Positions 1-64,000 of a stretch of DNA of 64,000 nucleotides are shown one piece after another. A program made the translations under genes and the position numbers. The DNA lies in contig JAQYVY010000012.1 of NCBI GenBank assembly GCA_030145195.1, positions 1 to 64,000 on the forward strand, given 5' to 3'. The number at the start of each line of letters is the position of its first letter. The stretch's first letter is position 1. The notes beneath the pieces were generated by a model. It searched no databases, was not told the DNA's origin, and saw nothing but the letters and a program-made list of their open reading frames with translations. The stretch comes from Desulfuromonadales bacterium. GTDB taxonomy: Bacteria > Desulfobacterota > Desulfuromonadia > Desulfuromonadales > BM103.

Positions 1-106
1 GGATGTCGTTATGAAAAGCCCGACCCAGAATGAAATTGCCCGCCCAGAAGAGCACGGCCAGAGTCAGCAAAAGGTAGGGGCGGTGTTTTACATTAAGTAT
101 GGTCAT
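1..106 (-). CDS. DMT-superfamily (EamA) transporter, N-terminal fragment
   Basis: The reverse strand opens with ATG at 106 and reads about 35 codons to the window edge. The peptide begins MTILNVKHRPYLLLT and continues into a hydrophobic helix with WAGNFILGR, a pattern typical of the first membrane helix of EamA/DMT (drug/metabolite) transporters in the inner membrane. The rest lies outside the window, so substrate and full length cannot be judged. No strong Shine-Dalgarno sequence is seen upstream. Family assignment rests on this one helix and is fairly confident; a specific function is not assigned. Confidence 0.6.
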   Translation of the reverse strand, partial: MTILNVKHRPYLLLTLAVLFWAGNFILGRAFHNDI

Positions 107-250
107 GGTCGAGGTATTCTACGATACGACGCTGAAAACACAATCAGAATACGTGTCAAAGAATGCTCCTTTGGACAGAGCTATGTTTGAGGATAGCTTA
201 GGTGTGGAGCCCGTCAACCGGCGCTACGAGCCAGCAAACCAAACGAGCAA

Positions 251-280
251 ACGGGGTCAGCCCCTGACATCGGACAAAAT
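251..280. repeat. REP-like short dispersed repeat, copy 1
   Basis: It contains CGGGGTCAGCCC followed a few bases later by GGACAAA. Related copies occur at 7961-7986 and 9561-9588. The GTCAG/CTGAC part can form a small hairpin. Extragenic GGGGTCAG-type elements of this kind are often mobilised by RAYT transposases, but none is present in the window, so that link is inference. Confidence 0.5.
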
Positions 281-302
281 GGAACGTAATCAACCAATTC
301 GT

Positions 303-339
303 TAACAAAAAGGCCACCATCAATTGAGATGGTGGCCTT
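303..339 (-). terminator. Rho-independent terminator of ywbE
   Basis: There is a perfect 12-bp inverted repeat (310-321 with 328-339, arms AAGGCCACCATC / GATGGTGGCCTT) with a 6-nt loop. Read on the minus strand it is followed by TTTTGTT, a U-rich tail. It lies 26 bp beyond the ywbE stop codon, as expected for that gene. Confidence 0.85.
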
Positions 340-364
340 CGCTATGGAATCAATCTATTTAAAA

Positions 365-565
365 TCAATCCGCCTCGCATCCCGACTGCACCCGCCCAAC
401 CTGACCATCCTCCAGACGCACCTTGATGCCATGCGAATGAAACGGGCTCTTGGTCAAAAGATCCTTAACCACCCCTTGAGTCAACTTGCCGCTGCGCTGA
501 TCCTGCTTCAGGATAATGGCAACCGCCATTCCCGGTTTGATTTCGTCACGTTTCTGGCCATTCAT
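365..565 (-). CDS. ywbE: YwbE family protein (DUF2196)
   Basis: This small 66-residue protein matches the usual length and motifs of the YwbE family: it starts MNGQKRDEIKPG, then has LKQDQRSGKLTQGVVKDLLT and HGIKVRLEDGQVGRVQ near the C-terminus. The family is a basic, SH3-like beta-barrel protein of unknown function that is widely scattered in bacteria. No signal peptide or membrane segment is present, so it should be cytoplasmic. The ATG at 565 is preceded by a purine-rich stretch (AAGAAGAAA). The gene is monocistronic, with its own terminator at 303-339. Family call is secure; the role is unknown. Confidence 0.9.
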   Translation of the reverse strand: MNGQKRDEIKPGMAVAIILKQDQRSGKLTQGVVKDLLTKSPFHSHGIKVRLEDGQVGRVQSGCEAD

Positions 566-754
566 CGCTGGATTTCTTCTTCTTGTTTGGATTTGGGAAA
601 AGCTATTTTGACACAGGGAGAAACGTTAATCTATTGCTCTTTTGTGTTCTCTCCCACAGTAATCTTGTGAATGTTCGGTGTTGCTTATCTTCTTGCGACA
701 ATAAAGCACCGCAGAGAGGCCCCCTGAACAGGGCTGTATTTCCTATTCAGCAAA

Positions 755-786
755 GGGGGGGGGTGCGTTGGTAAGTTATGTAACTT
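755..786 (+). repeat. Direct repeat flanking the lipoprotein gene, left copy
   Basis: A G-run is followed by TGCGTTGGTAAGTTATGTAA. A closely similar copy in the same orientation lies at 2111-2137, just past the terminator of the gene at 1213. The two differ by a 2-bp gap and a couple of substitutions. Confidence 0.6.
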
Positions 787-1060
787 GTTCTTCGTTCGTA
801 ATGTTGTTGCGCCGGGGGAAAAATCAATCTGAAAAAAATATTCTGGCTGATATTGCAATTAATCTTTATGCCAGGTGTGGCCAGGTCATACTCATGCCGG
901 AATTAAAATATTGTCCACCAAGGCTAAGAACCCGTAATTACTGAGTTGCCATATTCAATAAAAAACATCTATTAATTAGGCACATACGTTTTTTAGAGGG
1001 GACAAATGGACGGCTTTGTATTTCTACTGTAATTGACTCAATTTTGTACAGGCATGTGAC

Positions 1061-1088
1061 TTGACAAGCAACATTATAGATGTTTAAT
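1061..1088 (+). promoter_or_regulatory. Candidate sigma-70 promoter of the lipoprotein gene
   Basis: A perfect -35 hexamer TTGACA (1061-1066) is separated by 16 bp from TTTAAT (1083-1088), which matches five of six -10 consensus positions. Transcription would start near 1095, giving a leader of about 118 nt before the ATG at 1213. Confidence 0.5.
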
Positions 1089-1212
1089 GGAGATAAGAGA
1101 GGTCGGGTGTAAACGATATTAATCAGGCCGAAAGGAACCAATTCTAATACTAATACCTCTCGTAGCGCCCCGTCGTTTTACGGGTAAACACCAGCCGAAG
1201 AGGAGGCACGCC

Positions 1213-2037
1213 ATGAAAACGCTAAGAGTTTTTGGTTGGGCCGTCATCTTCACCGTGACTTTGCTTCTGGCCGCTTGTGCTTCACACACCCCGAAAGTGG
1301 CCGACGCCGACACCATGTCCGGTCCTGATGCAACTATGACCCAACCCACAGAACGGATGCAAACGCTTGAAGAGCGCGAAAATGCCTTGGTAATTAACCG
1401 GGCTTGGCTCGATGAGCGCGAGTTGCAACTGGCTAATAGGGCCTTTGATGTAGACAACCGAGAGAACGACTTGGTAATTAACCAGGCGTGGCTCGATGAG
1501 CGTGAATTGCAACTGGCTAATAGGGCGCTTGATGTCGACAGCCGAGAGAACTCCCTGGCCATTAATCAGGCTTGGCTCGATGAGCGTGAAATGCAACTTA
1601 ATCAGCCGGAACGCGGTGCCAGCAGACCTGCACAGCTTGCAGATGTTGGTTCGCCCCGAACCAAAGTCGAAGCGGGTCGCTGTTATGCCACGGTGGTTTC
1701 CCCGGCCGAATATAAAACAGTGGCGGTGGTCAAGCCAATTGAACAGCCCAAAGGCGGAGATCTGACGGTTCTTTACCAGACCGTGACCGAGAAGGTCAAG
1801 GTGACCGATGAACAGATGCGCTGGGAAGAAATACTCTGTGAAGACAGCATGACAGAGGGCCGTGCCATCGAAATCCAGCGCGCCCTGTCTCGAAGCGGCT
1901 ACAATCCTGGCCCGATTGACGGCGTCATCGGACAGCAAACCATGGCTGCTGTCAACGCCTTCCAAAGAGATTCCAAGCTGACAGTTGCAAATTACCTGAC
2001 TATGGAAACGGTCAAGGCCTTGAACGCCAATTATTAA
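1213..2037 (+). CDS. Lipoprotein with internal repeats and C-terminal peptidoglycan-binding domain
   Basis: The protein has 274 residues. A lipoprotein signal peptide ends in LLLAAC with the lipidated Cys at 22, so it should sit in the envelope. Residues 55-130 are three near-identical 28-residue units (RENxLVINxAWLDERELQL), charged and helical, probably a coiled coil. A middle region with CYATVVSPAEY and RWEEILCED is typical of related envelope proteins. Residues about 213-272 form a peptidoglycan-binding domain type 1 (IQRALSRSGYNPGPIDGVIG, then TMAAVNAFQ). The start has a clear GAGGAGG site. The gene has its own promoter and terminator and lies between two direct repeats. A cell-wall anchored structural role is likely; the exact role is unknown. 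Confidence 0.8.
   Translation: MKTLRVFGWAVIFTVTLLLAACASHTPKVADADTMSGPDATMTQPTERMQTLEERENALVINRAWLDERELQLANRAFDVDNRENDLVINQAWLDERELQLANRALDVDSRENSLAINQAWLDEREMQLNQPERGASRPAQLADVGSPRTKVEAGRCYATVVSPAEYKTVAVVKPIEQPKGGDLTVLYQTVTEKVKVTDEQMRWEEILCEDSMTEGRAIEIQRALSRSGYNPGPIDGVIGQQTMAAVNAFQRDSKLTVANYLTMETVKALNANY
1375..1602 (+). repeat. 84-bp in-frame tandem repeat, 2.7 units
   Basis: Units at 1375-1458, 1459-1542 and 1543-1602 (last one partial) encode 28-residue repeats with the shared core AWLDEREL/MQL. They are highly similar at DNA level, suggesting recent duplication and possible copy-number variation. Confidence 0.85.
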
Positions 2038-2073
2038 ACGTCTGAAGAGACGATAGCTCTTTGCAAGCCTGAG

Positions 2074-2097
2074 CCGGGAAATCCCCCGGTTTTTTTC
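2074..2097 (+). terminator. Rho-independent terminator of the lipoprotein gene
   Basis: CCGGG (2074-2078) pairs with CCCGG (2085-2089), followed by seven T residues. It lies 37 bp past the stop codon at 2037. Confidence 0.75.
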
Positions 2098-2110
2098 TTT
2101 GCTATAATAA

Positions 2111-2137
2111 GGGGGGCGTTGATAAGTTATGTAAGTT
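2111..2137 (+). repeat. Direct repeat flanking the lipoprotein gene, right copy
   Basis: GGGGGGCGTTGATAAGTTAT followed by GTAAGTT matches the copy at 755-786. Together they bracket a 1.3-kb unit holding promoter, gene and terminator. Confidence 0.6.
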
Positions 2138-2451
2138 AATGAATCAGTGAACAAAGTAGACAGGATCAGGCTGTGAGTCCCAGACTCTAAGTTCAAAATA
2201 CCAAGAGGATTGAACCTTTGCCATCTTGACCCAACCACACCAATCCATTACCCTGCCAGCATGCTTTGATTTGCCCCCCATGATATGGATCCTCTCGGCT
2301 CCCCCCCACAACGTTTCTTACTCGGTGATGACGCGACCCTCTGCGTGCGTCCGTGTGCCGGACCTCTTGCTATCACATGTTCCGCAACAAGAGTCCTGGC
2401 CAACCTGGAGTTGGTCCGCCGTTTCGCCGCTGACACACAAAGGGAAAACTC
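2138..2451. other. Intergenic stretch upstream of the methyltransferase gene
   Basis: This region has no convincing gene. An ORF beginning at 2285 runs out of frame into the methyltransferase gene and has no recognisable domain. The sequence is more GC-rich than the preceding gap and could be a decayed coding remnant, but I cannot name a source. Confidence 0.4.
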
Positions 2452-3294
2452 ATGTTTGAACAACTGCAAATCATCAATCAACGCCCGAAACCTTTTTCGA
2501 TCTATACCGCCGCAGAGCTCTGGACCGACCCGCACACGGCGCAACAGATGCTGCAATACCATCTCAACGAAGACCTCGCCATGGCTTCGCGCACCAGGGA
2601 AACAATCGACCGCTCGATGCAATGGTTACAGTCGCGGTTCGGGATCGACCACAACACCAGAATTGCCGATTTCGGATGCGGCCCCGGCCTTTATGCCAAC
2701 CGCTTCGCCCAGCTCGGTGCACAGGTCATCGGGATCGACTTTTCTGCTAACTCAATCCGTTATGCCCGGGAAACCGTAGCTCGAAAAAAACTCAGCATCG
2801 ATTATCAGCAGCAGAACTATCTTGATTTCAACAGCGAGCAGCGCTTCGACCTGATCTGTATGATCATGTGCGACTTCTGCGCTCTCAGCCCACCGCAGCG
2901 TCGTCAGCTGCTTGGCATCTTCCGTCGCCACCTCAAAGTGGACGGCAAACTGTTCCTCGATGTCTATTCTCTCGCCAGCTACGTACAACGCCAGGAATCT
3001 GCAAAGTATGAATTCAGGCAATTGAACGGGTTTTGGTCTGCCGAGGATTATTACGGCTTTGTGAATACCTTTAAGTACGATGATGAAAAAGTGGTGCTCG
3101 ACAAATACAGTCTGTTCGAAGCCAAGCGCTCGTGGGTGATTTACAATTGGCTGCAATACTACAGTCTAGATAGCTTGACCCAAGAGTTTGCGGAGAATGG
3201 TTTTTGCATCACGGAGACTTATGCTGATACGGCGGGGTCGCCTTATCGTGAGGATGCGCTTGAGATTGCGCTGGTAGCGGGAATAGGGGAGTAA
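2452..3294 (+). CDS. Class I SAM-dependent methyltransferase
   Basis: The 280-residue protein has a Rossmann-type SAM-binding core: motif I is ADFGCGPGLYANRFA (about residues 70-84), followed by an acidic residue in VIGIDFS (motif II), and FDLICMIMCDF and LKVDGKLFLDVYS in the later strands. This is the methyltransferase type 11/25 fold; the methyl acceptor cannot be told from sequence. The N-terminal 60 residues (LWTDPHTAQQMLQYHLNED) may form a substrate-binding cap. It is a cytoplasmic, apparently single-gene unit, with repeats rather than genes on both sides. The start follows AAAGGGAAAACTC, a moderate ribosome-binding site. The methyltransferase call is solid and the substrate unknown. Confidence 0.88.
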   Translation: MFEQLQIINQRPKPFSIYTAAELWTDPHTAQQMLQYHLNEDLAMASRTRETIDRSMQWLQSRFGIDHNTRIADFGCGPGLYANRFAQLGAQVIGIDFSANSIRYARETVARKKLSIDYQQQNYLDFNSEQRFDLICMIMCDFCALSPPQRRQLLGIFRRHLKVDGKLFLDVYSLASYVQRQESAKYEFRQLNGFWSAEDYYGFVNTFKYDDEKVVLDKYSLFEAKRSWVIYNWLQYYSLDSLTQEFAENGFCITETYADTAGSPYREDALEIALVAGIGE

Positions 3295-3304
3295 TTAGGG
3301 GTTT

Positions 3305-3342
3305 GGGGCACTCAATAGTGTGTGGCCATTTTGAGTGTCCCC
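3305..3342. repeat. GGGG(A)CACTCAA inverted pair, near 3' end of methyltransferase gene
   Basis: GGGGCACTCAA (3305-3315) faces TTGAGTGTCCCC (3331-3342) and could form a hairpin that also serves as a processing or termination structure. The same word recurs at 3606-3617 (inverted) and 4511-4536, bracketing the AMP-nucleosidase-like gene. Confidence 0.55.
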
Positions 3343-3349
3343 CTTTGCT

Positions 3350-3588
3350 CTGGTTTCTGCGTCCTTTTCGTTAAATTATTGTTTTTATTTAAAGGATAAA
3401 CCGGCGGGTCGCGTCCCGCCAAGACATCGTACTTTTTTCAACGCCAAAAAAGTAAGCAAAAAGGCTGCTAGCGGAGGGCGTATTCTTTTGCCGGGGTTCA
3501 GTGGTTTCAATGAGCGGTGGCCTTGGGAATCCGGCCCGTTACAGGGGGCCTACCTGTGGGTGAGTTCTACTGTGTGAAAAGCTTTGGA
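3350..3588. repeat. Modular dispersed repeat, copy 1 (most complete)
   Basis: Modules in order are CTGCGTCCTTTTCGTTAAAT (3359-3378), a GGCGGGTCGCGTCCCGCC palindrome (3403-3420), ACTTTTTTCAACGCC-AAAAAAGTAAGC (3431-3457) which is itself a hairpin, and CGGCCCGTTACAGGGGGCCT (near 3532). Parts of the same set recur at 4572-4776, 8040-8235 and 8327-8431. Similar intergenic repeats are known in several proteobacteria; their function is not established. No gene lies in 3295-3632. Confidence 0.7.
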
Positions 3589-3632
3589 GTTTATGAATAA
3601 CTCCATTTGAGTGCCCCCGATCGCTATTGCTG

Positions 3633-4406
3633 TTAATACAGAAAATGCTTAATCCTTTCTCCCTTTTCACCGATCTCAGTCATCGCATTAATTCCAATCT
3701 TCAAGTGGCTGTCAGCCCAATTTTGAGTGACCATCTGATCCGATTCCTCCGTTTTGACCCCCTCTGGGGTGAGGGGCACATCCGAGACCAGCAACAGCGC
3801 ACCACGAGCGATGACATTGTAGTGGCCGACGATAAAGATCGTTGCGGTTTCCATGTCGATGCCGATACTGCTCATCTTTTGGAGTTTTTCCCGAAACGCC
3901 TGGTCGTGCTCCCAGATGCGTCGATTGGTCGAGTAAACCACGCCCGTTCGGTAATCGTGACCAAGTTCGAGGATCTTCTCGGAAACAAATTTGTGCAGTT
4001 TGAACGAGGGTAGCGCAGGGACTTCGGCAGGGAAATAATCGTTACTGGTGCCCTCGCCGCGAATTGCGGCATTCGGCAGGATGAAGTGTCCAATCTCGGA
4101 TGATTTCTTCAACCCTCCGCATTTACCGAGAAACAGCACGCCCTTAGGATTGATGGCGCTCAGCAGGTCCATGATCGTGGCTGCGTTCGCGGAGCCTATG
4201 CCGAAGTTGACAATGGTCAGGCCGTCACTGTTGGTTGTTGCCTGCATCGGTTTGTTCTCTCCCTGGATATCGCAGGAGAACATGTTTGCGAACATATCGA
4301 TATAGTGTCGGAAGTTGGTTAGCAAAATGTACTCGCCAAAGTTATCGAGCGGCATTCCGGTGTAGCGGGGCAACCAGTTTTTGGTAATCTGCAGACGGTC
4401 GACCAT
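3633..4406 (-). CDS. AMP nucleosidase-like protein (short, TIGR01721-type)
   Basis: The 257-residue protein begins MVDRLQITKNWLPRYTGMPL and contains FGEYILLTNFRHYIDMFA, typical of the short AMP-nucleosidase-like family, then a PNP/UDP phosphorylase fold with VNFGIGSANAATIMDLL (phosphate-site glycines), LFLGKCGGL and GIDMETATIF (nucleoside-site Met-Glu). The expected reaction is AMP + water to adenine + ribose 5-phosphate, in the cytoplasm. The reading frame is open further upstream to 4571, but the ATG at 4406 has an AGAAGGAG site and matches family starts. The gene stands alone and is bracketed by GGGGACACTCAA repeats and modular repeats, which suggests it was inserted or that the repeats target its flanks. 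Confidence 0.85.
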   Translation of the reverse strand: MVDRLQITKNWLPRYTGMPLDNFGEYILLTNFRHYIDMFANMFSCDIQGENKPMQATTNSDGLTIVNFGIGSANAATIMDLLSAINPKGVLFLGKCGGLKKSSEIGHFILPNAAIRGEGTSNDYFPAEVPALPSFKLHKFVSEKILELGHDYRTGVVYSTNRRIWEHDQAFREKLQKMSSIGIDMETATIFIVGHYNVIARGALLLVSDVPLTPEGVKTEESDQMVTQNWADSHLKIGINAMTEIGEKGERIKHFLY

Positions 4407-4510
4407 GGGTGCTCCTTCTGGGGAGAGTGATTGCAGGAACTTATGGTTAAAGGATAAAAGGTGGAGGTGATTTCGCAAGGGATGGCTGTTGGGTTTTAAA
4501 AACTGGAATT

Positions 4511-4536
4511 GGGGACACTCAATAGTTAGTGTCCCT
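4511..4536. repeat. GGGGACACTCAA inverted repeat upstream of nucleosidase gene
   Basis: GGGGACACTCAATAG is followed at once by TTAGTGTCCC, giving a short hairpin. A matching TTTGAGTGCCCC lies at 3606-3617, just beyond the gene's stop codon, in opposite orientation. Confidence 0.55.
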
Positions 4537-4571
4537 TGCCAGTCTTCGGTGGTTTCAATACTCAGCGGCAT

Positions 4572-4776
4572 TTAAGAATCAGGCCCGTTATAGGGGGCCT
4601 ACCTGTTGGTAACTTCTATTGGGTTAAAAGCTTGAATCATGGTGGCAAAATTGTTGTCCCCTTGTGTCGTCATGATGCGGATTTGGCTTGTTACTCTTAG
4701 CGTCTCTGCGTCTTTGCGTTAAATAGTTGGTTGTCCGACTGGTCGCGTCCTGCCAAGACGCCGTGCTTTTTGGGGA
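4572..4776. repeat. Modular dispersed repeat, copy 2 (rearranged order)
   Basis: Here the GGCCCGTTATAGGGGGCCTA module (4578-4597 region) comes first, and the CTCTGCGTCTTTGCGTTAAAT plus GGTCGCGTCCTGCCAAGACG modules follow at 4704-4760. The order is the reverse of copy 1, so the modules can be recombined or two partial copies lie side by side. The 4407-4941 gap holds no gene apart from these elements. Confidence 0.65.
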
Positions 4777-4941
4777 TTTATTTGACGAATAGAGCTGGAA
4801 GAGTTCTAATACTCGCTAATTCTCTGATAATAGAGTTGTCACTGTATTGAATTTTGGTTTTACTGAAGCGCAATAAATAATGATAAAACAACGATAGACC
4901 ATGGTGGTGGTCTTTTCTTTTAAAGTTTAGGAGGTTTGGTT

Positions 4942-6114
4942 TTGCTTAATTCGTTAAAATATATCCTGTCTATATCAATTATGGTCCTTTTTTTTAGCGC
5001 TAATGTTCACGCTTTCACCAAGGAAACCAAAAGTAAAATCCTAAATGACATTATTGAAACAAGTCCAAAGGGATTGGGTGAGTTCTTGTCTCATAATAAA
5101 GCGACAATAGACAGCATACTTAAGGACTCACTTGATGTTAAGAGCTTGAAAAACTTTAACGTCGACAGTGACTTTAAGGTATTAACTGCGAAAATTCGTT
5201 CGTTAAAAAGTGACCCATATAATACCTCAAGGAAATTCGCACAATCAATCAACATAATAAGCGATTATGTTAACCCTCACTCAGATCTCAGTAACAGAAT
5301 GATTTGCGATTCTGTTACTGTTCCCTATGTGTTTGAATATGATGGTTACAATAGTTTTGTTGATACAAATAAATTGACAAGTGATATCCAGAAAAAAACT
5401 GGCAATAATAAGTGTTATAAAAATTTAAGCAGCTATAATAATGATAATATTTATTCGGTTACTGTAAATACAATTAGTGATTATTTTATTTCAGCATGGA
5501 AGCTAGCTTTAAATGATAAAGAACAAGTCAAGTCGGCATTCAATATTGTCAGAGAGGGGCTAAAGCCTGCTGCATCAAAAAAAGTGGCCTCGAACAACAA
5601 TTCAAAGAGTTTTAACGAATTGTTGGGCAATGTAAAATTTCATGATATTGAACAGCTAAATAAGATGCCGGAAGTTGATAAAAAAAGGACCCAGCTAAAT
5701 AATGAATCTAAAACACAAGAGAGTGGACAGATGCGTACTCCCAGTGGGGGGCGTGACAGCTCTACGAGAAGTGTGGATCTTTTAGGGCTTACTGGCTCCT
5801 TCAAAAACGGCAAGTTAAGGGTTGGGTTTTTCTATAAGAATACTGATACGGACGAATTAGTTCAATGGCGTAAAGGCTCTGTAGGAACGTCATGTCAGGT
5901 CTATGAAAATACGGGGGATATATTGCGCCCTGTTAAAGGTGCTTTGATTACAACCTATAGCAAAACCGTCAAATCCTCTCATCAAGACGTTTACATCAAC
6001 ATTCCTTCTGGCTACATAAATAGAGATGTCTATGAGATTGTAGACTGTCAAGTTGATACTGGCTGGAGAGAATTGTCTTCTTCAAAACTCTACAATCTTA
6101 GTGAGTTATATTAG
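4942..6114 (+). CDS. Secreted protein of unknown function (possible degenerate zinc-phospholipase C/S1-P1-like domain)
   Basis: This AT-rich gene encodes about 390 residues. The TTG at 4942 lies 7 nt after a strong TTTAGGAGG site; another TTG at 4936 is too close to it. A signal peptide is clear (hydrophobic run ending near SANVHAF). Between residues about 90 and 190, the segments SINIISDYVNPHSDLSNR and NTISDYFISAWKLAL resemble helices of bacterial zinc-dependent phospholipase C/S1-P1-like proteins (SDYxNPxH, later DxxxxAW), but most metal ligands are not evident. A Ser/Asn-rich linker (205-285) precedes a beta-rich C-terminal domain with two Cys. Codon use is unlike the GC-richer neighbours, suggesting transfer. 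Function unknown; the domain hint is weak. Confidence 0.6.
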   Translation: MLNSLKYILSISIMVLFFSANVHAFTKETKSKILNDIIETSPKGLGEFLSHNKATIDSILKDSLDVKSLKNFNVDSDFKVLTAKIRSLKSDPYNTSRKFAQSINIISDYVNPHSDLSNRMICDSVTVPYVFEYDGYNSFVDTNKLTSDIQKKTGNNKCYKNLSSYNNDNIYSVTVNTISDYFISAWKLALNDKEQVKSAFNIVREGLKPAASKKVASNNNSKSFNELLGNVKFHDIEQLNKMPEVDKKRTQLNNESKTQESGQMRTPSGGRDSSTRSVDLLGLTGSFKNGKLRVGFFYKNTDTDELVQWRKGSVGTSCQVYENTGDILRPVKGALITTYSKTVKSSHQDVYINIPSGYINRDVYEIVDCQVDTGWRELSSSKLYNLSELY

Positions 6115-6243
6115 TTCTTTCTCGGGATGATTTTGAGAAATCGTTAAGCTCTACGATATCAAAGGGGAGAGAATCCGAAGATCCTTTCATACCTCTGATT
6201 ACTCCATCGAGAAAGTTGCGTTGGCTGGATTTTTGATTATTTG

Positions 6244-6274
6244 AGGTCAGCCCCTAATGGGGTTGGCCTTTTTC
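6244..6274 (+). terminator. Rho-independent terminator
   Basis: An 11-bp stem with two G-T pairs (6244-6254 with 6259-6269) has a TAAT loop and is followed by TTTTCT. It is 130 bp beyond the stop of the secreted-protein gene and separates it from the zinc-ribbon gene. Confidence 0.8.
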
Positions 6275-6349
6275 TCTTGTTGTTTGATGCGGGGGGTTTG
6301 TATTGTACAGAGCAAATTTAATCATATCTAGAGAAGTTGCTGTAGGGGA

Positions 6350-7945
6350 ATGATGAAAATTCAATGTCCAAATTGTAAGCATGAGGCCAATGTCCCTGAA
6401 GATAAGATTCCTGCTTCCGGCATTACCGCGAGTTGTCCTAAATGCAAAACGAAGTTCAAAGTTGAACGCGAGCAACCCCCTTCTGCACAAAAGTCTAATA
6501 TTTATTGTCCTAAATGTGGCATGAACCAGCCTCTAGCAGAAATTTGCATCAAGTGTGGTGTTGTTTTTTCAAAGTTTATAAGCGCACAAAGCCATAGAAG
6601 TGAGCAAAAAGCCAAAGAGCAGAAGATTGTGAAAGTGGAGTCAGGTCCATCAATGGATGATGAGCAAATTAAAGATGATTCTACTGATGCGGGAGAGAAA
6701 GAAAAACCTGTTCCAAAGAAACAGTTAAGCAAAAGTGATAAAAGGAACTTGTGGGTATTGGGCCTTTTGTCCTTTGGTCTTCTTGGCTCTTTAAATTGGT
6801 TTGCTCCCGTTGCCTTTTGGGTTTTTACAAGTTATTTCCTGCTCAAAAAAGGTGAAACTAAGAGAAATTCTCTTAGTATGGGCTGTGGGGCGGCCTTTAT
6901 TATTATTTTTATTCTTGGTCCATTAGCGGGAGATTCTAAGAAAACTTCAAATAGTGACAATCAGCCAAAAGTTGCTTCTAAGAATGAAGTTGTTTTAGCA
7001 GAGCCTCAAAAACCCTCGCCAGTTCAAACTGATACCGTAAATGTGGCAAAAAGTGATGTTGATATTGAAAAACTGAAATATTTTGCAAATGAAACAGCAG
7101 TCCAACTTTTGGTTTATTCGAGTGCCTCTTTTGAATGTTTGCGATATTTATTTTTCAAAGAATATAGCATCGATAAGAGCCTAATAGACGAAAGCTTTAG
7201 GCTTTATGAGAATCAAAAAGAGAAGCTTATTCAATATCGTAGTGAAATACAAATGTATAGAGATGACATTGGTTATGTCGATAGTTATATTGATTTTATA
7301 GTCGCATATGATGACATTTTCTCTTCAGCAAAGTTTATTGTTTCTGATGGGAGAAGCCCTGATAAAGAGCTAATCCTTGATGCGGCACGTAAGATTTTGA
7401 ATTATGCAAATGAATGCTCTAATTTATTTGATGATACTCTTCTGGATGATGATTCAAGTGGATCCTATGAAATATTTTTAAACTATCTTAAACGTTATGC
7501 AGTTGATGTTAAATCTATGGAGATTTATTTAGATCCAAATAGAACAAAAGACGATACTCAAATTGTTGTGGGTCAGTATGGTTTTAATGAGCATTATATT
7601 GAACATTTGACTGATAAAGAAAAAGAATCATTCATAGATCAGTTTTCTTTCGAATATAATTATAATGTTGAATATTATAGGAATATAAAGGGTATTAGAT
7701 TCATTACCAATATTGGTGATAAGTCAAATGATGTAGTATCCGTCTCTAGTAAAGTAATGTTATATGATGGAACGACACAAAGATGGAGAGAAACATATTA
7801 TTGTGGATTGAATAAATATACGTTTAACAGTTTATTTGTTTCAGACTTAAATTATAATCAATTAGATAATTCCTTTGGAAGAGATACCGCGCCAAAGAAT
7901 TTAAATTTGTTCGAGAAGATGATTTACGGAATTGTTTGCGAGTAG
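6350..7945 (+). CDS. Zinc-ribbon membrane protein of unknown function
   Basis: The AT-rich gene encodes 531 residues. The N-terminus is an MJ0042-type zinc ribbon (CPNC near residue 5, CPKC near 29) followed by a second ribbon (CPKCG near 51, CIKCG near 66). A charged linker leads to hydrophobic segments at about 133-165 and 178-193, so the ribbons face the cytoplasm. The remaining 330 residues are acidic and Tyr/Asp-rich, with no family I recognise. Two adjacent ATGs (6350, 6353) follow GTAGGGGAA. The gene stands alone between a terminator and dispersed repeats. It shares the AT-rich composition of the gene before it. Zinc binding and membrane location are well supported; function is unknown. 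Confidence 0.7.
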   Translation: MMKIQCPNCKHEANVPEDKIPASGITASCPKCKTKFKVEREQPPSAQKSNIYCPKCGMNQPLAEICIKCGVVFSKFISAQSHRSEQKAKEQKIVKVESGPSMDDEQIKDDSTDAGEKEKPVPKKQLSKSDKRNLWVLGLLSFGLLGSLNWFAPVAFWVFTSYFLLKKGETKRNSLSMGCGAAFIIIFILGPLAGDSKKTSNSDNQPKVASKNEVVLAEPQKPSPVQTDTVNVAKSDVDIEKLKYFANETAVQLLVYSSASFECLRYLFFKEYSIDKSLIDESFRLYENQKEKLIQYRSEIQMYRDDIGYVDSYIDFIVAYDDIFSSAKFIVSDGRSPDKELILDAARKILNYANECSNLFDDTLLDDDSSGSYEIFLNYLKRYAVDVKSMEIYLDPNRTKDDTQIVVGQYGFNEHYIEHLTDKEKESFIDQFSFEYNYNVEYYRNIKGIRFITNIGDKSNDVVSVSSKVMLYDGTTQRWRETYYCGLNKYTFNSLFVSDLNYNQLDNSFGRDTAPKNLNLFEKMIYGIVCE

Positions 7946-7960
7946 TCAGTGAAAGTAAAA

Positions 7961-7986
7961 GGGGCAACCCTTGATATTGGACAAAT
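7961..7986. repeat. REP-like short dispersed repeat, copy 2
   Basis: GGGGCAACCCTTGATATTGG is followed by ACAAAT, similar in plan to the copies at 251-280 and 9561-9588. Confidence 0.5.
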
Positions 7987-8039
7987 TGAAGGCAGCAACC
8001 AAAGGAATAGGATCGTTCATCTTTTCAGTCTAGGCAAAG

Positions 8040-8235
8040 GCTAAACCGACGAGTCGCGTCCCGCCAAGACGCCGTACTTTTTGTCCAGGCGGCCACAAAA
8101 AGTAAGCAAAAAATGCCTCTCTCCTGCGGAGGGCATGTCACCTGTTGTAGCTATATCACCTGCGGATCTAATGATAAGTTTAGTGCTGCGTGGCCTTGGG
8201 CTTGGGGTCTGATATATTACGGCCCCTGTTTGTTT
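8040..8235. repeat. Modular dispersed repeat, copy 3
   Basis: It contains AGTCGCGTCCCGCCAAGACG and CCGTACTTTTTGTCCAGG, then CAAAAAGTAAGCAAAAAA, matching the central modules of copy 1, followed by GCGTGGCCTTGGG and ACGGCCCCTGTTTG that correspond to its tail. Confidence 0.65.
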
Positions 8236-8326
8236 AGAGTTATGGAAATATAATAATGGTCCCATTATGTTTCCATGTTTTTGTTTTCACGATAAAACCA
8301 AAGCCATGATTGTTCAGCTTTTTACC

Positions 8327-8431
8327 CTTTGCGCCTCTGCGTCTTTGCGTTAAATACTTGGTTGTACGGCGGGTCGCATCCGGCCCGTTACAATAGGCTT
8401 TTCTGTAGATGGGTTTTATCGGCTGAAAAGC
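8327..8431. repeat. Modular dispersed repeat, copy 4 (internally deleted)
   Basis: CTCTGCGTCTTTGCGTTAAAT and CGGCGGGTCGCATC run directly into CCGGCCCGTTACAATAGG and end GGCTGAAAAGC. The central hairpin module of copies 1 and 3 is missing. Confidence 0.65.
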
Positions 8432-8712
8432 ACTGTTAGGAAGGGGCGTTGGAACTCAAGGGTCATAATACCTCTTTACTAAGGTGGAACCAAAAAACGC
8501 AAAAAAACGCAATGTGTTACCGTAAAAGCTATTCTGTATCGGACCAGCGTTTTAACGCTGGCGCAGAAGAAATATTATGGGCACGGGCGTAAACCGCAAG
8601 TGAGCTGGCCTGGAATCGGCATGATTTCAGGCCGTTGTTTATACCGTTGCGCACTCGGATCTATTCAATTAATGATCCCCTTGCGCACCAAGACAGGATA
8701 GAAGAGCATTTA

Positions 8713-9540
8713 ATGAAAATTCCAAAAAGGTTAGAACCCCTGCTTCAGGATGCCCTGATCGACGAGGTTCTGGGCCAGTTGATGAGTGGTAAAGAGTCAG
8801 AAGTTTACCTGGTGCGCTGTGGCGACGAAACCCGTTGCGCCAAAGTTTACAAAGAGATCCAACATCGCAGTTTTCACAAGCAGACGCAGTACACAGAAGG
8901 GCGCAAGGTACGCAACAGTCGCCGCTCCCGCGCCATGGAGAAACACTCCAGATTTGGCCGCAAAGAGCAGGAGGAGGTCTGGCAAAACGCCGAGGGTGAT
9001 GCCCTCCGTTGTCTGGCCGACGCCGGGGTGCGTGTCCCCAGGACCCATGGTTTTTCTGAAGGGGTCCTGATCATGGAGCTGATCGTCGATGGTGACGGCG
9101 CTGTCGCCCCGCGGCTCAATGACCTGCGCCTGACAGAAACGTTGGCTCGCGAGTACCATCGTTTCCTGATCGACCAGGTCGTGCTCATGCTTTGCGCCGG
9201 ACTCATTCACGGCGACCTCTCCGAATTCAATATACTGCTCGCCGGCGACGGGCCGGTGATCATCGATCTTCCTCAGGTCATCGACGCGGCCGCCAACAAC
9301 AACGCCAAGCGGCTCTTCACGCGGGACGTTGACAACCTCGCCACCTATTTCGGTCAGTTCGCGCCCGAGCTCCTCGCGACTGACTTTGCCGCGGAGATCT
9401 GGCACCTCTACGAAAACGGCGATCTGCAGCCCGGAACGCCCTTGACCGGCCAGTTTACATGCATTGAGAAAGCGGTCGACGAAGACCTCGTCATGCGGGA
9501 GATTGATGACGCCCGCGCGGAGGCCATGGCTAGACTTTAA
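8713..9540 (+). CDS. RIO1-type atypical serine/threonine protein kinase
   Basis: The 275-residue protein from ATG 8713 has the RIO kinase landmarks: a glycine-poor nucleotide loop (MSGKESEVYLVR), the ATP-binding Lys in CAKVYKE, the long basic flexible loop (KVRNSRRSRAMEKHSRFG), the hinge region VLIMELI, the catalytic loop LIHGDLSEFNIL with Asp and Asn, and the metal-binding Asp in VIIDLPQ. RIO proteins are kinases/ATPases, studied mainly in eukaryotic and archaeal ribosome assembly; bacterial targets are little known. The open frame extends to 8635, but the residues upstream do not fit the family. It is a single cytoplasmic gene with no evident operon partner. Family assignment is firm; substrate unknown. 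Confidence 0.9.
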   Translation: MKIPKRLEPLLQDALIDEVLGQLMSGKESEVYLVRCGDETRCAKVYKEIQHRSFHKQTQYTEGRKVRNSRRSRAMEKHSRFGRKEQEEVWQNAEGDALRCLADAGVRVPRTHGFSEGVLIMELIVDGDGAVAPRLNDLRLTETLAREYHRFLIDQVVLMLCAGLIHGDLSEFNILLAGDGPVIIDLPQVIDAAANNNAKRLFTRDVDNLATYFGQFAPELLATDFAAEIWHLYENGDLQPGTPLTGQFTCIEKAVDEDLVMREIDDARAEAMARL

Positions 9541-9560
9541 GTCGGGGCACACAAGAATAG

Positions 9561-9588
9561 CGGGGTCAGCCCGTTAAGATTGGACAAA
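9561..9588. repeat. REP-like short dispersed repeat, copy 3
   Basis: CGGGGTCAGCCCGTTAAGAT followed by TGGACAAA matches the word set of copies 1 and 2. It lies 20 bp after the RIO kinase stop codon. Confidence 0.55.
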
Positions 9589-9758
9589 GAGAAGGGACCA
9601 TTAAGATATCTTTCGATGCGACAATTCATTTTGGTTCACAATTAGTGGCCTAAGAAGACCATTCTCCGTATCTTTATTCACTTAAGTGATCCAGGTGTGA
9701 TCGGTTTGAGATAAGCCTGTGACTTGAGCCCTGGCTAAAATCGAGAGCGGTTCCAGGT

Positions 9759-10493
9759 GTGTCTGCAAGCGAAGAAACTCTTGCCCGGCGCAGGTATAAA
9801 TTCTATTCTGACAGCATGCAACCCTTCCCCACGATTCTGAATGATTATCGCCATCTGCTTGGCACGGTCGACGATTGGTTCAATCGCTGCTTACAAGCCG
9901 GTGGCAGCCGTTTGGGCTGTCGCGGCGGTTGTAACGCCTGCTGTCGATCCCTGTTTGACATCACACTGCTCGATGCCTGGCTCCTGCGCGATGCTTTTGC
10001 ACAATTGCCTCAATCGACCCGGAGCAGCGTTCTCAACCGATGTGAAGTGCGATTACAGCAACTGCGGCAGCGTTGGCCGCGATTGCAGTCGCCGTTTCTG
10101 CTGAATGGCCTGCCAGATGAAGAGTGGGTAGAGACGCCGGAGGAGGATGAAACACCCTGTCCGCTGCTTGATGAACAAGGCCTCTGTCTGGTCTATGCGT
10201 CCCGGCCGTTAACCTGTCGCCTGCATGGCCTGCCCAATATTGACTGTTCGGGAGAAGATTTCGAGGGAACGGTCTGCACCCTGCATCAGGGGGATCCTTT
10301 TACTCTTGCCGATGAGGTTCTACATTGGCCGTTTCGCAATCTGTTTGTTCGTGAGATCGAGATGTTTCGGGATTTTACGAAACATTTGACCGGTTCAGCG
10401 TATTTAGAACTGAATACCTTTATTCCGCTTGCGTTGTTAGCTGATTATGCAGCGGTGGATTGGGCACAGCTGGTTCTAGAAGACCCCCGGTGA
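9759..10493 (+). CDS. YkgJ family cysteine cluster protein
   Basis: The 244-residue protein carries the CxxCxxCC-type cluster of the YkgJ/FliB-like family: CRGGCNACCR (around residues 54-63), then CPLLDEQGLCLVYASRPLTC and a later HGLPNIDC and GTVCTLH. The family probably binds zinc or an Fe-S cluster and its role is unknown. The GTG at 9759 gives the longest frame; an ATG at 9816 (MQPFPTILNDYRHLL) fits the conserved start of relatives, though neither has a good ribosome-binding site. It is soluble and cytoplasmic. It is the first of several same-strand genes leading into the rhodanese/arsenic group, with a 49-bp gap to the next gene. Confidence 0.8.
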   Translation: MSASEETLARRRYKFYSDSMQPFPTILNDYRHLLGTVDDWFNRCLQAGGSRLGCRGGCNACCRSLFDITLLDAWLLRDAFAQLPQSTRSSVLNRCEVRLQQLRQRWPRLQSPFLLNGLPDEEWVETPEEDETPCPLLDEQGLCLVYASRPLTCRLHGLPNIDCSGEDFEGTVCTLHQGDPFTLADEVLHWPFRNLFVREIEMFRDFTKHLTGSAYLELNTFIPLALLADYAAVDWAQLVLEDPR

Positions 10494-10542
10494 GGCAGGC
10501 CTTGGAAGAGAACGCCCACAAGCCAAAGCGGACGTCACCGCA

Positions 10543-11025
10543 ATGAGAATTATGCCGAAGATATCGAAAATCACAGTCTATCAATGGAGCAGTAACGGTC
10601 TGCGTTATCTACTTGCCGCCCTGTTCCTCTGGGCTGGCATCGCCAAGTTGATCGATCCGAAAAGTTTTGCCCGAAGTATTGATGCCTTCGACATCGTCCC
10701 GGACGATTGGCTGGTCGCTGTCGCCATCGGTCTCCCGGTTATCGAGATCCTGATCGCTCTTGTTGTTCTTTTGCGTTGGCCGTGCGGCTTGCCGCTCATG
10801 GCGGGATTATTGTTACTGTTTATCGGCGTGCTTTGGTACGGTGTGCTCAGTGGCCTCAATGTCGACTGTGGGTGCTTTTCTCTCGCTGAACAGGATTCGC
10901 AGACCTCTCTTCTGCAGGCGTTCTGGCGGGATTGGTTGATGTTGGCCGCTGTTTGCTATATTTTTGCTATAGACCGTATCTTAAAATCACACCAGCAACA
11001 GGTTGGTGTGACTGTAGATCCCTGA
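10543..11025 (+). CDS. MauE/DoxX family redox-associated membrane protein
   Basis: The 160-residue protein has four predicted membrane helices (residues about 20-38, 58-80, 83-103 and 122-142). The first contains GLRYLLAALFLWAGIAKLID, a signature of MauE/DoxX proteins, and the third is followed by the paired-cysteine motif NVDCGCFS shared by MauE-like members. Such proteins are thought to move electrons or disulphides across the inner membrane. It is followed after 15 bp by a secreted rhodanese, which makes a sulfur- or thiol-linked role likely. ATG codons at 10543 and 10552 are both possible starts. Family is clear; substrate unknown. Confidence 0.82.
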   Translation: MRIMPKISKITVYQWSSNGLRYLLAALFLWAGIAKLIDPKSFARSIDAFDIVPDDWLVAVAIGLPVIEILIALVVLLRWPCGLPLMAGLLLLFIGVLWYGVLSGLNVDCGCFSLAEQDSQTSLLQAFWRDWLMLAAVCYIFAIDRILKSHQQQVGVTVDP

Positions 11026-11040
11026 ACTGGAGAGATTGAG

Positions 11041-11556
11041 ATGAACTGTTATAGAATGATGAGCACTGCGGTTGCTGCCATGATGTTTAGCTGTTTTTTA
11101 GTGGCTCCGGCCTTTGCGCTCGACTGGGGCTCAAAGGAACTGGTGACTGAGCAGATTGCTGTCAAGCTGACCCGGGAAGTTATTAAGGGAGGCTATGAAA
11201 TTGTGCGCACTGATGAATTGAAAGGTTGGATCGATTCGGGGAAGGAGATGTTGATTGTTGATACCATGCCTTATGCTGACAGTTACGTGAAACAGCACCT
11301 TCCGGGTGCCGTGCAATTCGAGTTCCCGATCAAAGAAATGGCAGAGTTGGATGAGCAGACCCAGGCCGAGTATCTGAAACTTCTGGGTGAGGATAAAGAT
11401 CAGCTCCTGGTCATCTACTGTGGCTTTACCAAGTGCGGTCGCAGTCACAACGGTGCACTCTGGGCCCAGCGGTTAGGGTACACCAACGTTTACCGGCATC
11501 CAGGAGGAATCAAGGCTTGGGCACAAGCTGACTATCCGGTCGAGAAAGGCCAGTAA
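11041..11556 (+). CDS. Periplasmic rhodanese-like protein
   Basis: The 171-residue protein has a signal peptide (cleavage likely after APAFA, near 26) and one rhodanese domain. Its active-site loop YCGFTKCGRSH carries the catalytic-position Cys127 plus a second Cys132. The upstream CDC25-like region is VDTMPYADSYVKQHLPGA. Rhodanese domains move sulfane sulfur between donors and acceptors; a pair of Cys in the loop would also allow a disulphide. ATG 11041 follows GGAGAGATTGAG. It lies 15 bp after the MauE-like gene, so the two are probably co-transcribed, and 168 bp before arsC. A role in periplasmic thiol or sulfur handling is inferred. Confidence 0.85.
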   Translation: MNCYRMMSTAVAAMMFSCFLVAPAFALDWGSKELVTEQIAVKLTREVIKGGYEIVRTDELKGWIDSGKEMLIVDTMPYADSYVKQHLPGAVQFEFPIKEMAELDEQTQAEYLKLLGEDKDQLLVIYCGFTKCGRSHNGALWAQRLGYTNVYRHPGGIKAWAQADYPVEKGQ

Positions 11557-11724
11557 CAAGAATTCTCCCGTGCCTCGAAGTTTTCGCCTTACCAGCAAAA
11601 GCACGCAAAAGCGAACGAAGCACCACGCCAAGACCAGAAGGTTGGTTGGTTTTGCGGTATGGTTCCTCTGTGCCACTGCGATAGCATCTTGTTTAGATTA
11701 TAATTTCGAAAAGGATTGCCGTAA

Positions 11725-12153
11725 ATGACCGATAAAAAACGGGTGTTGTTTCTCTGCACCGGCAACTCCTGCCGTAGCCAGATGGCAGACGGCCTGATTA
11801 ACCACGACTTTGCTGACCGAATTGAGGCCTTTTCGGCGGGCACCGAGCCGCATGGTTTGAACCTGAAGGCGACGCAGGTCATGGCTGAGATCGGCATTGA
11901 TATCTCCGGCAACAACTCGGACCATCTCAGCCAATATGAGGGACAACCTTTCGACTGGGTCATCACCCTCTGTGGGGATGCCAATGAAAAATGCCCGCTC
12001 TTTTTTGGCGAGGTGCAGCGCATCCATATCGGTTTCGACGATCCGCCCAAGGCTACCGGCAGTGCCGATGAAGTCCTGAATGTCTATCGGCGGGTGCGTG
12101 ATCAAATCCGCCAAGAGTTGAGTGATTTTTTCCGTCGCGAACTGACTAAATAA
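11725..12153 (+). CDS. arsC: Arsenate reductase, thioredoxin-coupled type
   Basis: The 142-residue protein is of the low-molecular-weight phosphatase-like ArsC family. The nucleophile loop is CTGNSCRS with Cys11, Cys16 and Arg17; the redox pair Cys83 and Cys90 (LCGDANEKCP) matches the Cys82/Cys89 pair of Staphylococcus aureus pI258 ArsC; and the general-acid Asp lies in FDDPP. It reduces cytoplasmic arsenate to arsenite, with electrons from thioredoxin. ATG 11725 follows AAAAGGATTGCCGT. A TATAAT (11699-11704) just upstream could be a -10 box, though no good -35 accompanies it. ACR3 follows after 15 bp. No ArsR regulator gene is present in the vicinity. Confidence 0.92.
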   Translation: MTDKKRVLFLCTGNSCRSQMADGLINHDFADRIEAFSAGTEPHGLNLKATQVMAEIGIDISGNNSDHLSQYEGQPFDWVITLCGDANEKCPLFFGEVQRIHIGFDDPPKATGSADEVLNVYRRVRDQIRQELSDFFRRELTK

Positions 12154-12168
12154 AAAGGGGAGTCCATC

Positions 12169-13236
12169 ATGGAACATGGCCTGACCAAAAAGCTTTCTTT
12201 TCTGGATCGCTACCTGACACTGTGGATTTTTCTCGCCATGTTTATCGGTGTCGGAGTCGGTTGGCTATTCCCTGGGGTCAAGGGTGTGGTCAACGCTTTT
12301 TCGGTCGGCACCACCAATATTCCGATTGCCATCGGCCTGATCTTGATGATGTATCCACCCTTGGCCAAGGTCAAATACGAGGAATTGGGCGAGGTCTTTC
12401 GCAACCGCAAAATCCTGGGGTTGTCGCTGCTGCAGAACTGGGTGATCGGCCCCATTCTGATGTTCCTGCTGGCCATCACCTTCTTAAGCGGTTATCCAGA
12501 ATATATGGTCGGCCTGATTATGATCGGTCTGGCTCGCTGCATTGCGATGGTGATCGTCTGGAACGAATTGGCCAAAGGCAACGCCGAATACTGTGCCGGG
12601 CTAGTCGCTTTCAACAGTATCTTTCAGGTGCTCTTCTACAGTGTTTATGCCTGGCTCTTTATTACCGTTTTGCCGCCGCTGCTGGGGCTTGAAGGCGCCA
12701 TCGTCGAAGTCACCATCGGTCAGATTGCCGAGAGTGTCTTTATTTATCTCGGCATCCCCTTTCTGGCGGGGATTATCACTCGGTACACGCTTATCCCGAT
12801 GAAGGGCCGCGAGTGGTACGAACAGACCTTTATTCCGAAAATAAGTCCGATCACCTTGATTGCCCTGCTCTTTACCATCCTCGTGATGTTCAGCCTGAAA
12901 GGTGAGCTGATCGTCTCTATCCCGATGGACGTGGTGCGGATCGCAATCCCATTGTTGATCTACTTTGTCATCATGTTCCTGGTCAGTTTCATGATGGGGG
13001 TTAAGGCCGGGGCTGATTACAGCAAGACCGCGACCATCGCCTTCACCGCATCGGGCAATAACTTCGAATTAGCTATCGCAGTATCGGTGGCCGTATTTGG
13101 CCTGGACTCCGCGGTCGCTTTTACCGCTGTGATCGGTCCGTTGGTCGAAGTTCCGGCCTTGATTGCGCTTGTTCACGTGGCGTTCTGGTTGCGGAAACGG
13201 TTCTTTGTCGATGATTTGCCATCAAGCATGAGCTAG
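12169..13236 (+). CDS. acr3: ACR3 family arsenite efflux transporter
   Basis: The 355-residue protein has about ten hydrophobic segments and the ACR3 landmarks: [20 protein letters not shown] at the N-terminus, [21 protein letters not shown], the conserved cysteine in [14 protein letters not shown], and [20 protein letters not shown] near the end. It expels arsenite (and perhaps antimonite) across the inner membrane using the proton gradient. ATG 12169 follows AAAAAGGGGAG and the gene is 15 bp after arsC, so reductase and exporter are one unit. Length is normal for the family. Confidence 0.93.
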
Positions 13237-13317
13237 AGGCGAGAGACCGCGACAAACTATTGCTCTAGTGGGCTATCCCGCTTATAGTGAGCTATATTTT
13301 ACAATCTGGAGGCGCCC

Positions 13318-13758
13318 TTGATTCCCAAGCAATTTCGAATTCACATCGTGCTTATTATCTCCGTTCTGGCAATGATTGTGGTGCCGATGATTCCTAAAAA
13401 AGTCGACCCGGAAAAGGCCCAGGCGGCCACCACCGCGGCGACGTATTTTCTGGAACAGGTTGACGCCGGAGCTTACGCAAACAGCTGGCAAACTTCTGCC
13501 GCACTGTTAAAAGAAAAGATCCCGCAAGCGGATTGGGTGGAAAAGCTCTCTAAGGCGCGAACCCTTTCCGGTGCCCTGGTCTCGCGCCAGCAAGACGATC
13601 TCAGCTACTCCACCAGCGCCCTTGATAGCCCCGACGGCGAATATGTCTTGATGGTCTTTGTCTCCAAGTTTGAGCGTGCACCAAGCGTCGAAGAAACCCT
13701 CACGGTGATGCTTGATCAAGACAACCGCTGGCGGGTCGCGGGCTACTTTATGCAATAG
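13318..13758 (+). CDS. DUF4019 domain protein, exported or membrane-anchored
   Basis: The 146-residue protein starts at a TTG preceded by TCTGGAGG. A single hydrophobic segment (residues 8-25) acts as a signal anchor or signal peptide. The rest matches the DUF4019 plan: AATYFLEQVDAGAYANSWQTSA, then a VSRQQDD segment, FVSKFERAPSVEETLTVML and a final DNRWRVAGYFMQ. The domain resembles NTF2-like folds and has no established function. It lies 81 bp after acr3 and could be part of the same transcript, but nothing ties it to arsenic. Confidence 0.8.
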   Translation: MIPKQFRIHIVLIISVLAMIVVPMIPKKVDPEKAQAATTAATYFLEQVDAGAYANSWQTSAALLKEKIPQADWVEKLSKARTLSGALVSRQQDDLSYSTSALDSPDGEYVLMVFVSKFERAPSVEETLTVMLDQDNRWRVAGYFMQ

Positions 13759-13826
13759 GTCTACCTTCTTTACCATCGCTTCCTCGCGGATTCAGGTTAA
13801 ACTGTAACAGGCAAGGGAGTCTCACT

Positions 13827-15068
13827 ATGAAAAACCGCCCAGAGGTGCAAACGCCGCTACCGGACCGCAGTAAAGCCAAGGCGCTGTATGAAAAACAGCT
13901 CCCTGGCCACAAAGCCACTTTACTCAAACTGGTTCAGGAGGTTCGGCAGGTTCTCGAACCGCATGGACTGGCCCCGGCTATAAAATTCCGCATCAAAAGT
14001 TTTGATGCCTATTTTGACAAACTGCGTAAGCTGAAGTCCTCAGCGGGGAACAATCGCGCGTCAACCATCACCGATTTTTTCGGCCTGCGCATCATCTGCC
14101 CTTTTCTAGAAGATATCGAGACGGTCGAACGCTTGATCGCCGCCCAGTACGAAGTTGTGGCCACGGAATACAAGGCCGACCAGCATTCTTTTCGGGAGTT
14201 CGGCTACGACTCTGTACACTTGACAGTCCGGCTTGGCAACATGCTCTCCGGGCGGCTTGTTCCGGGGGTCAGAAAGGTCTGCGAAGTTCAACTCCGTACT
14301 ATTTTGCAGGACGCCTGGGCCGAGGTGGAGCACGAGTTAGTCTACAAATCGGACATCACCCTGCCGAACCAATCGATCCGCCGCAAGCTGGCCTCACTCA
14401 ACGCTACCCTGACTCTTTCAGATTTGATTTTCCAGGAAATCCGCGACTATCAGAAGGCCTTGCGCAAGCATGGTCGTAACCGCCGGGCCAGTCTGGAGTA
14501 CAATCTGGACTCCATACAGTTGCTGGCTATGGCGCAATCGGTCGCAACGGAAATGGACTCGCCAGCGGGTTCGGTTCCGATCCCGTCGATTATGACCAGC
14601 CGTCTGGAGAAGGTTATGCTGCGTGCGCTCGAAGCTCACAGCAACCAGGACCTGGAAGGTGCCATCGAACGCTACGGTCAGCTGCTTGGGATGAGGCTTG
14701 ACCGCAAAATCCGCAGCCTGGTCTACAACCATCGTGGTATGGCATATTTTGCCTCAGGAGAGTTGCACAAGGCCCTCGGGGATTTTGCCAAAGCGATCAG
14801 CTACGATCAAGATTGTGATCGCGGCTATATCAATCGTGGCCGCTGTTACCGGAAGATTAAAAAATATGACCGCGCCCTGGAAGACTTTAGTAGAGCGCTT
14901 AAGCTTAACCCGAGTCTGGCTGACAGCTACTTTGGCAGAGCTCTGGTCTATTACGACATGAAGCAATTCGCCCGCGCCAAAGTTGACTGCGAAAAAGCTC
15001 TCGGCATTCAAGCTGATTACCAGCCAGCGCGCGAACTCATCAAAACCATCCATCAGGAAATACTCTAA
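13827..15068 (+). CDS. RelA/SpoT-domain (p)ppGpp synthetase with C-terminal TPR repeats
   Basis: The 413-residue protein has a nucleotidyltransferase domain of the RelA/SpoT type in residues about 25-200: FRIKSFDAYFDKLRK, the metal-site region TDFFGLRIICP, EFGYDSVHLTVRL, and CEVQLRTILQDAWAEVEHELVYKS (equivalent to the EIQIRT and WAEIEH blocks). No HD hydrolase domain is present, so it should only make alarmone from GTP/GDP and ATP. Residues about 285-410 are three or more tetratricopeptide repeats (ALGDFAKAISYDQD, ALEDFSRALKLNPS), probably a protein-binding module. ATG 13827 follows AAGGGAG. The TPR fusion distinguishes it from the plain small alarmone synthetases. Catalytic activity is likely, not proven. 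Confidence 0.87.
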   Translation: MKNRPEVQTPLPDRSKAKALYEKQLPGHKATLLKLVQEVRQVLEPHGLAPAIKFRIKSFDAYFDKLRKLKSSAGNNRASTITDFFGLRIICPFLEDIETVERLIAAQYEVVATEYKADQHSFREFGYDSVHLTVRLGNMLSGRLVPGVRKVCEVQLRTILQDAWAEVEHELVYKSDITLPNQSIRRKLASLNATLTLSDLIFQEIRDYQKALRKHGRNRRASLEYNLDSIQLLAMAQSVATEMDSPAGSVPIPSIMTSRLEKVMLRALEAHSNQDLEGAIERYGQLLGMRLDRKIRSLVYNHRGMAYFASGELHKALGDFAKAISYDQDCDRGYINRGRCYRKIKKYDRALEDFSRALKLNPSLADSYFGRALVYYDMKQFARAKVDCEKALGIQADYQPARELIKTIHQEIL

Positions 15069-15084
15069 GCGGAACCATTGTCCC

Positions 15085-15651
15085 ATGACAAACTCAGCGA
15101 CAGCAGGAAAAGTCGAGCCACCGGAAACGGTCTCGCTACAGGAACTGAAGCGTCTGGCTGAGGAGGCTGTGGTTAAAGCCGAAGCTTTGGTCCGCATTTT
15201 TTACCGACTCAAGCTTCCCAGAGCGACCATCGATTTTTCTTTGCGCGGCCGTTGCGCCGGGCAAGCCAGAATCGATGCCCAGGGCGGCCTGCAACTGCGG
15301 ATTAATCTGCAGCTGCTGGCAGAAAATCTCGATGATTACCTGCGAACCACTATTCCACATGAAGTCGCCCATCTCACCGTCAACTGGAAATATCGCCGAC
15401 ACTTTAGGCGACCTCGTCCGCACGGTCCGGAGTGGCAGGCCGTGATGTGCGATTGCTTCGGTCTGGAACCCAACCGTTGCCATCGCTACCAGACCACTCC
15501 GGCGCGCCTGGTGCCACGAAACTATCTCTACCGCTGTGACTGCCGCGAGCATCGTCTTACTCGCATCATGCACAACAAAATTGGCAAAGCAAGCGCGGCC
15601 GCCTGCAAGGTCTGCAAAACCTCGCTCCGATATATTGGCAAACAGGAATAA
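15085..15651 (+). CDS. SprT-like zinc metalloprotease family protein
   Basis: The 188-residue protein carries HEVAHLTVNW, the HExxH zinc site of SprT/Spartan-like proteins, after a typical LRINLQLLAENLDDYLRTTIP segment. A further His/Glu-containing stretch (HGPEWQAVMCDCFGLEPNRCH) supplies the third ligand region, and the C-terminus is the SprT zinc ribbon (YRCDCREHRL and CKVCKTSLRY). The bacterial role is not settled; eukaryotic relatives cut DNA-protein crosslinks. The start ATG 15085 lies 17 bp after the alarmone synthetase stop, implying co-transcription. An overlapping longer frame from 14983 lies inside the previous gene and is not preferred. Confidence 0.85.
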   Translation: MTNSATAGKVEPPETVSLQELKRLAEEAVVKAEALVRIFYRLKLPRATIDFSLRGRCAGQARIDAQGGLQLRINLQLLAENLDDYLRTTIPHEVAHLTVNWKYRRHFRRPRPHGPEWQAVMCDCFGLEPNRCHRYQTTPARLVPRNYLYRCDCREHRLTRIMHNKIGKASAAACKVCKTSLRYIGKQE

Positions 15652-15774
15652 TCCGTGACTCTTCAATCTGTCACCACAAACCGATACCATTCAGTGGCAC
15701 GATCCGTGAAATCGTGAAATTATCCTTGATGAAAACTGCCAGCCTATGCTATTCGTACTACGAAAATCGAAAGT

Positions 15775-15800
15775 GTGTTACTGCTCAACTCTAGCAACCT
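15775..15800. promoter_or_regulatory. Possible NikR-like half-sites upstream of the ECF transporter
   Basis: GTGTTAC (15775-15781) matches the left half-site reported for NikR operators in Deltaproteobacteria (GTGTTAC with a distant inverted half). The right half here, GCAACCT at 15794-15800, is poor. It lies about 85-110 bp before cbiM in an otherwise gene-free 232-bp gap. Weak evidence. Confidence 0.25.
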
Positions 15801-15883
15801 GTCGGGTTGTCAATGAACTGACTGCTAAGCACTAGCGATGCTATTTAGGCTGAAACAAGACTGAACGCAAAGGACCTCCCTGC

Positions 15884-16903
15884 ATGCATATGGCCGATGC
15901 ACTCATATCTCCTGCTGTCGGTGGTGCCTTCTGGGCAGCAACAGCGGCAACAATCGCCTACTGCTCGGCACGCGTGCGTCGGGAGCTTGACGACCACAAG
16001 GTCCCGCTTATGGGAGTGATTGGTGCCTTCATCTTCGCCGCGCAGATGATCAATTTCACCATCCCTGCCACCGGATCCAGTGGTCATATCGGCGGTGGCT
16101 TGCTGCTCGCCATTCTGCTCGGACCGTATGCAGCCCTGCTCACCATCGCCTCGGTGTTGATTGTTCAGGCGCTTTTTTTTGCAGATGGTGGATTGCTTGC
16201 TCTGGGCTGCAACGTCTTTAACCTCGGGGTGTTCCCGGCGTTTATTGCCTACCCTTTGGTTTACAAAAATCTCATTGGCCGCCAACCGAAACAGTCGCGC
16301 ATGGTGCTCGCTACCATTTTAGCGGCGGTTGTCGGTCTGCAGTTAGGATCGCTCGGTGTTGTTACGCAGACTGCAGTTTCGGGGATCGCAGCCCTGCCCT
16401 TCACGACCTTTCTGGCGCTGATGCAACCGATCCACTTAGCAATCGGGGTGGTTGAAGGCGTCGTCACAGCCTTGGTTATTTCCTTTATTTATCGTGCCCG
16501 ACCAGAGATTATGGCGGCTGCGCTACAGCACAAACCGGTCGGCCAACTGCCAATTCGTTCGCTGGTGGCAACGTTTCTGGTTGCGACCTTACTTATCGGC
16601 GGCGGCTTTTCCTGGCTCGCTTCTGAAAGGCCCGATGGTCTGGAATGGTCTATCGCCAAACTTACTGGCTCGGAGGAGTTGCCGGAAAGTTTCAGCCAGG
16701 CGCATGTCGTCGCTGCCTCCTTGCAGGAGAAAGCTGCGGTGCTAAAAGATTACGCTTTGCCTTCCGCCGCAATCGCGGGTGCAGACTCAGCGCCAGCGAG
16801 GGCAGAGCGTTTGAGCACGAGTCTCTCTGGGCTTGTCGGCGGTGGCGCCACTCTGATTCTCTGTTTTCTGATCGGAGTTGTGCTTAAGAAGCGGAAGCGA
16901 TAA
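15884..16903 (+). CDS. cbiM: Cobalt/nickel ECF transporter substrate component CbiM/NikM fused to a PDGLE (NikN/CbiN-like) domain
   Basis: The 339-residue membrane protein begins MHMADALISPAVGG: the N-terminal His-2 and the MHMADALI motif build the metal site in CbiM/NikM proteins. Six or so helices follow (ATIAYCSARV, AQMINFTIPATGSSGHIGG, GLLLAILLGPYAALL). The last 110 residues hold a further domain with SERPDGLEW, the PDGLE motif of NikN/CbiN-type accessory subunits, flanked by two helices. It therefore combines the S component and its small partner. It captures Ni2+ or Co2+ at the inner membrane. AAAGGA precedes ATG 15884. First gene of the cbiMQO operon. Nickel is favoured because a [NiFe] hydrogenase is nearby, but this is inference. 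Confidence 0.9.
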   Translation: MHMADALISPAVGGAFWAATAATIAYCSARVRRELDDHKVPLMGVIGAFIFAAQMINFTIPATGSSGHIGGGLLLAILLGPYAALLTIASVLIVQALFFADGGLLALGCNVFNLGVFPAFIAYPLVYKNLIGRQPKQSRMVLATILAAVVGLQLGSLGVVTQTAVSGIAALPFTTFLALMQPIHLAIGVVEGVVTALVISFIYRARPEIMAAALQHKPVGQLPIRSLVATFLVATLLIGGGFSWLASERPDGLEWSIAKLTGSEELPESFSQAHVVAASLQEKAAVLKDYALPSAAIAGADSAPARAERLSTSLSGLVGGGATLILCFLIGVVLKKRKR

Positions 16904-16914
16904 CGGAGCATCGG

Positions 16915-17727
16915 ATGCTGGCGATCGACGGGACTTTGCTTGATTTCAAACAACTTGATCTGTTGGCCATGCGGCAAACGGCAATCCATCGCCTTGACCC
17001 CCGCGCCAAGATCATAACAACGCTATCCTTCATCGTTTGCGTCGTCTCTTTCAACCGTTACGAAATTTCGGCGATGATTCCGTTTCTGCTCTATCCGGCG
17101 GTACTGTTAACGGTCGGTGAGCTGCCTTTTGGTTACATCCTGCGCAAAATCATAATCGTCATCCCGTTTGCCCTCGTGGTGGGGATTTTCAACCCGGTGT
17201 TTGACCGTGAAGTTCTGATGCAGATCGGTTCGCTCGATGTCTGGGGCGGCTGGCTCTCCTGCCTGTCGATTCTGCTGCGGGCGCTGCTCACCGCCAGCGC
17301 CGCCATTCTTCTGGTGGCGGTGACTGGTTTCCCGGCGATCTGCGAAGCGTTAGAGCAGATGGGCATGCCGCAGGTTTTCGCGGTTCAGCTACTGTTCCTC
17401 TATCGCTACATCTTCGTGCTGACGGATGAAGGGGTCCGGACCGCCCGGGCACGAGAACTGCGGACTTTTGGTAAGCGTGGCCTTGGCCTGCGCCAGTTCG
17501 GTTCGCTGGTGGGCAACTTATTGCTACGCACCTGGGAACGCGCCGAGCGGATTTATATGGCGATGCTGGCCAGAGGTTTTGCCGGTCAGGTTCATACCCG
17601 GCAACGGGGTCATTTCGGTCGCAACGAAGTGATGTTCGTTGCTGGCTGGATCAGCCTCTTTGTTCTGCTGCGCTGCTACAATGTGCCGCAACTCTTCGGT
17701 CGTCTTTTAACAGGAACGCTGCCATGA
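16915..17727 (+). CDS. cbiQ: ECF transporter transmembrane component CbiQ
   Basis: The 270-residue protein is the T component that couples the ATPase to CbiM. It has the family plan: IHRLDPRAKIITTLSFIVCVV near the N-terminus, several helices, and the coupling segment RTWERAERIYMAMLARGF, which contains the Ala-Arg-Gly motif that contacts the ATPase. ATG 16915 follows a GGAG site and lies 11 bp after cbiM; its last 4 bases overlap the start of cbiO (ATGA), so the three genes are translationally linked. Length is normal. Confidence 0.92.
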   Translation: MLAIDGTLLDFKQLDLLAMRQTAIHRLDPRAKIITTLSFIVCVVSFNRYEISAMIPFLLYPAVLLTVGELPFGYILRKIIIVIPFALVVGIFNPVFDREVLMQIGSLDVWGGWLSCLSILLRALLTASAAILLVAVTGFPAICEALEQMGMPQVFAVQLLFLYRYIFVLTDEGVRTARARELRTFGKRGLGLRQFGSLVGNLLLRTWERAERIYMAMLARGFAGQVHTRQRGHFGRNEVMFVAGWISLFVLLRCYNVPQLFGRLLTGTLP

Positions 17728-18551
17728 GTCATCATATTGTCGAGGTTAAAAATCTGTGTCATGTCTATCCTGATGATACCGTCGCTTTGCGCGAGGTCTC
17801 CTTCCTGATTCATCACGGCGAATCGGTGGCCATCATCGGCGCTAACGGCGCGGGCAAGTCGACACTGCTGCTTCACTTGAATGGTTACCTGACGGCAACT
17901 TCGGGAGACATTAGAATCGGCGATGCGATGTTGGCCAAAGCGACCCTGCCGGAAATCAGACGCACCGTGGGGATGGTTTTTCAAGATCCAGACGACCAAC
18001 TTTTTATGCCAACCGTCTTTGATGATGTCGCCTTCGGCCCGATGAATTTGGGGCTGGCTGCAGAAGAGGTCGAGATCCGCGTTGCCGATGCGCTGGAAAG
18101 GGTCGACGCGAGCGCGTTGCGAGACAAACCGCCGTATCACCTTTCCGGCGGAGAGAAGAAGCGAGTGGCGATTGCCACCGTGCTCTCGATGCTTCCTGAA
18201 ATTCTAGTCCTTGATGAGCCGACCAACGGCCTTGACCCGCACGCCAGACGACAGCTGATTGCTCTGCTCCAGGCTTTTCACCACACGAGGATTGTGACCA
18301 GTCATGATCTCGATATGGTTTTGGAGTTATGCGAGCGGACTATCGTCTTGCACGATGGCAGGGTGATGGCCGATGGCCCGACCCTGAAAATTTTTCAGGA
18401 CGATGAGTTACTCAAAACCTGCCGCCTGGAAAAGCCGTTTGCGATGCAGGGTTGCCCCATCTGTTCCCCCGATAAAAAACCCTTACCCAGCCAGTCACCA
18501 CTCGTCCCGCCCCACAGTAGCAAACCGCATGATCACGACCACAAACATTGA
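17724..18551 (+). CDS. cbiO: ECF transporter ATP-binding protein CbiO with His-rich tail
   Basis: The 275-residue ABC ATPase has Walker A GANGAGKST, Q-loop VGMVFQDPDDQLF, signature LSGGEKKRVAIA, Walker B EILVLDEPTNGLD and switch His in IVTSHDLDM. It powers metal uptake by CbiM/CbiQ from the cytoplasmic face. After the normal fold, residues about 240-275 add a Cys/Pro segment (GCPICSPDKKP) and end in HSSKPHDHDHKH, a probable metal-binding tail. Such His-rich ends occur in some nickel/cobalt proteins and may buffer or sense the imported ion. The start overlaps cbiQ by 4 bases. Confidence 0.93.
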   Translation: MSHHIVEVKNLCHVYPDDTVALREVSFLIHHGESVAIIGANGAGKSTLLLHLNGYLTATSGDIRIGDAMLAKATLPEIRRTVGMVFQDPDDQLFMPTVFDDVAFGPMNLGLAAEEVEIRVADALERVDASALRDKPPYHLSGGEKKRVAIATVLSMLPEILVLDEPTNGLDPHARRQLIALLQAFHHTRIVTSHDLDMVLELCERTIVLHDGRVMADGPTLKIFQDDELLKTCRLEKPFAMQGCPICSPDKKPLPSQSPLVPPHSSKPHDHDHKH

Positions 18552-18857
18552 AACTTCCGCTTGCTTGTCCCACTCTCGCTGAATCCTCTACCGGTTAAGC
18601 CTCGCCACGCAATCTCGGCACCTGTTTTTATCTTTTTGGTAAAACTTTGTTTTTTATTTAAACAAAAAAGTTTTTTATTTAGACAAAAACTAAAAGACAG
18701 GTTAGGTTACTGCATCGGCAGAAAGGCAGATGGTCTGACCAATTGCAGGCTTTCCCCAGGAATGAGGGGTTTCGCCACATAATTTCAAAAAACCCCGGGT
18801 GTGAAATCAGTGACCACAGAAGTACAAAAACGTATTGCTTGCAGAGAGTAACTAACC
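18552..18857. other. Intergenic region between cbiO and sucC
   Basis: The 306 bp include two direct copies of a T-rich word ending TTTTTTATTTA (18650-18660 and 18671-18681 region), and a CCCCAGGAATGAGGGG inverted sequence near 18755. No gene or clear terminator is visible. It must contain the sucCD promoter, but I cannot pick hexamers with confidence. Confidence 0.4.
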
Positions 18858-20021
18858 ATGAATATTCACGAGTACCAGGCTAAGGCCATCTTGCGTAACT
18901 TTGGGGTTCCGGTTCCAGAGGGGCACGTGGTCTACAACAGTAACTCAGCCCGTGATTGGGCCAAGCGTCTCGGCGAAGAACCCTATGCCGTCAAAGCCCA
19001 GATTCACGCTGGTGGCCGTGGCAAGGGCGGCGGGGTCAAGATTGCCAAGAGTGCCGACGAAGTTAAACAGTATGCCCGCGATATGTTTGGCATGACTCTG
19101 GTGACGCACCAAACTGGTCCCGAAGGCAAGATTGTCAAGCGTGTGCTGATTGAGACTGGCTGCAACATTGCCGACGAGTTCTACGTCTCCTTTCTGGTCG
19201 ATCGTGCCACCGACAAAGTCACCCTGATGGCCTCTGCCGAAGGAGGCATGGATATTGAGGAAGTCGCGGCCAAAACCCCGGAGAAACTTTTTTTTGAAAT
19301 CATTGATCCGGTGGTTGGACTGACCGCATTCCAAGCCCGCAAGGTCGCTTTCAAGCTCGACTTCGGCATTGCCCAGGTCAAGCAGGCGGTTCCGCTGCTG
19401 ATGAATCTGTACCAAGCGTTTGTCGAGACTGACTGTTCTTTGCTTGAGATCAATCCTTTGGTTCTGACTGGCGAAGGCAATCTCATTTGTCTCGATGCCA
19501 AGATTAATATTGACGACAACGCGCTGTTTCGTCATCTGCGTATCCGTGATCTGCGCGACTACGACGAAGAAGATCACATGGAGATCGAGGCCTCCCAGTA
19601 CGATCTCTCCTACATCGCCCTTGATGGCAACATCGGATGCATGGTCAATGGTGCCGGACTGGCAATGGCAACCATGGATATCATCAAGCACTATGGCGGT
19701 GACCCAGCCAACTTCCTCGATGTCGGTGGCGGTGCCACCATTGAGCGCGTCACTGAAGCCTTCAAACTCATTCTCTCCGACGATAAGGTCAAAGGGATTC
19801 TGGTCAACATCTTTGGTGGGATCATGAAGTGCGATGTTATTGCCACCGGAGTCATCGCAGCGGCCAAGCAAATCGGCGTCAAAGTCCCGCTGGTGGTACG
19901 ACTGGAAGGGACCAACGTAGAACTGGGCAGAAAAATGTTGGCTGAATCAGGCTTGAACATTGTCAGCGCCGACGGCATGGCTGATGCGGCTGAAAAGATT
20001 GTCAAAGCTGTTCAAGGATAA
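18858..20021 (+). CDS. sucC: Succinate-CoA ligase (ADP-forming) beta subunit
   Basis: The 387-residue protein is a full-length SucC: it begins [20 protein letters not shown], has the ATP-grasp region ([20 protein letters not shown]), [11 protein letters not shown] with metal/nucleotide-site residues, and the C-terminal domain with [21 protein letters not shown] and [13 protein letters not shown]. With SucD it interconverts succinyl-CoA, ADP and phosphate with succinate, CoA and ATP in the TCA cycle. It lies 56 bp upstream of sucD on the same strand and the two are presumed to be one operon. Confidence 0.97.
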
Positions 20022-20077
20022 GGAGTGAGGCGAGGCACCTTTTTGGCCCCTCACTTGATGACATAGGAGCAGGAACA

Positions 20078-20950
20078 ATGAGTATTCTGATTGATAAAAA
20101 CACCAAGGTCATTACCCAGGGAATTACCGGTGCCACCGGTCTCTTCCATGCCCAAGGTGCCCGTGAATACGGCACCCAGATGGTTGGGGGCGTTACGCCA
20201 GGTAAAGGCGGTACCGAAATCGAAGGGTTCCCGGTCTTTGACACGGTTGAAGACGCAGTCAAGGCGACGGGGGCTAATGCTTCAGTGATCTACGTGCCAC
20301 CGATTGGGAGCGCTGATGCCATCATGGAAGCAGTCGAAGCAGGGATCGAGCTGGTGATCTGCATCACGGAAGGGATTCCAGTTCTTGACATGGTCAAGGT
20401 CAAGAAATACCTGGAAGGCAAAACCTGTCGACTGATTGGCCCCAACTGCCCCGGTGTAATCACGCCCGGTCAATGCAAGATCGGCATCATGCCTGGCTAT
20501 ATTCACAAGCCCGGACCCGTCGGGGTCGTCTCTCGGTCCGGGACTCTGACCTACGAAGCCGTGTGGCAATTAACCAGCCGCAACATCGGTCAATCCACTT
20601 GCGTTGGTATTGGTGGTGACCCGGTCAATGGCACCAGCCACCTAGATGTTTTGAGAATGTTCGAAGAAGATCCGGCTACTGAGTCGGTCATCATGATCGG
20701 AGAAATTGGCGGAGACGCCGAAGAGCAGGCGGCCATATATGCTCGCGAGCACATGACCAAGCCCGTCGCGGCCTTTATTGCGGGGGCGACCGCACCAGCG
20801 GGTAAGCGGATGGGTCACGCCGGGGCCATCATCTCTGGTGGCAAAGGTGACGCAGCCAGTAAGAAAGCGTTTCTTGCAGAGTGCGGTATCAGTGTTGCTG
20901 ACAGCCCGGCCGATATGGCTGAAGCGTTGTTGAAAATCTGGCAGCCCTGA
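20078..20950 (+). CDS. sucD: Succinate-CoA ligase alpha subunit
   Basis: The 290-residue protein has the CoA-binding Rossmann domain ([18 protein letters not shown]), [25 protein letters not shown], and the catalytic phosphohistidine loop [20 protein letters not shown] 20078 follows TAGGAGCAGG. It forms the heterodimer with SucC. The gap between sucC and sucD carries a GTGAGG/CCTCAC inverted repeat (about 20025-20055), perhaps a stabilising hairpin. No obvious U-tailed terminator follows the gene. Confidence 0.97.
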
Positions 20951-21030
20951 CTCATCCATCTATTGACTGTGATAGCGGGTCGGCTTCACCCGGAGCGGAT
21001 CCGTCTGTTTCACTCTTTGGCCTCGCCGTT

Positions 21031-21291
21031 TCACTGCGATAGAATCTTTTGGGCGGCCAAGGCGGCTTCACACATAGCCACTGAAGATGACTCGCCACGG
21101 CCTGTCGCTATCACCTCACCCGTTTTAGGATGTAGCACCAAGTACTCGAACATCCCATCGCCGGCCTTTCCGCTAAACCGGAAAGGCGCACCGACCCGCG
21201 CCAAAACTCGCCAGGCATCGCCTTGATTTTGCTCGCACAAATGTCCGTCAGCCTGGTTCCAAAGGTTCGCATCAATCATTCGTTTTTCCAC
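21031..21291 (-). CDS. Small conserved-looking protein of unknown function
   Basis: The frame codes for about 86 residues from GTG 21291, placed 5 nt after a strong AAAGGAGG site; the frame is open to a TTG at 21309 and there is an internal ATG at 21279. The protein is compact, with DGHLCEQNQGDAWRVLARV, GAPFRFSGKAGDGMFEYLVLHPKTGEVIATGRG and a helical end MCEAALAAQKILSQ. There is no signal peptide or membrane helix. The pattern is like a small alpha/beta fold, but I recognise no family. It is convergent with sucD and separated from the next minus-strand genes by about 230 bp. Confidence 0.6.
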   Translation of the reverse strand: MEKRMIDANLWNQADGHLCEQNQGDAWRVLARVGAPFRFSGKAGDGMFEYLVLHPKTGEVIATGRGESSSVAMCEAALAAQKILSQ

Positions 21292-21445
21292 AAGAGCCTC
21301 CTTTATCAACCCTCTCTTTATGAGCCTTATAGTAAAAACTATACCATATGGTTTCGGTTGACCCTAAGGCTTCTCGTGACAAAGGCCAATTAAAACAAAA
21401 ACCCCCTCGCCGCAGACACAATCTCACCACCCTGTCAAACCAAAG

Positions 21446-21473
21446 AAGGGACCAGCCAATTGGCCGATCCCTT
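21446..21473 (-). terminator. Probable terminator of the ferritin-like/cytochrome operon
   Basis: AAGGGA (21446-21451) pairs with TCCCTT (21468-21473), with an inner CCAATTGG palindrome. On the minus strand it is followed by CTTTGGTTTG, a weak U tract. It lies 46 bp beyond the cytochrome stop codon. Confidence 0.4.
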
Positions 21474-21518
21474 GCGTCTTAAGTTCAGAGTGTACCCCCG
21501 TAAACCGGGGCTATCTTG

Positions 21519-21860
21519 TTAACGGCCGAAGGGTTTTACCTCAGGCGCCTGGTCGCCCTTCAAGGGTGAACCCCAGAAGGTTCCGAGCATCTTTTTATCG
21601 CCATCATTGAGGATGGCACCACGTTCAATCATGCGCTGCAGCAGGGCCTCCAGCTCTTCCTGCTGAGTGACCGCCGTGTCAACGCGCTGCCGGGTATGAC
21701 AGATGGTACAGCGCGCTTCAATGGTCCTTTGAAAATCGTCGCTAGAGGTCAACCGGTGAGAATCATGAATGGTCTCCGGCACCGCAGCTTGGATGGGCGC
21801 GACCAGCGAAAGGCCACCGAGGATCAGAGCCAGTTTTATCTGCCAGCTATTCACGCACAT
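21519..21860 (-). CDS. Small periplasmic monoheme c-type cytochrome-like protein
   Basis: From ATG 21860 the protein has 113 residues, with a signal peptide (hydrophobic run ending APIQA) and one CxxCH haem site, RCTICHTRQ. A Met in the C-terminal half (RMIERG or KKMLGTFWG) could be the distal ligand. It is small for a cytochrome c and otherwise unlike well-known types. The start lies inside the end of the ferritin-like gene (14-bp overlap), implying translational coupling. A frame extension to 21881 is possible but less likely. Electron transfer to or from the di-iron partner is inference. Confidence 0.72.
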   Translation of the reverse strand: MCVNSWQIKLALILGGLSLVAPIQAAVPETIHDSHRLTSSDDFQRTIEARCTICHTRQRVDTAVTQQEELEALLQRMIERGAILNDGDKKMLGTFWGSPLKGDQAPEVKPFGR

Positions 21861-22344
21861 AGGTATCAATATCCGTCTCATGAACCATCCCCATTATGTG
21901 AGCATATTCCGATTCAATAATCGCATAGTGAGTTTCCGTCTCCTCGGCCATATGGTCAAAGATGGCGCGAACGCCCGGATCGACGATAAGGGCGGCTGAA
22001 AGACGCAAGTTTTTGGCCAGATCCTGTTCGCCCTGTAGCGCTATTTCCATGGCTTTACGCTCATGAACCTTTTCATCCAGGGCTTGGTTCAGTTGTATAA
22101 GCATCGCGTGATTCTTGCTCGGAGGCTGGGCCATGAACTCATCAAAGGAACCGAGATCTGAACCGGTGTAAACTTTGAAAAAATGGCCAGCATGGTCCCG
22201 TTCTTCCTGAGCCAACTGCTCAAAAAATTTCCTTCCACGCTCATTTTCGGTCAGGGCCGCAGCCTTATTATAGAAGTCCATGACATCTTTTTCGGTTTGA
22301 ATTGCCATCTTGACGGCTTCTCGAATCTTCATTTCCTGAGGCAT
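21847..22344 (-). CDS. Ferritin-like (rubrerythrin-type di-iron) protein
   Basis: The 165-residue protein from ATG 22344 (AAAGGAGA site 6 nt upstream) has two helix-pair di-iron motifs: AIQTEKDVMDFY with QEERDHAGHF, and IALQGEQDLAKN with EETETHYAII. These are the Glu and ExxH ligands of the ferritin-like/rubrerythrin fold. No rubredoxin domain is attached. Such proteins in anaerobes usually reduce peroxide or handle iron. The frame is open to 22443, but the upstream residues overlap the PilZ gene and do not fit. The next gene, a small cytochrome, starts within its last codons. Confidence 0.85.
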   Translation of the reverse strand: MPQEMKIREAVKMAIQTEKDVMDFYNKAAALTENERGRKFFEQLAQEERDHAGHFFKVYTGSDLGSFDEFMAQPPSKNHAMLIQLNQALDEKVHERKAMEIALQGEQDLAKNLRLSAALIVDPGVRAIFDHMAEETETHYAIIESEYAHIMGMVHETDIDTYVRE

Positions 22345-22406
22345 AATAGTCTCCTTTCCCTGTTGCGATAGATTGCGATACCCATGAGGAACTGACGGCA
22401 ACTCGA

Positions 22407-22793
22407 TTATTTCGAAAGGGTGTTCACCTGCTCCGTCACCCAAAGGTCAATCTGTTCACCCGCTTCAGCACTGAGGTCAAGAAACCTCAGACCCATGCCC
22501 GGCTCATGAGGGCTTTTCCGCACGAAGAGCCGTTTCCAGACAACTTCACACTGACAGCGCAAGGTGAAACGGGCTGCCGTTGGCAGGGTCAGTTCAATCA
22601 TGAATTGTTCCCCGAGTTCACGAGGTTTGACAGTTGAGATAAAGAGTCCGCCGCGGCTAAGATTTTTAGCATAGCCGAAGAAAGTCTTCTGTCCGTCCGC
22701 GCAGGGAATTTTTTCAACGATCAAGGCCGCACGAGCGGTCCGACGTTTGTTCTTCTGCTCGGTCTCATATTCTTGGTCTTCAGATGAACTCAT
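22407..22793 (-). CDS. PilZ domain protein
   Basis: The 128-residue single-domain protein has the cyclic-di-GMP binding pair of PilZ: the RxxxR block (KRRTARAAL, about residue 17-25) and the (D/N)xSxxG block (KNLSRGGLFIS, about residue 43-53), then EVVWKRLF and GMGLRFLDLS in the barrel. It probably reads out cyclic-di-GMP to control an unknown partner. It lies 62 bp upstream of the ferritin-like gene and 170 bp downstream of the glycosyltransferase, all on the minus strand; it may be transcribed separately. Confidence 0.88.
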   Translation of the reverse strand: MSSSEDQEYETEQKNKRRTARAALIVEKIPCADGQKTFFGYAKNLSRGGLFISTVKPRELGEQFMIELTLPTAARFTLRCQCEVVWKRLFVRKSPHEPGMGLRFLDLSAEAGEQIDLWVTEQVNTLSK

Positions 22794-22963
22794 CAGCGTC
22801 TCTCTTGTTTGCTTGCACGATAGCTTGAGCCAATTCAGTGGGTCTTAGCTAGAGCGTGATGTCGGGGTCGGCCAAAGCCTTGTTTTTGCTTTTGCCAGAA
22901 TTTCACAGATGCAGGTATTTTTCAATAATACCATAGCATTTAAGCTTTTCGATTATTTTGTCA

Positions 22964-24229
22964 CTATCGAATTTCATCGTTATGGCGTAATACTGCCAGC
23001 ATTTCTGAAATCGTTCCGGGACAAGAGAGTCCGGCCTTAGCAAAAAATGCTGGCAGCCGCTCTGCTGCATCACCGCGGGCAAACCCGGAATCGCACAATA
23101 GATGAATCAGGCGCAGAGTTTTGAAGCCGTCAAACCAAATATGAAACGCCCGAACGCGCTCTGCATTAGTCCGATAGTTGAGCTGTAGCCGTGGCCAGGT
23201 GGTTAGCCAGGTGGACTGAACCAAATACTCGGCCAGTACCGGTGAGATTTCCTCTGCGCGCGCCAGCAAAAACTCGGCTGTGGCAACCGCATTTTGTTCA
23301 ACACAACGCAACCAGTCAGCCAGAATCAGAAAGGGCGCAAGCGGGTAATACTGTACGGCTTCGGTCTCGCCCTGTAGCAGCAGCCCCATACTGCGGCCAG
23401 TGCCGAAAGGTACTCGTCCAGAGATTCGTGGTGAAGGAAAAACCATGGTGCCGTTTAAGCGTGCCACGCCGTCGGTTTTTGCCAGCTTCTGCAAAAAATA
23501 AAAGTCTTCTCCGGCTTTGCGAAGATTCATACCGCCGCATCGTACATATGCCATGGCCCGACAACTCATGGCACTACCCACCGCGTTGAACGCATACGGC
23601 GAACCGGCCAGTTTTAGCCCGAGGACATAACTGCGCAAGAACAACTCGTAACGGTCGATCGCGGACTGAGAAGCCGCGTCGGCTGCCGGTTGGTGCTGAA
23701 ATGGCAACACTGCGGCACCGGCTTCAGCTTGCCGATAGTGGTGTCGGATTGCTTGCAGGTAGTTTGGCTCGACCAAGGTGTCGGCATCTAGATAAACCAG
23801 CAACGGCTCTGCTTGCCAATCAAGTCTGGACAGGACCAGATCCATGCCGAGCTTTCGGGCAAAGCCGACCCCGGCCCGGTGTACAGGAAATTCCCTGCCA
23901 GGGCTGGCCGCATCAACCCATGCCAGCGGGACTTCTGTTGTCTTGGCGATTGCCGCCAGCCGAACCAGATCCGCACGATTTTGGGCAATGACCTCACTGG
24001 TGGCCTCATCACTATGATTGACGACCACCACCACCAAGGTGTTCTGCCAATCATCAGTCGGGATGCCCGCCAGACTCTGTAATGTGGCGACTAGACTCTC
24101 TCCCTCCGCCAGGGCAGGAATAACCACCGCCGCCGTCAGAGCCGTCCGTGCCGATCCTGTCAGCTGCCATGAACCCTTGATCGCACTCTTATCCAGATAG
24201 CGTTGGACCGCTTTGGGCAAAACGCTCAT
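22964..24229 (-). CDS. Family 2 glycosyltransferase
   Basis: The 421-residue protein from ATG 24229 has a GT-A fold: AVVIPALAEGESLVATLQSL at the N-terminus, VVVVNHSDEAT, the DxD-like metal motif LVYLDADTLVEPNYL, then GSAMSCRAMAYVRCGGMN and EDFYFLQKLAKTDG (the catalytic ED region). No clear membrane helices are seen. The first four bases overlap the miaA stop (ATGA), so it is translationally coupled to miaA; the pairing is probably positional, not functional. The sugar donor and acceptor are unknown. The C-terminal 140 residues have no recognised fold. Confidence 0.8.
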   Translation of the reverse strand: MSVLPKAVQRYLDKSAIKGSWQLTGSARTALTAAVVIPALAEGESLVATLQSLAGIPTDDWQNTLVVVVVNHSDEATSEVIAQNRADLVRLAAIAKTTEVPLAWVDAASPGREFPVHRAGVGFARKLGMDLVLSRLDWQAEPLLVYLDADTLVEPNYLQAIRHHYRQAEAGAAVLPFQHQPAADAASQSAIDRYELFLRSYVLGLKLAGSPYAFNAVGSAMSCRAMAYVRCGGMNLRKAGEDFYFLQKLAKTDGVARLNGTMVFPSPRISGRVPFGTGRSMGLLLQGETEAVQYYPLAPFLILADWLRCVEQNAVATAEFLLARAEEISPVLAEYLVQSTWLTTWPRLQLNYRTNAERVRAFHIWFDGFKTLRLIHLLCDSGFARGDAAERLPAFFAKAGLSCPGTISEMLAVLRHNDEIR

Positions 24230-25125
24230 GCCCCGGCCTCTGACCACTGGTTGAGTAGTTCCGCGACTGGATCACCCTGTGGCTCCAGCCAATGAATCTT
24301 TACGCCTTGTCGCTCCATACGCCTGAACCAGGTCTCCTGGCGCTTGGCAAACTGATGAATGGCGCTGTTGAGTTTCTGGAACAGGTCGTTGCGATTAAGC
24401 TGCCCTTGCAGGTGTTGGGCGACGAAGCGGTACTCCAGACCGTAAAACTCCAGAGTAGCCCAAGCTACGCCGCCAGCGTGCAGAGCCTCAACCTCTTCGA
24501 TCATGCCGTGATCGAGGCGCTCGCGCAGCCTTTGGCTGATGCGCTGGCGGAGGATGTCTCGCGGCCAACGAAGGCCAAACACCTGCGGCTTAAGTTCTGG
24601 GCTTTCCAGTATGTTGCAGTCGGTCTGCTGCTCGCCCTCGGCAATCTCAATCGCGCGAATCAGGCGCTGGCGATCATTGAGGTCGGTGGTATTGTGCTGC
24701 TCGGCGCGCAACTGATTTAACCGCTGCTGCAAAACTTCCAGACTGAGGGGGGCTAATTCCAGACGCAAAGCAGGGTTCTCGGGAACTTCCGATAAGGCGT
24801 AACCGCGCAGCACAGCATCGAGGTAAAGCCCGGTGCCCCCGGCCAGGATCGGCAACCGACCCGATGCGCTGATTTCAGCGAACGCCGTATTGAATTCACG
24901 CACAAAGTCGAACAGGCTGAACTCGTAACCAGGATCAACCAGATCAATCAATCGATATGGGATGTCGCCATATTCGGCGAGATCTTTACCACTGCCGATA
25001 TCGAGACCACGATAGACCTGCCGCGAATCCGCCGAGAGAATGGTCCCATTCAAAGACCGGGCGGCCGCAACAGCCAGATGAGTTTTACCCGATGCCGTCG
25101 GGCCCAGCACAACCAGGAGATTCAT
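24226..25125 (-). CDS. miaA: tRNA dimethylallyltransferase
   Basis: The 299-residue protein begins MNLLVVLGPTASGKTHLAVA (P-loop), then LSADSRQVYRGLDIGSGK, FVREFNTAFAEI, LAGGTGLYLDAVLRG and the late KRQETWFRRM motif, all standard MiaA. It transfers a dimethylallyl group from DMAPP to the exocyclic amine of A37 in tRNAs reading codons beginning with U. Length is normal. It is divergent from pcnB, sharing a 178-bp promoter region. Confidence 0.96.
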   Translation of the reverse strand: MNLLVVLGPTASGKTHLAVAAARSLNGTILSADSRQVYRGLDIGSGKDLAEYGDIPYRLIDLVDPGYEFSLFDFVREFNTAFAEISASGRLPILAGGTGLYLDAVLRGYALSEVPENPALRLELAPLSLEVLQQRLNQLRAEQHNTTDLNDRQRLIRAIEIAEGEQQTDCNILESPELKPQVFGLRWPRDILRQRISQRLRERLDHGMIEEVEALHAGGVAWATLEFYGLEYRFVAQHLQGQLNRNDLFQKLNSAIHQFAKRQETWFRRMERQGVKIHWLEPQGDPVAELLNQWSEAGA

Positions 25126-25303
25126 TACTTAGACTTTCAAGAAATTTAATAAGTTATAGTCAGCTTCCGTTATAACCGGTTCTTCGGTAGATGACAACGC
25201 GTATTGCCAGACAGCTTCCATCCCAGCAGAAAATCTGCTATACAGTGGAAACTTTATCTGCTGTGATGGTTTTAAATGTTGCAGCGAGGCTCACCTAAAA
25301 CTC

Positions 25304-26590
25304 ATGGCATCATCCCTGTCAGACGTATCAATAGCCACCTCCGATCCGGTTGTTTTACCTCGTGCAGAGCACTGCATGTCGCGTAAACAGCTTGACCAGA
25401 ACACACTCAAAGTTCTTTATCGGCTGCACCGCAACGGTCATCAGGCTTACCTGGTCGGCGGTAGCGTACGGGATCTGTTGCTCGGACGTAAACCCAAAGA
25501 TTTCGATATTGGCACCGATGCCACCCCGCAACAAGTCAAGCGCTTGTTTCGCAACTGTTTTCTGGTCGGTCGCCGGTTTCGGCTCGCGCATGTCCGCTTC
25601 GGCCGCGACCAGGTGATTGAGGTTGCAACTTTCCGGCGTCAGCCTCATCCAGACGAATTTCCTGAAGATGTCGGTGAGCATGCTTTCTTCGTCCAGAATC
25701 AGTTCGGCACCCCCCGCGAAGATGCCTTCCGCCGGGACTTCACCATCAACGCCCTCTTCTACAATATTGCCGACTTCTCGATTGTCGATCACGTCGGTGG
25801 TTTAGCCGATCTCGAAGCCCGACGCCTGCGGGTTATTGGCGACCCACTGGTTCGTTTTGAGGAAGATCCGGTGCGGATGGTGCGCGCGCTGGAGTTCAGT
25901 GCCCGGCTGGGCTTCTCACTCGACCAGACCATTCTTGATGGCATTACCGCTCGTGCCGAAATAATTGCGACCGCCGCGCCAGCGCGAGTTCGCGAGAAAT
26001 TGATGGATCTCTTCCGCCATGGGGTGGGGGACAAAGTCTTAAGACAGGCCCAGGAACTCGGCCTGCTGAAGCCGCTGTTGGCGGGCTATGAGGGAGAGGA
26101 AACCACCTTCCGGTTGCTGGAAGAGCTGAATGCCCACTTCCGTCGCACCGGCACAGTCGATGAAGCCATGCTTCTGGCCGCGCTCTTTCTCAAGCGGTTC
26201 CGGCACGAATGCATGGGCCACGCGGCACCACCCATGAGTGAAGCAATGCATTACGCCGGACAACTGTTGACACCCCACTGTACATATTTCAAGCTCGCCC
26301 ACGGTTTGCGTCATCAGGCCAAGGAACTGCTGCTCGGGTGCTTTCGCTTTGCCCGCGGTCTGGGACAACGTGGCCACAAACGCTTTTTGCACAACCCCGA
26401 TGCGCCTCGGGCGCTGGAACTCTTTCACCTCTGGAGCCTGGCCAGTGGCGAAGATCAGCAGCTGGTGAAAACTTGGCGAGAAGCTCTGCACACCCGTGAT
26501 CAGGCTGCGGATAAACCCGCCAGCCAGCCGAACCGACGCACTCGCAGAAGACCGCGCAAGCGCCGTCCAGCAAGGACTCCGGAGGTTTAG
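25304..26590 (+). CDS. pcnB: Polynucleotide adenylyltransferase (PcnB-type)
   Basis: The 428-residue class II nucleotidyltransferase has HQAYLVGGSVRDLLLGRKP, the catalytic DFDIGTDA, RRDFTINALFYNI and the neck motif RFEEDPVRMVRALEFSARL. The sequence VGRRFRLAHVRFG is more typical of poly(A) polymerases than of CCA-adding enzymes. The C-terminus is a basic tail (RRTRRRPRKRRPART) that probably binds RNA. In bacteria PcnB adds 3' adenylate tails that promote RNA decay. ATG 25304 has only a weak ribosome-binding site. It is convergent with batD, 18 bp away. Confidence 0.88.
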   Translation: MASSLSDVSIATSDPVVLPRAEHCMSRKQLDQNTLKVLYRLHRNGHQAYLVGGSVRDLLLGRKPKDFDIGTDATPQQVKRLFRNCFLVGRRFRLAHVRFGRDQVIEVATFRRQPHPDEFPEDVGEHAFFVQNQFGTPREDAFRRDFTINALFYNIADFSIVDHVGGLADLEARRLRVIGDPLVRFEEDPVRMVRALEFSARLGFSLDQTILDGITARAEIIATAAPARVREKLMDLFRHGVGDKVLRQAQELGLLKPLLAGYEGEETTFRLLEELNAHFRRTGTVDEAMLLAALFLKRFRHECMGHAAPPMSEAMHYAGQLLTPHCTYFKLAHGLRHQAKELLLGCFRFARGLGQRGHKRFLHNPDAPRALELFHLWSLASGEDQQLVKTWREALHTRDQAADKPASQPNRRTRRRPRKRRPARTPEV

Positions 26591-26608
26591 CCGGAAGCAG
26601 GAGACCAA

Positions 26609-28303
26609 CTAACGGGGATAAAGTGGCGGCAGCCCATCGCGACCCTTTCGGTCGGCCACCTCTCGTTCTACCTGTTGTAGCGTTGTGAGTAACTCCTGAC
26701 CATCCCAAGCCGCAAGCGTGCGGCTGTAAAGGCTCCTGCTGAAGACCGCCAGTTGCTGCTGCAAGGGTTCACCACAGCGCGTTGCCAATTCTTCCAGATT
26801 GCCGGGGCGTTGTTCCGGAAAGAGTGTTGTCCCCCAATTCAGCAGTGCGCTCCGCACTTGAGCTTGATCCCCTGATTTGATCGCCCGCTCTAATTCCCGC
26901 CGCACTTGGTTCAGGCTGAGGCCTGCGTTTTTCGGTTCCTGTGCCGACTCCTGATTACGACCAACCCTTTTGCTTTTGACGAACAACCACAGCGTCAGCA
27001 ACCAGCCGCTACCAAGCACCAAACTTAGCCACGGCCAAAAGTCAGGTTTCGCTGTTGGTGGTGTCACCAACGGTGCCGACTGCTGTTCGGTTGTTGGCGA
27101 GGTCATCTGCTCCGACTCTGGAGTGGTCAAAACCGCAGGCGCGTTGACCGCTGGCAAGACCTCCAGCTCAAGCGCCGGCAAGCGGGTTTGCCGCCAACGC
27201 TCGGCTCGCAGATCCCACCAGTCGACGGTGATCTCCGGCAAAGACAGCGTTCCCGAACGAGTTGGCACCAGTGCCAGCTTCTGTTGCAGAATGCCAAGCA
27301 GACCGCTCTCACTGACCTGATCCTCCCGGTTGGGCTGATCGGGATAGCTCCTGACCCCATCGGGAAGCTCGATGCTGAGAGCCGGGAGTTGAGCCGAGGG
27401 TAAGCCACTGGCGCGCAGCATGATGGTACGGGTTGCCGGTTCGCCGACCGTCAGTTGTGGCGGATTCTGCTGCCAGTCGTCTTTCAGTTGCAGGTCACTG
27501 GCCGGTAACCAGTCTCGTCCTTTTGCTTCGACTGCGGGCAGCACCTCAATAGCCATCGCTTCCGATTGTTTCCGGAGCTGCCGGGTGCGCTGATTAAAGG
27601 GATCGAAACCGCGCCGGCCCCCTTCGGCAACTTGAGCGCCAAAGCGGATCGGCGGAATCGTTAAACGACCACTCTGTTGCGGGAAAACGGCATAGTCTCG
27701 TTCGATCACTCGATAGCGGAGTCCGTTTCGTTCGGTCTCGTAGTTGCGATCCTCGCCGAGCTTCTGCACCACCGCCTCGACCCCGGACGGTTCTGGCTCG
27801 GTGAGGCTGGCCTGCAGAAAGTTGAGCCGGGTCAACAGCCGCACCTGGTAGCGCAGCTGCGACTGGACCCACACTTTTTCCGGTTCGGCGCTGACTTCGA
27901 GCAGCAGTTCACTTTCCCCGGTCGCAGCGCTGCTCGTCTGACCCGCCGGCAGGATCTCGACGACGATCGGCGCGCTGCAATCGCTGCCAATACAGAGCGA
28001 CGGAATCACCTTGCTGCCAGCGTTCCGCGCCAGTAAAGAGAGGCGCCAGGTGGTGGTGCGGCTGATGTCAGTGTTGATAATCTGCATCTGCGATGACTGG
28101 GAACGACCGAGCAGCTCGAAATCTTTTTCCAGCACGCTCAGGTCGGGTTCGCCATCAACGCTGCCCTTTGCCCGCAACTCGAGGGTAAAACTTTCCTCCA
28201 GACCGACGCGGGTCCGATCCAAGACCGCTTCGAGCTGCGCGGCCAGGCTCGCCGCAGGGGTCAGTAACAGCATCAGAATCAGGAGTGAGTAAAATCGTCG
28301 CAT
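26609..28303 (-). CDS. batD: BatD-like protein (oxygen tolerance family)
   Basis: The roughly 564-residue protein has a signal peptide (LLILMLLLTPAASLAAQ), an N-terminal beta-rich BatD domain (LEAVLDRTRVGLEESFTLEL, SQSSQMQIINTDISRTTTWRL), several Ig-like segments, and a membrane helix around 430-450 (FWPWLSLVLGSGWLLTLWLF) before a cytoplasmic tail. BatD is the conserved last partner of MoxR/DUF58/VWA systems and is thought to act in envelope assembly. Its ATG overlaps the upstream stop by one base. It ends 18 bp from pcnB on the other strand. Confidence 0.86.
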   Translation of the reverse strand: MRRFYSLLILMLLLTPAASLAAQLEAVLDRTRVGLEESFTLELRAKGSVDGEPDLSVLEKDFELLGRSQSSQMQIINTDISRTTTWRLSLLARNAGSKVIPSLCIGSDCSAPIVVEILPAGQTSSAATGESELLLEVSAEPEKVWVQSQLRYQVRLLTRLNFLQASLTEPEPSGVEAVVQKLGEDRNYETERNGLRYRVIERDYAVFPQQSGRLTIPPIRFGAQVAEGGRRGFDPFNQRTRQLRKQSEAMAIEVLPAVEAKGRDWLPASDLQLKDDWQQNPPQLTVGEPATRTIMLRASGLPSAQLPALSIELPDGVRSYPDQPNREDQVSESGLLGILQQKLALVPTRSGTLSLPEITVDWWDLRAERWRQTRLPALELEVLPAVNAPAVLTTPESEQMTSPTTEQQSAPLVTPPTAKPDFWPWLSLVLGSGWLLTLWLFVKSKRVGRNQESAQEPKNAGLSLNQVRRELERAIKSGDQAQVRSALLNWGTTLFPEQRPGNLEELATRCGEPLQQQLAVFSRSLYSRTLAAWDGQELLTTLQQVEREVADRKGRDGLPPLYPR

Positions 28304-30129
28304 TACCATGGTTTTTCACTCGTCTGCCGCCCATCGCGCTGACGGTATTGATAAAGGAATTTTCGTCGCAGCAGGCCGCCCGGATCATCGGGTATGCGCT
28401 GTAGCCACTGCTGACTGGCCCGTTGTTCTTCACTGAGTGGTTGTTCGTCCAGCATCTCGGCCGGCTTGTCTGCCTCTTGTCCCTCGTTTGCGTCTTGTTC
28501 CGCTGCCGCCGACGCAGCTTGAGATTCCGACTCTTGTGCCTCTGCCCCCTGTGGTTTTGAAGGAGTTGCTTGCGCATCCTGCTGAGCTTCTTCCTGCGGT
28601 GAGGCTTCGCCGTCATCCTGAGACGTTCCTTCTGACGGTTGTTGCTGCTCGCCCGCAGATTTGTCAGCCGATTCCTGCTGCTGCTGTGCCGAGTCCTTGG
28701 AGTCTTTATCTTCCGACGAAGAGTCTTTTTGATCAGGAGAGGACTCCCCGTCTTGAGGTGAAGATTGCTGCTGTTGTTCCAGAGCATCTTCGACCAGATG
28801 CTTGTTGGTCAGCGCATCCTGATCCTGCGGCTTGAGTTTTAGCGCCTCGTTGTAGGCGTTGAGGGCTTCGGCCAAACGGCCGCTTTTCGCCAGAGCGTTG
28901 CCCTGGTTGTACCAGTCGTCGGCACTTTCTGGTTGCTGCAGAAGCTTGGCGGCCTCATCGAACTGGCCGTTGCGGTAGAGGGCGCTGGCTTGCCAACGCG
29001 GATCCTTAAATTGCTGCGCGGCGGTCGCATAATCCTTTTCGATAAAGGTCTGCGCGCCGCGCTGATCGGAACGTTGCCAGAGCTGTTGCCACTCAAACGC
29101 CTGCGCTGGCTGGCTCAGAAAAACACAGAAGACGACCAGCGTCAGCCAGCCGCGCCGGAAAGCACAGGCACAGAGTAGCGCCAGCGGCCAGAGCAGCCAG
29201 ACGCCTGCTTCGCGCCAGCGGTCACCAATCTGGTCGCTCTGCTGCTGTTCGGCCTCAAGCCTCTCGCGGAGCGAGCCACCCAGCAGAGCTTGGAAATCCT
29301 GATCATCAACCCGAATGGTCTGGTAACTGCCACCACCAACCTGCGCCAGCTGTTGGAGTGCCGCCGGATTGAGGCGCGGCAGCACGACCTGACCAGCGGC
29401 ATCTTTAAAAAAGCCGCCGTCCGCCAGAGGAATTGGTGCGCCAGCGACAGTACCGACTCCAAGGACCGACAGGCGGTAACCATCCTGATGTAATTGTGAT
29501 GCCTCTGGCATGGCCGCTTCAGGTTGATCGTCGTCGGTAATCAAAAGCAGATCGCCTTCGGCCAGTCCGGCTTGCTGTAGCAAGCGGCGGCCCTGTTTAA
29601 TCGCCAATGCCGGGCGACTGCCAAGGGTCGGCATCAATCCAGGTTCCAGACTGTCGAGTAGCGCGGCGATGGTCTTGCCGTCATCAGTCAGCGGCGTCAC
29701 GGTAAAAGCATCACCGGCAAAGACCACTAACGCGGTCTGCCCTTCACGGCGGTGGCGAAGGATATCGGCGACCTTCAACTGCGCTCGCACCAGTCGGCTC
29801 GGTTTGAGGTCAGCAGCATTCATCGAGGCAGAAAGATCGAGCAAAAGCACCAGTGCCGACTGCTGACGAAACAACGGCTGTGGCAGCCGCTCCCAGGTCG
29901 GCCCGGCCAGAGCCAGGACGGCCAAAAGCGAAGCCAGCAGGAGCAGATGCAGCGGCCAGTTAAGGCGTCTTTGCGAACGGCCGAGCAACAGGTAAGGGAG
30001 CAGTTGCGGGTCGCAGACCGCCTGCCAATTGCGGCTGCGTAACTGCTGACGCCAGAGCCAGATCAGTAGCAGGGCCAGCGGCAGCAACAACCAGAACCAG
30101 TCGGGGCGTAAGAAATGGAACTGACTCAT
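28303..30129 (-). CDS. BatB/BatC fusion: von Willebrand A domain plus TPR repeats and acidic tail
   Basis: The 608-residue protein starts with membrane helices (WFWLLLPLALLLIWLW and LHLLLLASLLAVLAL), then a VWA domain with the MIDAS motif LLLDLSASMN, and a further helix (VWLLWPLALLCACAF). TPR-like repeats follow (WYNQGNALAKSGRLAEALNAYNEALKLKP, written here in parts: WYNQGNALAKSG, LAEALNAYNEALKL). Then comes a stretch of about 110 residues made nearly entirely of Gln, Ser, Glu, Asp and Ala. The VWA half matches BatB, the TPR half BatC. The start is ATG 30129 within an ATGA overlap with batA; GTG 30135 is also possible. Confidence 0.85.
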   Translation of the reverse strand: MSQFHFLRPDWFWLLLPLALLLIWLWRQQLRSRNWQAVCDPQLLPYLLLGRSQRRLNWPLHLLLLASLLAVLALAGPTWERLPQPLFRQQSALVLLLDLSASMNAADLKPSRLVRAQLKVADILRHRREGQTALVVFAGDAFTVTPLTDDGKTIAALLDSLEPGLMPTLGSRPALAIKQGRRLLQQAGLAEGDLLLITDDDQPEAAMPEASQLHQDGYRLSVLGVGTVAGAPIPLADGGFFKDAAGQVVLPRLNPAALQQLAQVGGGSYQTIRVDDQDFQALLGGSLRERLEAEQQQSDQIGDRWREAGVWLLWPLALLCACAFRRGWLTLVVFCVFLSQPAQAFEWQQLWQRSDQRGAQTFIEKDYATAAQQFKDPRWQASALYRNGQFDEAAKLLQQPESADDWYNQGNALAKSGRLAEALNAYNEALKLKPQDQDALTNKHLVEDALEQQQQSSPQDGESSPDQKDSSSEDKDSKDSAQQQQESADKSAGEQQQPSEGTSQDDGEASPQEEAQQDAQATPSKPQGAEAQESESQAASAAAEQDANEGQEADKPAEMLDEQPLSEEQRASQQWLQRIPDDPGGLLRRKFLYQYRQRDGRQTSEKPW

Positions 30130-31124
30130 CGCCACCCCCAGCGCTGGCGACCCTGATCAACCAGGCCGAGCAGGAGTGCACCCAGAAGCGCCGCTCCCAG
30201 CGGCCAGGGGTAGAGCGCGGTGACCGGGCGGAAGACTTCCTGATCTTTTTCAACCGGTTCCAGCTGGTCGAGCATAACGTAGATATTTTCCAGTTCGGCG
30301 GTGTCGCGGGCGCGGAAGTAGCGGCCGCCGGTCTGTTCGGCAATGCCATTTAAACTTTTCTCGTCGAGGTCGACGGAAGGGTTGACCTGCCTTTTGAACA
30401 TAAAGGAACCGACAGTCATCTCGTCGGCCCCGATGCCGATGGTATAGATCTTCAGCCCCTGCTCAGCCGCCAGCTGCGCGGCTTTCAGAGGGCTGACCTG
30501 ACCGGCGGTGTTGGCGCCGTCGGTGAGCAGGATCAGAATCCGCTGCGCGGTTTGCCCACCCTGCAAACGTTTAACCGCCAGGCCGATGGCATCGCCAATC
30601 GCCGTCTTCTCTCCCGCCAAGCCCAACACCGCTTCATTTAAGAGCAGCTCGACGGTCTTGCGGTCGAAGGTCAAGGGGGTCTGCACATAGGCCTGGTCGG
30701 CAAACAGAATCAAGCCCAGCCGGTCCCCCTGGCGACGGCGAATGAACTCGATGGCAACCCTTTTCAGTGCGGTCAGACGGTCAACGGTCTCGCCTTCGAG
30801 GACAAAGTCCTTGGTCTGCATGCTGCCGGAGAGATCGACCGCCAAAACCAGATCGCGGCCACTGACCGGCAATTCCATCGGTTCACCGAGCCATTGTGGT
30901 TGCGCCGTGGCCGTTACCAGTAGCAGCCAGCACAACAACATCGGTAGCAACAGCCACCAGGGCCAACGCCGCTGGCTACGCTGATGGCGGTTATCAGCGA
31001 AAGGTTGCAGCGTGGGAACCCAGAGGGCAGCCTCTTCGGCGGCCAGAGCCGGAGGCAAGAGCCGATGGAGCAGGTAAGGCAGGGGGAGCAGCAAGAAGGC
31101 CCAGAGGCAGGCAAATTCAATCAT
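30126..31124 (-). CDS. batA: BatA-like von Willebrand A domain protein
   Basis: The 332-residue protein has two N-terminal membrane helices, a VWA domain with intact MIDAS (LAVDLSGSMQ, then LTDGAN), and a C-terminal helix (YPWPLGAALLGALLLGLV). The plan is that of BatA, which with BatB is thought to form an inner-membrane complex exposing a metal-dependent binding face to the periplasm. Its start overlaps the DUF4381 gene stop by ATGA and its stop overlaps the next start in the same way. The sequence upstream of 31124 in this frame is shadow, not coding. Confidence 0.88.
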   Translation of the reverse strand: MIEFACLWAFLLLPLPYLLHRLLPPALAAEEAALWVPTLQPFADNRHQRSQRRWPWWLLLPMLLCWLLLVTATAQPQWLGEPMELPVSGRDLVLAVDLSGSMQTKDFVLEGETVDRLTALKRVAIEFIRRRQGDRLGLILFADQAYVQTPLTFDRKTVELLLNEAVLGLAGEKTAIGDAIGLAVKRLQGGQTAQRILILLTDGANTAGQVSPLKAAQLAAEQGLKIYTIGIGADEMTVGSFMFKRQVNPSVDLDEKSLNGIAEQTGGRYFRARDTAELENIYVMLDQLEPVEKDQEVFRPVTALYPWPLGAALLGALLLGLVDQGRQRWGWR

Positions 31125-31654
31125 CTTGACCTCCGCTGCGGTTTCGGTGCCAGTGGCAGTTGCTGTAACCAACGGCGACAGAGAGAAAGGAGCGCTTCGG
31201 CGTCAAACTCGGCGGTTTGCGGCAGGTAAGGCCCGTCCCCCAGCAGCCGGCCGACGCCTTGCGAAAAGGAGTTCTCCTTGAGACGCTGGTCGAGAAAAGC
31301 CAACCAGGCATCGCCAACCAGACCAGCACAGGCACTCTGTGGGAAATGCAGCAGGGTCGTCTGACGCAGCAACCGGGAAAGGGCCTGCAACAGCTGGCGC
31401 GCATCGCTCTGCTCACGGTATTGCTGCGCCACTTCCTCGAGTTGCGCGAGGGCCAGACGGCGGGAACTGCGGCGTTGGCGGTACTGGCGCAGCAGGTAAA
31501 TGGCGGCAAGCAGCAGCACCAGCCCAAGCAGTAGCAGCCACCAGCCGGGGGCCGGCGGCCACCAGGAGATCGCCGGCGGCAGGTGGATGTCGCGGAGCGG
31601 CAGGTTGTCAGGGTTTAACGGCACATTTTCAGGGTTCAACAGAACGGGGGGCAT
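31121..31654 (-). CDS. DUF4381 domain protein
   Basis: The 177-residue protein has a Pro-rich start (MPPVLLNPENVPLNPDNLPLRDIHLPP), then PAISWWPPAPGWWLLLLGLV leading into one membrane helix, followed by a cytoplasmic alpha-helical domain with ALSRLLRQTTLLHFPQ and GDAWLAFLDQ. These are the marks of DUF4381, a regular member of MoxR/BatA operons with unknown role. It starts 1 nt after the DUF58 gene stop and ends overlapping batA. Confidence 0.87.
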   Translation of the reverse strand: MPPVLLNPENVPLNPDNLPLRDIHLPPAISWWPPAPGWWLLLLGLVLLLAAIYLLRQYRQRRSSRRLALAQLEEVAQQYREQSDARQLLQALSRLLRQTTLLHFPQSACAGLVGDAWLAFLDQRLKENSFSQGVGRLLGDGPYLPQTAEFDAEALLSLCRRWLQQLPLAPKPQRRSR

Positions 31655-31655
31655 C

Positions 31656-32606
31656 TCAGGCTCCGCTTCGCTTGAGCAACCCCTGACGCAGGCAATCAAG
31701 AGGATCCTGATTGGTGGTGCAGGGCAGAAACAGGCTGCGCTTTTTGCGACAGAATTGCTCAATCTGCTGGCGATGTTGGGCGAAGTTTTCTTGATAACGC
31801 TCGCGCCCCGACCGATCGAGGGTGCTCATGGTCAAATCGCGCTCACCATCGCTGACCCGGTAGCTGCCAGCGGGGGGCAGCTCGGCTTCGAGAGGGTCGT
31901 AACAGAAGATCAGTCCCAGATCGTTATGGCGACTCAGCAAACTCAGCTGCTTTTCGACTTGCTCGTCCCACTGGGCGAAATCGCTCAGCAACAAAATCAG
32001 GCTACCGGGGCGCGCGACCCGACGCAGCCGCATCAGGGTCTGGGCAAGGCGTTGCCGTGGTTCAAAAGGCTGATGCAGTGGCCGCTGCCAGGCGGGATCG
32101 GCGACCATCTGTCGTAGCAGGTTGAGTACCCCGGCCTTGCCGAGCTGTGGCCGCAAATCACACTGACGCTCTTCGGAGAAGAGAAACGCCCCGACCCGGT
32201 CGCCCTGCTCCAGAGCGTGCCAGGCGAGCAGCGCCGCCAGCTTTGAAGCCTGTACGGCCTTGAAACAACCGCGCGTGGCAAAGAACATCGGCCGCCGGTA
32301 ATCGATCGCCAGCAACACGGCCCGTTCGCGCTCCTCCTGAAACAGCTTGGTGTGCGGTTTGCCCTGTCGCGCCGTGACCCGCCAGTCGATACTGCGAACA
32401 TCGTCCCCCGCCTGGTAGCTGCGTACTTCCGCAAACTCCATGCCGCGACCGCGCACCCGGCTGAGATAACCGCCGCTCAACGCGGCACGGATCTGTCCCG
32501 GTCGCAGGGAAAAGCCACCGCGCTCACCGCGTAGGGCGATCAAATCCGCCAGATCGAGACTGATCTCAGGAGGACGGGATGTTTTTGTGGCTTGACGCAT
32601 GGACAT
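31656..32606 (-). CDS. DUF58 domain protein
   Basis: The 316-residue protein carries the DUF58 signature GRGMEFAEVRSYQAGDDVRS, followed by IDWRVTARQGKPHTKLFQEE, and then a VWA-like fold (VLLAIDYRRPMFF, with DYRRP in place of a full MIDAS). No membrane segment is seen. DUF58 proteins pair with MoxR ATPases. The ATG at 32606 lies 5 nt after moxR; a second in-frame ATG is at 32600. The second gene of the operon. Confidence 0.9.
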   Translation of the reverse strand: MSMRQATKTSRPPEISLDLADLIALRGERGGFSLRPGQIRAALSGGYLSRVRGRGMEFAEVRSYQAGDDVRSIDWRVTARQGKPHTKLFQEERERAVLLAIDYRRPMFFATRGCFKAVQASKLAALLAWHALEQGDRVGAFLFSEERQCDLRPQLGKAGVLNLLRQMVADPAWQRPLHQPFEPRQRLAQTLMRLRRVARPGSLILLLSDFAQWDEQVEKQLSLLSRHNDLGLIFCYDPLEAELPPAGSYRVSDGERDLTMSTLDRSGRERYQENFAQHRQQIEQFCRKKRSLFLPCTTNQDPLDCLRQGLLKRSGA

Positions 32607-32611
32607 GGGCT

Positions 32612-33583
32612 TCAGGGCACCGGCACCCGGGCAATCAGTTCACTGACCAGTCGATCAACATTGATCCCTTCAGCCTCGGCCTCGTAGGTCAAAAGTACGC
32701 GGTGGCGCAACACGTCGAAAGCGAGCGTCTGGATATCTTCAGGGCTGACGAAATCTCGTCCGGCCAGCCAGGCCCGGGCCCGGGAGCAACGATCCAGAGC
32801 GATGCTGGCCCGTGGGCTACCGCCGTACTGAATCCACCCGACCAGATCCTCGCCATAAGGTTGCGGTCGCCGGGTCGCCAGCACCAACTGCAGCAGGTAT
32901 TCTTCGAGATTGTCTGCCAGGTAGAGATCGAGAACCTCGGTGCGGGCCTCCCGCAACTGCTCGACGCTCAGCTTTGAGTTGCTCGTAGCGACCTCTTGCC
33001 TGCCCGCCCTCGCCTCGTCGCGCGCCAGCTGCAGAATCTGCCGTTCCACCTCAACCTGCGGGTAGCCGACGTTCACATGCATCAGGAAGCGATCGAGTTG
33101 CGCTTCCGGTAGCGGATAGGTCCCCTCCTGCTCGATCGGATTCTGGGTCGCCATGACCAGGAATGGATCGTCGAGAGGGTAGCTGGTCTGACCGATGGTG
33201 ATTTGTCGTTCGGCCATGGCTTCGAGCAGCGCCGATTGGACCTTGGCCGGAGCGCGGTTGATTTCGTCGGCAAGGATCAGGTTGTGAAAGAGTGGCCCGC
33301 GCTGAAACACAAAGCTGCTATCCTGGGGGCGGAAGATATCGGTACCGGTCAGGTCGGCGGGCAGCAGGTCCGGGGTAAACTGCACCCGGTGGAAACTCCC
33401 CTGCAACCGTTCGCCAAGTTTCTGGATAGCGCGGGTTTTCGCCAGACCGGGCGCCCCTTCCACCAGCAGATGACCATCGGCCAGCAATGCGATCAGCAAC
33501 CGCTCGATCAACTGCGGCTGGCCAAGCACCTGAGCGCTTAAGTTTTTCGACAAGTCAGCAAATACCGTCTGTAGCGCATTCAT
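32612..33583 (-). CDS. moxR: MoxR family AAA+ ATPase
   Basis: The 323-residue protein has Walker A LLVEGAPGLAKT, RVQFTPDLLPADLTGTDIF, Walker B LILADEINRAPAKVQSALLEAM, sensor 1 VMATQNPIEQEGTY and PEAQLDRFLMHV, the standard MoxR set. MoxR ATPases act as chaperones for the maturation of protein complexes. It leads the six-gene operon with DUF58, DUF4381, BatA, BatB/C and BatD. The start ATG 33583 follows AAGGGTG, and a promoter candidate lies 50-78 bp upstream. Confidence 0.93.
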   Translation of the reverse strand: MNALQTVFADLSKNLSAQVLGQPQLIERLLIALLADGHLLVEGAPGLAKTRAIQKLGERLQGSFHRVQFTPDLLPADLTGTDIFRPQDSSFVFQRGPLFHNLILADEINRAPAKVQSALLEAMAERQITIGQTSYPLDDPFLVMATQNPIEQEGTYPLPEAQLDRFLMHVNVGYPQVEVERQILQLARDEARAGRQEVATSNSKLSVEQLREARTEVLDLYLADNLEEYLLQLVLATRRPQPYGEDLVGWIQYGGSPRASIALDRCSRARAWLAGRDFVSPEDIQTLAFDVLRHRVLLTYEAEAEGINVDRLVSELIARVPVP

Positions 33584-33632
33584 ACAAGCACCCTTGTTTT
33601 TTGTGAGTTGGTTGTTTGGTTCAGGAACTGAT

Positions 33633-33661
33633 TTTATAGATAATTTTGTCTGGGAAAGCAA
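33633..33661 (-). promoter_or_regulatory. Candidate promoter of the moxR-bat operon
   Basis: On the minus strand TTGCTT (33661-33656) and TATAAA (33638-33633) are 17 bp apart. The -10 matches five of six consensus bases, the -35 only three. The distance to the moxR ATG is about 50 bp. Confidence 0.4.
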
Positions 33662-33801
33662 GGGGTCGCGTTGGTATTGTGCGAACTTCAGCAGAGCAAT
33701 GCTGACGTTTGTCGGACTGCGCAGGCCTGAGCGAGTGGGCAGCAGAGCTCATTTTTAATTGGACTTGTCGAGGTTCGTTGCCGGGGGTGTGGCTTTGACG
33801 T

Positions 33802-33837
33802 AAAAAAAGCCCCACAGTCAGGAGGGAGACTGCGGGG
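33802..33837 (-). terminator. Rho-independent terminator of the hydrogenase operon
   Basis: CCCCACAGTC (810-819 of this kilobase) pairs with GACTGCGGGG (828-837) with one mismatch. On the minus strand it is followed by seven U residues. It lies about 155 bp beyond the stop of the large-subunit gene. Confidence 0.75.
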
Positions 33838-33871
33838 ACAAAGGGTTCTGCTTTATCTTTGGAGGGAGAAC

Positions 33872-33913
33872 ATGAACAACATGTCGTCCGCTGCCTATAT
33901 ATTACCTATTTAG
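33872..33913 (+). other. Possible 13-codon ORF with strong ribosome-binding site
   Basis: GGAGGGAGAAC stands directly before ATG 33872; the frame reads MNNMSSAAYILPI and stops at 33911. It faces away from both neighbouring minus-strand operons. It could be the start of a lost gene or a chance arrangement; no downstream gene exists on this strand until 37953. Confidence 0.2.
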
Positions 33914-33993
33914 TCACATATGTCAAGGGGTGGGGGAAATTACACGCGGCAATAATTTACCGCGTCACCGCAAAAGAGCGGCTAGCAGCCTGT

Positions 33994-35277
33994 TCATTGA
34001 TAGTCCGACAGACTGCTAGGATTTTCCACCGTGACGAGATGCACCGCACAGGAAATGCACGGGTCATAGGCGCGAACAATTCGTTCTGCCACCTCTCGCA
34101 ACCGGGCATGATCCTTTTCATCGGTCAGGTCAGCCATGATTTGGGCGGCGATGACCCGTTGATTGAGTGCAGTTGGAGTGACAATGTCAGCGGCCACAAT
34201 CGTTCCCCATTCATCAATGACATAGTGATGGAGCAACAAGCCGCGCGGAGCTTCCATTGCCGCTGTCCCAATGCCACCTTGCATTTGCGCCAAGTCGGTT
34301 CGTAATGGCTCGGAGCGGCTTGCCCGGAGCAAGGTCTCAAGCAGTTGGCCGACCCGGTGCAAGGCCCAGCCGACTTCCTTGACCTGTGCAAGGTTGTTGC
34401 CGTGGATGCCATGATGATCAGCCAGCGCATTGCGGCTTATGTTTCTGCCGGTCGCAAGGCGGTCTCGTGCCAGAGCCCCAGTCAGAAAAGGACCCGCTTT
34501 GCCGGTGGCATCCTTGGCATGTGTGTCTGGCCTGGGGCGCTCAGCGAAGAGTTGCGCATAGTCGGAAGCGGCGATGACGTTATCGTTTCCATACCATAAG
34601 CAATCACCGGTCAAGGCAAATTCATCCTGTAAACCGGTCGCAACCGCGGTGCCAATGACCGGACTTGCCTCCGGGTAGTTGTCGAGCTGTAACAATCGCG
34701 CCGAAAAGTCCGGCCAGTCCCGTTGCCAGCAAAGCAGTTCTTTTGCAAGTTTTTCGAGTTCATCATGCCCCGGCTGGTAGGCAATGCCGCCGAAAACCGG
34801 GTTAACCGGATGGATCACCCGGCCACCGGCAATTTTCTGAATCCGGTTGCCAAAGGCTTTCAAATCGAGCCCGGCCTGTGCCAGAGGGACTTTCTGTCGC
34901 AGCAATTCTATGATATCGGGAGTGCCATAAAGATCCGGCAGGATCAAACAGAACAGGTGCAGTGCATGGCTCTGAATATGTCCACCCAGCAGCAGCAGCT
35001 CACGGTATGCAGCAGCAAGCGGCGGGATTTTGACCGCCATGGCGTTCTCGATCGCCTGCAGGGCGGTCACTTTATGTGTTGCCGAGCAGATCGCGCAAAT
35101 ACGGCTGATCAGATCCGGCACCTCATCGCAGCGACGACCGACCACCAGTGCTTCAAACAGGCGCGGGGCTTCGAGCAGCCGCACTGTGACGTCAACCAGC
35201 TTTCCGTCTCTAAGCTGTAGTTCAACCCGGCCGTGCCCCTCGACTCGGGTTAAAGGGTCAACCACCAGCCGGATCAT
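33994..35277 (-). CDS. hydA: [NiFe] hydrogenase large subunit, soluble group 3 type
   Basis: The 427-residue protein carries both nickel-ligand motifs: RICAICSATHK (Cys61, Cys64) and DPCISCAVH (Cys407, Cys410). The last 14 residues after His413 would be clipped by a maturation protease, as in the family. The N-terminus DPLTRVEGHGRVEL is typical. Length and partners fit the soluble bidirectional (group 3b, sulfhydrogenase-like) enzymes rather than membrane-bound uptake types. It holds the Ni-Fe centre for H2 oxidation or production. Its start overlaps the small-subunit stop (ATGA). No hyp or protease genes are in the window, so maturation genes must lie elsewhere. Confidence 0.92.
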   Translation of the reverse strand: MIRLVVDPLTRVEGHGRVELQLRDGKLVDVTVRLLEAPRLFEALVVGRRCDEVPDLISRICAICSATHKVTALQAIENAMAVKIPPLAAAYRELLLLGGHIQSHALHLFCLILPDLYGTPDIIELLRQKVPLAQAGLDLKAFGNRIQKIAGGRVIHPVNPVFGGIAYQPGHDELEKLAKELLCWQRDWPDFSARLLQLDNYPEASPVIGTAVATGLQDEFALTGDCLWYGNDNVIAASDYAQLFAERPRPDTHAKDATGKAGPFLTGALARDRLATGRNISRNALADHHGIHGNNLAQVKEVGWALHRVGQLLETLLRASRSEPLRTDLAQMQGGIGTAAMEAPRGLLLHHYVIDEWGTIVAADIVTPTALNQRVIAAQIMADLTDEKDHARLREVAERIVRAYDPCISCAVHLVTVENPSSLSDYQ

Positions 35278-36017
35278 AGCGCTGCTCCAAAACGTTCCAA
35301 CCGGTGGCGGATTTCCTGTTCCGAAAGGCCCGCAGTGATGAACAAACGGTATAATTCATCCCGGTTCGCCTCTGGTACGACCCCCCGGCAACCTTCACAA
35401 GGCACGCCAAGTCCCGGGCACAAGGCATCACAGCCCGCTTGCGTGATCGGCCCAAGGCAGGGCGCGCAGTCCTCTTCCAACAAACAGCGATTTTCGTTGA
35501 TCCGACATTCCATACAGACCGGCATGACTTGGTGGCTGGGCCAGCCGCCATGCAGAATCGCGGCAATCGCCTGCAAAAGCTCGTGCGGTTCAGGCGGGCA
35601 GCCGGGAATCTGGCCGTCGACTTTGACAAAATGATGAATTGGTTGTGGCGGAAACGTATCCCACTCGGCCCCGGCTTTGCCGTAGATCGATACCATGGCC
35701 TTGTGGCGCTCACCTTTGACCATGGCATTGACGCCCCCAGTCAGAGCACAGGCACCGACAGCGACCAGCAGACGGCTCTTGCGACGAATTGCCAGCAGGC
35801 GTTCAACTTCACCAGGAGAGGTCAGAGAGCCCTCCACCAATGCGACATCGAGAGCCTCGGCGTTGCCGCACGCGGAAGAAAGCAAGGGGAAATTGTGAAG
35901 TTCAACGACGTGCGCCAGTTCTGCCAGCGAGTCTTCGTTGTTGAGCAAGGTCAGTTGACAGCCGCTGCAGGAGGTAAAACGCAACCAGGCAAGCTTGATC
36001 GGCGGGACAAATTTCAT
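35274..36017 (-). CDS. hydD: [NiFe] hydrogenase small subunit
   Basis: The 247-residue protein starts KLAWLRFTSCSGCQLTLLN, with the proximal cluster Cys pair, then DVALVEGSLTSPGE, VAVGACALTGGVNAM and GQIPGCPPEPHELL. A later Cys-rich region (VCMECRINENRCLLEEDCAPCLGP in total; CMECRINENRC and CLGPITQAGC are parts) fits additional 4Fe-4S clusters. There is no twin-arginine signal, so the enzyme is cytoplasmic. It passes electrons from the Ni-Fe site to the HydB/HydG half. ATGA overlaps link it to both neighbours. Confidence 0.92.
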   Translation of the reverse strand: MKFVPPIKLAWLRFTSCSGCQLTLLNNEDSLAELAHVVELHNFPLLSSACGNAEALDVALVEGSLTSPGEVERLLAIRRKSRLLVAVGACALTGGVNAMVKGERHKAMVSIYGKAGAEWDTFPPQPIHHFVKVDGQIPGCPPEPHELLQAIAAILHGGWPSHQVMPVCMECRINENRCLLEEDCAPCLGPITQAGCDALCPGLGVPCEGCRGVVPEANRDELYRLFITAGLSEQEIRHRLERFGAAL

Positions 36018-36838
36018 ATCGCCCCCACCATGCCGCGCAACTCTTCAAGAGAGAAGACCGGCCCGTCCTTACAGAGGTAGCGTCCACCAACAACACAGTG
36101 ACAGCACTCGCCGATGCCGCAGCGCATGCGCCGTTCGAGGGTCGCAAAAATTGTGGCTGGCGCCAGGCCAATCGCGGCCAGCTCTTCGAGCACGCAACGA
36201 TAAAGGGCTGGTGGACCGCAGACCGCAGCCACAGTTTTGCTCGGATTGAAATCAAGGTCGGCAAGAAGCTCATTGACCAGACCGATTCGGCAGAAGACCC
36301 CGGCAGCAGGACCAGGCAGAGTTTCGGCGAAGTCGACTGAGAAGCGAAGCTCAATACGCCCCCGTCTTGCTAGCGCAATCAGTTCCTCGCGAAAAAGCAA
36401 AGCCCCCGGTTCGCGCGAACCGTAGAGTAAAATAATCTTGTCCGGATGCAGGTCGTTGAGCAGTGCTTGCAACAGGGCCCGCAACGGTGCCATGCCGAGA
36501 CCACCGGCAATCAGCAAGGCCTCCCGGCCGTCAAACATTTCAAGCGGAAAGCCATTACCAAACGGGCCGCGCAGACCAATTGTGTCGCCAACCTCAAGTT
36601 GATAGAGAGCTTCGGTCACGCGACCAACCCGGCGAATGCAGCAACTGAGGAGCTCCTCGTCAACGAGATCACAGGCGGAGACCGGGAAACCGCCGACTCC
36701 GGGGATGCTGATCTCGACAAACTGCCCCGGGCTCAGTTCGATCGGTTGTTCCGGACGAAATACGAAGAGATGATTGTCGACAACCATTGGCTTGATAGCC
36801 TCGATAATAGCGGGCACTGGCAGTAGGGAACAGGTCAT
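36014..36838 (-). CDS. hydG: Hydrogenase gamma subunit (FAD/NAD(P)-binding, [2Fe-2S])
   Basis: The 274-residue protein has a ferredoxin-reductase fold: an FAD-binding barrel (FVEISIPGVGGFPVSA), NAD(P)-domain glycines (LLIAGGLGMAPLRALL, ILLYGSREPGALLF) and a C-terminal [2Fe-2S] site of the dihydroorotate-dehydrogenase-electron-subunit type (MRCGIGECCHCVVGGRYLC). It exchanges electrons between the hydrogenase clusters and NAD(P)H. ATG 36838 overlaps the hydB stop by ATGA; the frame upstream is a shadow. This gene is not the radical-SAM HydG of [FeFe] hydrogenases. Confidence 0.9.
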   Translation of the reverse strand: MTCSLLPVPAIIEAIKPMVVDNHLFVFRPEQPIELSPGQFVEISIPGVGGFPVSACDLVDEELLSCCIRRVGRVTEALYQLEVGDTIGLRGPFGNGFPLEMFDGREALLIAGGLGMAPLRALLQALLNDLHPDKIILLYGSREPGALLFREELIALARRGRIELRFSVDFAETLPGPAAGVFCRIGLVNELLADLDFNPSKTVAAVCGPPALYRCVLEELAAIGLAPATIFATLERRMRCGIGECCHCVVGGRYLCKDGPVFSLEELRGMVGAI

Positions 36839-37788
36839 GAGCCTTCTTCCCCCTTCAGCCTGGCGGCTATTTGGTCGAGGTCGATGTCGACCGGACAGGC
36901 TTTGCGGCAGCGGCCACAACCGACGCAGGAATTCTGTCCCCGCAAGGAGCCAAAGCCGAAAAATTTATGTTCCATGCGGAACCGTAGCCGGGCGGCACGT
37001 CCAGGCCGGAAATCATAACCTCCCGCGACCTTGCCGTGTTCGGCGAAGAAACAGTTGTCCCAGATGCGGCTTCGACTGACGGTTCCGTCGAGGGCGGCGT
37101 CATCCAGCATGTCGAAGCAGTAGCAGGTCGGGCAGACCGCTGAGCAGGCTCCGCAGGAGAGACAGTGGCTGGCTGCCTCTGCCCAGACGGGGGCGTCGCT
37201 AGCGGCCGCATACTGCTCCGGCGTGATCGCGGGCCGCTGCGCGGTCATGCCGACCGGCCATGGCAAAGGGCCCTCTGCTTGGCTTGTGCAACCGCAGGCA
37301 TGCAACACCGCCTCACCGGCTGTCGAGAGCGCCCAGGCTTGTTCCTGATCAATAAAAATATCGCCGGCTAAGGGCATCAAGGCCTGGTCACAACGACAGT
37401 TCGAGTCCGGTTCACAGGGCATGCCCACCAGAAAACGGTTGGCTCTTCGCGTTTGATAGCTCTCGTCTGCGGCGAAAACCTGGTCAAGATACCAGACCGC
37501 CTGCAACTCACAGAGCGTCACGCCGACAACCGCAAACGGTCCAGTCATTTCAGCCGCTCGAAAGCGGCCAGATTGATAGCGCCAAACCGTTTCGCGGTAC
37601 GGCAGCAGCAGCTTTTTCAAAGGGATCATTGTCGGCTGGGCCAAGGCCGGGAATGGCCCAGCGCCGATCGTCTGCAACCGACAGATGCCGTCTTTACCAA
37701 GACAGGGCGCCCAGAGGTTCCGGGCCTGTCCGAGGGAGCTCAGTAGTTTTTCGCGGAGCGTGTGTTCCAACGGGTCACCAAAAATCAA
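36835..37788 (-). CDS. hydB: Hydrogenase beta subunit (4Fe-4S)
   Basis: The 317-residue protein resembles the beta subunit of sulfhydrogenases and the anaerobic sulfite reductase A subunit: GVTLCELQAVWYLDQVF, MPCEPDSNCRCD, and two ferredoxin-like motifs, CLSCGACSAVCPTCYC (about 213-228) and CVGCGRCRKACPVD (about 291-304). It relays electrons between HydD and HydG. The first in-frame start is TTG 37788, with GAGG 12 nt before it; no better ATG gives a full protein. It is the first gene of the hydBGDA operon, and is divergent from the Usp gene across 164 bp. Confidence 0.88.
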   Translation of the reverse strand: MIFGDPLEHTLREKLLSSLGQARNLWAPCLGKDGICRLQTIGAGPFPALAQPTMIPLKKLLLPYRETVWRYQSGRFRAAEMTGPFAVVGVTLCELQAVWYLDQVFAADESYQTRRANRFLVGMPCEPDSNCRCDQALMPLAGDIFIDQEQAWALSTAGEAVLHACGCTSQAEGPLPWPVGMTAQRPAITPEQYAAASDAPVWAEAASHCLSCGACSAVCPTCYCFDMLDDAALDGTVSRSRIWDNCFFAEHGKVAGGYDFRPGRAARLRFRMEHKFFGFGSLRGQNSCVGCGRCRKACPVDIDLDQIAARLKGEEGS

Positions 37789-37952
37789 CGTTGTTAAAAA
37801 CCTCTAAGCACAAGTCTAACACTCATCACCCCAGCGGCAACAACCAGAGCTTTAGCTGGTCATAAATTATGGCAAAGATATCAAGGCGCGGCAAAGATGC
37901 ATTTGCAGAGGGAAGGGTTATAATTTTTCGGAGGACTTAAGGAGGCGGTGGC

Positions 37953-38789
37953 ATGATCATTCTGGCTCACGACGGATCGATTTATGGCGACTGGGTCGCG
38001 CGTTATGCGTTGCGGTTTGCCGCTGACGAAGCTGACCGCAAGTTGCTGGTGCTGCATGTCCTGGACGGAAAGATCAACCCTGATCTGGCCGCGGCAAAGC
38101 TAGCCAAGATTGAGGAGGTCTGCCAGCAAGCCGAGGTGGAATGCCTCACGCGGTTGTTGCCTCTCGGTAAAACGGTCCACCGCAGCTTGCGCCAAGCGAT
38201 CCCCCACGACCCAGAGGCCTTGTTGGTTTGCGGCACTCGGGTCAAAGCTAACAAACGATCATTTCTGAGCGGATCCGTTGCGGAACAACTGCTGCGCATG
38301 CACCAGTGTCCGGTGCTGGCATTGCGGGTCGTGCAGCCCGGACTGCTTGGCAACCCCCATGAACTGTTGGTGCCGCTGGCCGGACATTTGGGAGGATTCT
38401 CCCGCATCTGGCCGGTCTTTCGACGTTTAGCTGCGCATTTGCGTCTCGTGCACTTGTTTCGGGCGGTGGCCATCAATCCGCTGCTGCAGAATCGTCTGAC
38501 TCCGGCTCGTAAACAGACTCTGCGCCAAATTGGCCAGGCACACCTGAGCAAGATTTCTGCCGAACTGGAAGAGCTATTGCCAGAGCGGCCCTTTCGTTTG
38601 CATCAAAACATCGTCATTACTACGGAATGGCCCCATGAAATTATGACGTTGGCCAGTCGGCTCAAGGTGCAGATGTTGCTGTTGGGGGTGAGTGAGCGTA
38701 GCCTTGCTCACCGCATTTTCCATAGCGCGGGCATTGAGCAAATTCTGCGCGAAACACCATGCGATATCGGGATTTATCGCGGACCATGA
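37953..38789 (+). CDS. Universal stress protein, two-domain
   Basis: The 278-residue protein consists of two Usp-type domains. The first (1-130) starts MIILAHDGSIYGDWVARYALRFA and ends GSVAEQLLRMHQCPVLALR, close to the ATP-binding G-x2-G-x9-GS pattern. The second (about 140-278) is more diverged and ends HSAGIEQILRETPCDIGIYR. ATG 37953 follows AAGGAGG. A TATAAT at 37919-37924 may be the -10 box. Its stop overlaps the start of the P-type ATPase by ATGA, so the two are translated together; this Usp may sense ATP or regulate that pump, which is inference. Confidence 0.88.
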   Translation: MIILAHDGSIYGDWVARYALRFAADEADRKLLVLHVLDGKINPDLAAAKLAKIEEVCQQAEVECLTRLLPLGKTVHRSLRQAIPHDPEALLVCGTRVKANKRSFLSGSVAEQLLRMHQCPVLALRVVQPGLLGNPHELLVPLAGHLGGFSRIWPVFRRLAAHLRLVHLFRAVAINPLLQNRLTPARKQTLRQIGQAHLSKISAELEELLPERPFRLHQNIVITTEWPHEIMTLASRLKVQMLLLGVSERSLAHRIFHSAGIEQILRETPCDIGIYRGP

Positions 38790-41470
38790 AGGTACACAGG
38801 CAAATTCAGAATCTGCCCGTGGCGGAGGTCTATCACGCTTTAGCGAGTGATGCCGGGGGGCTGACCCCTGCGGAAGCGGCTGATCGCCTGCGCGAGGTGG
38901 GTCGCAACAGCGTCGAGGTGAGCGACCCTTGGCGACTGCTACGCAGCCTGATGCGTCAATTTACCAATTTCTTCACGTTGTTGTTGTTTGCCTCAGCGGG
39001 AATCTGTTTTGTCGCTGAGGCCCTGCAGGCCGGCCAGAGCATGTTGGTGCTGGGCTGGGCTCTATCCGGGGTGGCGTTGCTTAACGCGCTATTCAGTTTT
39101 GTTCAGGAATATCGTGCCGAACGAGCGATGGAGGCTTTGCGCCAGTTCTTGCCGCCCATGGTTCAAGTGGTACGGGGTGGCCAAACGCAGTCTTTGCTCA
39201 GCGAGGAATTGGTGCCGGGGGATGTGTTGCTACTTCAGGAGGGGGATCGAGTTCCGGCTGACACGCGTTTGGTCTCTGTGGAAGATTTGGTGATCAACAA
39301 CGCGCCATTGACCGGCGAATCCTTGCCGGTCGCGTTGACGGCAGAACCGGTTGACCGGCGACTGGTGGAGAGCAACAACATCGCCTTTGCTGGCTGTCTG
39401 GTGCTGCGCGGTCGTGGCCAAGCGGTGGTCTTTGCCACCGGTCTGCGTACCGAATTCGGCAAGCTGGCCCACCTTTCCCAGGCGATCCGACGCACCCCTT
39501 CGCCATTGCAGCGGCAAACCTCGCACATGGTCCGAGTCCTGACGTTTATCGCGGTGAGCTTAGGGCTATGTTTTTTCCTCTACGGGGTGTTCAGCGGCCG
39601 CTCCCTCTGGGTCAATCTGGTCTTTATGATGGGCATTATCGTGGCCAATGTGCCTGAAGGGCTGTTGCCGACCTTCACCCTGGCCCTGGCCCTTGGCAGC
39701 CAGCGAATGGCCCGCCGAAACGTGCTGGTCACCAACTTGAATGCGGTCGAGTCGCTCGGGGCCGTTCAGGTGATCTGCACCGACAAAACCGGCACCTTGA
39801 CCCACAACCAGCTTGCGGTCACCCGCTTGATGCCTGGTGGTACTGGACCAGAGTTCAGCAATCCGCAGGAACGTCAGCGGCTGCTTGAGTTGGCACTTTG
39901 TGCATCGCAAGTCCGTCAGGTCGATCAGAGCTACAGCGGAGACCCGCTGGATGTTGCTATTGTCGAGCGAATTGTTGCTGAAAGCGGCAAGGTCGAACCG
40001 GCGCTGCTCGATATCCGCAAACACTTCCCCTTCGATGTCGAAAAGAAGCGAGCGGCTGGTCTCGGCCTCGTTGCTGGGCAGCAGGTTTTCGCGGTTAAAG
40101 GGGCCTGGGAAGTTTTGCGCCCGATGTTGAGTGGACTTGATTCCGGCCACGGCACAACTCTGGCTGCAGATCCGGCCAGTCTGGATCGGGCCGAGGGCGC
40201 TATGACCACGCTGGCTGCGACAGGCTTTCGGGTGGTTGCGGTCGCCTACCGCTCAATCGAAGCGGAAGCAGACCTTGAGTTAACCCAAGACCATTTGGAA
40301 GACAACTTGATCCTGGCTGGCTTCCTTGGAATCGAGGATCCGCTGCGTGAAGAGGTGCCTGCGGCCCTGGCCAGTTGCCATACCGCTGGTATCGAGGTGA
40401 TTCTGATTACCGGTGATCATCCTGATACCGCGGTGAGCGTTGCCACCCGCTGCGGTCTCATTGACCCGCAAGCCTCAGCCGAAGTGGTCATGACCGGCGA
40501 GGTGCTGGAGTCCTTGAGTGAAGCCGCACTGGCCGAGTCATTAGCGGCCGGGGTTCGCATCTTCGCCCGCACCAGCCCGGCCCAGAAAATGAAGATTGTC
40601 ATGGCGCTCAAGGGCATGGACCGCGTCGTCGCCATGACCGGTGACGGCGTCAACGATGCCCCGGCCCTCAAGGCTGCCGACATAGGGATTGCTATGGGCA
40701 AAAGCGGCACAGACGTGGCCCGCGCCTCCGCGCAGATTATCCTGCTTGATGACAATTTCGCCTCAATCGTCGCGGGCATCGAAGAGGGCCGCACGGTTTT
40801 TAACAATATCCGAAAATTTACCAATTACGTGCTGGTCAGTAACGGCCCGGAAATTCTACCTTATCTTCTTTATATCCTCTTCCCGGTGCCTTTGGCCTTA
40901 ACGGTTATCCAGATTCTCTCCATTGATCTCGGCACCGACATCATACCCTCGATGGCGCTTGGACAGGAACCGCCCGACCCGGAATCGATGCGACAGCCCC
41001 CCCGGGGTCAGGAGTTCCGGTTGCTTAGCTCTGGCTTGGTGATCCACAGCTACCTGTTTCTCGGTGCCCTGGAGGCGCTCTGGTCGCTCGGTCTGTTCTT
41101 CTATGTTTTGCATGCTGGTGGCTGGCACTGGGGAATGGAGCTGGCGGCGGATAATCCTCTTTATCGGTCGGCAACCGGGATTGCCCTGGCCACCATTCTG
41201 CTGATGCAGATTGGCAATCTGATCGGGCGCAGGTCTACAAATCTCTCGGGGCTTGATCGGGGAATTTTCAGGAACCGACTGATGTTGGCCGGGATCATGA
41301 TCCAGGTTTTTTTTTCCTGGGGGTTGTTGTACCTGCCGCCGCTCCAGAAAATTTTGGGGACCGGACCGGTCAATGCTTCGATTTATCTGGTCGCGTGGCT
41401 GGGTGTGCCACTCATCTTTGGCGCGGATTACCTGCGGAAACGGCTACGGCCAAGGGCGGCTCAACACTGA
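38786..41470 (+). CDS. P-type cation-transporting ATPase, P2C-like
   Basis: The 894-residue pump has the cation-ATPase N-terminal domain (VAEVYHALASDAGGLTPAEA), actuator TGES (near 176), phosphorylation site CTDKTGTLT (Asp333), hinge MTGDGVNDAPALK and ten membrane helices. Its ion-site motifs resemble Na+/K+-ATPase alpha: IVANVPEGLLPT in helix 4, VSNGPEILPYLLY in helix 5 and IDLGTDIIPSMALGQE in helix 6. In animal Na+/K+-ATPase the same helices read VANVPEGLL, SNIPE and DLGTDMVP. That suggests Na+ or K+ rather than Ca2+ as the ion, without a beta subunit gene nearby. It is in the inner membrane. ATG 38786 sits in an ATGA overlap with the Usp gene. Confidence 0.88.
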   Translation: MKVHRQIQNLPVAEVYHALASDAGGLTPAEAADRLREVGRNSVEVSDPWRLLRSLMRQFTNFFTLLLFASAGICFVAEALQAGQSMLVLGWALSGVALLNALFSFVQEYRAERAMEALRQFLPPMVQVVRGGQTQSLLSEELVPGDVLLLQEGDRVPADTRLVSVEDLVINNAPLTGESLPVALTAEPVDRRLVESNNIAFAGCLVLRGRGQAVVFATGLRTEFGKLAHLSQAIRRTPSPLQRQTSHMVRVLTFIAVSLGLCFFLYGVFSGRSLWVNLVFMMGIIVANVPEGLLPTFTLALALGSQRMARRNVLVTNLNAVESLGAVQVICTDKTGTLTHNQLAVTRLMPGGTGPEFSNPQERQRLLELALCASQVRQVDQSYSGDPLDVAIVERIVAESGKVEPALLDIRKHFPFDVEKKRAAGLGLVAGQQVFAVKGAWEVLRPMLSGLDSGHGTTLAADPASLDRAEGAMTTLAATGFRVVAVAYRSIEAEADLELTQDHLEDNLILAGFLGIEDPLREEVPAALASCHTAGIEVILITGDHPDTAVSVATRCGLIDPQASAEVVMTGEVLESLSEAALAESLAAGVRIFARTSPAQKMKIVMALKGMDRVVAMTGDGVNDAPALKAADIGIAMGKSGTDVARASAQIILLDDNFASIVAGIEEGRTVFNNIRKFTNYVLVSNGPEILPYLLYILFPVPLALTVIQILSIDLGTDIIPSMALGQEPPDPESMRQPPRGQEFRLLSSGLVIHSYLFLGALEALWSLGLFFYVLHAGGWHWGMELAADNPLYRSATGIALATILLMQIGNLIGRRSTNLSGLDRGIFRNRLMLAGIMIQVFFSWGLLYLPPLQKILGTGPVNASIYLVAWLGVPLIFGADYLRKRLRPRAAQH

Positions 41471-41702
41471 CGGTTCCCGGTTTATGGTGGACTCCTCGAA
41501 ACTATTTAATGAGTTCGCGCCCGTCGTAATCGAGCAAAAATTGCGCATCCCTTTGCCGCTAAATGGCGATGCCGGCCTTTCCCCTTTGCGCAAACCCCTA
41601 GAATAACTCAATAGCAATATCGGCACACAAAATGCAGTATTTAATACCATGTGAGGTCTTTGTCCTAACTGTTTTAGTCATTGTTTGCAGAAAGGCTGTA
41701 TC

Positions 41703-42101
41703 ATGCGGGTTTATGTTTTTGATGATGACCCCTCGCTACTTAACTTGTTGACTTTGTATTTGGCGAACAAAGGTCATCAGGTTCAGGGTTTTTTACATAA
41801 ATATAGTTGTCCTCTCTACCAGTTGGATAGCTGCATCTGCCCCGTGGACGAACCATGTGCCGAGGCGGTTATTGTTAACACTCGGGTCGCGAATAAGGAG
41901 AGCCTTAACGTCCTCATTGATCAAGACCAAAAGGGTTGTAAGCTGCTTCGATTAAACAAGGCCGTAATGAGTGCCAATGTGACCGAGGCCCAAGAGGGTT
42001 TTATTCGGGACCAAGGTTTTTCCGTGCTCAAGAAACCCTTCCGCTTGACGACGGTCACCTCCTGGCTTGATGCTTGTGATGAGCGTTTAAACCATCTTTA
42101 A
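41703..42101 (+). CDS. Degenerate response-regulator receiver domain with Cys cluster
   Basis: The 132-residue single-domain protein begins MRVYVFDDDPSLLNLLTLYL with the acidic pair of receiver domains, and keeps Ser90 (VMSANVTEAQ) and the Lys-Pro of VLKKPFRL. At the position of the phosphorylatable Asp it has Asn59 (AVIVNTRV). An extra stretch, YSCPLYQLDSCICPVDEPC, brings four cysteines (36, 44, 46, 52) between strand 2 and strand 3. It may bind metal or form disulphides and signal without phosphorylation. ATG 41703 follows AGAAAGG; the frame extends to 41685. It follows the ATPase after 232 bp and has its own terminator. Confidence 0.75.
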   Translation: MRVYVFDDDPSLLNLLTLYLANKGHQVQGFLHKYSCPLYQLDSCICPVDEPCAEAVIVNTRVANKESLNVLIDQDQKGCKLLRLNKAVMSANVTEAQEGFIRDQGFSVLKKPFRLTTVTSWLDACDERLNHL

Positions 42102-42185
42102 GGGCTCTCAAGTCGGGCTAAGAATTTTCCAGCACGACGGTCTGTCAAGTCCGACAGCCTCCTCACTTATCCAGAACACGTATAT

Positions 42186-42216
42186 GGCCACCGGGCAAAA
42201 AGCTGGTGGCCTTTTT
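42186..42216 (+). terminator. Rho-independent terminator of the receiver gene
   Basis: GGCCACC (42186-42192) pairs with GGTGGCC (42205-42211) and is followed by TTTTT. It is 85 bp beyond the stop codon. Confidence 0.8.
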
Positions 42217-42249
42217 GATTGTTCAAACCCTAGTCCAAAGATAACGCTG

Positions 42250-42394
42250 CTATAACCCCCAAACAGGTTTGCCTGCCACGAAGACACAAAGGCACCAAGA
42301 AGTCCGCTTTACGATTATGCGCTTTTGCTGTTTGAAGAACGAATACAAGCGTTTACTCCGTGGCTTAGTGGCTGACCTTTGTTTTGGATATAAG
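42250..42394. repeat. MITE-like palindromic element, copy A
   Basis: This 145-bp element begins CTATAACCCCCAAACAGG and ends CCTTTGTTTTGGATATAAG, imperfect terminal inverted repeats. Inside it are CACGAAGACACAAAGGCACC and CGTGGCTTAGTGGCTGACC, which also pair in part. The related copy B is at 56034-56195. There is no ORF in it. The whole 42102-42529 gap otherwise holds only the terminator. Confidence 0.6.
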
Positions 42395-42529
42395 CCCGAA
42401 AGATAACGCTCATTGGGCGCGATTTATGGCTGACCAGCTGTAATTTTTGGAATATCATGTTTGTCGATGAAACCTCCGATAACGGCCAGGTTGATCGGCC
42501 ACCAGCTTTTATTATCAAGGAAAAACAGC

Positions 42530-43252
42530 ATGAAAAAACTGGCCCTTATCAAGGCAGGCACAACTTTTTCGACCACTGCCCAGCAATATGGCGACTTCGA
42601 GGACTGGACCCGCCACGGCCTTGGTCTGGAAGAGGCCGACATCTGTGTGGTGGATGTCGTTCAAGGCGACCCCTTACCGCCAGTTGCGAGCTGTCGCGGC
42701 GTGGTGATTACCGGTGCCCACTGCATGGTGACCGACAACCAGCCCTGGAGTCTGGCGATTGAGCGCTGGCTTCCTGAGCTGTTGCAGGAGGGGGTGCCTT
42801 TCCTTGGTATCTGTTATGGCCACCAGTTACTGGCCCGCGCCATGGGTGGCAAGGTCGGCTTTCACCCGAACGGCAAAGAGCTCGGCACGGTGGATATCTG
42901 CCTGCGACCGGAAAGTGCTGGCGATGCCCTTCTGGGCAAGCTGCCGAAGCACTTCCCCGCTCACGTCACCCATGCGCAAACGGTACTCACGCTACCACCG
43001 GGTGCGGTCTGTTTGGCAGAGAATAACTTTGAAGCGAATCATGCCTTCCGCCTCGGTGCGCAGGCGTGGGGCGTTCAGTTTCACCCGGAATACGATACCC
43101 GCATTATGCACGCCTACCTCACGGAACAAGCTGCGAGCATCGAAGCTTCCGGACAGACGCTTGCCGAGCTTCAAAATCAGGTTCGAAAGACCCCGGAAGC
43201 GGCCGCAATGCTCAAGACCTTTGCTCGGATCTGTAACAATACAATTATATAG
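42530..43252 (+). CDS. Class I glutamine amidotransferase-like protein
   Basis: The 240-residue protein has the class I amidotransferase triad: nucleophile Cys in FLGICYGHQLLARAMGG, and His/Glu in WGVQFHPEYD. VVITGAHCMVTDN is the oxyanion-loop region. It resembles stand-alone GuaA-like amidotransferases (YfeJ-type) whose acceptor is unknown. ATG 42530 follows AAGGAAAAACAGC; the frame is open back to 42461 but without a ribosome-binding site. It is cytoplasmic and monocistronic as far as can be seen. Confidence 0.87.
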   Translation: MKKLALIKAGTTFSTTAQQYGDFEDWTRHGLGLEEADICVVDVVQGDPLPPVASCRGVVITGAHCMVTDNQPWSLAIERWLPELLQEGVPFLGICYGHQLLARAMGGKVGFHPNGKELGTVDICLRPESAGDALLGKLPKHFPAHVTHAQTVLTLPPGAVCLAENNFEANHAFRLGAQAWGVQFHPEYDTRIMHAYLTEQAASIEASGQTLAELQNQVRKTPEAAAMLKTFARICNNTII

Positions 43253-43341
43253 TCCACATCAAACTTGACGAACCGTCGGTATAGTGTTGAACTGTTGGTA
43301 ATAACTTTATTTATGGCTGTTCAATTGAGGAGAGTTCTTTG

Positions 43342-44850
43342 ATGGACATCAAAATTAGCACGAAAAGCCCACTACAGCTCAAAACGCCCTGCCTGGTGAT
43401 CGGCGTCGGCGAAAAGGATTTTTCCGATCCACTGATTAAAGAACTCGACCGACAATTGGGCGGGCTGGTGTTGCAGGCTAAGCGCAGCGGCGAATTCTGT
43501 GGTAAGGCCCTTGAGAGTCTGACCTTTCAGCCGACTGGAGAGCTTGCGGCGGAGCGCGTCCTGCTGGTCGGACTCGGCTTGGCTGCCGACCTCTCCCTCG
43601 AAAAGCTGCGTCAGGCAGCGGGTCATGCTATGCAGCAAGTCATCGACAAAAAGCTGAACGGGGCGGCATTTGCTCTGCCCCTCTGCCCGAGCAAACCAAA
43701 CGACAGCGCAGCACAGACACAAAGCGTGGCCGAGGGCCTCCTGCTGGCCAGTTATCGTTATGAGCGCTTTCTCGGTGCGGAGGCTATCAAAACCAGGCCA
43801 CTGCCGAAAAGCATAAACCTGCTGATTGATAGCAACCACAAAAAATCAGCCTGCGAACAAGCCTTGGCTCGGGCCGAAAAAATCTGTCGAGGCGTCGCGC
43901 TGGCGCGCAATCTGGTTAATGCTCCTGGCAACGTTAAATCCCCGGTTTACCTGGCAGAGCAGGCTCAGGTGGCCGCTACGCAAAGCGGCTTGAAATGCAC
44001 CATCCTCGGGCAGGATGAGTTGGCAGCAGAAGGTTTTGGTGCTCTGCTCGGTGTCGCTCAGGGCAGTATGCGCGAGCCGCAGCTGATTGTCCTTGAACAT
44101 CGTGGTGGCAAACCGGATCAGGCGCCAGTGGCGCTGGTCGGCAAAGGCGTAACCTTCGATTCTGGTGGCATCTCCTTAAAGCCCGGCGAGAAGATGGACG
44201 AAATGAAGATGGATATGGCCGGAGGCGCGGCCGTCATCGGCGCCATGCTGGCCGCAGCGCTGCTTGAACTGCCGATTAATCTGGTCGGGGTGGTTCCCGC
44301 GGTGGAGAACATGCCCTCGGGCAGCGCCATCCGTCCGGGCGACATTCTGACCAGCCTGTCCGGTCAAACGATCGAAGTCCTCAACACCGACGCCGAAGGG
44401 CGACTGATCCTGGCTGACGCCCTGACCTATGTTAAACGTTATGAACCACAGCTGGTCATTGATCTGGCGACTCTGACCGGAGCCTGCATCATCGCTCTGG
44501 GACATCACGCCACAGCGGTCCTCGGGAACGACGACAAGTTAATCAGTGGCCTGCTAGCCGCAGGGGAGGACTGCGGAGAAAGACTTTGGCAGCTACCGCT
44601 CTGGGATGATTACGACCAGCTTATCAAGAGCGATGTCGCCGACGTGAAGAATACCGGCGGTCGTGCGGCCGGGACCATTACCGCCGCGGCTTTCCTGAAA
44701 AAATTCACCAAGGATTTTCGCTGGGTGCATCTCGATATTGCAGGCACGGCCTGGCGGGATCAAAACCAGCCCTATATTCCGAAAGGTGGCACCGGTGTCG
44801 GCGTCCGGCTCTTGGTGACTTTTCTGCAGAACATGGTCGCCAACAAATAA
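43342..44850 (+). CDS. pepA: Leucyl aminopeptidase (cytosol aminopeptidase, M17)
   Basis: The 502-residue protein has the M17 metal-site segments GKGVTFDSGGISLKPGEKMD, MKMDMAGGAAVIGAM and VLNTDAEGRLILADALTY, with the catalytic Lys and Arg in place, and the N-terminal Rossmann-like domain (residues 1-165). It removes N-terminal residues from peptides using two divalent metal ions and forms hexamers; some relatives also bind DNA. ATG 43342 follows GAGGAGAG; a TTG three bases earlier is less likely. Confidence 0.95.
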   Translation: MDIKISTKSPLQLKTPCLVIGVGEKDFSDPLIKELDRQLGGLVLQAKRSGEFCGKALESLTFQPTGELAAERVLLVGLGLAADLSLEKLRQAAGHAMQQVIDKKLNGAAFALPLCPSKPNDSAAQTQSVAEGLLLASYRYERFLGAEAIKTRPLPKSINLLIDSNHKKSACEQALARAEKICRGVALARNLVNAPGNVKSPVYLAEQAQVAATQSGLKCTILGQDELAAEGFGALLGVAQGSMREPQLIVLEHRGGKPDQAPVALVGKGVTFDSGGISLKPGEKMDEMKMDMAGGAAVIGAMLAAALLELPINLVGVVPAVENMPSGSAIRPGDILTSLSGQTIEVLNTDAEGRLILADALTYVKRYEPQLVIDLATLTGACIIALGHHATAVLGNDDKLISGLLAAGEDCGERLWQLPLWDDYDQLIKSDVADVKNTGGRAAGTITAAAFLKKFTKDFRWVHLDIAGTAWRDQNQPYIPKGGTGVGVRLLVTFLQNMVANK

Positions 44851-44869
44851 GGACGCAAGTCCCTTGGCG

Positions 44870-44893
44870 AGACCGGTTACAGCACCGGTCTTT
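44870..44893 (+). terminator. Probable terminator after pepA
   Basis: AGACCGGT (44870-44877) pairs perfectly with ACCGGTCT (44884-44891). The T tract after it is short. Confidence 0.5.
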
Positions 44894-44988
44894 CACCTTG
44901 ACAGATAACAGGGCCGTTGTTAGTCTGTTTCGTTCGAAAGTGCGTGTGCACGGGGTTTGAGCCACGCCATACAGACTGGATCTATGCT

Positions 44989-46572
44989 ATGAAAGTACTG
45001 GTTTCAGACAAATTTTCTACGGAAGGGTTGCAGGTTCTCGAACAGGCCTTTGGTATCAATCTCGACTACCAGCCGGGATTGTCGACCGAACAGCTACTGG
45101 AGGCCGTTGTTGATGCTGATGCCCTGATCGTTCGCAGTGGTACCCAGGTGACGGCAGCGGTCTTCCATGCCGCCAAGAAGCTCAGGGTTGTCGGTCGGGC
45201 CGGAGTCGGCACCGAAAACCTGGATATTGAAGCCGCCAACCTCAAGGGCGTGGTGGTGATGCACACACCGTTCGGCAGTACCACAACGACTGCTGAGCAT
45301 ACCATCGCGATGGTTCTGGCGCTGGCGCGTCAAATCCCGATTGCCTGTCAATCGACCAAGAACGGCGAATGGAACACCGAACAATTCCTCGGGGTTGAGG
45401 TCACCGGCAAAACAATCGGCATCGCTGGTGCTGGCAAGATCGGTCGACTGGTGGTGGAACGCGCCCTCGCCCTGAAGATGAAGCCGATTGTCTACGACCC
45501 CTATCTGGCGGATGATACTATCCGCAGGTTGGGCGTTGAGAACGTTGAATTCGACGAGCTGCTGGCCCGCGCCGACTTCCTGACTCTGCACACTCCGCTT
45601 AAAGCAGAAACGGCCAACCTGCTTAACCGCGAATCTTTGGCCAACATCAAGCCGGGCTGTTACATCATAAATTGCGCCACCGGCGGACTGATCGACGAGG
45701 CCGCTCTGGCCGAAGCGATCAAAGACGGTCGCGTCGCCGGGGCCGCACTCGACGTCTTTGCCAAGGAACCACCGGAGCGGAACAATCCGCTACTCGGTCT
45801 TGATCAAGTGATCTGTACCCCACACCTGCGCACCGCGACCCGCGATGCCCAGGTTAACGTCACGGTTCAGGTAGCAACCCAGGTCGTGGATTTCTTGCAG
45901 AACGGCATTATCGCCAATGCGGTTAATGTCCCTTCGATCAGTGCCGAGCTGCTGGCGATCCTGCGGCCGCATATTGATCTTGCCGAACGCCTCGGGTCCT
46001 TTCAGGCCCAGCTTTACGGTAAAGGGCTCGAAGAGGCCCGCCTGGAATATGCCGGCACTGTCAACAATCATCCGGTTGAACCTCTGACCATGGCTGCACT
46101 GAAAGGCTTGCTGACACCGATGATTGGCGAAGAAGCCAACTACATCAATGCTCCTCACTTGGCTCGAGAACGCCGCATTCGCATCACGGAGACTCGCAGC
46201 GAGAGCAGCCGGGGCTTTGCCAGCATGATCCGTCTGACGGTGGTTGGTAAAACTGGCGAGCACTCTGTTTGCGGCGCCATGTTCGGCGAGGAGGATTATC
46301 GCATTGTGCGTGTCGATGGCTGCAACGTCGAGGCGCTGCCACACGGCCACATTCTGGTTCTGTTCAACGAGGATCGCCCTGGAATTATCGGCTTTATTGG
46401 TCAGGTTCTGGGTGAAGCCGAAATCAACATTGCTGGCATGAACTTGTCACGGCAGTCGGTTGATGGCCGCGCAATTTCTCTGATCAATATTGACAGCCCG
46501 GTCGATGAAGAGACCCTGGGGAAATTGCGTGACCACCCCCATATTGTAGCGGCATACCAGCTTTTACTGTGA
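44989..46572 (+). CDS. serA: D-3-phosphoglycerate dehydrogenase (long form with ACT domain)
   Basis: The 527-residue protein has the 2-hydroxyacid dehydrogenase core: VLVSDKFSTEGLQVLE, VGRAGVGTENLDIEAAN, NAD loop GIAGAGKIGRLV, NCATGGLIDEAALAEA, then an intervening domain and a C-terminal ACT domain (HILVLFNEDRPGIIGFIGQV). It oxidises 3-phosphoglycerate, the first step of serine synthesis; the ACT domain often binds serine. The catalytic His region reads CTPHLRTATRDAQ, where most relatives have HLGAST-EAQ, a small departure. ATG 44989 is the family start; the longer frame is not. hisZ follows after 38 bp. Confidence 0.94.
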   Translation: MKVLVSDKFSTEGLQVLEQAFGINLDYQPGLSTEQLLEAVVDADALIVRSGTQVTAAVFHAAKKLRVVGRAGVGTENLDIEAANLKGVVVMHTPFGSTTTTAEHTIAMVLALARQIPIACQSTKNGEWNTEQFLGVEVTGKTIGIAGAGKIGRLVVERALALKMKPIVYDPYLADDTIRRLGVENVEFDELLARADFLTLHTPLKAETANLLNRESLANIKPGCYIINCATGGLIDEAALAEAIKDGRVAGAALDVFAKEPPERNNPLLGLDQVICTPHLRTATRDAQVNVTVQVATQVVDFLQNGIIANAVNVPSISAELLAILRPHIDLAERLGSFQAQLYGKGLEEARLEYAGTVNNHPVEPLTMAALKGLLTPMIGEEANYINAPHLARERRIRITETRSESSRGFASMIRLTVVGKTGEHSVCGAMFGEEDYRIVRVDGCNVEALPHGHILVLFNEDRPGIIGFIGQVLGEAEINIAGMNLSRQSVDGRAISLINIDSPVDEETLGKLRDHPHIVAAYQLLL

Positions 46573-46610
46573 GACTCATTCACGCTTTAGCGTAAATCAA
46601 GGATAGTAAC

Positions 46611-47888
46611 GTGTCAGACATTATTGAAACCAGGCTACCAACCGGGGTTAAAGATTTCCTGCCGGTGAAAGCTGCCAAGCTGGATTATTTACAGACCACC
46701 CTGCGCAGCATTTTCCGCCAGTGGGGTTTCCGTCCGGTCGCTCCCGCTGTGCTCGAAGATCTGGCGGTTCTTGAACTCGGCCTGGGGACAGACCTGAGGG
46801 AGAAAACCTTTCGTTTCGATGACCGGCAGACCGGCCGCCTGGTCGCATTCCCCCCCGACATCACCCCTCAGGTGGCACGCATCGCAGCCACCCGCATGCG
46901 CGAAATGCCGCTGCCGTTTCGGCTCTGCTACGATGGTCGGGTGTTGCGTCATACCGAACAACGCCTCGGCAAGGATCGCGAGATCTTTCAGTCCGGTGTC
47001 GAACTGATAGGTCTGGATAATCCCGAAGCCGATGCCGAAATGATTGCCATGGCGGTCGAGTGTCTGAAAGCCGTCGGTGCGACCGAATTTACCATCGATA
47101 TCGGTCAGGTCGAGTTTTTACGTGGCATTCTCAACGATCTGCCCCTTGATACGGCGCAAGCTCTGGCCGTGCGCACGGCTATCGCCGCCAAGGATGTTTC
47201 CGGCTTGCAGCAGTTGTTGATGAAGACCTCTTTGACCGATCAACAACGCGAGGAAGTGCTTGCGCTGCCAAGGCTCTACGGTGGCCGCGAAGTGCTCGCC
47301 CGTGCCAGAAAGGTGATCACCAACACGACCTCACAGCAGGCGCTGGATAATCTTGAAAGAACCCTGGAACTGCTGGCGGTCTATGACATTGATGAGTACA
47401 TCACTCTCGACCTCGGTGAAATGCGTGGCTTCGATTACCATACTGGTTTGATCTTTCAGGGGTTTTTGACTGGGTTCGGGCGCGCTGTCTGCGCCGGTGG
47501 GCGCTACGATGGGCTGACCGCCCGCTACGGCTTCCCGGCCCCGGCCACCGGCTTTTCTTTCAACCTGTTCAACCTGCTCTTCGCTCTGGATCGCGAACTC
47601 GATGCCCAGGTTAAAGAAGGTACGGATATCCTGCTTTTTGCCTCGGATCACGACAAAACACCGGCTCAAATACTGGCCACAAAACTACGCTCACAGGGAT
47701 ATTCCGTCGCCCGCGACATCATTGACCGTGATCGCCCGGCAAGCCTCGATTACGCCCGGCGTATGCATTTCCGTTATCTGCTGGTCCAACATGGCAAGGA
47801 AGAGGGCTTGACCCTGATCCGCGTTGCCGATGGCCAGGAAACCTCACTCACAGACGAAATGATCAAAGCTGGACATTTCGAGATTTAA
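46611..47888 (+). CDS. hisZ: ATP phosphoribosyltransferase regulatory subunit
   Basis: The 425-residue protein is a class II aminoacyl-tRNA-synthetase-like HisZ: LPTGVKDFLPVKAAKLDYLQ, AFPPDITPQVARIAATR, RLCYDGRVLRH, QSGVELIG and a late ALFAGGRYDGL-type block (AVCAGGRYDGLTARYG). It lacks the full catalytic set of histidyl-tRNA synthetase and partners the short HisG to control the first step of histidine synthesis. The start is GTG 46611. It sits between serA and purA on one strand, an arrangement familiar from Geobacter-type genomes. hisG is not in the window. Confidence 0.92.
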   Translation: MSDIIETRLPTGVKDFLPVKAAKLDYLQTTLRSIFRQWGFRPVAPAVLEDLAVLELGLGTDLREKTFRFDDRQTGRLVAFPPDITPQVARIAATRMREMPLPFRLCYDGRVLRHTEQRLGKDREIFQSGVELIGLDNPEADAEMIAMAVECLKAVGATEFTIDIGQVEFLRGILNDLPLDTAQALAVRTAIAAKDVSGLQQLLMKTSLTDQQREEVLALPRLYGGREVLARARKVITNTTSQQALDNLERTLELLAVYDIDEYITLDLGEMRGFDYHTGLIFQGFLTGFGRAVCAGGRYDGLTARYGFPAPATGFSFNLFNLLFALDRELDAQVKEGTDILLFASDHDKTPAQILATKLRSQGYSVARDIIDRDRPASLDYARRMHFRYLLVQHGKEEGLTLIRVADGQETSLTDEMIKAGHFEI

Positions 47889-47908
47889 TCCGACTTGGAG
47901 AAAAAAAC

Positions 47909-49198
47909 ATGGCAAACGTCGTCATTATCGGCGCCCAATGGGGCGACGAAGGCAAAGGTAAAGTTGTCGATATCTACACTGAGCATGCTCAGCAGGTGGT
48001 TCGCTTTCAGGGCGGCAACAACGCCGGGCACACCCTGGTGGTCGGTGACGAAACCATCGTTCTGCACCTGATCCCTTCCGGCATCCTGCATCCGGGCAAG
48101 CGTTGCGTTATTGGCAACGGGGTGGTTCTCGACCCGAAAATCTTTCTTGGCGAAATCGAAGGACTGAAGAAGCGGGGCTATCTCAAGGATGACCGCCAGC
48201 TGGTGCTTGATGGCAACCTGCACATCATTATGCCCTGGCACAAGGCCGTCGACTTGGCCCGTGAAAAAGACGTCAGCCGCAAGATCGGCACCACCGGCCG
48301 CGGTATCGGTCCGTGTTATGAGGACAAAATCGGCCGTCGTGGCATCCGCCTGAGTGACTTGATCAAGCCACAAGTCTTTCGTCGCAAGGTCAAAGAGATG
48401 CTGCCGGAAAAGAACTTTTTATTGGAGAAGTTCTTTGGTGAGCCACTGCTCAATGAAGATCAGATCGTTGAGGAGTACTCCGCCTACGCCATGCAGATCG
48501 AGAAATATCTCGGTTGCTGTTCCAGCTCTCTGAACAAGGCCATTAACGCGGGCGAAAACCTGCTTTTTGAGGGTGCTCAGGGCACACTGCTCGACATTGA
48601 TCACGGCACTTATCCCTACGTGACCTCCTCTTCGACCTGCTCTGGCGGAGTCTGCACCGGTACCGGGGTCGCACCGAAGCATATTAACAGCGTGGTCGGC
48701 ATCACCAAGGCCTACTGCACTCGCGTCGGCGAAGGGCCCTTTCCATCTGAGCTCAATGACGAGATGGGCGAGCGTATCCGTAAAGCGGGTAATGAGTTTG
48801 GTTCCACCACGGGTAGACCACGGCGCTGCGGCTGGTTTGACGCGGTCGCCATTCGTGAAGCCGTCCGCCTCAACGGTCTGACCGGCTTGGCTGTCACCAA
48901 GCTCGACGTACTTAATGAGTTAGACAACATCAAAATCTGCACCGCGTATTCGTATCAGGGGCAACTTCTCGAAGAGTTCCCCCGCGATGCCGATATCTTG
49001 CGCGAGTGCACTCCGATTTATGAGGAATTTGACGGCTGGCAAAGCGACATCTGCGATGCTCGCAGCATGGCGGATCTGCCGGATGCCGCCAAGGCCTACC
49101 TCGCCAAGATGGAAGAGCTGGCTGGCTGTCCGGCTGTTTTGGTTTCGGTTGGGCCACGTCGTGACCAGACCATCCAGATCAGCAACCCCTTTGTCTAA
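47909..49198 (+). CDS. purA: Adenylosuccinate synthetase
   Basis: The 429-residue protein has IGAQWGDEGKGKVVD (GTP loop), GGNNAGHTLVVG, TTGRGIGPCYEDKIGR, FEGAQGTLLDIDHGTYP and STTGRPRRCGWFD, all standard PurA. It joins aspartate to IMP using GTP, the first committed step to AMP. ATG 47909 follows TTGGAGA, 20 bp after hisZ. A strong terminator follows at 49256. Confidence 0.97.
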   Translation: MANVVIIGAQWGDEGKGKVVDIYTEHAQQVVRFQGGNNAGHTLVVGDETIVLHLIPSGILHPGKRCVIGNGVVLDPKIFLGEIEGLKKRGYLKDDRQLVLDGNLHIIMPWHKAVDLAREKDVSRKIGTTGRGIGPCYEDKIGRRGIRLSDLIKPQVFRRKVKEMLPEKNFLLEKFFGEPLLNEDQIVEEYSAYAMQIEKYLGCCSSSLNKAINAGENLLFEGAQGTLLDIDHGTYPYVTSSSTCSGGVCTGTGVAPKHINSVVGITKAYCTRVGEGPFPSELNDEMGERIRKAGNEFGSTTGRPRRCGWFDAVAIREAVRLNGLTGLAVTKLDVLNELDNIKICTAYSYQGQLLEEFPRDADILRECTPIYEEFDGWQSDICDARSMADLPDAAKAYLAKMEELAGCPAVLVSVGPRRDQTIQISNPFV

Positions 49199-49255
49199 AC
49201 ACCTCAGTCCGTAAGTATAGAACGGGACGATCGTCCCCGCGACTTAGAGTGAAAC

Positions 49256-49289
49256 AAAAACGGACCGACAATTGTCGGTCCGTTTTTTT
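49256..49289. terminator. Bidirectional Rho-independent terminator
   Basis: AAAAACGGACCGAC (49256-49269) and GTCGGTCCGTTTTT are perfect complements around AATT, with A and T tracts on either side. It lies between convergent purA and the nodT-type gene and can serve both. A second palindrome, GGGACGATCGTCCC, is at 49224-49237. Confidence 0.9.
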
Positions 49290-49384
49290 CTGACTCATCG
49301 TGCGTCACCATCAGAGCGCCATCATCTTTACCAGACGCTCTGCTCGGCAGCCCCAGCCTCAGTGGCTCTGCCCCCCTCTGACTA

Positions 49385-50791
49385 TCACGATGCACCTCCG
49401 CCCAGTACGGCGTAAAGCCTCACCCGGTTGGCCAGCATGGCCAAGCGCAGGGCGACAAGCCCCTGCTGGGCCGCAAATTGGGAACGGTGCGCATCAAGGA
49501 CGCTGAGATAGCTGTCAATGCCATGGCTATAGCGGACCTCAGAGAGGCGATAGGTTTCGGTCGTGGCATTGACCAGTGCCTGTTGTGCCGCAACCTGCTG
49601 GTCAATTGTGCCCTCGATGGCTAAAGCATCAGCAACTTCCCTGAAAGCCGTCTGGATGGTCTTTTCATACTGGGTCAGGACGATTTCACGATCGGCCTTG
49701 CTGACGCGGTAAGCCGCCCAGGTTCGGGCATCGAATATGGGCATGCTGATCTGCGGGGCAAAATTCCAGGTTTGAGTTCCGGAACTAAACAGCCCCGAGA
49801 GTTCATTACTAGCGGTCCCAAACGTGGTGGTTAAAGAGATCCGCGGGAAAAAGGCGGCCCGCGCTGCGCCGATAAAGGCATAGGCCCCCTTGAGCTGATG
49901 TTCTGCCGCCAGGATGTCGGGCCGCTGCAACAGCACCTCTGAGTTCAAGCCCGTTGAAAGTTCCGCAGGCGGCGTGATACTGCTCAACGTTGCCGGGAGG
50001 AGAGCCTCAGAGACCGCGCCACCGGCCAGTAAATTGAGGGCATTTTGGTCTTGCGCCACCAACTGGGTAAAACGGGCCACAGCACCTCGGGCTGAGGCCA
50101 ACGGAATTTTCGCCCGCTGCAAGTCAAGTTCGGTCGTAAAACCGATGTCATAACTTTTTTGCATCATTGTATAAGAAGCCTGCTGGGCTTGCAGCGTCGA
50201 CTGAGCCAGTTTGAGATTTTCCCGATCGGCCGCCAGCGTCAGATAGCTTCTGGCCACTTCGGCCACCAGAGTAATCTGGGCGCCGCGCCGTGCCTCTTCG
50301 GTCGCAAGGTAAGCTTCCAACGCCTGATCTTTCAAGCTGCGAATCCGGCCGAAGAAATCGAGTTCCCATGCCGCAACCCCCAGATTGACACCATATTGTT
50401 CTATGGTGCGTGGGTCGGTAGAGCCAATCAGGTCGCTGGAGCGATGCAGTTTGCTCCCTGAGGCTGAAGCATTTACCGTTGGGAAAAGCTCCGCCCGCTG
50501 AATACCGTACATGGCTCGCGCCCGTTCCACATTCAAAACCGCAAGCCGCAAATCACGGTTATTCTCCAGCGCCAGCGCAAAAACTTTTTGCAACTTGGCA
50601 TCGGTGAAAAACTCCTGCCAACTAAGCTCCGCCGCGAGCAGGTTTTCGCCGGAAGGGTTGCCCTGATAAGCTTCGCCCTGTGGCCATTCGGCCTGAATTG
50701 GCGCTGGCGGTTGGGTATACTGGGGCGCCATTGAACAACCACCCAAAATAAGGCCGAGACTCAACCCTATTAACCATAATTGCCTAGTCAT
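49385..50791 (-). CDS. Outer-membrane efflux channel lipoprotein, NodT/OprM type
   Basis: The 468-residue protein has a lipoprotein signal (LGLILGGCSMAPQY, Cys19) and two repeats of the TolC/OEP fold: WQEFFTDAKLQKVFALALENNRDLRLAV, written in parts as WQEFFTDAKL and ENNRDLRLAVLNVERARA, then ETYRLSEVRYSHGIDSYL near the end. It forms the outer-membrane channel of the tripartite pump encoded upstream. ATG 50791 overlaps the RND gene by 8 bases and has AGGAGGGC before it. It is the last gene of the operon. Confidence 0.92.
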   Translation of the reverse strand: MTRQLWLIGLSLGLILGGCSMAPQYTQPPAPIQAEWPQGEAYQGNPSGENLLAAELSWQEFFTDAKLQKVFALALENNRDLRLAVLNVERARAMYGIQRAELFPTVNASASGSKLHRSSDLIGSTDPRTIEQYGVNLGVAAWELDFFGRIRSLKDQALEAYLATEEARRGAQITLVAEVARSYLTLAADRENLKLAQSTLQAQQASYTMMQKSYDIGFTTELDLQRAKIPLASARGAVARFTQLVAQDQNALNLLAGGAVSEALLPATLSSITPPAELSTGLNSEVLLQRPDILAAEHQLKGAYAFIGAARAAFFPRISLTTTFGTASNELSGLFSSGTQTWNFAPQISMPIFDARTWAAYRVSKADREIVLTQYEKTIQTAFREVADALAIEGTIDQQVAAQQALVNATTETYRLSEVRYSHGIDSYLSVLDAHRSQFAAQQGLVALRLAMLANRVRLYAVLGGGAS

Positions 50792-53700
50792 GCGTCGGCC
50801 CTCCTGCAGTGCTGTCTTCAACATGCGTCATCGTTACGTTCTTGCGGTTTTTTCCCATGGCTTTGTAGATCAGCACGTAAAAAAGCGGTGCGAAGATAAT
50901 GACCAGCAGGGTCGAGGTAATCATTCCCCCCAGCACACCGGTGCCGATGGCTCGCTGTGCCCCTGATCCGGCCCCGCTGGCGAGCGCCAGTGGCAAGATA
51001 CCGAAACCGAAAGCCAGTGAGGTCATGATGATTGGCCGCAAGCGTAACTTGGACGCTTCCAGCGTCGCTTCGATCAAGCCAACCCCTTCGTCGACTCTGG
51101 CCCTGGCAAACTGCACGATCAAGATGGCGTTCTTGGTTGTCAAACCCAGAGTGGTCAGCAGTCCGATCTGAAAATAGACATCATTCGGCATGCCCCGCAT
51201 GCTGGAGGCGATGACCCCGCCGATAACCCCAAGCGGCAGGGTCAGCAGAATCGCGATCGGGATAGGCCAGCTTTCGTACAGAGCCGCTAGGCAGAGGAAG
51301 ACGACAAAGATCGAGAAGGCGTAAAGCAAGGGCGCCTGTGAACCAGCCATCCGCTCCTGATAGGAAAGCCCGGTCCAGTCATAGCTGATGCCCTGCGGCA
51401 GTTTGCCGATGAGTTCTTCCATCGCCGCCATCGCCTCGCCGGAACTGTGTCCCGGGGCCGGTTGCCCCCAAAGATTAATCGATGAAAAGCCGTTGAAACG
51501 CTCCAGCTTTGGCGAGCCCATGACCCAGCGGCCTGAAGCGAAGGCAGAGAAAGGAACCATTTTGCCGACGCTGTTGCGCAGATAAAGTTTTTCCAGATCC
51601 TGTGGCAGCATGCGATAGGGTGCATCCACCTGAGCAAAGACTTTTTTGACCCGACCGGCCTGGATAAAGTCGTTGACGTAGGCGCTTCCGAAGGCCGCTG
51701 AAATCGTGTTATGGATGGAACTGATGGGAACCCCAAGGGCACCCGCCTTGTCCCAGTCGACATCGATGTGATATTCAGCCACATCGCTCATGCCGTTGGG
51801 CCGGACCCCGATCAGGCGCGGGTCCTGAGCCGCCATACCGAGGAGTTGATTGCGGGCCGCCATCAATTTTTCATGGCCCAGGCCGCCCCGGTCCTGTAAC
51901 TGCAGATCAAAACCTGTGCCCATCCCCAGTTCAATGACTGGTGGTGGCACGAAGGCGAAGACCATCGCCTCTTTGATCTGCGAAAAAGCTCCCATGGCTC
52001 GACCGGCGATGGCCCCGACCTTGAGGTCCGGTCGCTGGCGTAGCTTCCAATCTTTGAGTTTGACAAAGCCCAGGGCCATGTTCTGGCCCTCGCCACCAAA
52101 ACTCAGACCGGCGACGGTTATGAGGGATTCGACCCCCTCCTTCTCATTCTCGAGAAAATGGTCCCGCACCTGGTTTATGACCGCCTCGGTCTGCTCCAAT
52201 GTCGAGCCCGAAGGGAGCATGGCCTGGACCATCAGGATCCCCTGATCTTCATCCGGAATGTAGGCGGTTGGCATGCGCTGGAACAGAAAGCCCATGCTGA
52301 CCACAATCAGGACAAAGACACACAGGTAACGCAGCTTCTTGGCCAGCACTTGTCCGACCAGCCGCACATACCAGTCGCGCATACGAAAGAAAACCCGGTC
52401 GAACCAGCGGAAGAAGGGGCGCAAAAACCAGACCGCGCCATCCGAGGGTTCGTGGCCTTTGGGAATCGGTTTGAGCATGGTGGCACAGAGCACCGGGGTC
52501 AGCACCAGGGCGACAACCACTGAGAGGAGCATGGACGAAATCACAGTTACGGAAAACTGGCGATAGATGACCCCGGTCGAGCCGGGGAAGAAGGCCATTG
52601 GGCCGAAGACCGCCGAGAGGACCAGGCCGATGCCGATCAGGGCGCTGGTGATCTGCCCCATTGACTTGGCGGTTGCTTCCTTGGGTGAAAGACCCTCCTC
52701 GGTCATAATCCGTTCAACGTTCTCCACCACGACGATGGCGTCGTCCACCAACAGTCCGATCGCCAGCACCATGGCGAACATGGTCAGCATATTGATAGAG
52801 AAGCCGAACAGCCCCAGAATTCCGAAGGTGCCGAGCAGTACCACCGGTACCGCGATGGTCGGAATCAGGGTGGCGCGGAAGGTCCCCATAAACAGATACA
52901 TGACGACAAAGACCAAAAACACGGCCTCGAGTAAGGTCTTGACCACCTCGTCAATCGCCACTTCGGTAAAAGGGGTCGTGTCGTAGGGATAAATGACTTT
53001 CATGCCGGGCGGAAAATACTGGCTCATCTCCTCCAGCTTCTGCTTAATGGCATCGGCTGTATCCAGCGCATTGGCACCAGCGGCCTGCCTGATCGCCATG
53101 GCGGCGGCAGGTTTACCATTGTAATTGGCGATCACATCGTCACGTTCGGTGCCCAGTTCCGTGCGGCCGATATCCTTGATCCGGACCACCGAACCGTCCG
53201 GATTCGTGCGGATGGGAATGGCGGCAAACTCTTCTGGAGTCTGGAGCAGATGTTGAACGATGATGGCCGCGTTCAGACGCTGGCCTGCCACTGCCGGTGC
53301 GCCACCTAATTGACCGGCTGAGACCTCAACGTTGTAGGCCTGGAGCGCCAGGATGACATCTTCCATGGTCAGATGGTAATTGGTCAGCTTATTCGGGTTA
53401 ACCCAGACCCGCATGGCGTACTGAGAGCCAAAATTCTGCACCTCGCCGACCCCTGGCACCCGGGACAAGATCTTCTCCAGGTTGGACTGGGCGTAGTCTC
53501 GCAGGTCGTTGCCGTCCATGCTGCCGTCTTCCGAGGTCAGACCGACAATCAACAGGTAGTTTCTGGTCGATTTACTGACCTTGACGCCGGAGCGTTGCAC
53601 CACCTCAGGCAGGCTGGCCATGGCGAGCTGCAGCTTGTTCTGCACCTTGGACCAGGCGACATCCGGATCGGTTCCCGGCGCAAAGGTCATCTCGACCCGG

Positions 53701-53966
53701 GAGGCACCTGAAGATGAACTGGTGCCGGAGAGGTAGAGCATATCGTCCAGGCCAGTCATCTTTTGTTCGATGATCTGGGTCACGGTGTTTTCTACCGTCT
53801 CACCAGAGGCCCCGGGAAAATAAGAGTCGATGGCGATAGCAGGTGGCGCAATTGGCGGATACTGCGAGATGGGCAGGTTGTAGATCGCCAGTCCACCAGC
53901 CGACATCATGATAATGGCGATAACCCAGGCGAAAACCGGCCGGGCGAGAAAAAATTTCGATAACAT
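50784..53966 (-). CDS. RND efflux pump inner-membrane subunit (HAE1/AcrB type)
   Basis: The 1060-residue transporter has the AcrB family plan: FFLARPVFAWVIAIIMMSAG at the start, the proton-relay Asp pair in LAIGLLVDDAIVVVEN (helix 4), the helix-10 Lys in GLTTKNAILIVQFA, and two large periplasmic loops (YFPGASGETVENTVTQ; YSAP-like pore residues not resolved by eye). It expels hydrophobic compounds, such as drugs or solvents, with proton motive force. ATG 53966 overlaps the adaptor stop by one base, with GAAGGAGG upstream. TTG 53969 is less likely. Full length; no frameshift seen. Confidence 0.94.
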   Translation of the reverse strand: MLSKFFLARPVFAWVIAIIMMSAGGLAIYNLPISQYPPIAPPAIAIDSYFPGASGETVENTVTQIIEQKMTGLDDMLYLSGTSSSSGASRVEMTFAPGTDPDVAWSKVQNKLQLAMASLPEVVQRSGVKVSKSTRNYLLIVGLTSEDGSMDGNDLRDYAQSNLEKILSRVPGVGEVQNFGSQYAMRVWVNPNKLTNYHLTMEDVILALQAYNVEVSAGQLGGAPAVAGQRLNAAIIVQHLLQTPEEFAAIPIRTNPDGSVVRIKDIGRTELGTERDDVIANYNGKPAAAMAIRQAAGANALDTADAIKQKLEEMSQYFPPGMKVIYPYDTTPFTEVAIDEVVKTLLEAVFLVFVVMYLFMGTFRATLIPTIAVPVVLLGTFGILGLFGFSINMLTMFAMVLAIGLLVDDAIVVVENVERIMTEEGLSPKEATAKSMGQITSALIGIGLVLSAVFGPMAFFPGSTGVIYRQFSVTVISSMLLSVVVALVLTPVLCATMLKPIPKGHEPSDGAVWFLRPFFRWFDRVFFRMRDWYVRLVGQVLAKKLRYLCVFVLIVVSMGFLFQRMPTAYIPDEDQGILMVQAMLPSGSTLEQTEAVINQVRDHFLENEKEGVESLITVAGLSFGGEGQNMALGFVKLKDWKLRQRPDLKVGAIAGRAMGAFSQIKEAMVFAFVPPPVIELGMGTGFDLQLQDRGGLGHEKLMAARNQLLGMAAQDPRLIGVRPNGMSDVAEYHIDVDWDKAGALGVPISSIHNTISAAFGSAYVNDFIQAGRVKKVFAQVDAPYRMLPQDLEKLYLRNSVGKMVPFSAFASGRWVMGSPKLERFNGFSSINLWGQPAPGHSSGEAMAAMEELIGKLPQGISYDWTGLSYQERMAGSQAPLLYAFSIFVVFLCLAALYESWPIPIAILLTLPLGVIGGVIASSMRGMPNDVYFQIGLLTTLGLTTKNAILIVQFARARVDEGVGLIEATLEASKLRLRPIIMTSLAFGFGILPLALASGAGSGAQRAIGTGVLGGMITSTLLVIIFAPLFYVLIYKAMGKNRKNVTMTHVEDSTAGGPTHD

Positions 53967-55189
53967 CAAACGCCTCCTTCAGTGCTCTTTTCGGCTGGGG
54001 CGTCGGGGCTGACTGCAGGTTCCTGATCAGCTTGCGTCGATGCAAAAGGTGTCGCTTTCACCACCGTGCCCGGCCGTAACATCAGCAGCCCTTCGACGAT
54101 CAATTGGTCGCCGGGGGCAAGACCTGCCGAAACCAGCCATTGATTGCCAATGGCCCGGTCGAGGGTGAGCGGACGAAAGCCGGCCTTGCTGTCGGCATCG
54201 ACGATCAAGGCATAGGGATTGCCTTTAGGGTCGCGGGACACCCCCTGCTGCGGGATCAAGATGGCCTGATCATTCACACCTTCCCTGATCACCGCCTGGA
54301 CGAACATCCCCGGGAGAATTAACTCTTCCGGATTGGGGAACAGCGCCCGCATGGTGACCGAACCGGTGGTCGGGTCAACCGTGATATCACTGAACTGCAG
54401 AGTTCCCTCCTGAGCATAGGGCGTGCCGTCTTCCAACATAAGCTTGACCTTGTTCTGATCGGTTCCTTGCTGGAGTCGGCCATCCTTCAGGCGGTGCTTG
54501 AGGTGTAGCAGATTGATGGTTGATTGCGGCACATCGACATAGATCGGATCAAGTTGCTGAATGGTCGCTAAGGGAACCGGTTGATAGGCCGTGACAATGG
54601 CGCCAGCGGTGACATTTGATTTGCCGATGCGACCGGAAATCGGTGCCGTGACTTTACTGTAATCGAGCTGGATGCTGGCCGACTCTACAGTCGCCTGCCA
54701 ATACTGAATATCGGCCTCGACCTGAATCAAGGCGGCGGCAGCATCATCGTAATCCTGCTGGCTCACGGCTTTGACCGTAAGCAATTCCTTGAGGCGTTCC
54801 GCTCTCGATCGAACCGAAGGCAGCGTTGCTTCAGAGCGCTGCAGAGCCGCCTTGGCATTACTTACCGCGGCCAGTAAAGGTGCCGAGTCAATCTGATAAA
54901 GCACCTGCCCGGCCTTAACCTCGGTGCCTTCAGTAAAGAGGCGTTTCTGGATCAGTCCGCTGACCTGAGGTCGGATCTCCGCAACCCGATAGGCCGAAGT
55001 TCGCCCCGGCAGTTCGGTGGAGAGGTCGATTGTCTCTGGCTGAACCGTTACAAAAGAGACTTGGGGCGCCGGGCGTTGCGGCGGAGCCTGCTGTTTCTGA
55101 TCGCAAGCGGAGAGCAAAAGACCACTCAGCAAAACCATGAGCAGCCACCCCCATTGGCCGGAGGGATGTTTCGTATCTTTGCATTGCAT
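53966..55189 (-). CDS. RND efflux periplasmic adaptor (AcrA type) lipoprotein
   Basis: From ATG 55189 (GTTGGAGA upstream) the protein has 407 residues. A lipobox LLLSAC places the lipidated Cys near residue 29. Adaptor domains follow: AEIRPQVSGLIQKRLFTEGT (lipoyl half), a coiled-coil hairpin (AALQRSEATLPSVRSRAERL), LDYSKVTAPISGRIGKS (second lipoyl half) and a beta-barrel domain (TVDPTTGSVTMRALFPNP). It links the inner-membrane pump to the channel. The frame is open to 55303 but the lipoprotein start is preferred. Confidence 0.92.
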   Translation of the reverse strand: MQCKDTKHPSGQWGWLLMVLLSGLLLSACDQKQQAPPQRPAPQVSFVTVQPETIDLSTELPGRTSAYRVAEIRPQVSGLIQKRLFTEGTEVKAGQVLYQIDSAPLLAAVSNAKAALQRSEATLPSVRSRAERLKELLTVKAVSQQDYDDAAAALIQVEADIQYWQATVESASIQLDYSKVTAPISGRIGKSNVTAGAIVTAYQPVPLATIQQLDPIYVDVPQSTINLLHLKHRLKDGRLQQGTDQNKVKLMLEDGTPYAQEGTLQFSDITVDPTTGSVTMRALFPNPEELILPGMFVQAVIREGVNDQAILIPQQGVSRDPKGNPYALIVDADSKAGFRPLTLDRAIGNQWLVSAGLAPGDQLIVEGLLMLRPGTVVKATPFASTQADQEPAVSPDAPAEKSTEGGV

Positions 55190-55352
55190 TATAAATTCTC
55201 CAACGGTTGGCAATAAGATCTTGTTTTGATGTTCCATGGGGATAACTCCAGTCCAAATTGTCGGATACATAGTGAAGGTTGTTTCTTGTCTAAATAAAAT
55301 CATGTGGTCGTTCGGGAATGGTTTCGCTCGCTAACAAAACGCTAAAGCTTTG

Positions 55353-55937
55353 TTATGCCTTGATTGCGTTCCAACTCGCCTCAGCGGTTTGCTGAATCAT
55401 CGCTTCGTCCAAGGTAACCAGCCCGGATAATGACTCCCGCAGCAGGAAACTGACAGGGCCAAAGGTCATGGCCAGGTAAACCGGCAGGGTCAAATCCTGA
55501 CGAAGACAATTTTTATTGTCCGAAAAAATATTAAGAAACGGGTTCGACTTGTCCGCGATATTTTCTTGTAAAAATTTTGCCCGCTTATTTTCGAGACCGT
55601 AGGGTGAGTTGTAATATTGCTCGAAGAATTTATATTCTTGAGGGTGCGTATCCAGATAATGGATCAGAGCGGTGACGAGATGAATAAATTCACAACGTCC
55701 CGATAGGGTCGGATCTTTGCTGGTTGTGATTGATTGCAACAGAGAATCATCAACCTTGGCAAAGACCGCATGCACCAGTTCATCCTTGTCTTTGAAGTAA
55801 CGGTAGATGCTCCCCACGCCAACTCCGGCCATGGCGGCCACTTGCGAGATGGGGGCACAATGAAACCCGTTGTCTGCGAACAAATCTAGCGCCGCTGCCA
55901 ATATCGCATCATGTTTATTTTTTAGTGTAGTAGTCAT
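55353..55937 (-). CDS. TetR family transcriptional regulator
   Basis: The 194-residue protein has the N-terminal helix-turn-helix ISQVAAMAGVGVGSIYRYFKDKDELVHAV (quoted in part: VAAMAGVGVGSIYRYF) preceded by AILAAALDLFADNGF. The rest is a helical ligand-binding domain. It sits 163 bp upstream of the efflux operon on the same strand, so it probably represses the pump and possibly itself. A 10-bp palindrome lies just upstream of its start. The inducer is unknown. Confidence 0.92.
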   Translation of the reverse strand: MTTTLKNKHDAILAAALDLFADNGFHCAPISQVAAMAGVGVGSIYRYFKDKDELVHAVFAKVDDSLLQSITTSKDPTLSGRCEFIHLVTALIHYLDTHPQEYKFFEQYYNSPYGLENKRAKFLQENIADKSNPFLNIFSDNKNCLRQDLTLPVYLAMTFGPVSFLLRESLSGLVTLDEAMIQQTAEASWNAIKA

Positions 55938-55954
55938 AGACCTCCCTAGCGGAA

Positions 55955-55964
55955 TGAACGTTCA
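55955..55964. promoter_or_regulatory. Candidate TetR operator
   Basis: TGAACGTTCA is a perfect palindrome 18 bp before the tetR ATG, in the form used by many TetR regulators (compare TGAAC-N-GTTCA sites). No second copy is seen in front of the adaptor gene. Confidence 0.4.
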
Positions 55965-56033
55965 GTCAGTTTCTGCGAGTTTGCTCCTCGCTGTCAAGTG
56001 AATTTTAGCAAGCCGAGCTATAAATAAACGGTT

Positions 56034-56195
56034 CTATAACCCAAAGAGGTCGAGTTAGCCACCGAGAGACGAAGGCACCAAGCAGCACCTTTTACAGGGT
56101 CAAAGAGCTCTTTTCGAACACGCAATTTTGGTGTTTACGGAAAAACATAAAGGTTTGCCCCGTGACTTGGTGGCTAACCTTTGTTTTGGTTATAG
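56034..56195. repeat. MITE-like palindromic element, copy B
   Basis: The 162-bp element starts CTATAACCCAAAG and ends CTTTGTTTTGGTTATAG, terminal inverted repeats. Inner arms GTTAGCCACC (56054-56063) and GGTGGCTAAC (56169-56178) are perfect complements. Middle parts resemble copy A at 42250-42394 (AGACGAAGGCACCAAG, GTGACTTGGTGGCTAACC). It has no ORF. The 350-bp gap around it has no other feature apart from the tetR operator. Confidence 0.65.
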
Positions 56196-56287
56196 GCCAG
56201 TAAAATTAATTAGGAGGGGATCGCAGGGACAAGACGTATAGAGCGGAGTAGTCGCACGGGCCGCTCGGGGGAGAAGCGAAGTTAAAC

Positions 56288-58711
56288 TTAGTTATCATCC
56301 AGATCAAGCCGGAAGAAGTCACGGGCTTGTGGGGCTTTTTCTTCGAGGGCATAACGCACTGGTGCAGTGTTGGGGGCGAAAGCTTCAATGACAACGTCTG
56401 AGCTGTCCTCTGGAGCGAGCAAGCCGGTTTGCACATCAATCGGTCGGAACTCGATGGAGTCGGGGACCGGAAACTGTTTGATTGGCATCTCGGCCGCCGC
56501 TTCTGCCATAAAGGCGACCCAGGCCGGAGCCGCGGCTTGAGAGCCAGTCTCCTTTTTACCGAGGGGGCGTTCCAGATCGTAGCCAACCCAGGTTACGGCG
56601 AGGAGCTGTTGAACATAGCCGATGAACCAGGCGTCTTTCAGATCATTGGTCGTACCGGTCTTACCAGCGGCTGGCCGCTGTAACTTTTTAGCCCGCCAAC
56701 CCGTGCCATTTTGCACCACGCTTTCCATCAGATTGGTCGCCAGGTAAGCGGTTTCTGGGCTGATCACCCGGCTGCGCGACTGGCCGATCAGATGTTGTCC
56801 CGGTTGTGGACCCTCAGGGAAATCAGCCGGGTCGTTGGATTCGATGACCTTGCCATCGCGATCAAAGACCTTGTTGATATAAGACGGCATGACCCGGACC
56901 CCGCCATTGGCGAAGACCGAATAGGCTCGAGCCAGTTCCATGGGTGTCAAAGCTGAAGAACCAAGGCCCAGAGTCAGGTCTTCAGCGAGCGGGGACTCGA
57001 TGCCGAGTTTACGGGCATAACTGGCCGCATAACGAACACCGATGTCCTCAAGAATTTTGATGGTGATGACGTTATGTGATTTGGCCAGGGCGGTGCGAAA
57101 GGGTACCGGGCCGTAGAAACGCTTGGAATAGTTTTTCGGCTTCCATTCTTTGATCTCACCGGTATCAAGCTGTTCCTTGTAGATAAGCGGCGTATCCAGA
57201 ATGACCGTGGCCGGGGTGTAACCCTTGTCGAGGGCCGCGGCATAGATCAACGGCTTCATGGCCGAGCCCGGCAGGCGGCGGGCCTGCAATACGCGGTTGA
57301 ACTGGCTGGTGCGGAAATCATAGCCGCCGACCATGGCTTTGATCTGGCCCGTGTGGGGATCCATCGCCAGCAGCGCGCCCTGGGCTAGCGGATCTTGCTC
57401 CAGGGCGAGTTGCCATGGCCCTTGGTCGGGGATGATCAGCAGCCGGATCTGGATCTTTGCTCCGATCGGCAGCAGGGTCGCTTGCGCTTCTGCGTTACCG
57501 GTTGGTTCAATGGTGCGCTTTACCACCTGCGGCGGTCCGGCCCATTTTGCCGAGTCGAAGGGGATGTGTCCTGTTTGCGCGCCGATTTTAACCTGCAGGC
57601 CTTTTTTGTCGCTGCCACTGATCACGGCCTCAAGCAGTTCTTCCGGTTGCGGCGGCTTCTGCGCGAAAGCTTCAGCTTGGGCGGTCAGAAAAGCCGCTTC
57701 TTCTTCCTCGCTGAATACGGCGAGCGGCACCCGGTAACCTTGGCGCTTATCGTGATCACGGAGATTGGCTTGAACCGCGGATTGGGCCGCCAACTGCATC
57801 TGCAGGCTCATACTGGTATGAACCTCCAGTCCGCCACGGTAGAGTAATTCCTTGCCGTAGGTGTCTTCCAGATAGCGGCGCACCTGCTCGGTAAAATAAG
57901 CGGCGTTGCTAAGGTGCTGGTTGATGCGCGGGCGAATATTCAAGTCCTCAACCGCAGCCCGGTCCGCCTCTTCCTGGGTGATGAAGCCTTCAGCCAGCAT
58001 TCGGCTCAAGACGTATTTTTGACGATCCTTAGCGCGGTCAAAATGGCTGTAGGGAGAGTAGCGACTGGGAGCCTTTGGCAGCCCGGCGAGGATGCTGCAT
58101 TCAGCCAGGCTCAAGTCCTGGACGTCTTTGTCAAAGTAATTTTCTGCGGCAGCCTGGACCCCGTATGCGCCGTGGCCGAGAAAAATCTGGTTGAGGTAAA
58201 GATAAAGGATTTCTTCTTTGGAAAGGCGATTCTCCATTCGGTAGGCGAGGATCGCCTCTTTGAATTTGCGCTTGAATTTGCGTTCTGGAGTTAAGAGCAG
58301 ACTTTTGGCCACTTGCTGAGTGATGGTGCTGCCACCCTGAACAATGCCGCCAGCCTTGATGTTCTTGATTGCGGCACGCAAGATCGAGACCAGATCGATC
58401 CCCTGGTGCTTGAAAAAATTCGAATCTTCCGCGGCAACAAACGCCTGAATCAACGACTTGGGCATCCGGGAGACAGGCACCACAATGCGCCGCTCCTCAA
58501 ATAGCTCGGAGATCACAGTGCCATCGTCGCTCAGAACTCGGGTCACCACTGGTGGGCGATAATCGGCGAGGGTGTCGACCTGGGGCAGCGCTTTAGCGAT
58601 GTAGAGATATGCCCCCAGCGGCAGGCAGACAGCCAAGACTAATCCGAGCAGGCTGAGCAGCAACAGTACCCGGGTGAGTCGAGAATTTTTTTTAATTTTG
58701 GGCTCAGACAT
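56288..58711 (-). CDS. mrcA: Class A penicillin-binding protein 1A
   Basis: The 807-residue protein has an N-terminal membrane anchor, a GT51 glycosyltransferase domain (VAAEDSNFFKHQGID, GGSTITQQVAKSLLL, RKFKEAILAYRMENRLSKEE quoted as single parts), an OB-like insert, and a transpeptidase domain with active-site SAMK (LPGSAMKPLIYAAAL), SHN (AKSHNVITI) and KTG (AAGKTGTTNDLKDAWFIG). It polymerises and cross-links peptidoglycan from the inner membrane. Start ATG 58711. It is divergent from pyk and separated from tetR by a MITE-like element. Length is normal for the PBP1A class. Confidence 0.94.
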   Translation of the reverse strand: MSEPKIKKNSRLTRVLLLLSLLGLVLAVCLPLGAYLYIAKALPQVDTLADYRPPVVTRVLSDDGTVISELFEERRIVVPVSRMPKSLIQAFVAAEDSNFFKHQGIDLVSILRAAIKNIKAGGIVQGGSTITQQVAKSLLLTPERKFKRKFKEAILAYRMENRLSKEEILYLYLNQIFLGHGAYGVQAAAENYFDKDVQDLSLAECSILAGLPKAPSRYSPYSHFDRAKDRQKYVLSRMLAEGFITQEEADRAAVEDLNIRPRINQHLSNAAYFTEQVRRYLEDTYGKELLYRGGLEVHTSMSLQMQLAAQSAVQANLRDHDKRQGYRVPLAVFSEEEEAAFLTAQAEAFAQKPPQPEELLEAVISGSDKKGLQVKIGAQTGHIPFDSAKWAGPPQVVKRTIEPTGNAEAQATLLPIGAKIQIRLLIIPDQGPWQLALEQDPLAQGALLAMDPHTGQIKAMVGGYDFRTSQFNRVLQARRLPGSAMKPLIYAAALDKGYTPATVILDTPLIYKEQLDTGEIKEWKPKNYSKRFYGPVPFRTALAKSHNVITIKILEDIGVRYAASYARKLGIESPLAEDLTLGLGSSALTPMELARAYSVFANGGVRVMPSYINKVFDRDGKVIESNDPADFPEGPQPGQHLIGQSRSRVISPETAYLATNLMESVVQNGTGWRAKKLQRPAAGKTGTTNDLKDAWFIGYVQQLLAVTWVGYDLERPLGKKETGSQAAAPAWVAFMAEAAAEMPIKQFPVPDSIEFRPIDVQTGLLAPEDSSDVVIEAFAPNTAPVRYALEEKAPQARDFFRLDLDDN

Positions 58712-58882
58712 TTAAAACCTCGATAGAACGCACACACATACCACAGCCATTCCCTCTTCGGCAACAGTTTTGCCGGTTTAAACTAGGCCTTCTCTATGCT
58801 ATAGTTATTGATCATCACATTGCTATTTTAACGCTCCCAGGCGAAGGTTTTGAGCCATCGGGAGGGACAAGGATTCTCTGCT

Positions 58883-60343
58883 GTGTCTGCTACTGAATTT
58901 CGTCGAAATAAAATTGTTGCTACAGTCGGACCCGCCAGCTCCTCACGAATGATGCTGCTGGCGTTGATGGAAGCCGGAGCCGACGTGTTTCGGCTTAACT
59001 TTTCCCATGGCGAACATAAGGCTTTGGTGGAAGTCATCCGGAACATTCGCGAGTTGTCGCGGGATCGACGGCGGGCTGTTGCCATCCTGGGGGATCTGCA
59101 AGGGCCGAAGATTCGCACCGGCGTGATGCAGGGCGATGTCATGACCCTGATTGCCGGGCAGTCAGTGGTCATTACCACCGATAATATCCTCGGTGCGAAT
59201 AGCCGGATCCCGACGACTTATCAAGCTTTGCCTCATGATGTTCGAGTGGGTGATCGAATCATGCTCGATGACGGTCTGCTCGACTTGCAAGTTGAAAAGG
59301 TTGCCGGACAAAATGTTCACTGCCGGGTCATCATTGGCGGTGAGCTCAAAAACCGCAAAGGCATAAACCTGCCGGGAGTGGCGGTTTCAGCTCCGGCAAT
59401 TACGGCCAAGGATTTTGTTGATCTGGATTTCTGCCTGACCCACGAACTTGATTATGTGGCGCTCTCCTTTGTTCGGACCGCAGCGGATGTACAGCAGCTC
59501 AAAGATATTATTTACCAACGCAAATCAGAGATTCAACTGATAGCCAAAATTGAGAAGCCGGAAGCGGTGGAAAACTTTGCGGCGATTCTGGAAGCAGCCG
59601 ACGGCATCATGGTCGCCCGCGGTGATCTTGGCGTTGAGATGAATCCGGAAAAGGTGCCGCTGATTCAGAAACACATTATTCGTCAGTGTAACTTGGCGGG
59701 TAAGCCGGTTATCACCGCGACTCAGATGCTGGAGAGCATGATTCACAGCCCACGGCCGACTCGCGCCGAAATTTCGGATGTGGCTAATGCCATTCTCGAT
59801 GGTACGGACGCGGTCATGCTTTCGGCGGAGACTGCCGCTGGCAGTTACCCCCGCGAGGCGGTAGCGATGATGGTGCGAGTGGCTGAAGATGTCGAATCGG
59901 ATCCGCAGCTGAAAGAACATGGTTTTCATCTGCTCTCAGAAGATTTTGGTTCCCGAAGTCTCCCTGAAGCTATCGGCCAGGCCGCCTGTCGGGTGGCCGA
60001 GAGTGTGTCGGCGGCAGCGATCCTGGCCTTTACCCAGACCGGCAGCACCGCAGCGTTGGTGGCCAAGTACCGGCCGACGGTTCCAGTTTACGCGGTTACG
60101 CCTTCACAAGAAGTGCGGCGACGCATGGCGCTTTATGCTGGAGTACGCTCACTACGGGTCGATATCGAAGGTGACACCGAGGCCCAAATCAGGTCGGTGG
60201 AAGCCGCCGTGCTTGAAGCCGGAGTGTTGCAAAAAGGCGATGTCGTGGTGATCACCATGGGCAGCCCGGTTTCTGATCCTGGTACCACCAACCTGCTCAA
60301 AATTCACCGCCTCGGCACAGGGCCCTTCTTTGAAGTTCATTAA
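58883..60343 (+). CDS. pyk: Pyruvate kinase
   Basis: The 486-residue protein has [26 protein letters not shown], the phosphate/metal site [31 protein letters not shown] and a C-terminal allosteric domain. It makes pyruvate and ATP from PEP and ADP. GTG 58883 with AAGGA 9 nt upstream is the chosen start; the frame is open to TTG 58850 but the extension overlaps the GGGAGGGA signal. queC follows after 47 bp. Confidence 0.94.
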
Positions 60344-60390
60344 TCCTACCTCCGCCGGAGACGCTCGGCGGCAATGTTAAGGGATCAAAC

Positions 60391-61080
60391 ATGACAAAAA
60401 AAGCCGTAGTTCTCTACAGCGGTGGTCTCGATTCAACCACTTGCATGGCGATTGCTCTAGCCGATGGCTTTACACCTTATGCTTTGAGTTTTGCCTATGG
60501 CCAACGTCATGCCGTCGAGCTGGACAAAGCTCGCCGCTACGCCTTACAGATAGGTGCGGTCGAACATCAGGTGGTGCCGATCAATCTGCGCCAGTTTGGC
60601 GGCAGTGCTTTAACGGCCGACCTTGCGGTGCCTAAAGATCAGCCTGAGAGCGATGAGATTCCGATCACCTATGTTCCGGCGCGCAATACAATTTTTTTAA
60701 GCTTTGCCCTCGGTTGGGCCGAAGTGCTGGGTGCTTACGATATCTTTATTGGCGTCAATGCTCTTGACTATTCCGGCTACCCCGACTGTCGCCCGGAATT
60801 TATCAGCGCCTTTGAAAATATGGCCAACCTTGCCACCAAGTCCGGGGTTGAAGGTGACCGTAGTTTCACCATTCATTCGCCTTTGATTCAGCTCAGCAAG
60901 GCGGAGATTGTTCGCACCGGTCTTGATCTCGGGGTCGACTATAGCCTGACGCACTCATGTTACGACCCGACACCGACCGGGGTTGCTTGTGGTCGCTGCG
61001 ATTCTTGTCGCTTGCGCCTGAAAGGGTTTGCCGAGGCCGGGCTTAAAGACCCGATAACATATGTGACGCGGAATTCGTAG
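60391..61080 (+). CDS. queC: 7-cyano-7-deazaguanine synthase
   Basis: The 229-residue protein has the PP-loop [48 protein letters not shown] and a C-terminal four-Cys zinc site (CYDPTPTG...[10 protein letters not shown]). It converts 7-carboxy-7-deazaguanine to preQ0 with ammonia and ATP in the queuosine pathway. The start has no strong signal but fits the family. The neighbouring folE2 supplies the same pathway's first intermediate. Confidence 0.96.
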
Positions 61081-61119
61081 CCCGGAACGCGAAAATTCAA
61101 AAAGGCCAGGAAACAATCT

Positions 61120-61971
61120 ATGAGCAGCAATAACGACAAGGGGTCTTCTCCTTCCGCGCCCCGCGCATCGCGTCCCTCCGACAGCGCCGCTGGCGGCATG
61201 CCCGACCTGCAAAAATCGCACGATGACCGCAACATCGCCATCGACAAGGTCGGCGTCAAGGATATCCGCTACCCCATCGTGGTGATGGATAAGAGCAAAG
61301 AGCACCAGCAGACGGTGGCGCGCATCAACATGTACGTGGATTTGCCGCATCATTTCAAGGGCACCCACATGAGCCGCTTCGTCGAGATCCTCAATCAGCA
61401 TCACGGCCACATCAGTATCGAAGGGATCGATACGATTCTGCGGGACATGAAAGAGCGCTTAGAGGCGAGTTGCGCCCACCTTGAGTTGGAATTCCCCTAC
61501 TTTATCGAAAAACAGGCACCAGTCTCCGGGGCACGCAGCCTGATGGAGTACCAGTGCCGCATGACCGGCAGTCTCGGCGAAGAAGACGACTTTGTCCTCG
61601 GCGTGACGGTTCCGGTGACTTCCCTCTGCCCCTGTTCCCGAGAAATCAGTGACCGCGGAGCGCATAACCAGCGGAGTGCGGTCACGGTCGAGATTCGTTA
61701 CCGTCAGCACGTCTGGCTTGAAGATCTGATTGAATGGGTCGAAGGCTGCGGTAGCGCCCCGGTCTACGCTTTACTTAAACGCGAAGACGAACGGGCGCTT
61801 ACCGAACAAGCTTATGATAATCCGATGTTTGTCGAGGACGTGGTGCGGGCCGTCACCGAACGTTTGCTCAAGCAGCCGGAAGTTATCTGGTTCCGGGTGG
61901 CCTGCGAGAATTTTGAATCGATTCACAATCATTCTGCCTACGCTATGGTGGAACGGCCCAGACGTGGGTAA
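61120..61971 (+). CDS. folE2: GTP cyclohydrolase FolE2 (type IB)
   Basis: The 283-residue protein has the FolE2 motifs: MPDLQKSHDDRNIAIDKVGV, DIRYPIVVMDKSKEHQQTVA, and the catalytic cysteine region VTSLCPCSREISDRGAHNQR. It opens GTP to dihydroneopterin triphosphate, the precursor of folate and of queuosine. FolE2 works without zinc, unlike FolE. ATG 61120 (AGGAAA upstream) adds 26 residues before the usual start Met at 61198, which lacks a clear site; either is possible. Next to queC, as expected. Confidence 0.95.
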   Translation: MSSNNDKGSSPSAPRASRPSDSAAGGMPDLQKSHDDRNIAIDKVGVKDIRYPIVVMDKSKEHQQTVARINMYVDLPHHFKGTHMSRFVEILNQHHGHISIEGIDTILRDMKERLEASCAHLELEFPYFIEKQAPVSGARSLMEYQCRMTGSLGEEDDFVLGVTVPVTSLCPCSREISDRGAHNQRSAVTVEIRYRQHVWLEDLIEWVEGCGSAPVYALLKREDERALTEQAYDNPMFVEDVVRAVTERLLKQPEVIWFRVACENFESIHNHSAYAMVERPRRG

Positions 61972-61975
61972 GTCT

Positions 61976-62668
61976 GTGGATACTGTGGATAACTCCTTAA
62001 ATAGTCAACTTTTTAAAGCGCAAGGGACAACCTTAGGACTCTTTGCCAAGCAGCCACTTCCCAGGCAGGTTAAGACTCGTCTGACGCCACCACTATCGCC
62101 AGATCAGGCATGTAAGTTGTACCAGGTTGCCTTGGAGGAAACAGTCTCCAGACTTCAGCAAACAGGGCTGCCGTTAGTGCTTTGTTATGCCGGTGACCGC
62201 GACTGGTTCGCCACAAACTTTCCCGAGGTAGCGCTACTGGCACAGCACGGAGCCGATCTAGGTTTGCGCTTGCAGGCAGCGACCCAGGCGCTCTTTGAAG
62301 CTGGCGCCGGCCCGGTTCTACTGCTTGGCTCAGACAGCCCTGATCTGCCTTTATCTCTGCTACAGCGGGCCTTGACCCAATTACAGCAGCGCGATGCCGT
62401 GACCATTCCCTGTCAGGATGGCGGCTATGCACTGATCGGGTTACAGCGGCCGCTGTTGCAACTGTTTGTTGATGTCCCCTGGAGTACCGAACGGGTGCTG
62501 GCCGCGACCAGAGAGTGTGCCCGCCGAGCGGACCTCGACTATGCCGAAATCGAGGCCTGGGATGATCTTGATGACCTGGCATCACTCCGGCGCCTGGTCG
62601 AGCGTTCACCGCAGTCGCTGACGGCCCGACACATCGCCTCAGAGCTGGCTGAGTTTGCTGCAACCTAG
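61976..62668 (+). CDS. DUF2064/TIGR04282 family nucleotidyl/glycosyl transferase-like protein
   Basis: About 230 residues. The core has TLGLFAKQPLPRQVKTRLTPPLS, quoted in part as LGLFAKQPLPRQVKTRL, then VLLLGSDSPDLPLSLLQRAL and TIPCQDGGYALIGLQRP, which match the DUF2064 family (GT-A-like fold), some members of which are annotated in arsenosugar biosynthesis. Activity here is unknown. Only GTG starts (61964, 61976, 61985) exist near the folE2 stop; none has a clear ribosome-binding site, so the exact start is uncertain and may depend on coupling to folE2. Confidence 0.75.
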   Translation: MDTVDNSLNSQLFKAQGTTLGLFAKQPLPRQVKTRLTPPLSPDQACKLYQVALEETVSRLQQTGLPLVLCYAGDRDWFATNFPEVALLAQHGADLGLRLQAATQALFEAGAGPVLLLGSDSPDLPLSLLQRALTQLQQRDAVTIPCQDGGYALIGLQRPLLQLFVDVPWSTERVLAATRECARRADLDYAEIEAWDDLDDLASLRRLVERSPQSLTARHIASELAEFAAT

Positions 62669-62840
62669 CATCAATCGCAGAATGCGAAAAAAATGTGCAG
62701 CAAACTATTAAAGGACGGACAGACTTTCTTGATTTGGTTAAGGTTTTCAGCTTGAAGGTTACAAGCATCCCCGGTCAGTTGACTCGCCGGGAGGACTGCC
62801 GGATAATCATCATATCTTGGTGTCATAAAGGAGAATAATT

Positions 62841-63512
62841 TTGGATTTGGTACTTAATGCCGGGCCGGTGGTTAAGCTGGTCTTGTTGATTCTGGTCTAT
62901 TTTTCGGTGGTATCTTGGGCCATCATTATTTACAAGCAGCTGACGGTTCATCGGGCGATCCGTGATTCAGACCGGTTTCTCGAGTTTTTCTGGTCGAAGA
63001 AGCGCTTTGATGCGATCGGCCAGGGCTTGGGTGAGTTTCGCCATTCGCCGCTGACGGTGCTGTTTCGCGAGGTTTATCACGAGCTGGCGCAGGATCGCCA
63101 GCAGCTGGAAGGTCAGGAGGGCGACAACCTGGTTGCGGACCTTGGCAAGCAGGAGCGGGTGGCTCGGGTGCTGCGACGCTCCACCACCTCGGAAGGGCAT
63201 CGGCTCGAAAAGTACCTGTCCTTTCTCGCAACCACCGGTTCCGCCGCACCCTTCATCGGCTTGTTCGGCACGGTCTGGGGCATTATGGATGCCTTCCGTG
63301 GTATCGGCGAAAGCGGCAGCGCTTCGCTGGCCGTGGTCGCTCCCGGCATTTCCGAGGCGTTGGTGGCCACAGCCATCGGTCTGGTTGCGGCGATTCCAGC
63401 CGTTATCGGCTACAATCACTTTGTCAACAAGATCAATGTGCTGTCTGGTGAAATGGATAATTTCAGCCAGGAGATGCTCAATATCGTGCAGCGCATGAGT
63501 TTGGGGAAATAA
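62841..63512 (+). CDS. tolQ: TolQ/ExbB family proton channel
   Basis: The 223-residue protein starts at TTG 62841 after AAAGGAG. It has the N-terminal helix VVKLVLLILVYFSVVSWAIIIYKQ (quoted in part), the pair of C-terminal helices with STTSEGHRLEKYLSFLATTGSAAPFIGLFGTVWGIM (part: ATTGSAAPFIGLFGTVWGIM) and ALVATAIGLVAAIPAVIGYN. It forms with TolR the proton-driven motor of the Tol-Pal system in the inner membrane. tolR starts 1 nt after its stop. Confidence 0.93.
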   Translation: MDLVLNAGPVVKLVLLILVYFSVVSWAIIIYKQLTVHRAIRDSDRFLEFFWSKKRFDAIGQGLGEFRHSPLTVLFREVYHELAQDRQQLEGQEGDNLVADLGKQERVARVLRRSTTSEGHRLEKYLSFLATTGSAAPFIGLFGTVWGIMDAFRGIGESGSASLAVVAPGISEALVATAIGLVAAIPAVIGYNHFVNKINVLSGEMDNFSQEMLNIVQRMSLGK

Positions 63513-63513
63513 G

Positions 63514-63936
63514 ATGGAAGTTGGCCAGAACAGCAACCGCCGGCGTACAGTTTTGGCGCAGATCAACGTCACGCCCTTTGTCGACGTGATGCTGGTGCTG
63601 TTGATCATTTTCATGATTACCGCACCGATGATGGAAAAGGGTGTGGATGTTGCCCTGCCAGAAGTGGAGAATGCACCAAACCTGGCGGCACTCAAGGAGC
63701 CGCTGGTGGTGACCGTGACCCGGAAAGGTGAGATCTCGGTCGGCAACAACAAAGTGGCAAGCCCCGCCAAGCTCACCCCGGTTCTGAAACAGATTCTCAG
63801 CGAACGTGAGGAGCAGGGAGTGTTTCTTGAGGCCGACAAGGCCGTCCCCTATGGTCGCGTCGTTCAAGTCATGGCGGCGATCAAGCGGGCTGGAGTGTCC
63901 AAGCTCGGCATGGTGGCGCAAGAGCCGCCGAAGTAA
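63514..63936 (+). CDS. tolR: TolR/ExbD family protein
   Basis: The 140-residue protein has one N-terminal helix with the proton-accepting Asp, INVTPFVDVMLVLLIIFMIT, and a periplasmic domain ending KAVPYGRVVQVMAAIKRAGV. It pairs with TolQ to harvest the proton gradient. ATG 63514 follows directly on the tolQ stop (AATAAG). Confidence 0.94.
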   Translation: MEVGQNSNRRRTVLAQINVTPFVDVMLVLLIIFMITAPMMEKGVDVALPEVENAPNLAALKEPLVVTVTRKGEISVGNNKVASPAKLTPVLKQILSEREEQGVFLEADKAVPYGRVVQVMAAIKRAGVSKLGMVAQEPPK

Positions 63937-63952
63937 TTGACAGCCCAATCCG

Positions 63953-64000
63953 TTGCGACTTAAGCCGAGGCTCTTTTCCGCTTGGGTCTCTCCGAGCCAG
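63953..64000 (+). CDS. Possible start of a following gene (tolA-like by position), partial
   Basis: An open frame of 16 codons from TTG 63953 (LRLKPRLFSAWVSPSQ) runs to the window edge. TolA or TonB C-terminal protein genes normally follow tolQR and begin with a short basic cytoplasmic segment like this. No ribosome-binding site is seen. Weak. Confidence 0.25.
   Translation, partial: MRLKPRLFSAWVSPSQ

Follow-up and report, generated by a model that had tools for sequence, protein, structure and literature searches.

A predicted stand-alone pseudo-receiver with asparagine at the phosphorylation site belongs to a cysteine-bearing receiver family of Desulfuromonas relatives

The window analyzed here is a 64,000-nt stretch of contig JAQYVY010000012.1 from a Desulfuromonadales bacterium, and at positions 41703-42101 of its plus strand it encodes a stand-alone receiver-like protein in an open frame of 132 amino acids plus stop. 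Asparagine (Asn59) takes the place of the phospho-accepting aspartate, and the protein carries a set of cysteines that it has in common with a larger family of mostly aspartate-bearing receivers. As read from aligned members, the cysteine site (C46, C52 and C79 plus C36 and/or C44; in this protein also C125) outlasts phosphorylation chemistry in that family. We propose that the protein is a stand-alone pseudo-receiver in which a Cys-ligated Fe-S or zinc site would be the input and partner binding the output, a reading drawn from sequence and from analogy to which we give about an even chance. Somewhat less confidently, we suggest that the stand-alone receivers of Desulfuromonas relatives could have a built-in Fe-S/redox site as a second input, which would be the sole input in several lineages, the window's included; if this were true, the receiver itself would be the sensor in the lineages that dropped phosphorylation.

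A probable ribosome-binding site, AGAAAGG, can be read just 5' of the ATG (41689-41695), and the coding sequence is followed by a weak terminator-like hairpin with TTTTT after it (42186-42211), which on its own is not above chance (one found, mean of 1.0 in shuffles); these and the residues of the gene listed next are on the plus strand. The sequence-only reading of this DNA had described a receiver in which the acidic pair, the Ser/Thr switch and Lys-Pro are kept, the phosphorylation site is Asn, and a four-cysteine insert lies just before it. All of these are present in the translated frame: the acidic pair D8-D9 (41724-41729), S90 at the switch position (41970-41972), K111-P112 (42033-42038), and C36-x7-C44-x-C46-x5-C52 between strands 2 and 3 (41808-41858), directly before strand 3. 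The codon at the phospho-Asp position is AAC (Asn59, 41877-41879), and Asn is found there in all six distinct proteins aligned. There are two cysteines beyond the four described before: C125 in the last helix (42075-42077) and C79 in the helix 3-strand 4 loop of the model (41937-41939), the latter being one of the three that the family conserves best. The MPxxxG loop after the phospho-site is lost in the window protein.

Assignment to the receivers rests on the relatives of the protein and on its predicted fold, because the single sequence matched no Pfam family at E 10, PF00072 included, and its NCBIfam matches, mostly response regulators, were weak and far below cut-off (best E 0.0054). A phmmer search of PDB chains with the window protein likewise gave no match at E 10. 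Among its relatives, 25 of 34 family rows matched PF00072 at E 0.01, and the profile of those 34 rows matched 162 distinct PDB sequences at E <= 0.001, the 60 listed being receivers plus one de novo design. An AlphaFold2 model built on a two-row alignment (mean pLDDT 65.9, pTM 0.66) has five strands and five helices, with helix 2, within the Cys segment, shrunk to a low-confidence turn at residues 38-41. Both Cys stretches, 33-50 and 74-82, fall below pLDDT 50, and the model therefore gives no geometry of the Cys site. The best Foldseek match of the model was the PhoP receiver (E 7.4e-7), and the 50 listed of 197 matches at E <= 0.001 were receivers or response regulators except for one pilus-assembly-related protein. 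The protein is thus predicted to have the (beta-alpha)5 fold of the PF00072 superfamily; the phospho-accepting Asp of PF00072 is replaced by an Asn that is conserved in orthologues. On the strength of the model it would count as a pseudo-receiver, that is, a receiver fold without a key catalytic residue. It resembles CheY, Spo0F and DivK (PF00072) in the predicted fold and in the positions of the acidic pair, Ser/Thr and Lys-Pro, and differs from them in having Asn for Asp and a Cys segment replacing helix 2, and in lying below Pfam detection. The 3.4 Mb of its own genome contain 91 matches to PF00072 at E <= 0.001, none of which is the window protein.

When 136 genomes of the order were searched with the profile of the Asn proteins, six places scored 212-237 bits and the next one 146 bits. 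In the five closest distinct relatives, which are 47-59% identical to the window protein, Asn59 and all six cysteines are invariant. The orthologue alignment (A1) has seven rows that represent six distinct proteins (L006 and L009 are one contig), and 30 of its 132 columns are invariant, including N59 and the six cysteines; random choice of columns would place all six cysteines among these 30 with p about 9e-5, a value to be read with the caveat that Cys changes slowly anyway. Asn59 is invariant in six distinct proteins, and so neither an isolated mutation nor an error of sequencing accounts for it. Other catalytic residues have decayed in the Asn clade (L071 has QN at the acidic pair, N90 and Q111, L069 has C90, and L076 has KD at the acidic pair), and the cysteines from C36 to C79 are kept despite this decay. 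One further candidate relative, L007, was dropped; its match was only 20 residues long and it had no match with the family profile.

The same profile of Asn proteins matched 68 of the 136 genomes of the order at E <= 1e-15. Of 395 genomes sampled from the phylum, at least 14 matched the family profile at E <= 1e-16, a lower bound in that 10 candidates per genome were scored; seven of the 14 belong to the window's own order, its own genome included. No family relatives were found in the viral contigs searched, and the plasmids searched gave no match at E 0.01. From 118 rows, 115 were distinct and 111 were kept, after removal of identical copies and of four ordinary receivers without the motif (L127, L143, L147 and L159). 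Also outside the set are 28 rows of the order search: three that are interrupted by an internal stop (G118:C17, G108:C126 and G064:C69), and the 25 lowest-scoring of those located on no fetched stretch. C46 is present in all 111 members, C52 and C79 in 109 each, C36 in 90, C44 in 63 and C125 in 55, with the reservation that these frequencies are inflated, since the profiles that gathered the family contain the cysteines. At least one of C36 and C44 is present in 107 members and neither in four, and their joint loss is rarer than independence predicts (Fisher p 0.015, uncorrected for kinship). By this comparison conservation is strongest in C46, C52 and C79 together with C36 and/or C44. At site 59, the family has 97 Asp, eight Asn, three Ser, two Gly and one Thr; profile A1 holds Asn at this site and so does not favor Asp. 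The window's own genome has two Cys-bearing paralogues, one on C26 and one on C65, both with Asp; an Asp paralogue on C26 spans 3350-3736.

As a control, 34 receiver domains were aligned on 29 of the 30 best PF00072 loci of the same genome: 32 have Asp at the site, one has Glu and one a gap, two or more cysteines between strands 2 and 3 occur in one of the 34, and Cys at column 46 and at column 79 in two each. The earlier reading would have been contradicted by near relatives with a normal Asp and no cysteines; none was found, and near relatives that bear Asp carry cysteines as well. The homologue search that it called for found the Cys pattern and Asn conserved together in orthologues, and its interpretation, a phosphorylation-independent signaling module that may sense metal or redox state, stands to this extent: joint conservation of Asn and Cys fits a module of this kind with a functional Cys site. 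One point has to be revised: the Asn protein is not alone in having the cysteines, which are the mark of a larger, mostly Asp-bearing family. We found no description of a family of Cys-bearing stand-alone receivers, or of the Cys pattern, in the open-access PMC papers searched.

A quick tree of the 111 members was calculated from 129 columns with column 59 excluded, and it is poorly resolved, with 49 of its 108 inner branches open. One group (SH-aLRT 94) unites seven of the eight Asn proteins with L087, in which the site is Asp but its surroundings are degenerate; L076, the sister of L087, has Asn. The remaining Asn protein (L153) falls elsewhere on the tree, as do the Ser, Gly and Thr members. 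Asp versus not-Asp requires at least six changes, of which the Asp of L087 may be a reversal. Because there are at least six changes, C46, C52 and C79 are retained in all 14 members without Asp, and the acidic pair, Ser90 or Lys111 is altered in several of those members, our reading of the tree is that phosphorylation was lost repeatedly and the Cys site retained. L082 (G019:C258) and L101 (G014:C100) belong to a second Asp-less lineage, in which Ser occupies the site (SNRMAKMSG) and the six cysteines are all present, and in G019 this Ser-type receiver is present in two copies on one contig.

The strongest precedent for cysteines in such a protein is FixT of Caulobacter crescentus. In the part of the FixT report drawn on here (PMC7078487), this single-domain receiver, which has never been seen phosphorylated, inhibits autophosphorylation of FixL, its residues C53, C56, C59 and C64 bind an O2-sensitive Fe-S cluster, and a mutant in all of its cysteines is inactive. 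FixT with and without the cluster inhibits FixL alike in vitro, and the role shown for the cluster is protection from Lon; in 2020 the authors called this control of a receiver by Fe-S a first (PMC7078487). Caulobacter FixT and the window protein are both stand-alone receivers that have a cysteine cluster and no effector domain; their spacings differ, C53-x2-C56-x2-C59-x4-C64 in FixT as against C-x7-C-x-C-x5-C plus C79 here. The FixT of S. meliloti, which was read from pSymA beside FixJ and confirmed by matches annotated fixT, has one Cys directly before putative strand 3, and for this reason it is probable that the Caulobacter motif occupies the segment that holds the cysteines of the window protein. 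In a MAFFT alignment the S. meliloti Cys aligns with C46 of the window protein, not with C52, and a gap opens after it. The family profile (A2) matched S. meliloti FixT at E 0.24 versus 2.5e-8 for FixJ; a specific sequence relation to S. meliloti FixT was not found, Caulobacter FixT being compared by description. Since the family is by sequence no closer to FixT than to FixJ, we liken the window protein to FixT and do not call it one: it may work like FixT, the tie being one of anatomy.

Receivers without the phospho-Asp are known in their own right. In the portions of two sources used here, Asp-less receivers or pseudo-receivers have a receiver fold without the phospho-Asp, as the window protein is predicted to have (PMC4395418, PMC12632262). 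Asn is the second commonest substitute for the phospho-Asp among them, at 16% (PMC4395418), and RitR also has Asn, as the window protein does. As direct controls of pseudo-receivers, the part seen of a 2025 review names ligands, covalent modification, and multimer state through single-Cys disulphides; that review states that the switching mechanisms of bacterial pseudo-receivers remain a mystery but lists a few direct ones, and FixT, Fe-S and iron do not occur in its main text (PMC12632262).

If the conservation pattern and the FixT precedent are taken together, the Cys site may bind metal or sense redox state. In the mechanism we propose, the cysteines would bind an Fe-S cluster or, as a second choice, zinc. 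The site would be placed at the end of the sheet far from the old active site: in the topology of the fold, strand 3 starts and helix 3 finishes at the sheet end away from the active site, and with C52 and C79 both at that end a common site is plausible. The state of this site, instead of a phosphate on Asp, would set the shape or stability of the protein, which, like FixT, would then act through a partner that it binds, most probably a histidine kinase; sigma-54 may drive its expression. Because one Cys site is common to Asp-bearing and Asp-less members, its role can be tested with and without phosphorylation, and if it were an Fe-S site, Fe-S control of receivers would reach beyond the phylum of FixT to an entire family in another one.

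The cysteines could also be purely structural, forming a zinc knot that takes the place of helix 2 and fastens the loop to strand 4 in a protein that is a constitutive binding partner and senses nothing. A Cys4 zinc site could well be made up of C46, C52 and C79 with either C36 or C44, and the 97 members that keep Asp may be ordinary phospho-receivers, in which the Cys site need not sense. We nevertheless hold a purely structural knot to be rather unlikely. Five or six cysteines in the window protein appear to be more than a Cys4 site needs, and one orthologue (L006) comes from a Desulfuromonas genome; in anaerobes of this kind an Fe-S site would be stable. FixT, which is the nearest precedent found, carries Fe-S in the part of its description used here (PMC7078487).

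It is improbable, in our judgment, that the protein is still a phospho-receiver, either through deamidation of Asn59 to Asp in the cell or through phosphorylation of another residue. The window protein retains the acidic pair, Ser90 and Lys111, L087 within the Asn clade has Asp, and Asn-to-Asp reversion has been reported in a receiver (PMC4395418, consulted in part); on the other hand, the MPxxxG loop is lost in the window protein, and the acidic pair, Ser90 or Lys111 is gone in some orthologues. The drift of active-site residues in the Asn clade, and the fact that no recurrent partner gene was found around the orthologues or the family, could also be taken for the decay of a paralogue in which function went with the Asp and the cysteines are there only because they were inherited. 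This we find very hard to credit, given an open frame in all six distinct orthologues at 47-59% identity, 30 invariant columns that include all cysteines and Asn59, and an upstream element common to five of the six.

A search for a shared operon partner near the Asn orthologues and L076/L087 found none; the genes that recur there do so in pairs and are distant matches of common families: a glutamine amidotransferase (31%), an RND pump pair (24-25%), an ABC ATPase (30%) and receivers. In the whole family, apart from the receiver-containing cluster, the largest recurrent neighbor group comprises nine loci, mostly from one genus. Of the 111 members, 10 have a histidine kinase frame within 400 bp; all 10 bear Asp, and none of the 14 Asp-less members has such a frame, counts that are too few to conclude from and that come from stretches of different length. 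No FixL or FixJ was recognized by eye among the frames around the window gene. In genome G064 (L071:9429-16283), an Asn-type and an Asp-type Cys receiver adjoin on opposite strands, near genes that by eye resemble CheA, CheY and a chemoreceptor. Upstream of the receiver in the window (33994-41470) are frames that by eye resemble NiFe hydrogenase genes on the minus strand and then, on the plus strand, genes for a universal stress protein and a P-type ATPase. Among frames of at least 80 amino acids, the gene-like frame upstream ends at 41470 and the next same-strand frames downstream begin at 42457-42461, so that the receiver gene seems to stand alone and is apparently transcribed alone.

A sigma-54-like -24/-12 element, CGGCACACAAAATGCA (41621-41636, plus strand), with the GG-N10-GC of the sigma-54 promoter consensus, lies upstream of the gene. 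The form YGGCAY-N5-ATGCA is found 72-82 bp upstream of the start used in five of the six core Asn orthologues (it is absent in L070), a count made in the very orthologue sequences from which the motif was derived. It has one match in the window (0.18 expected) and six genome-wide versus three for a reversed control, and the window's own sigma-54 score has p 0.025 against shuffles. rpoN is present in the genome, and from the shared element we infer that sigma-54 may drive the gene. In the upstream stretches of the family, nine of 109 reach p 0.02 (2.2 expected), and scores of at least 14 occur in 7.3% of them versus 2.3% of 300 random stretches; on these counts the element was rejected as a mark of the whole family. 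One of the other five genome matches (L215:1530, in L215:1456-2093) is about 74 bp before an ATG of a receiver gene, the C-terminal part of which we take to be an ANTAR-like domain.
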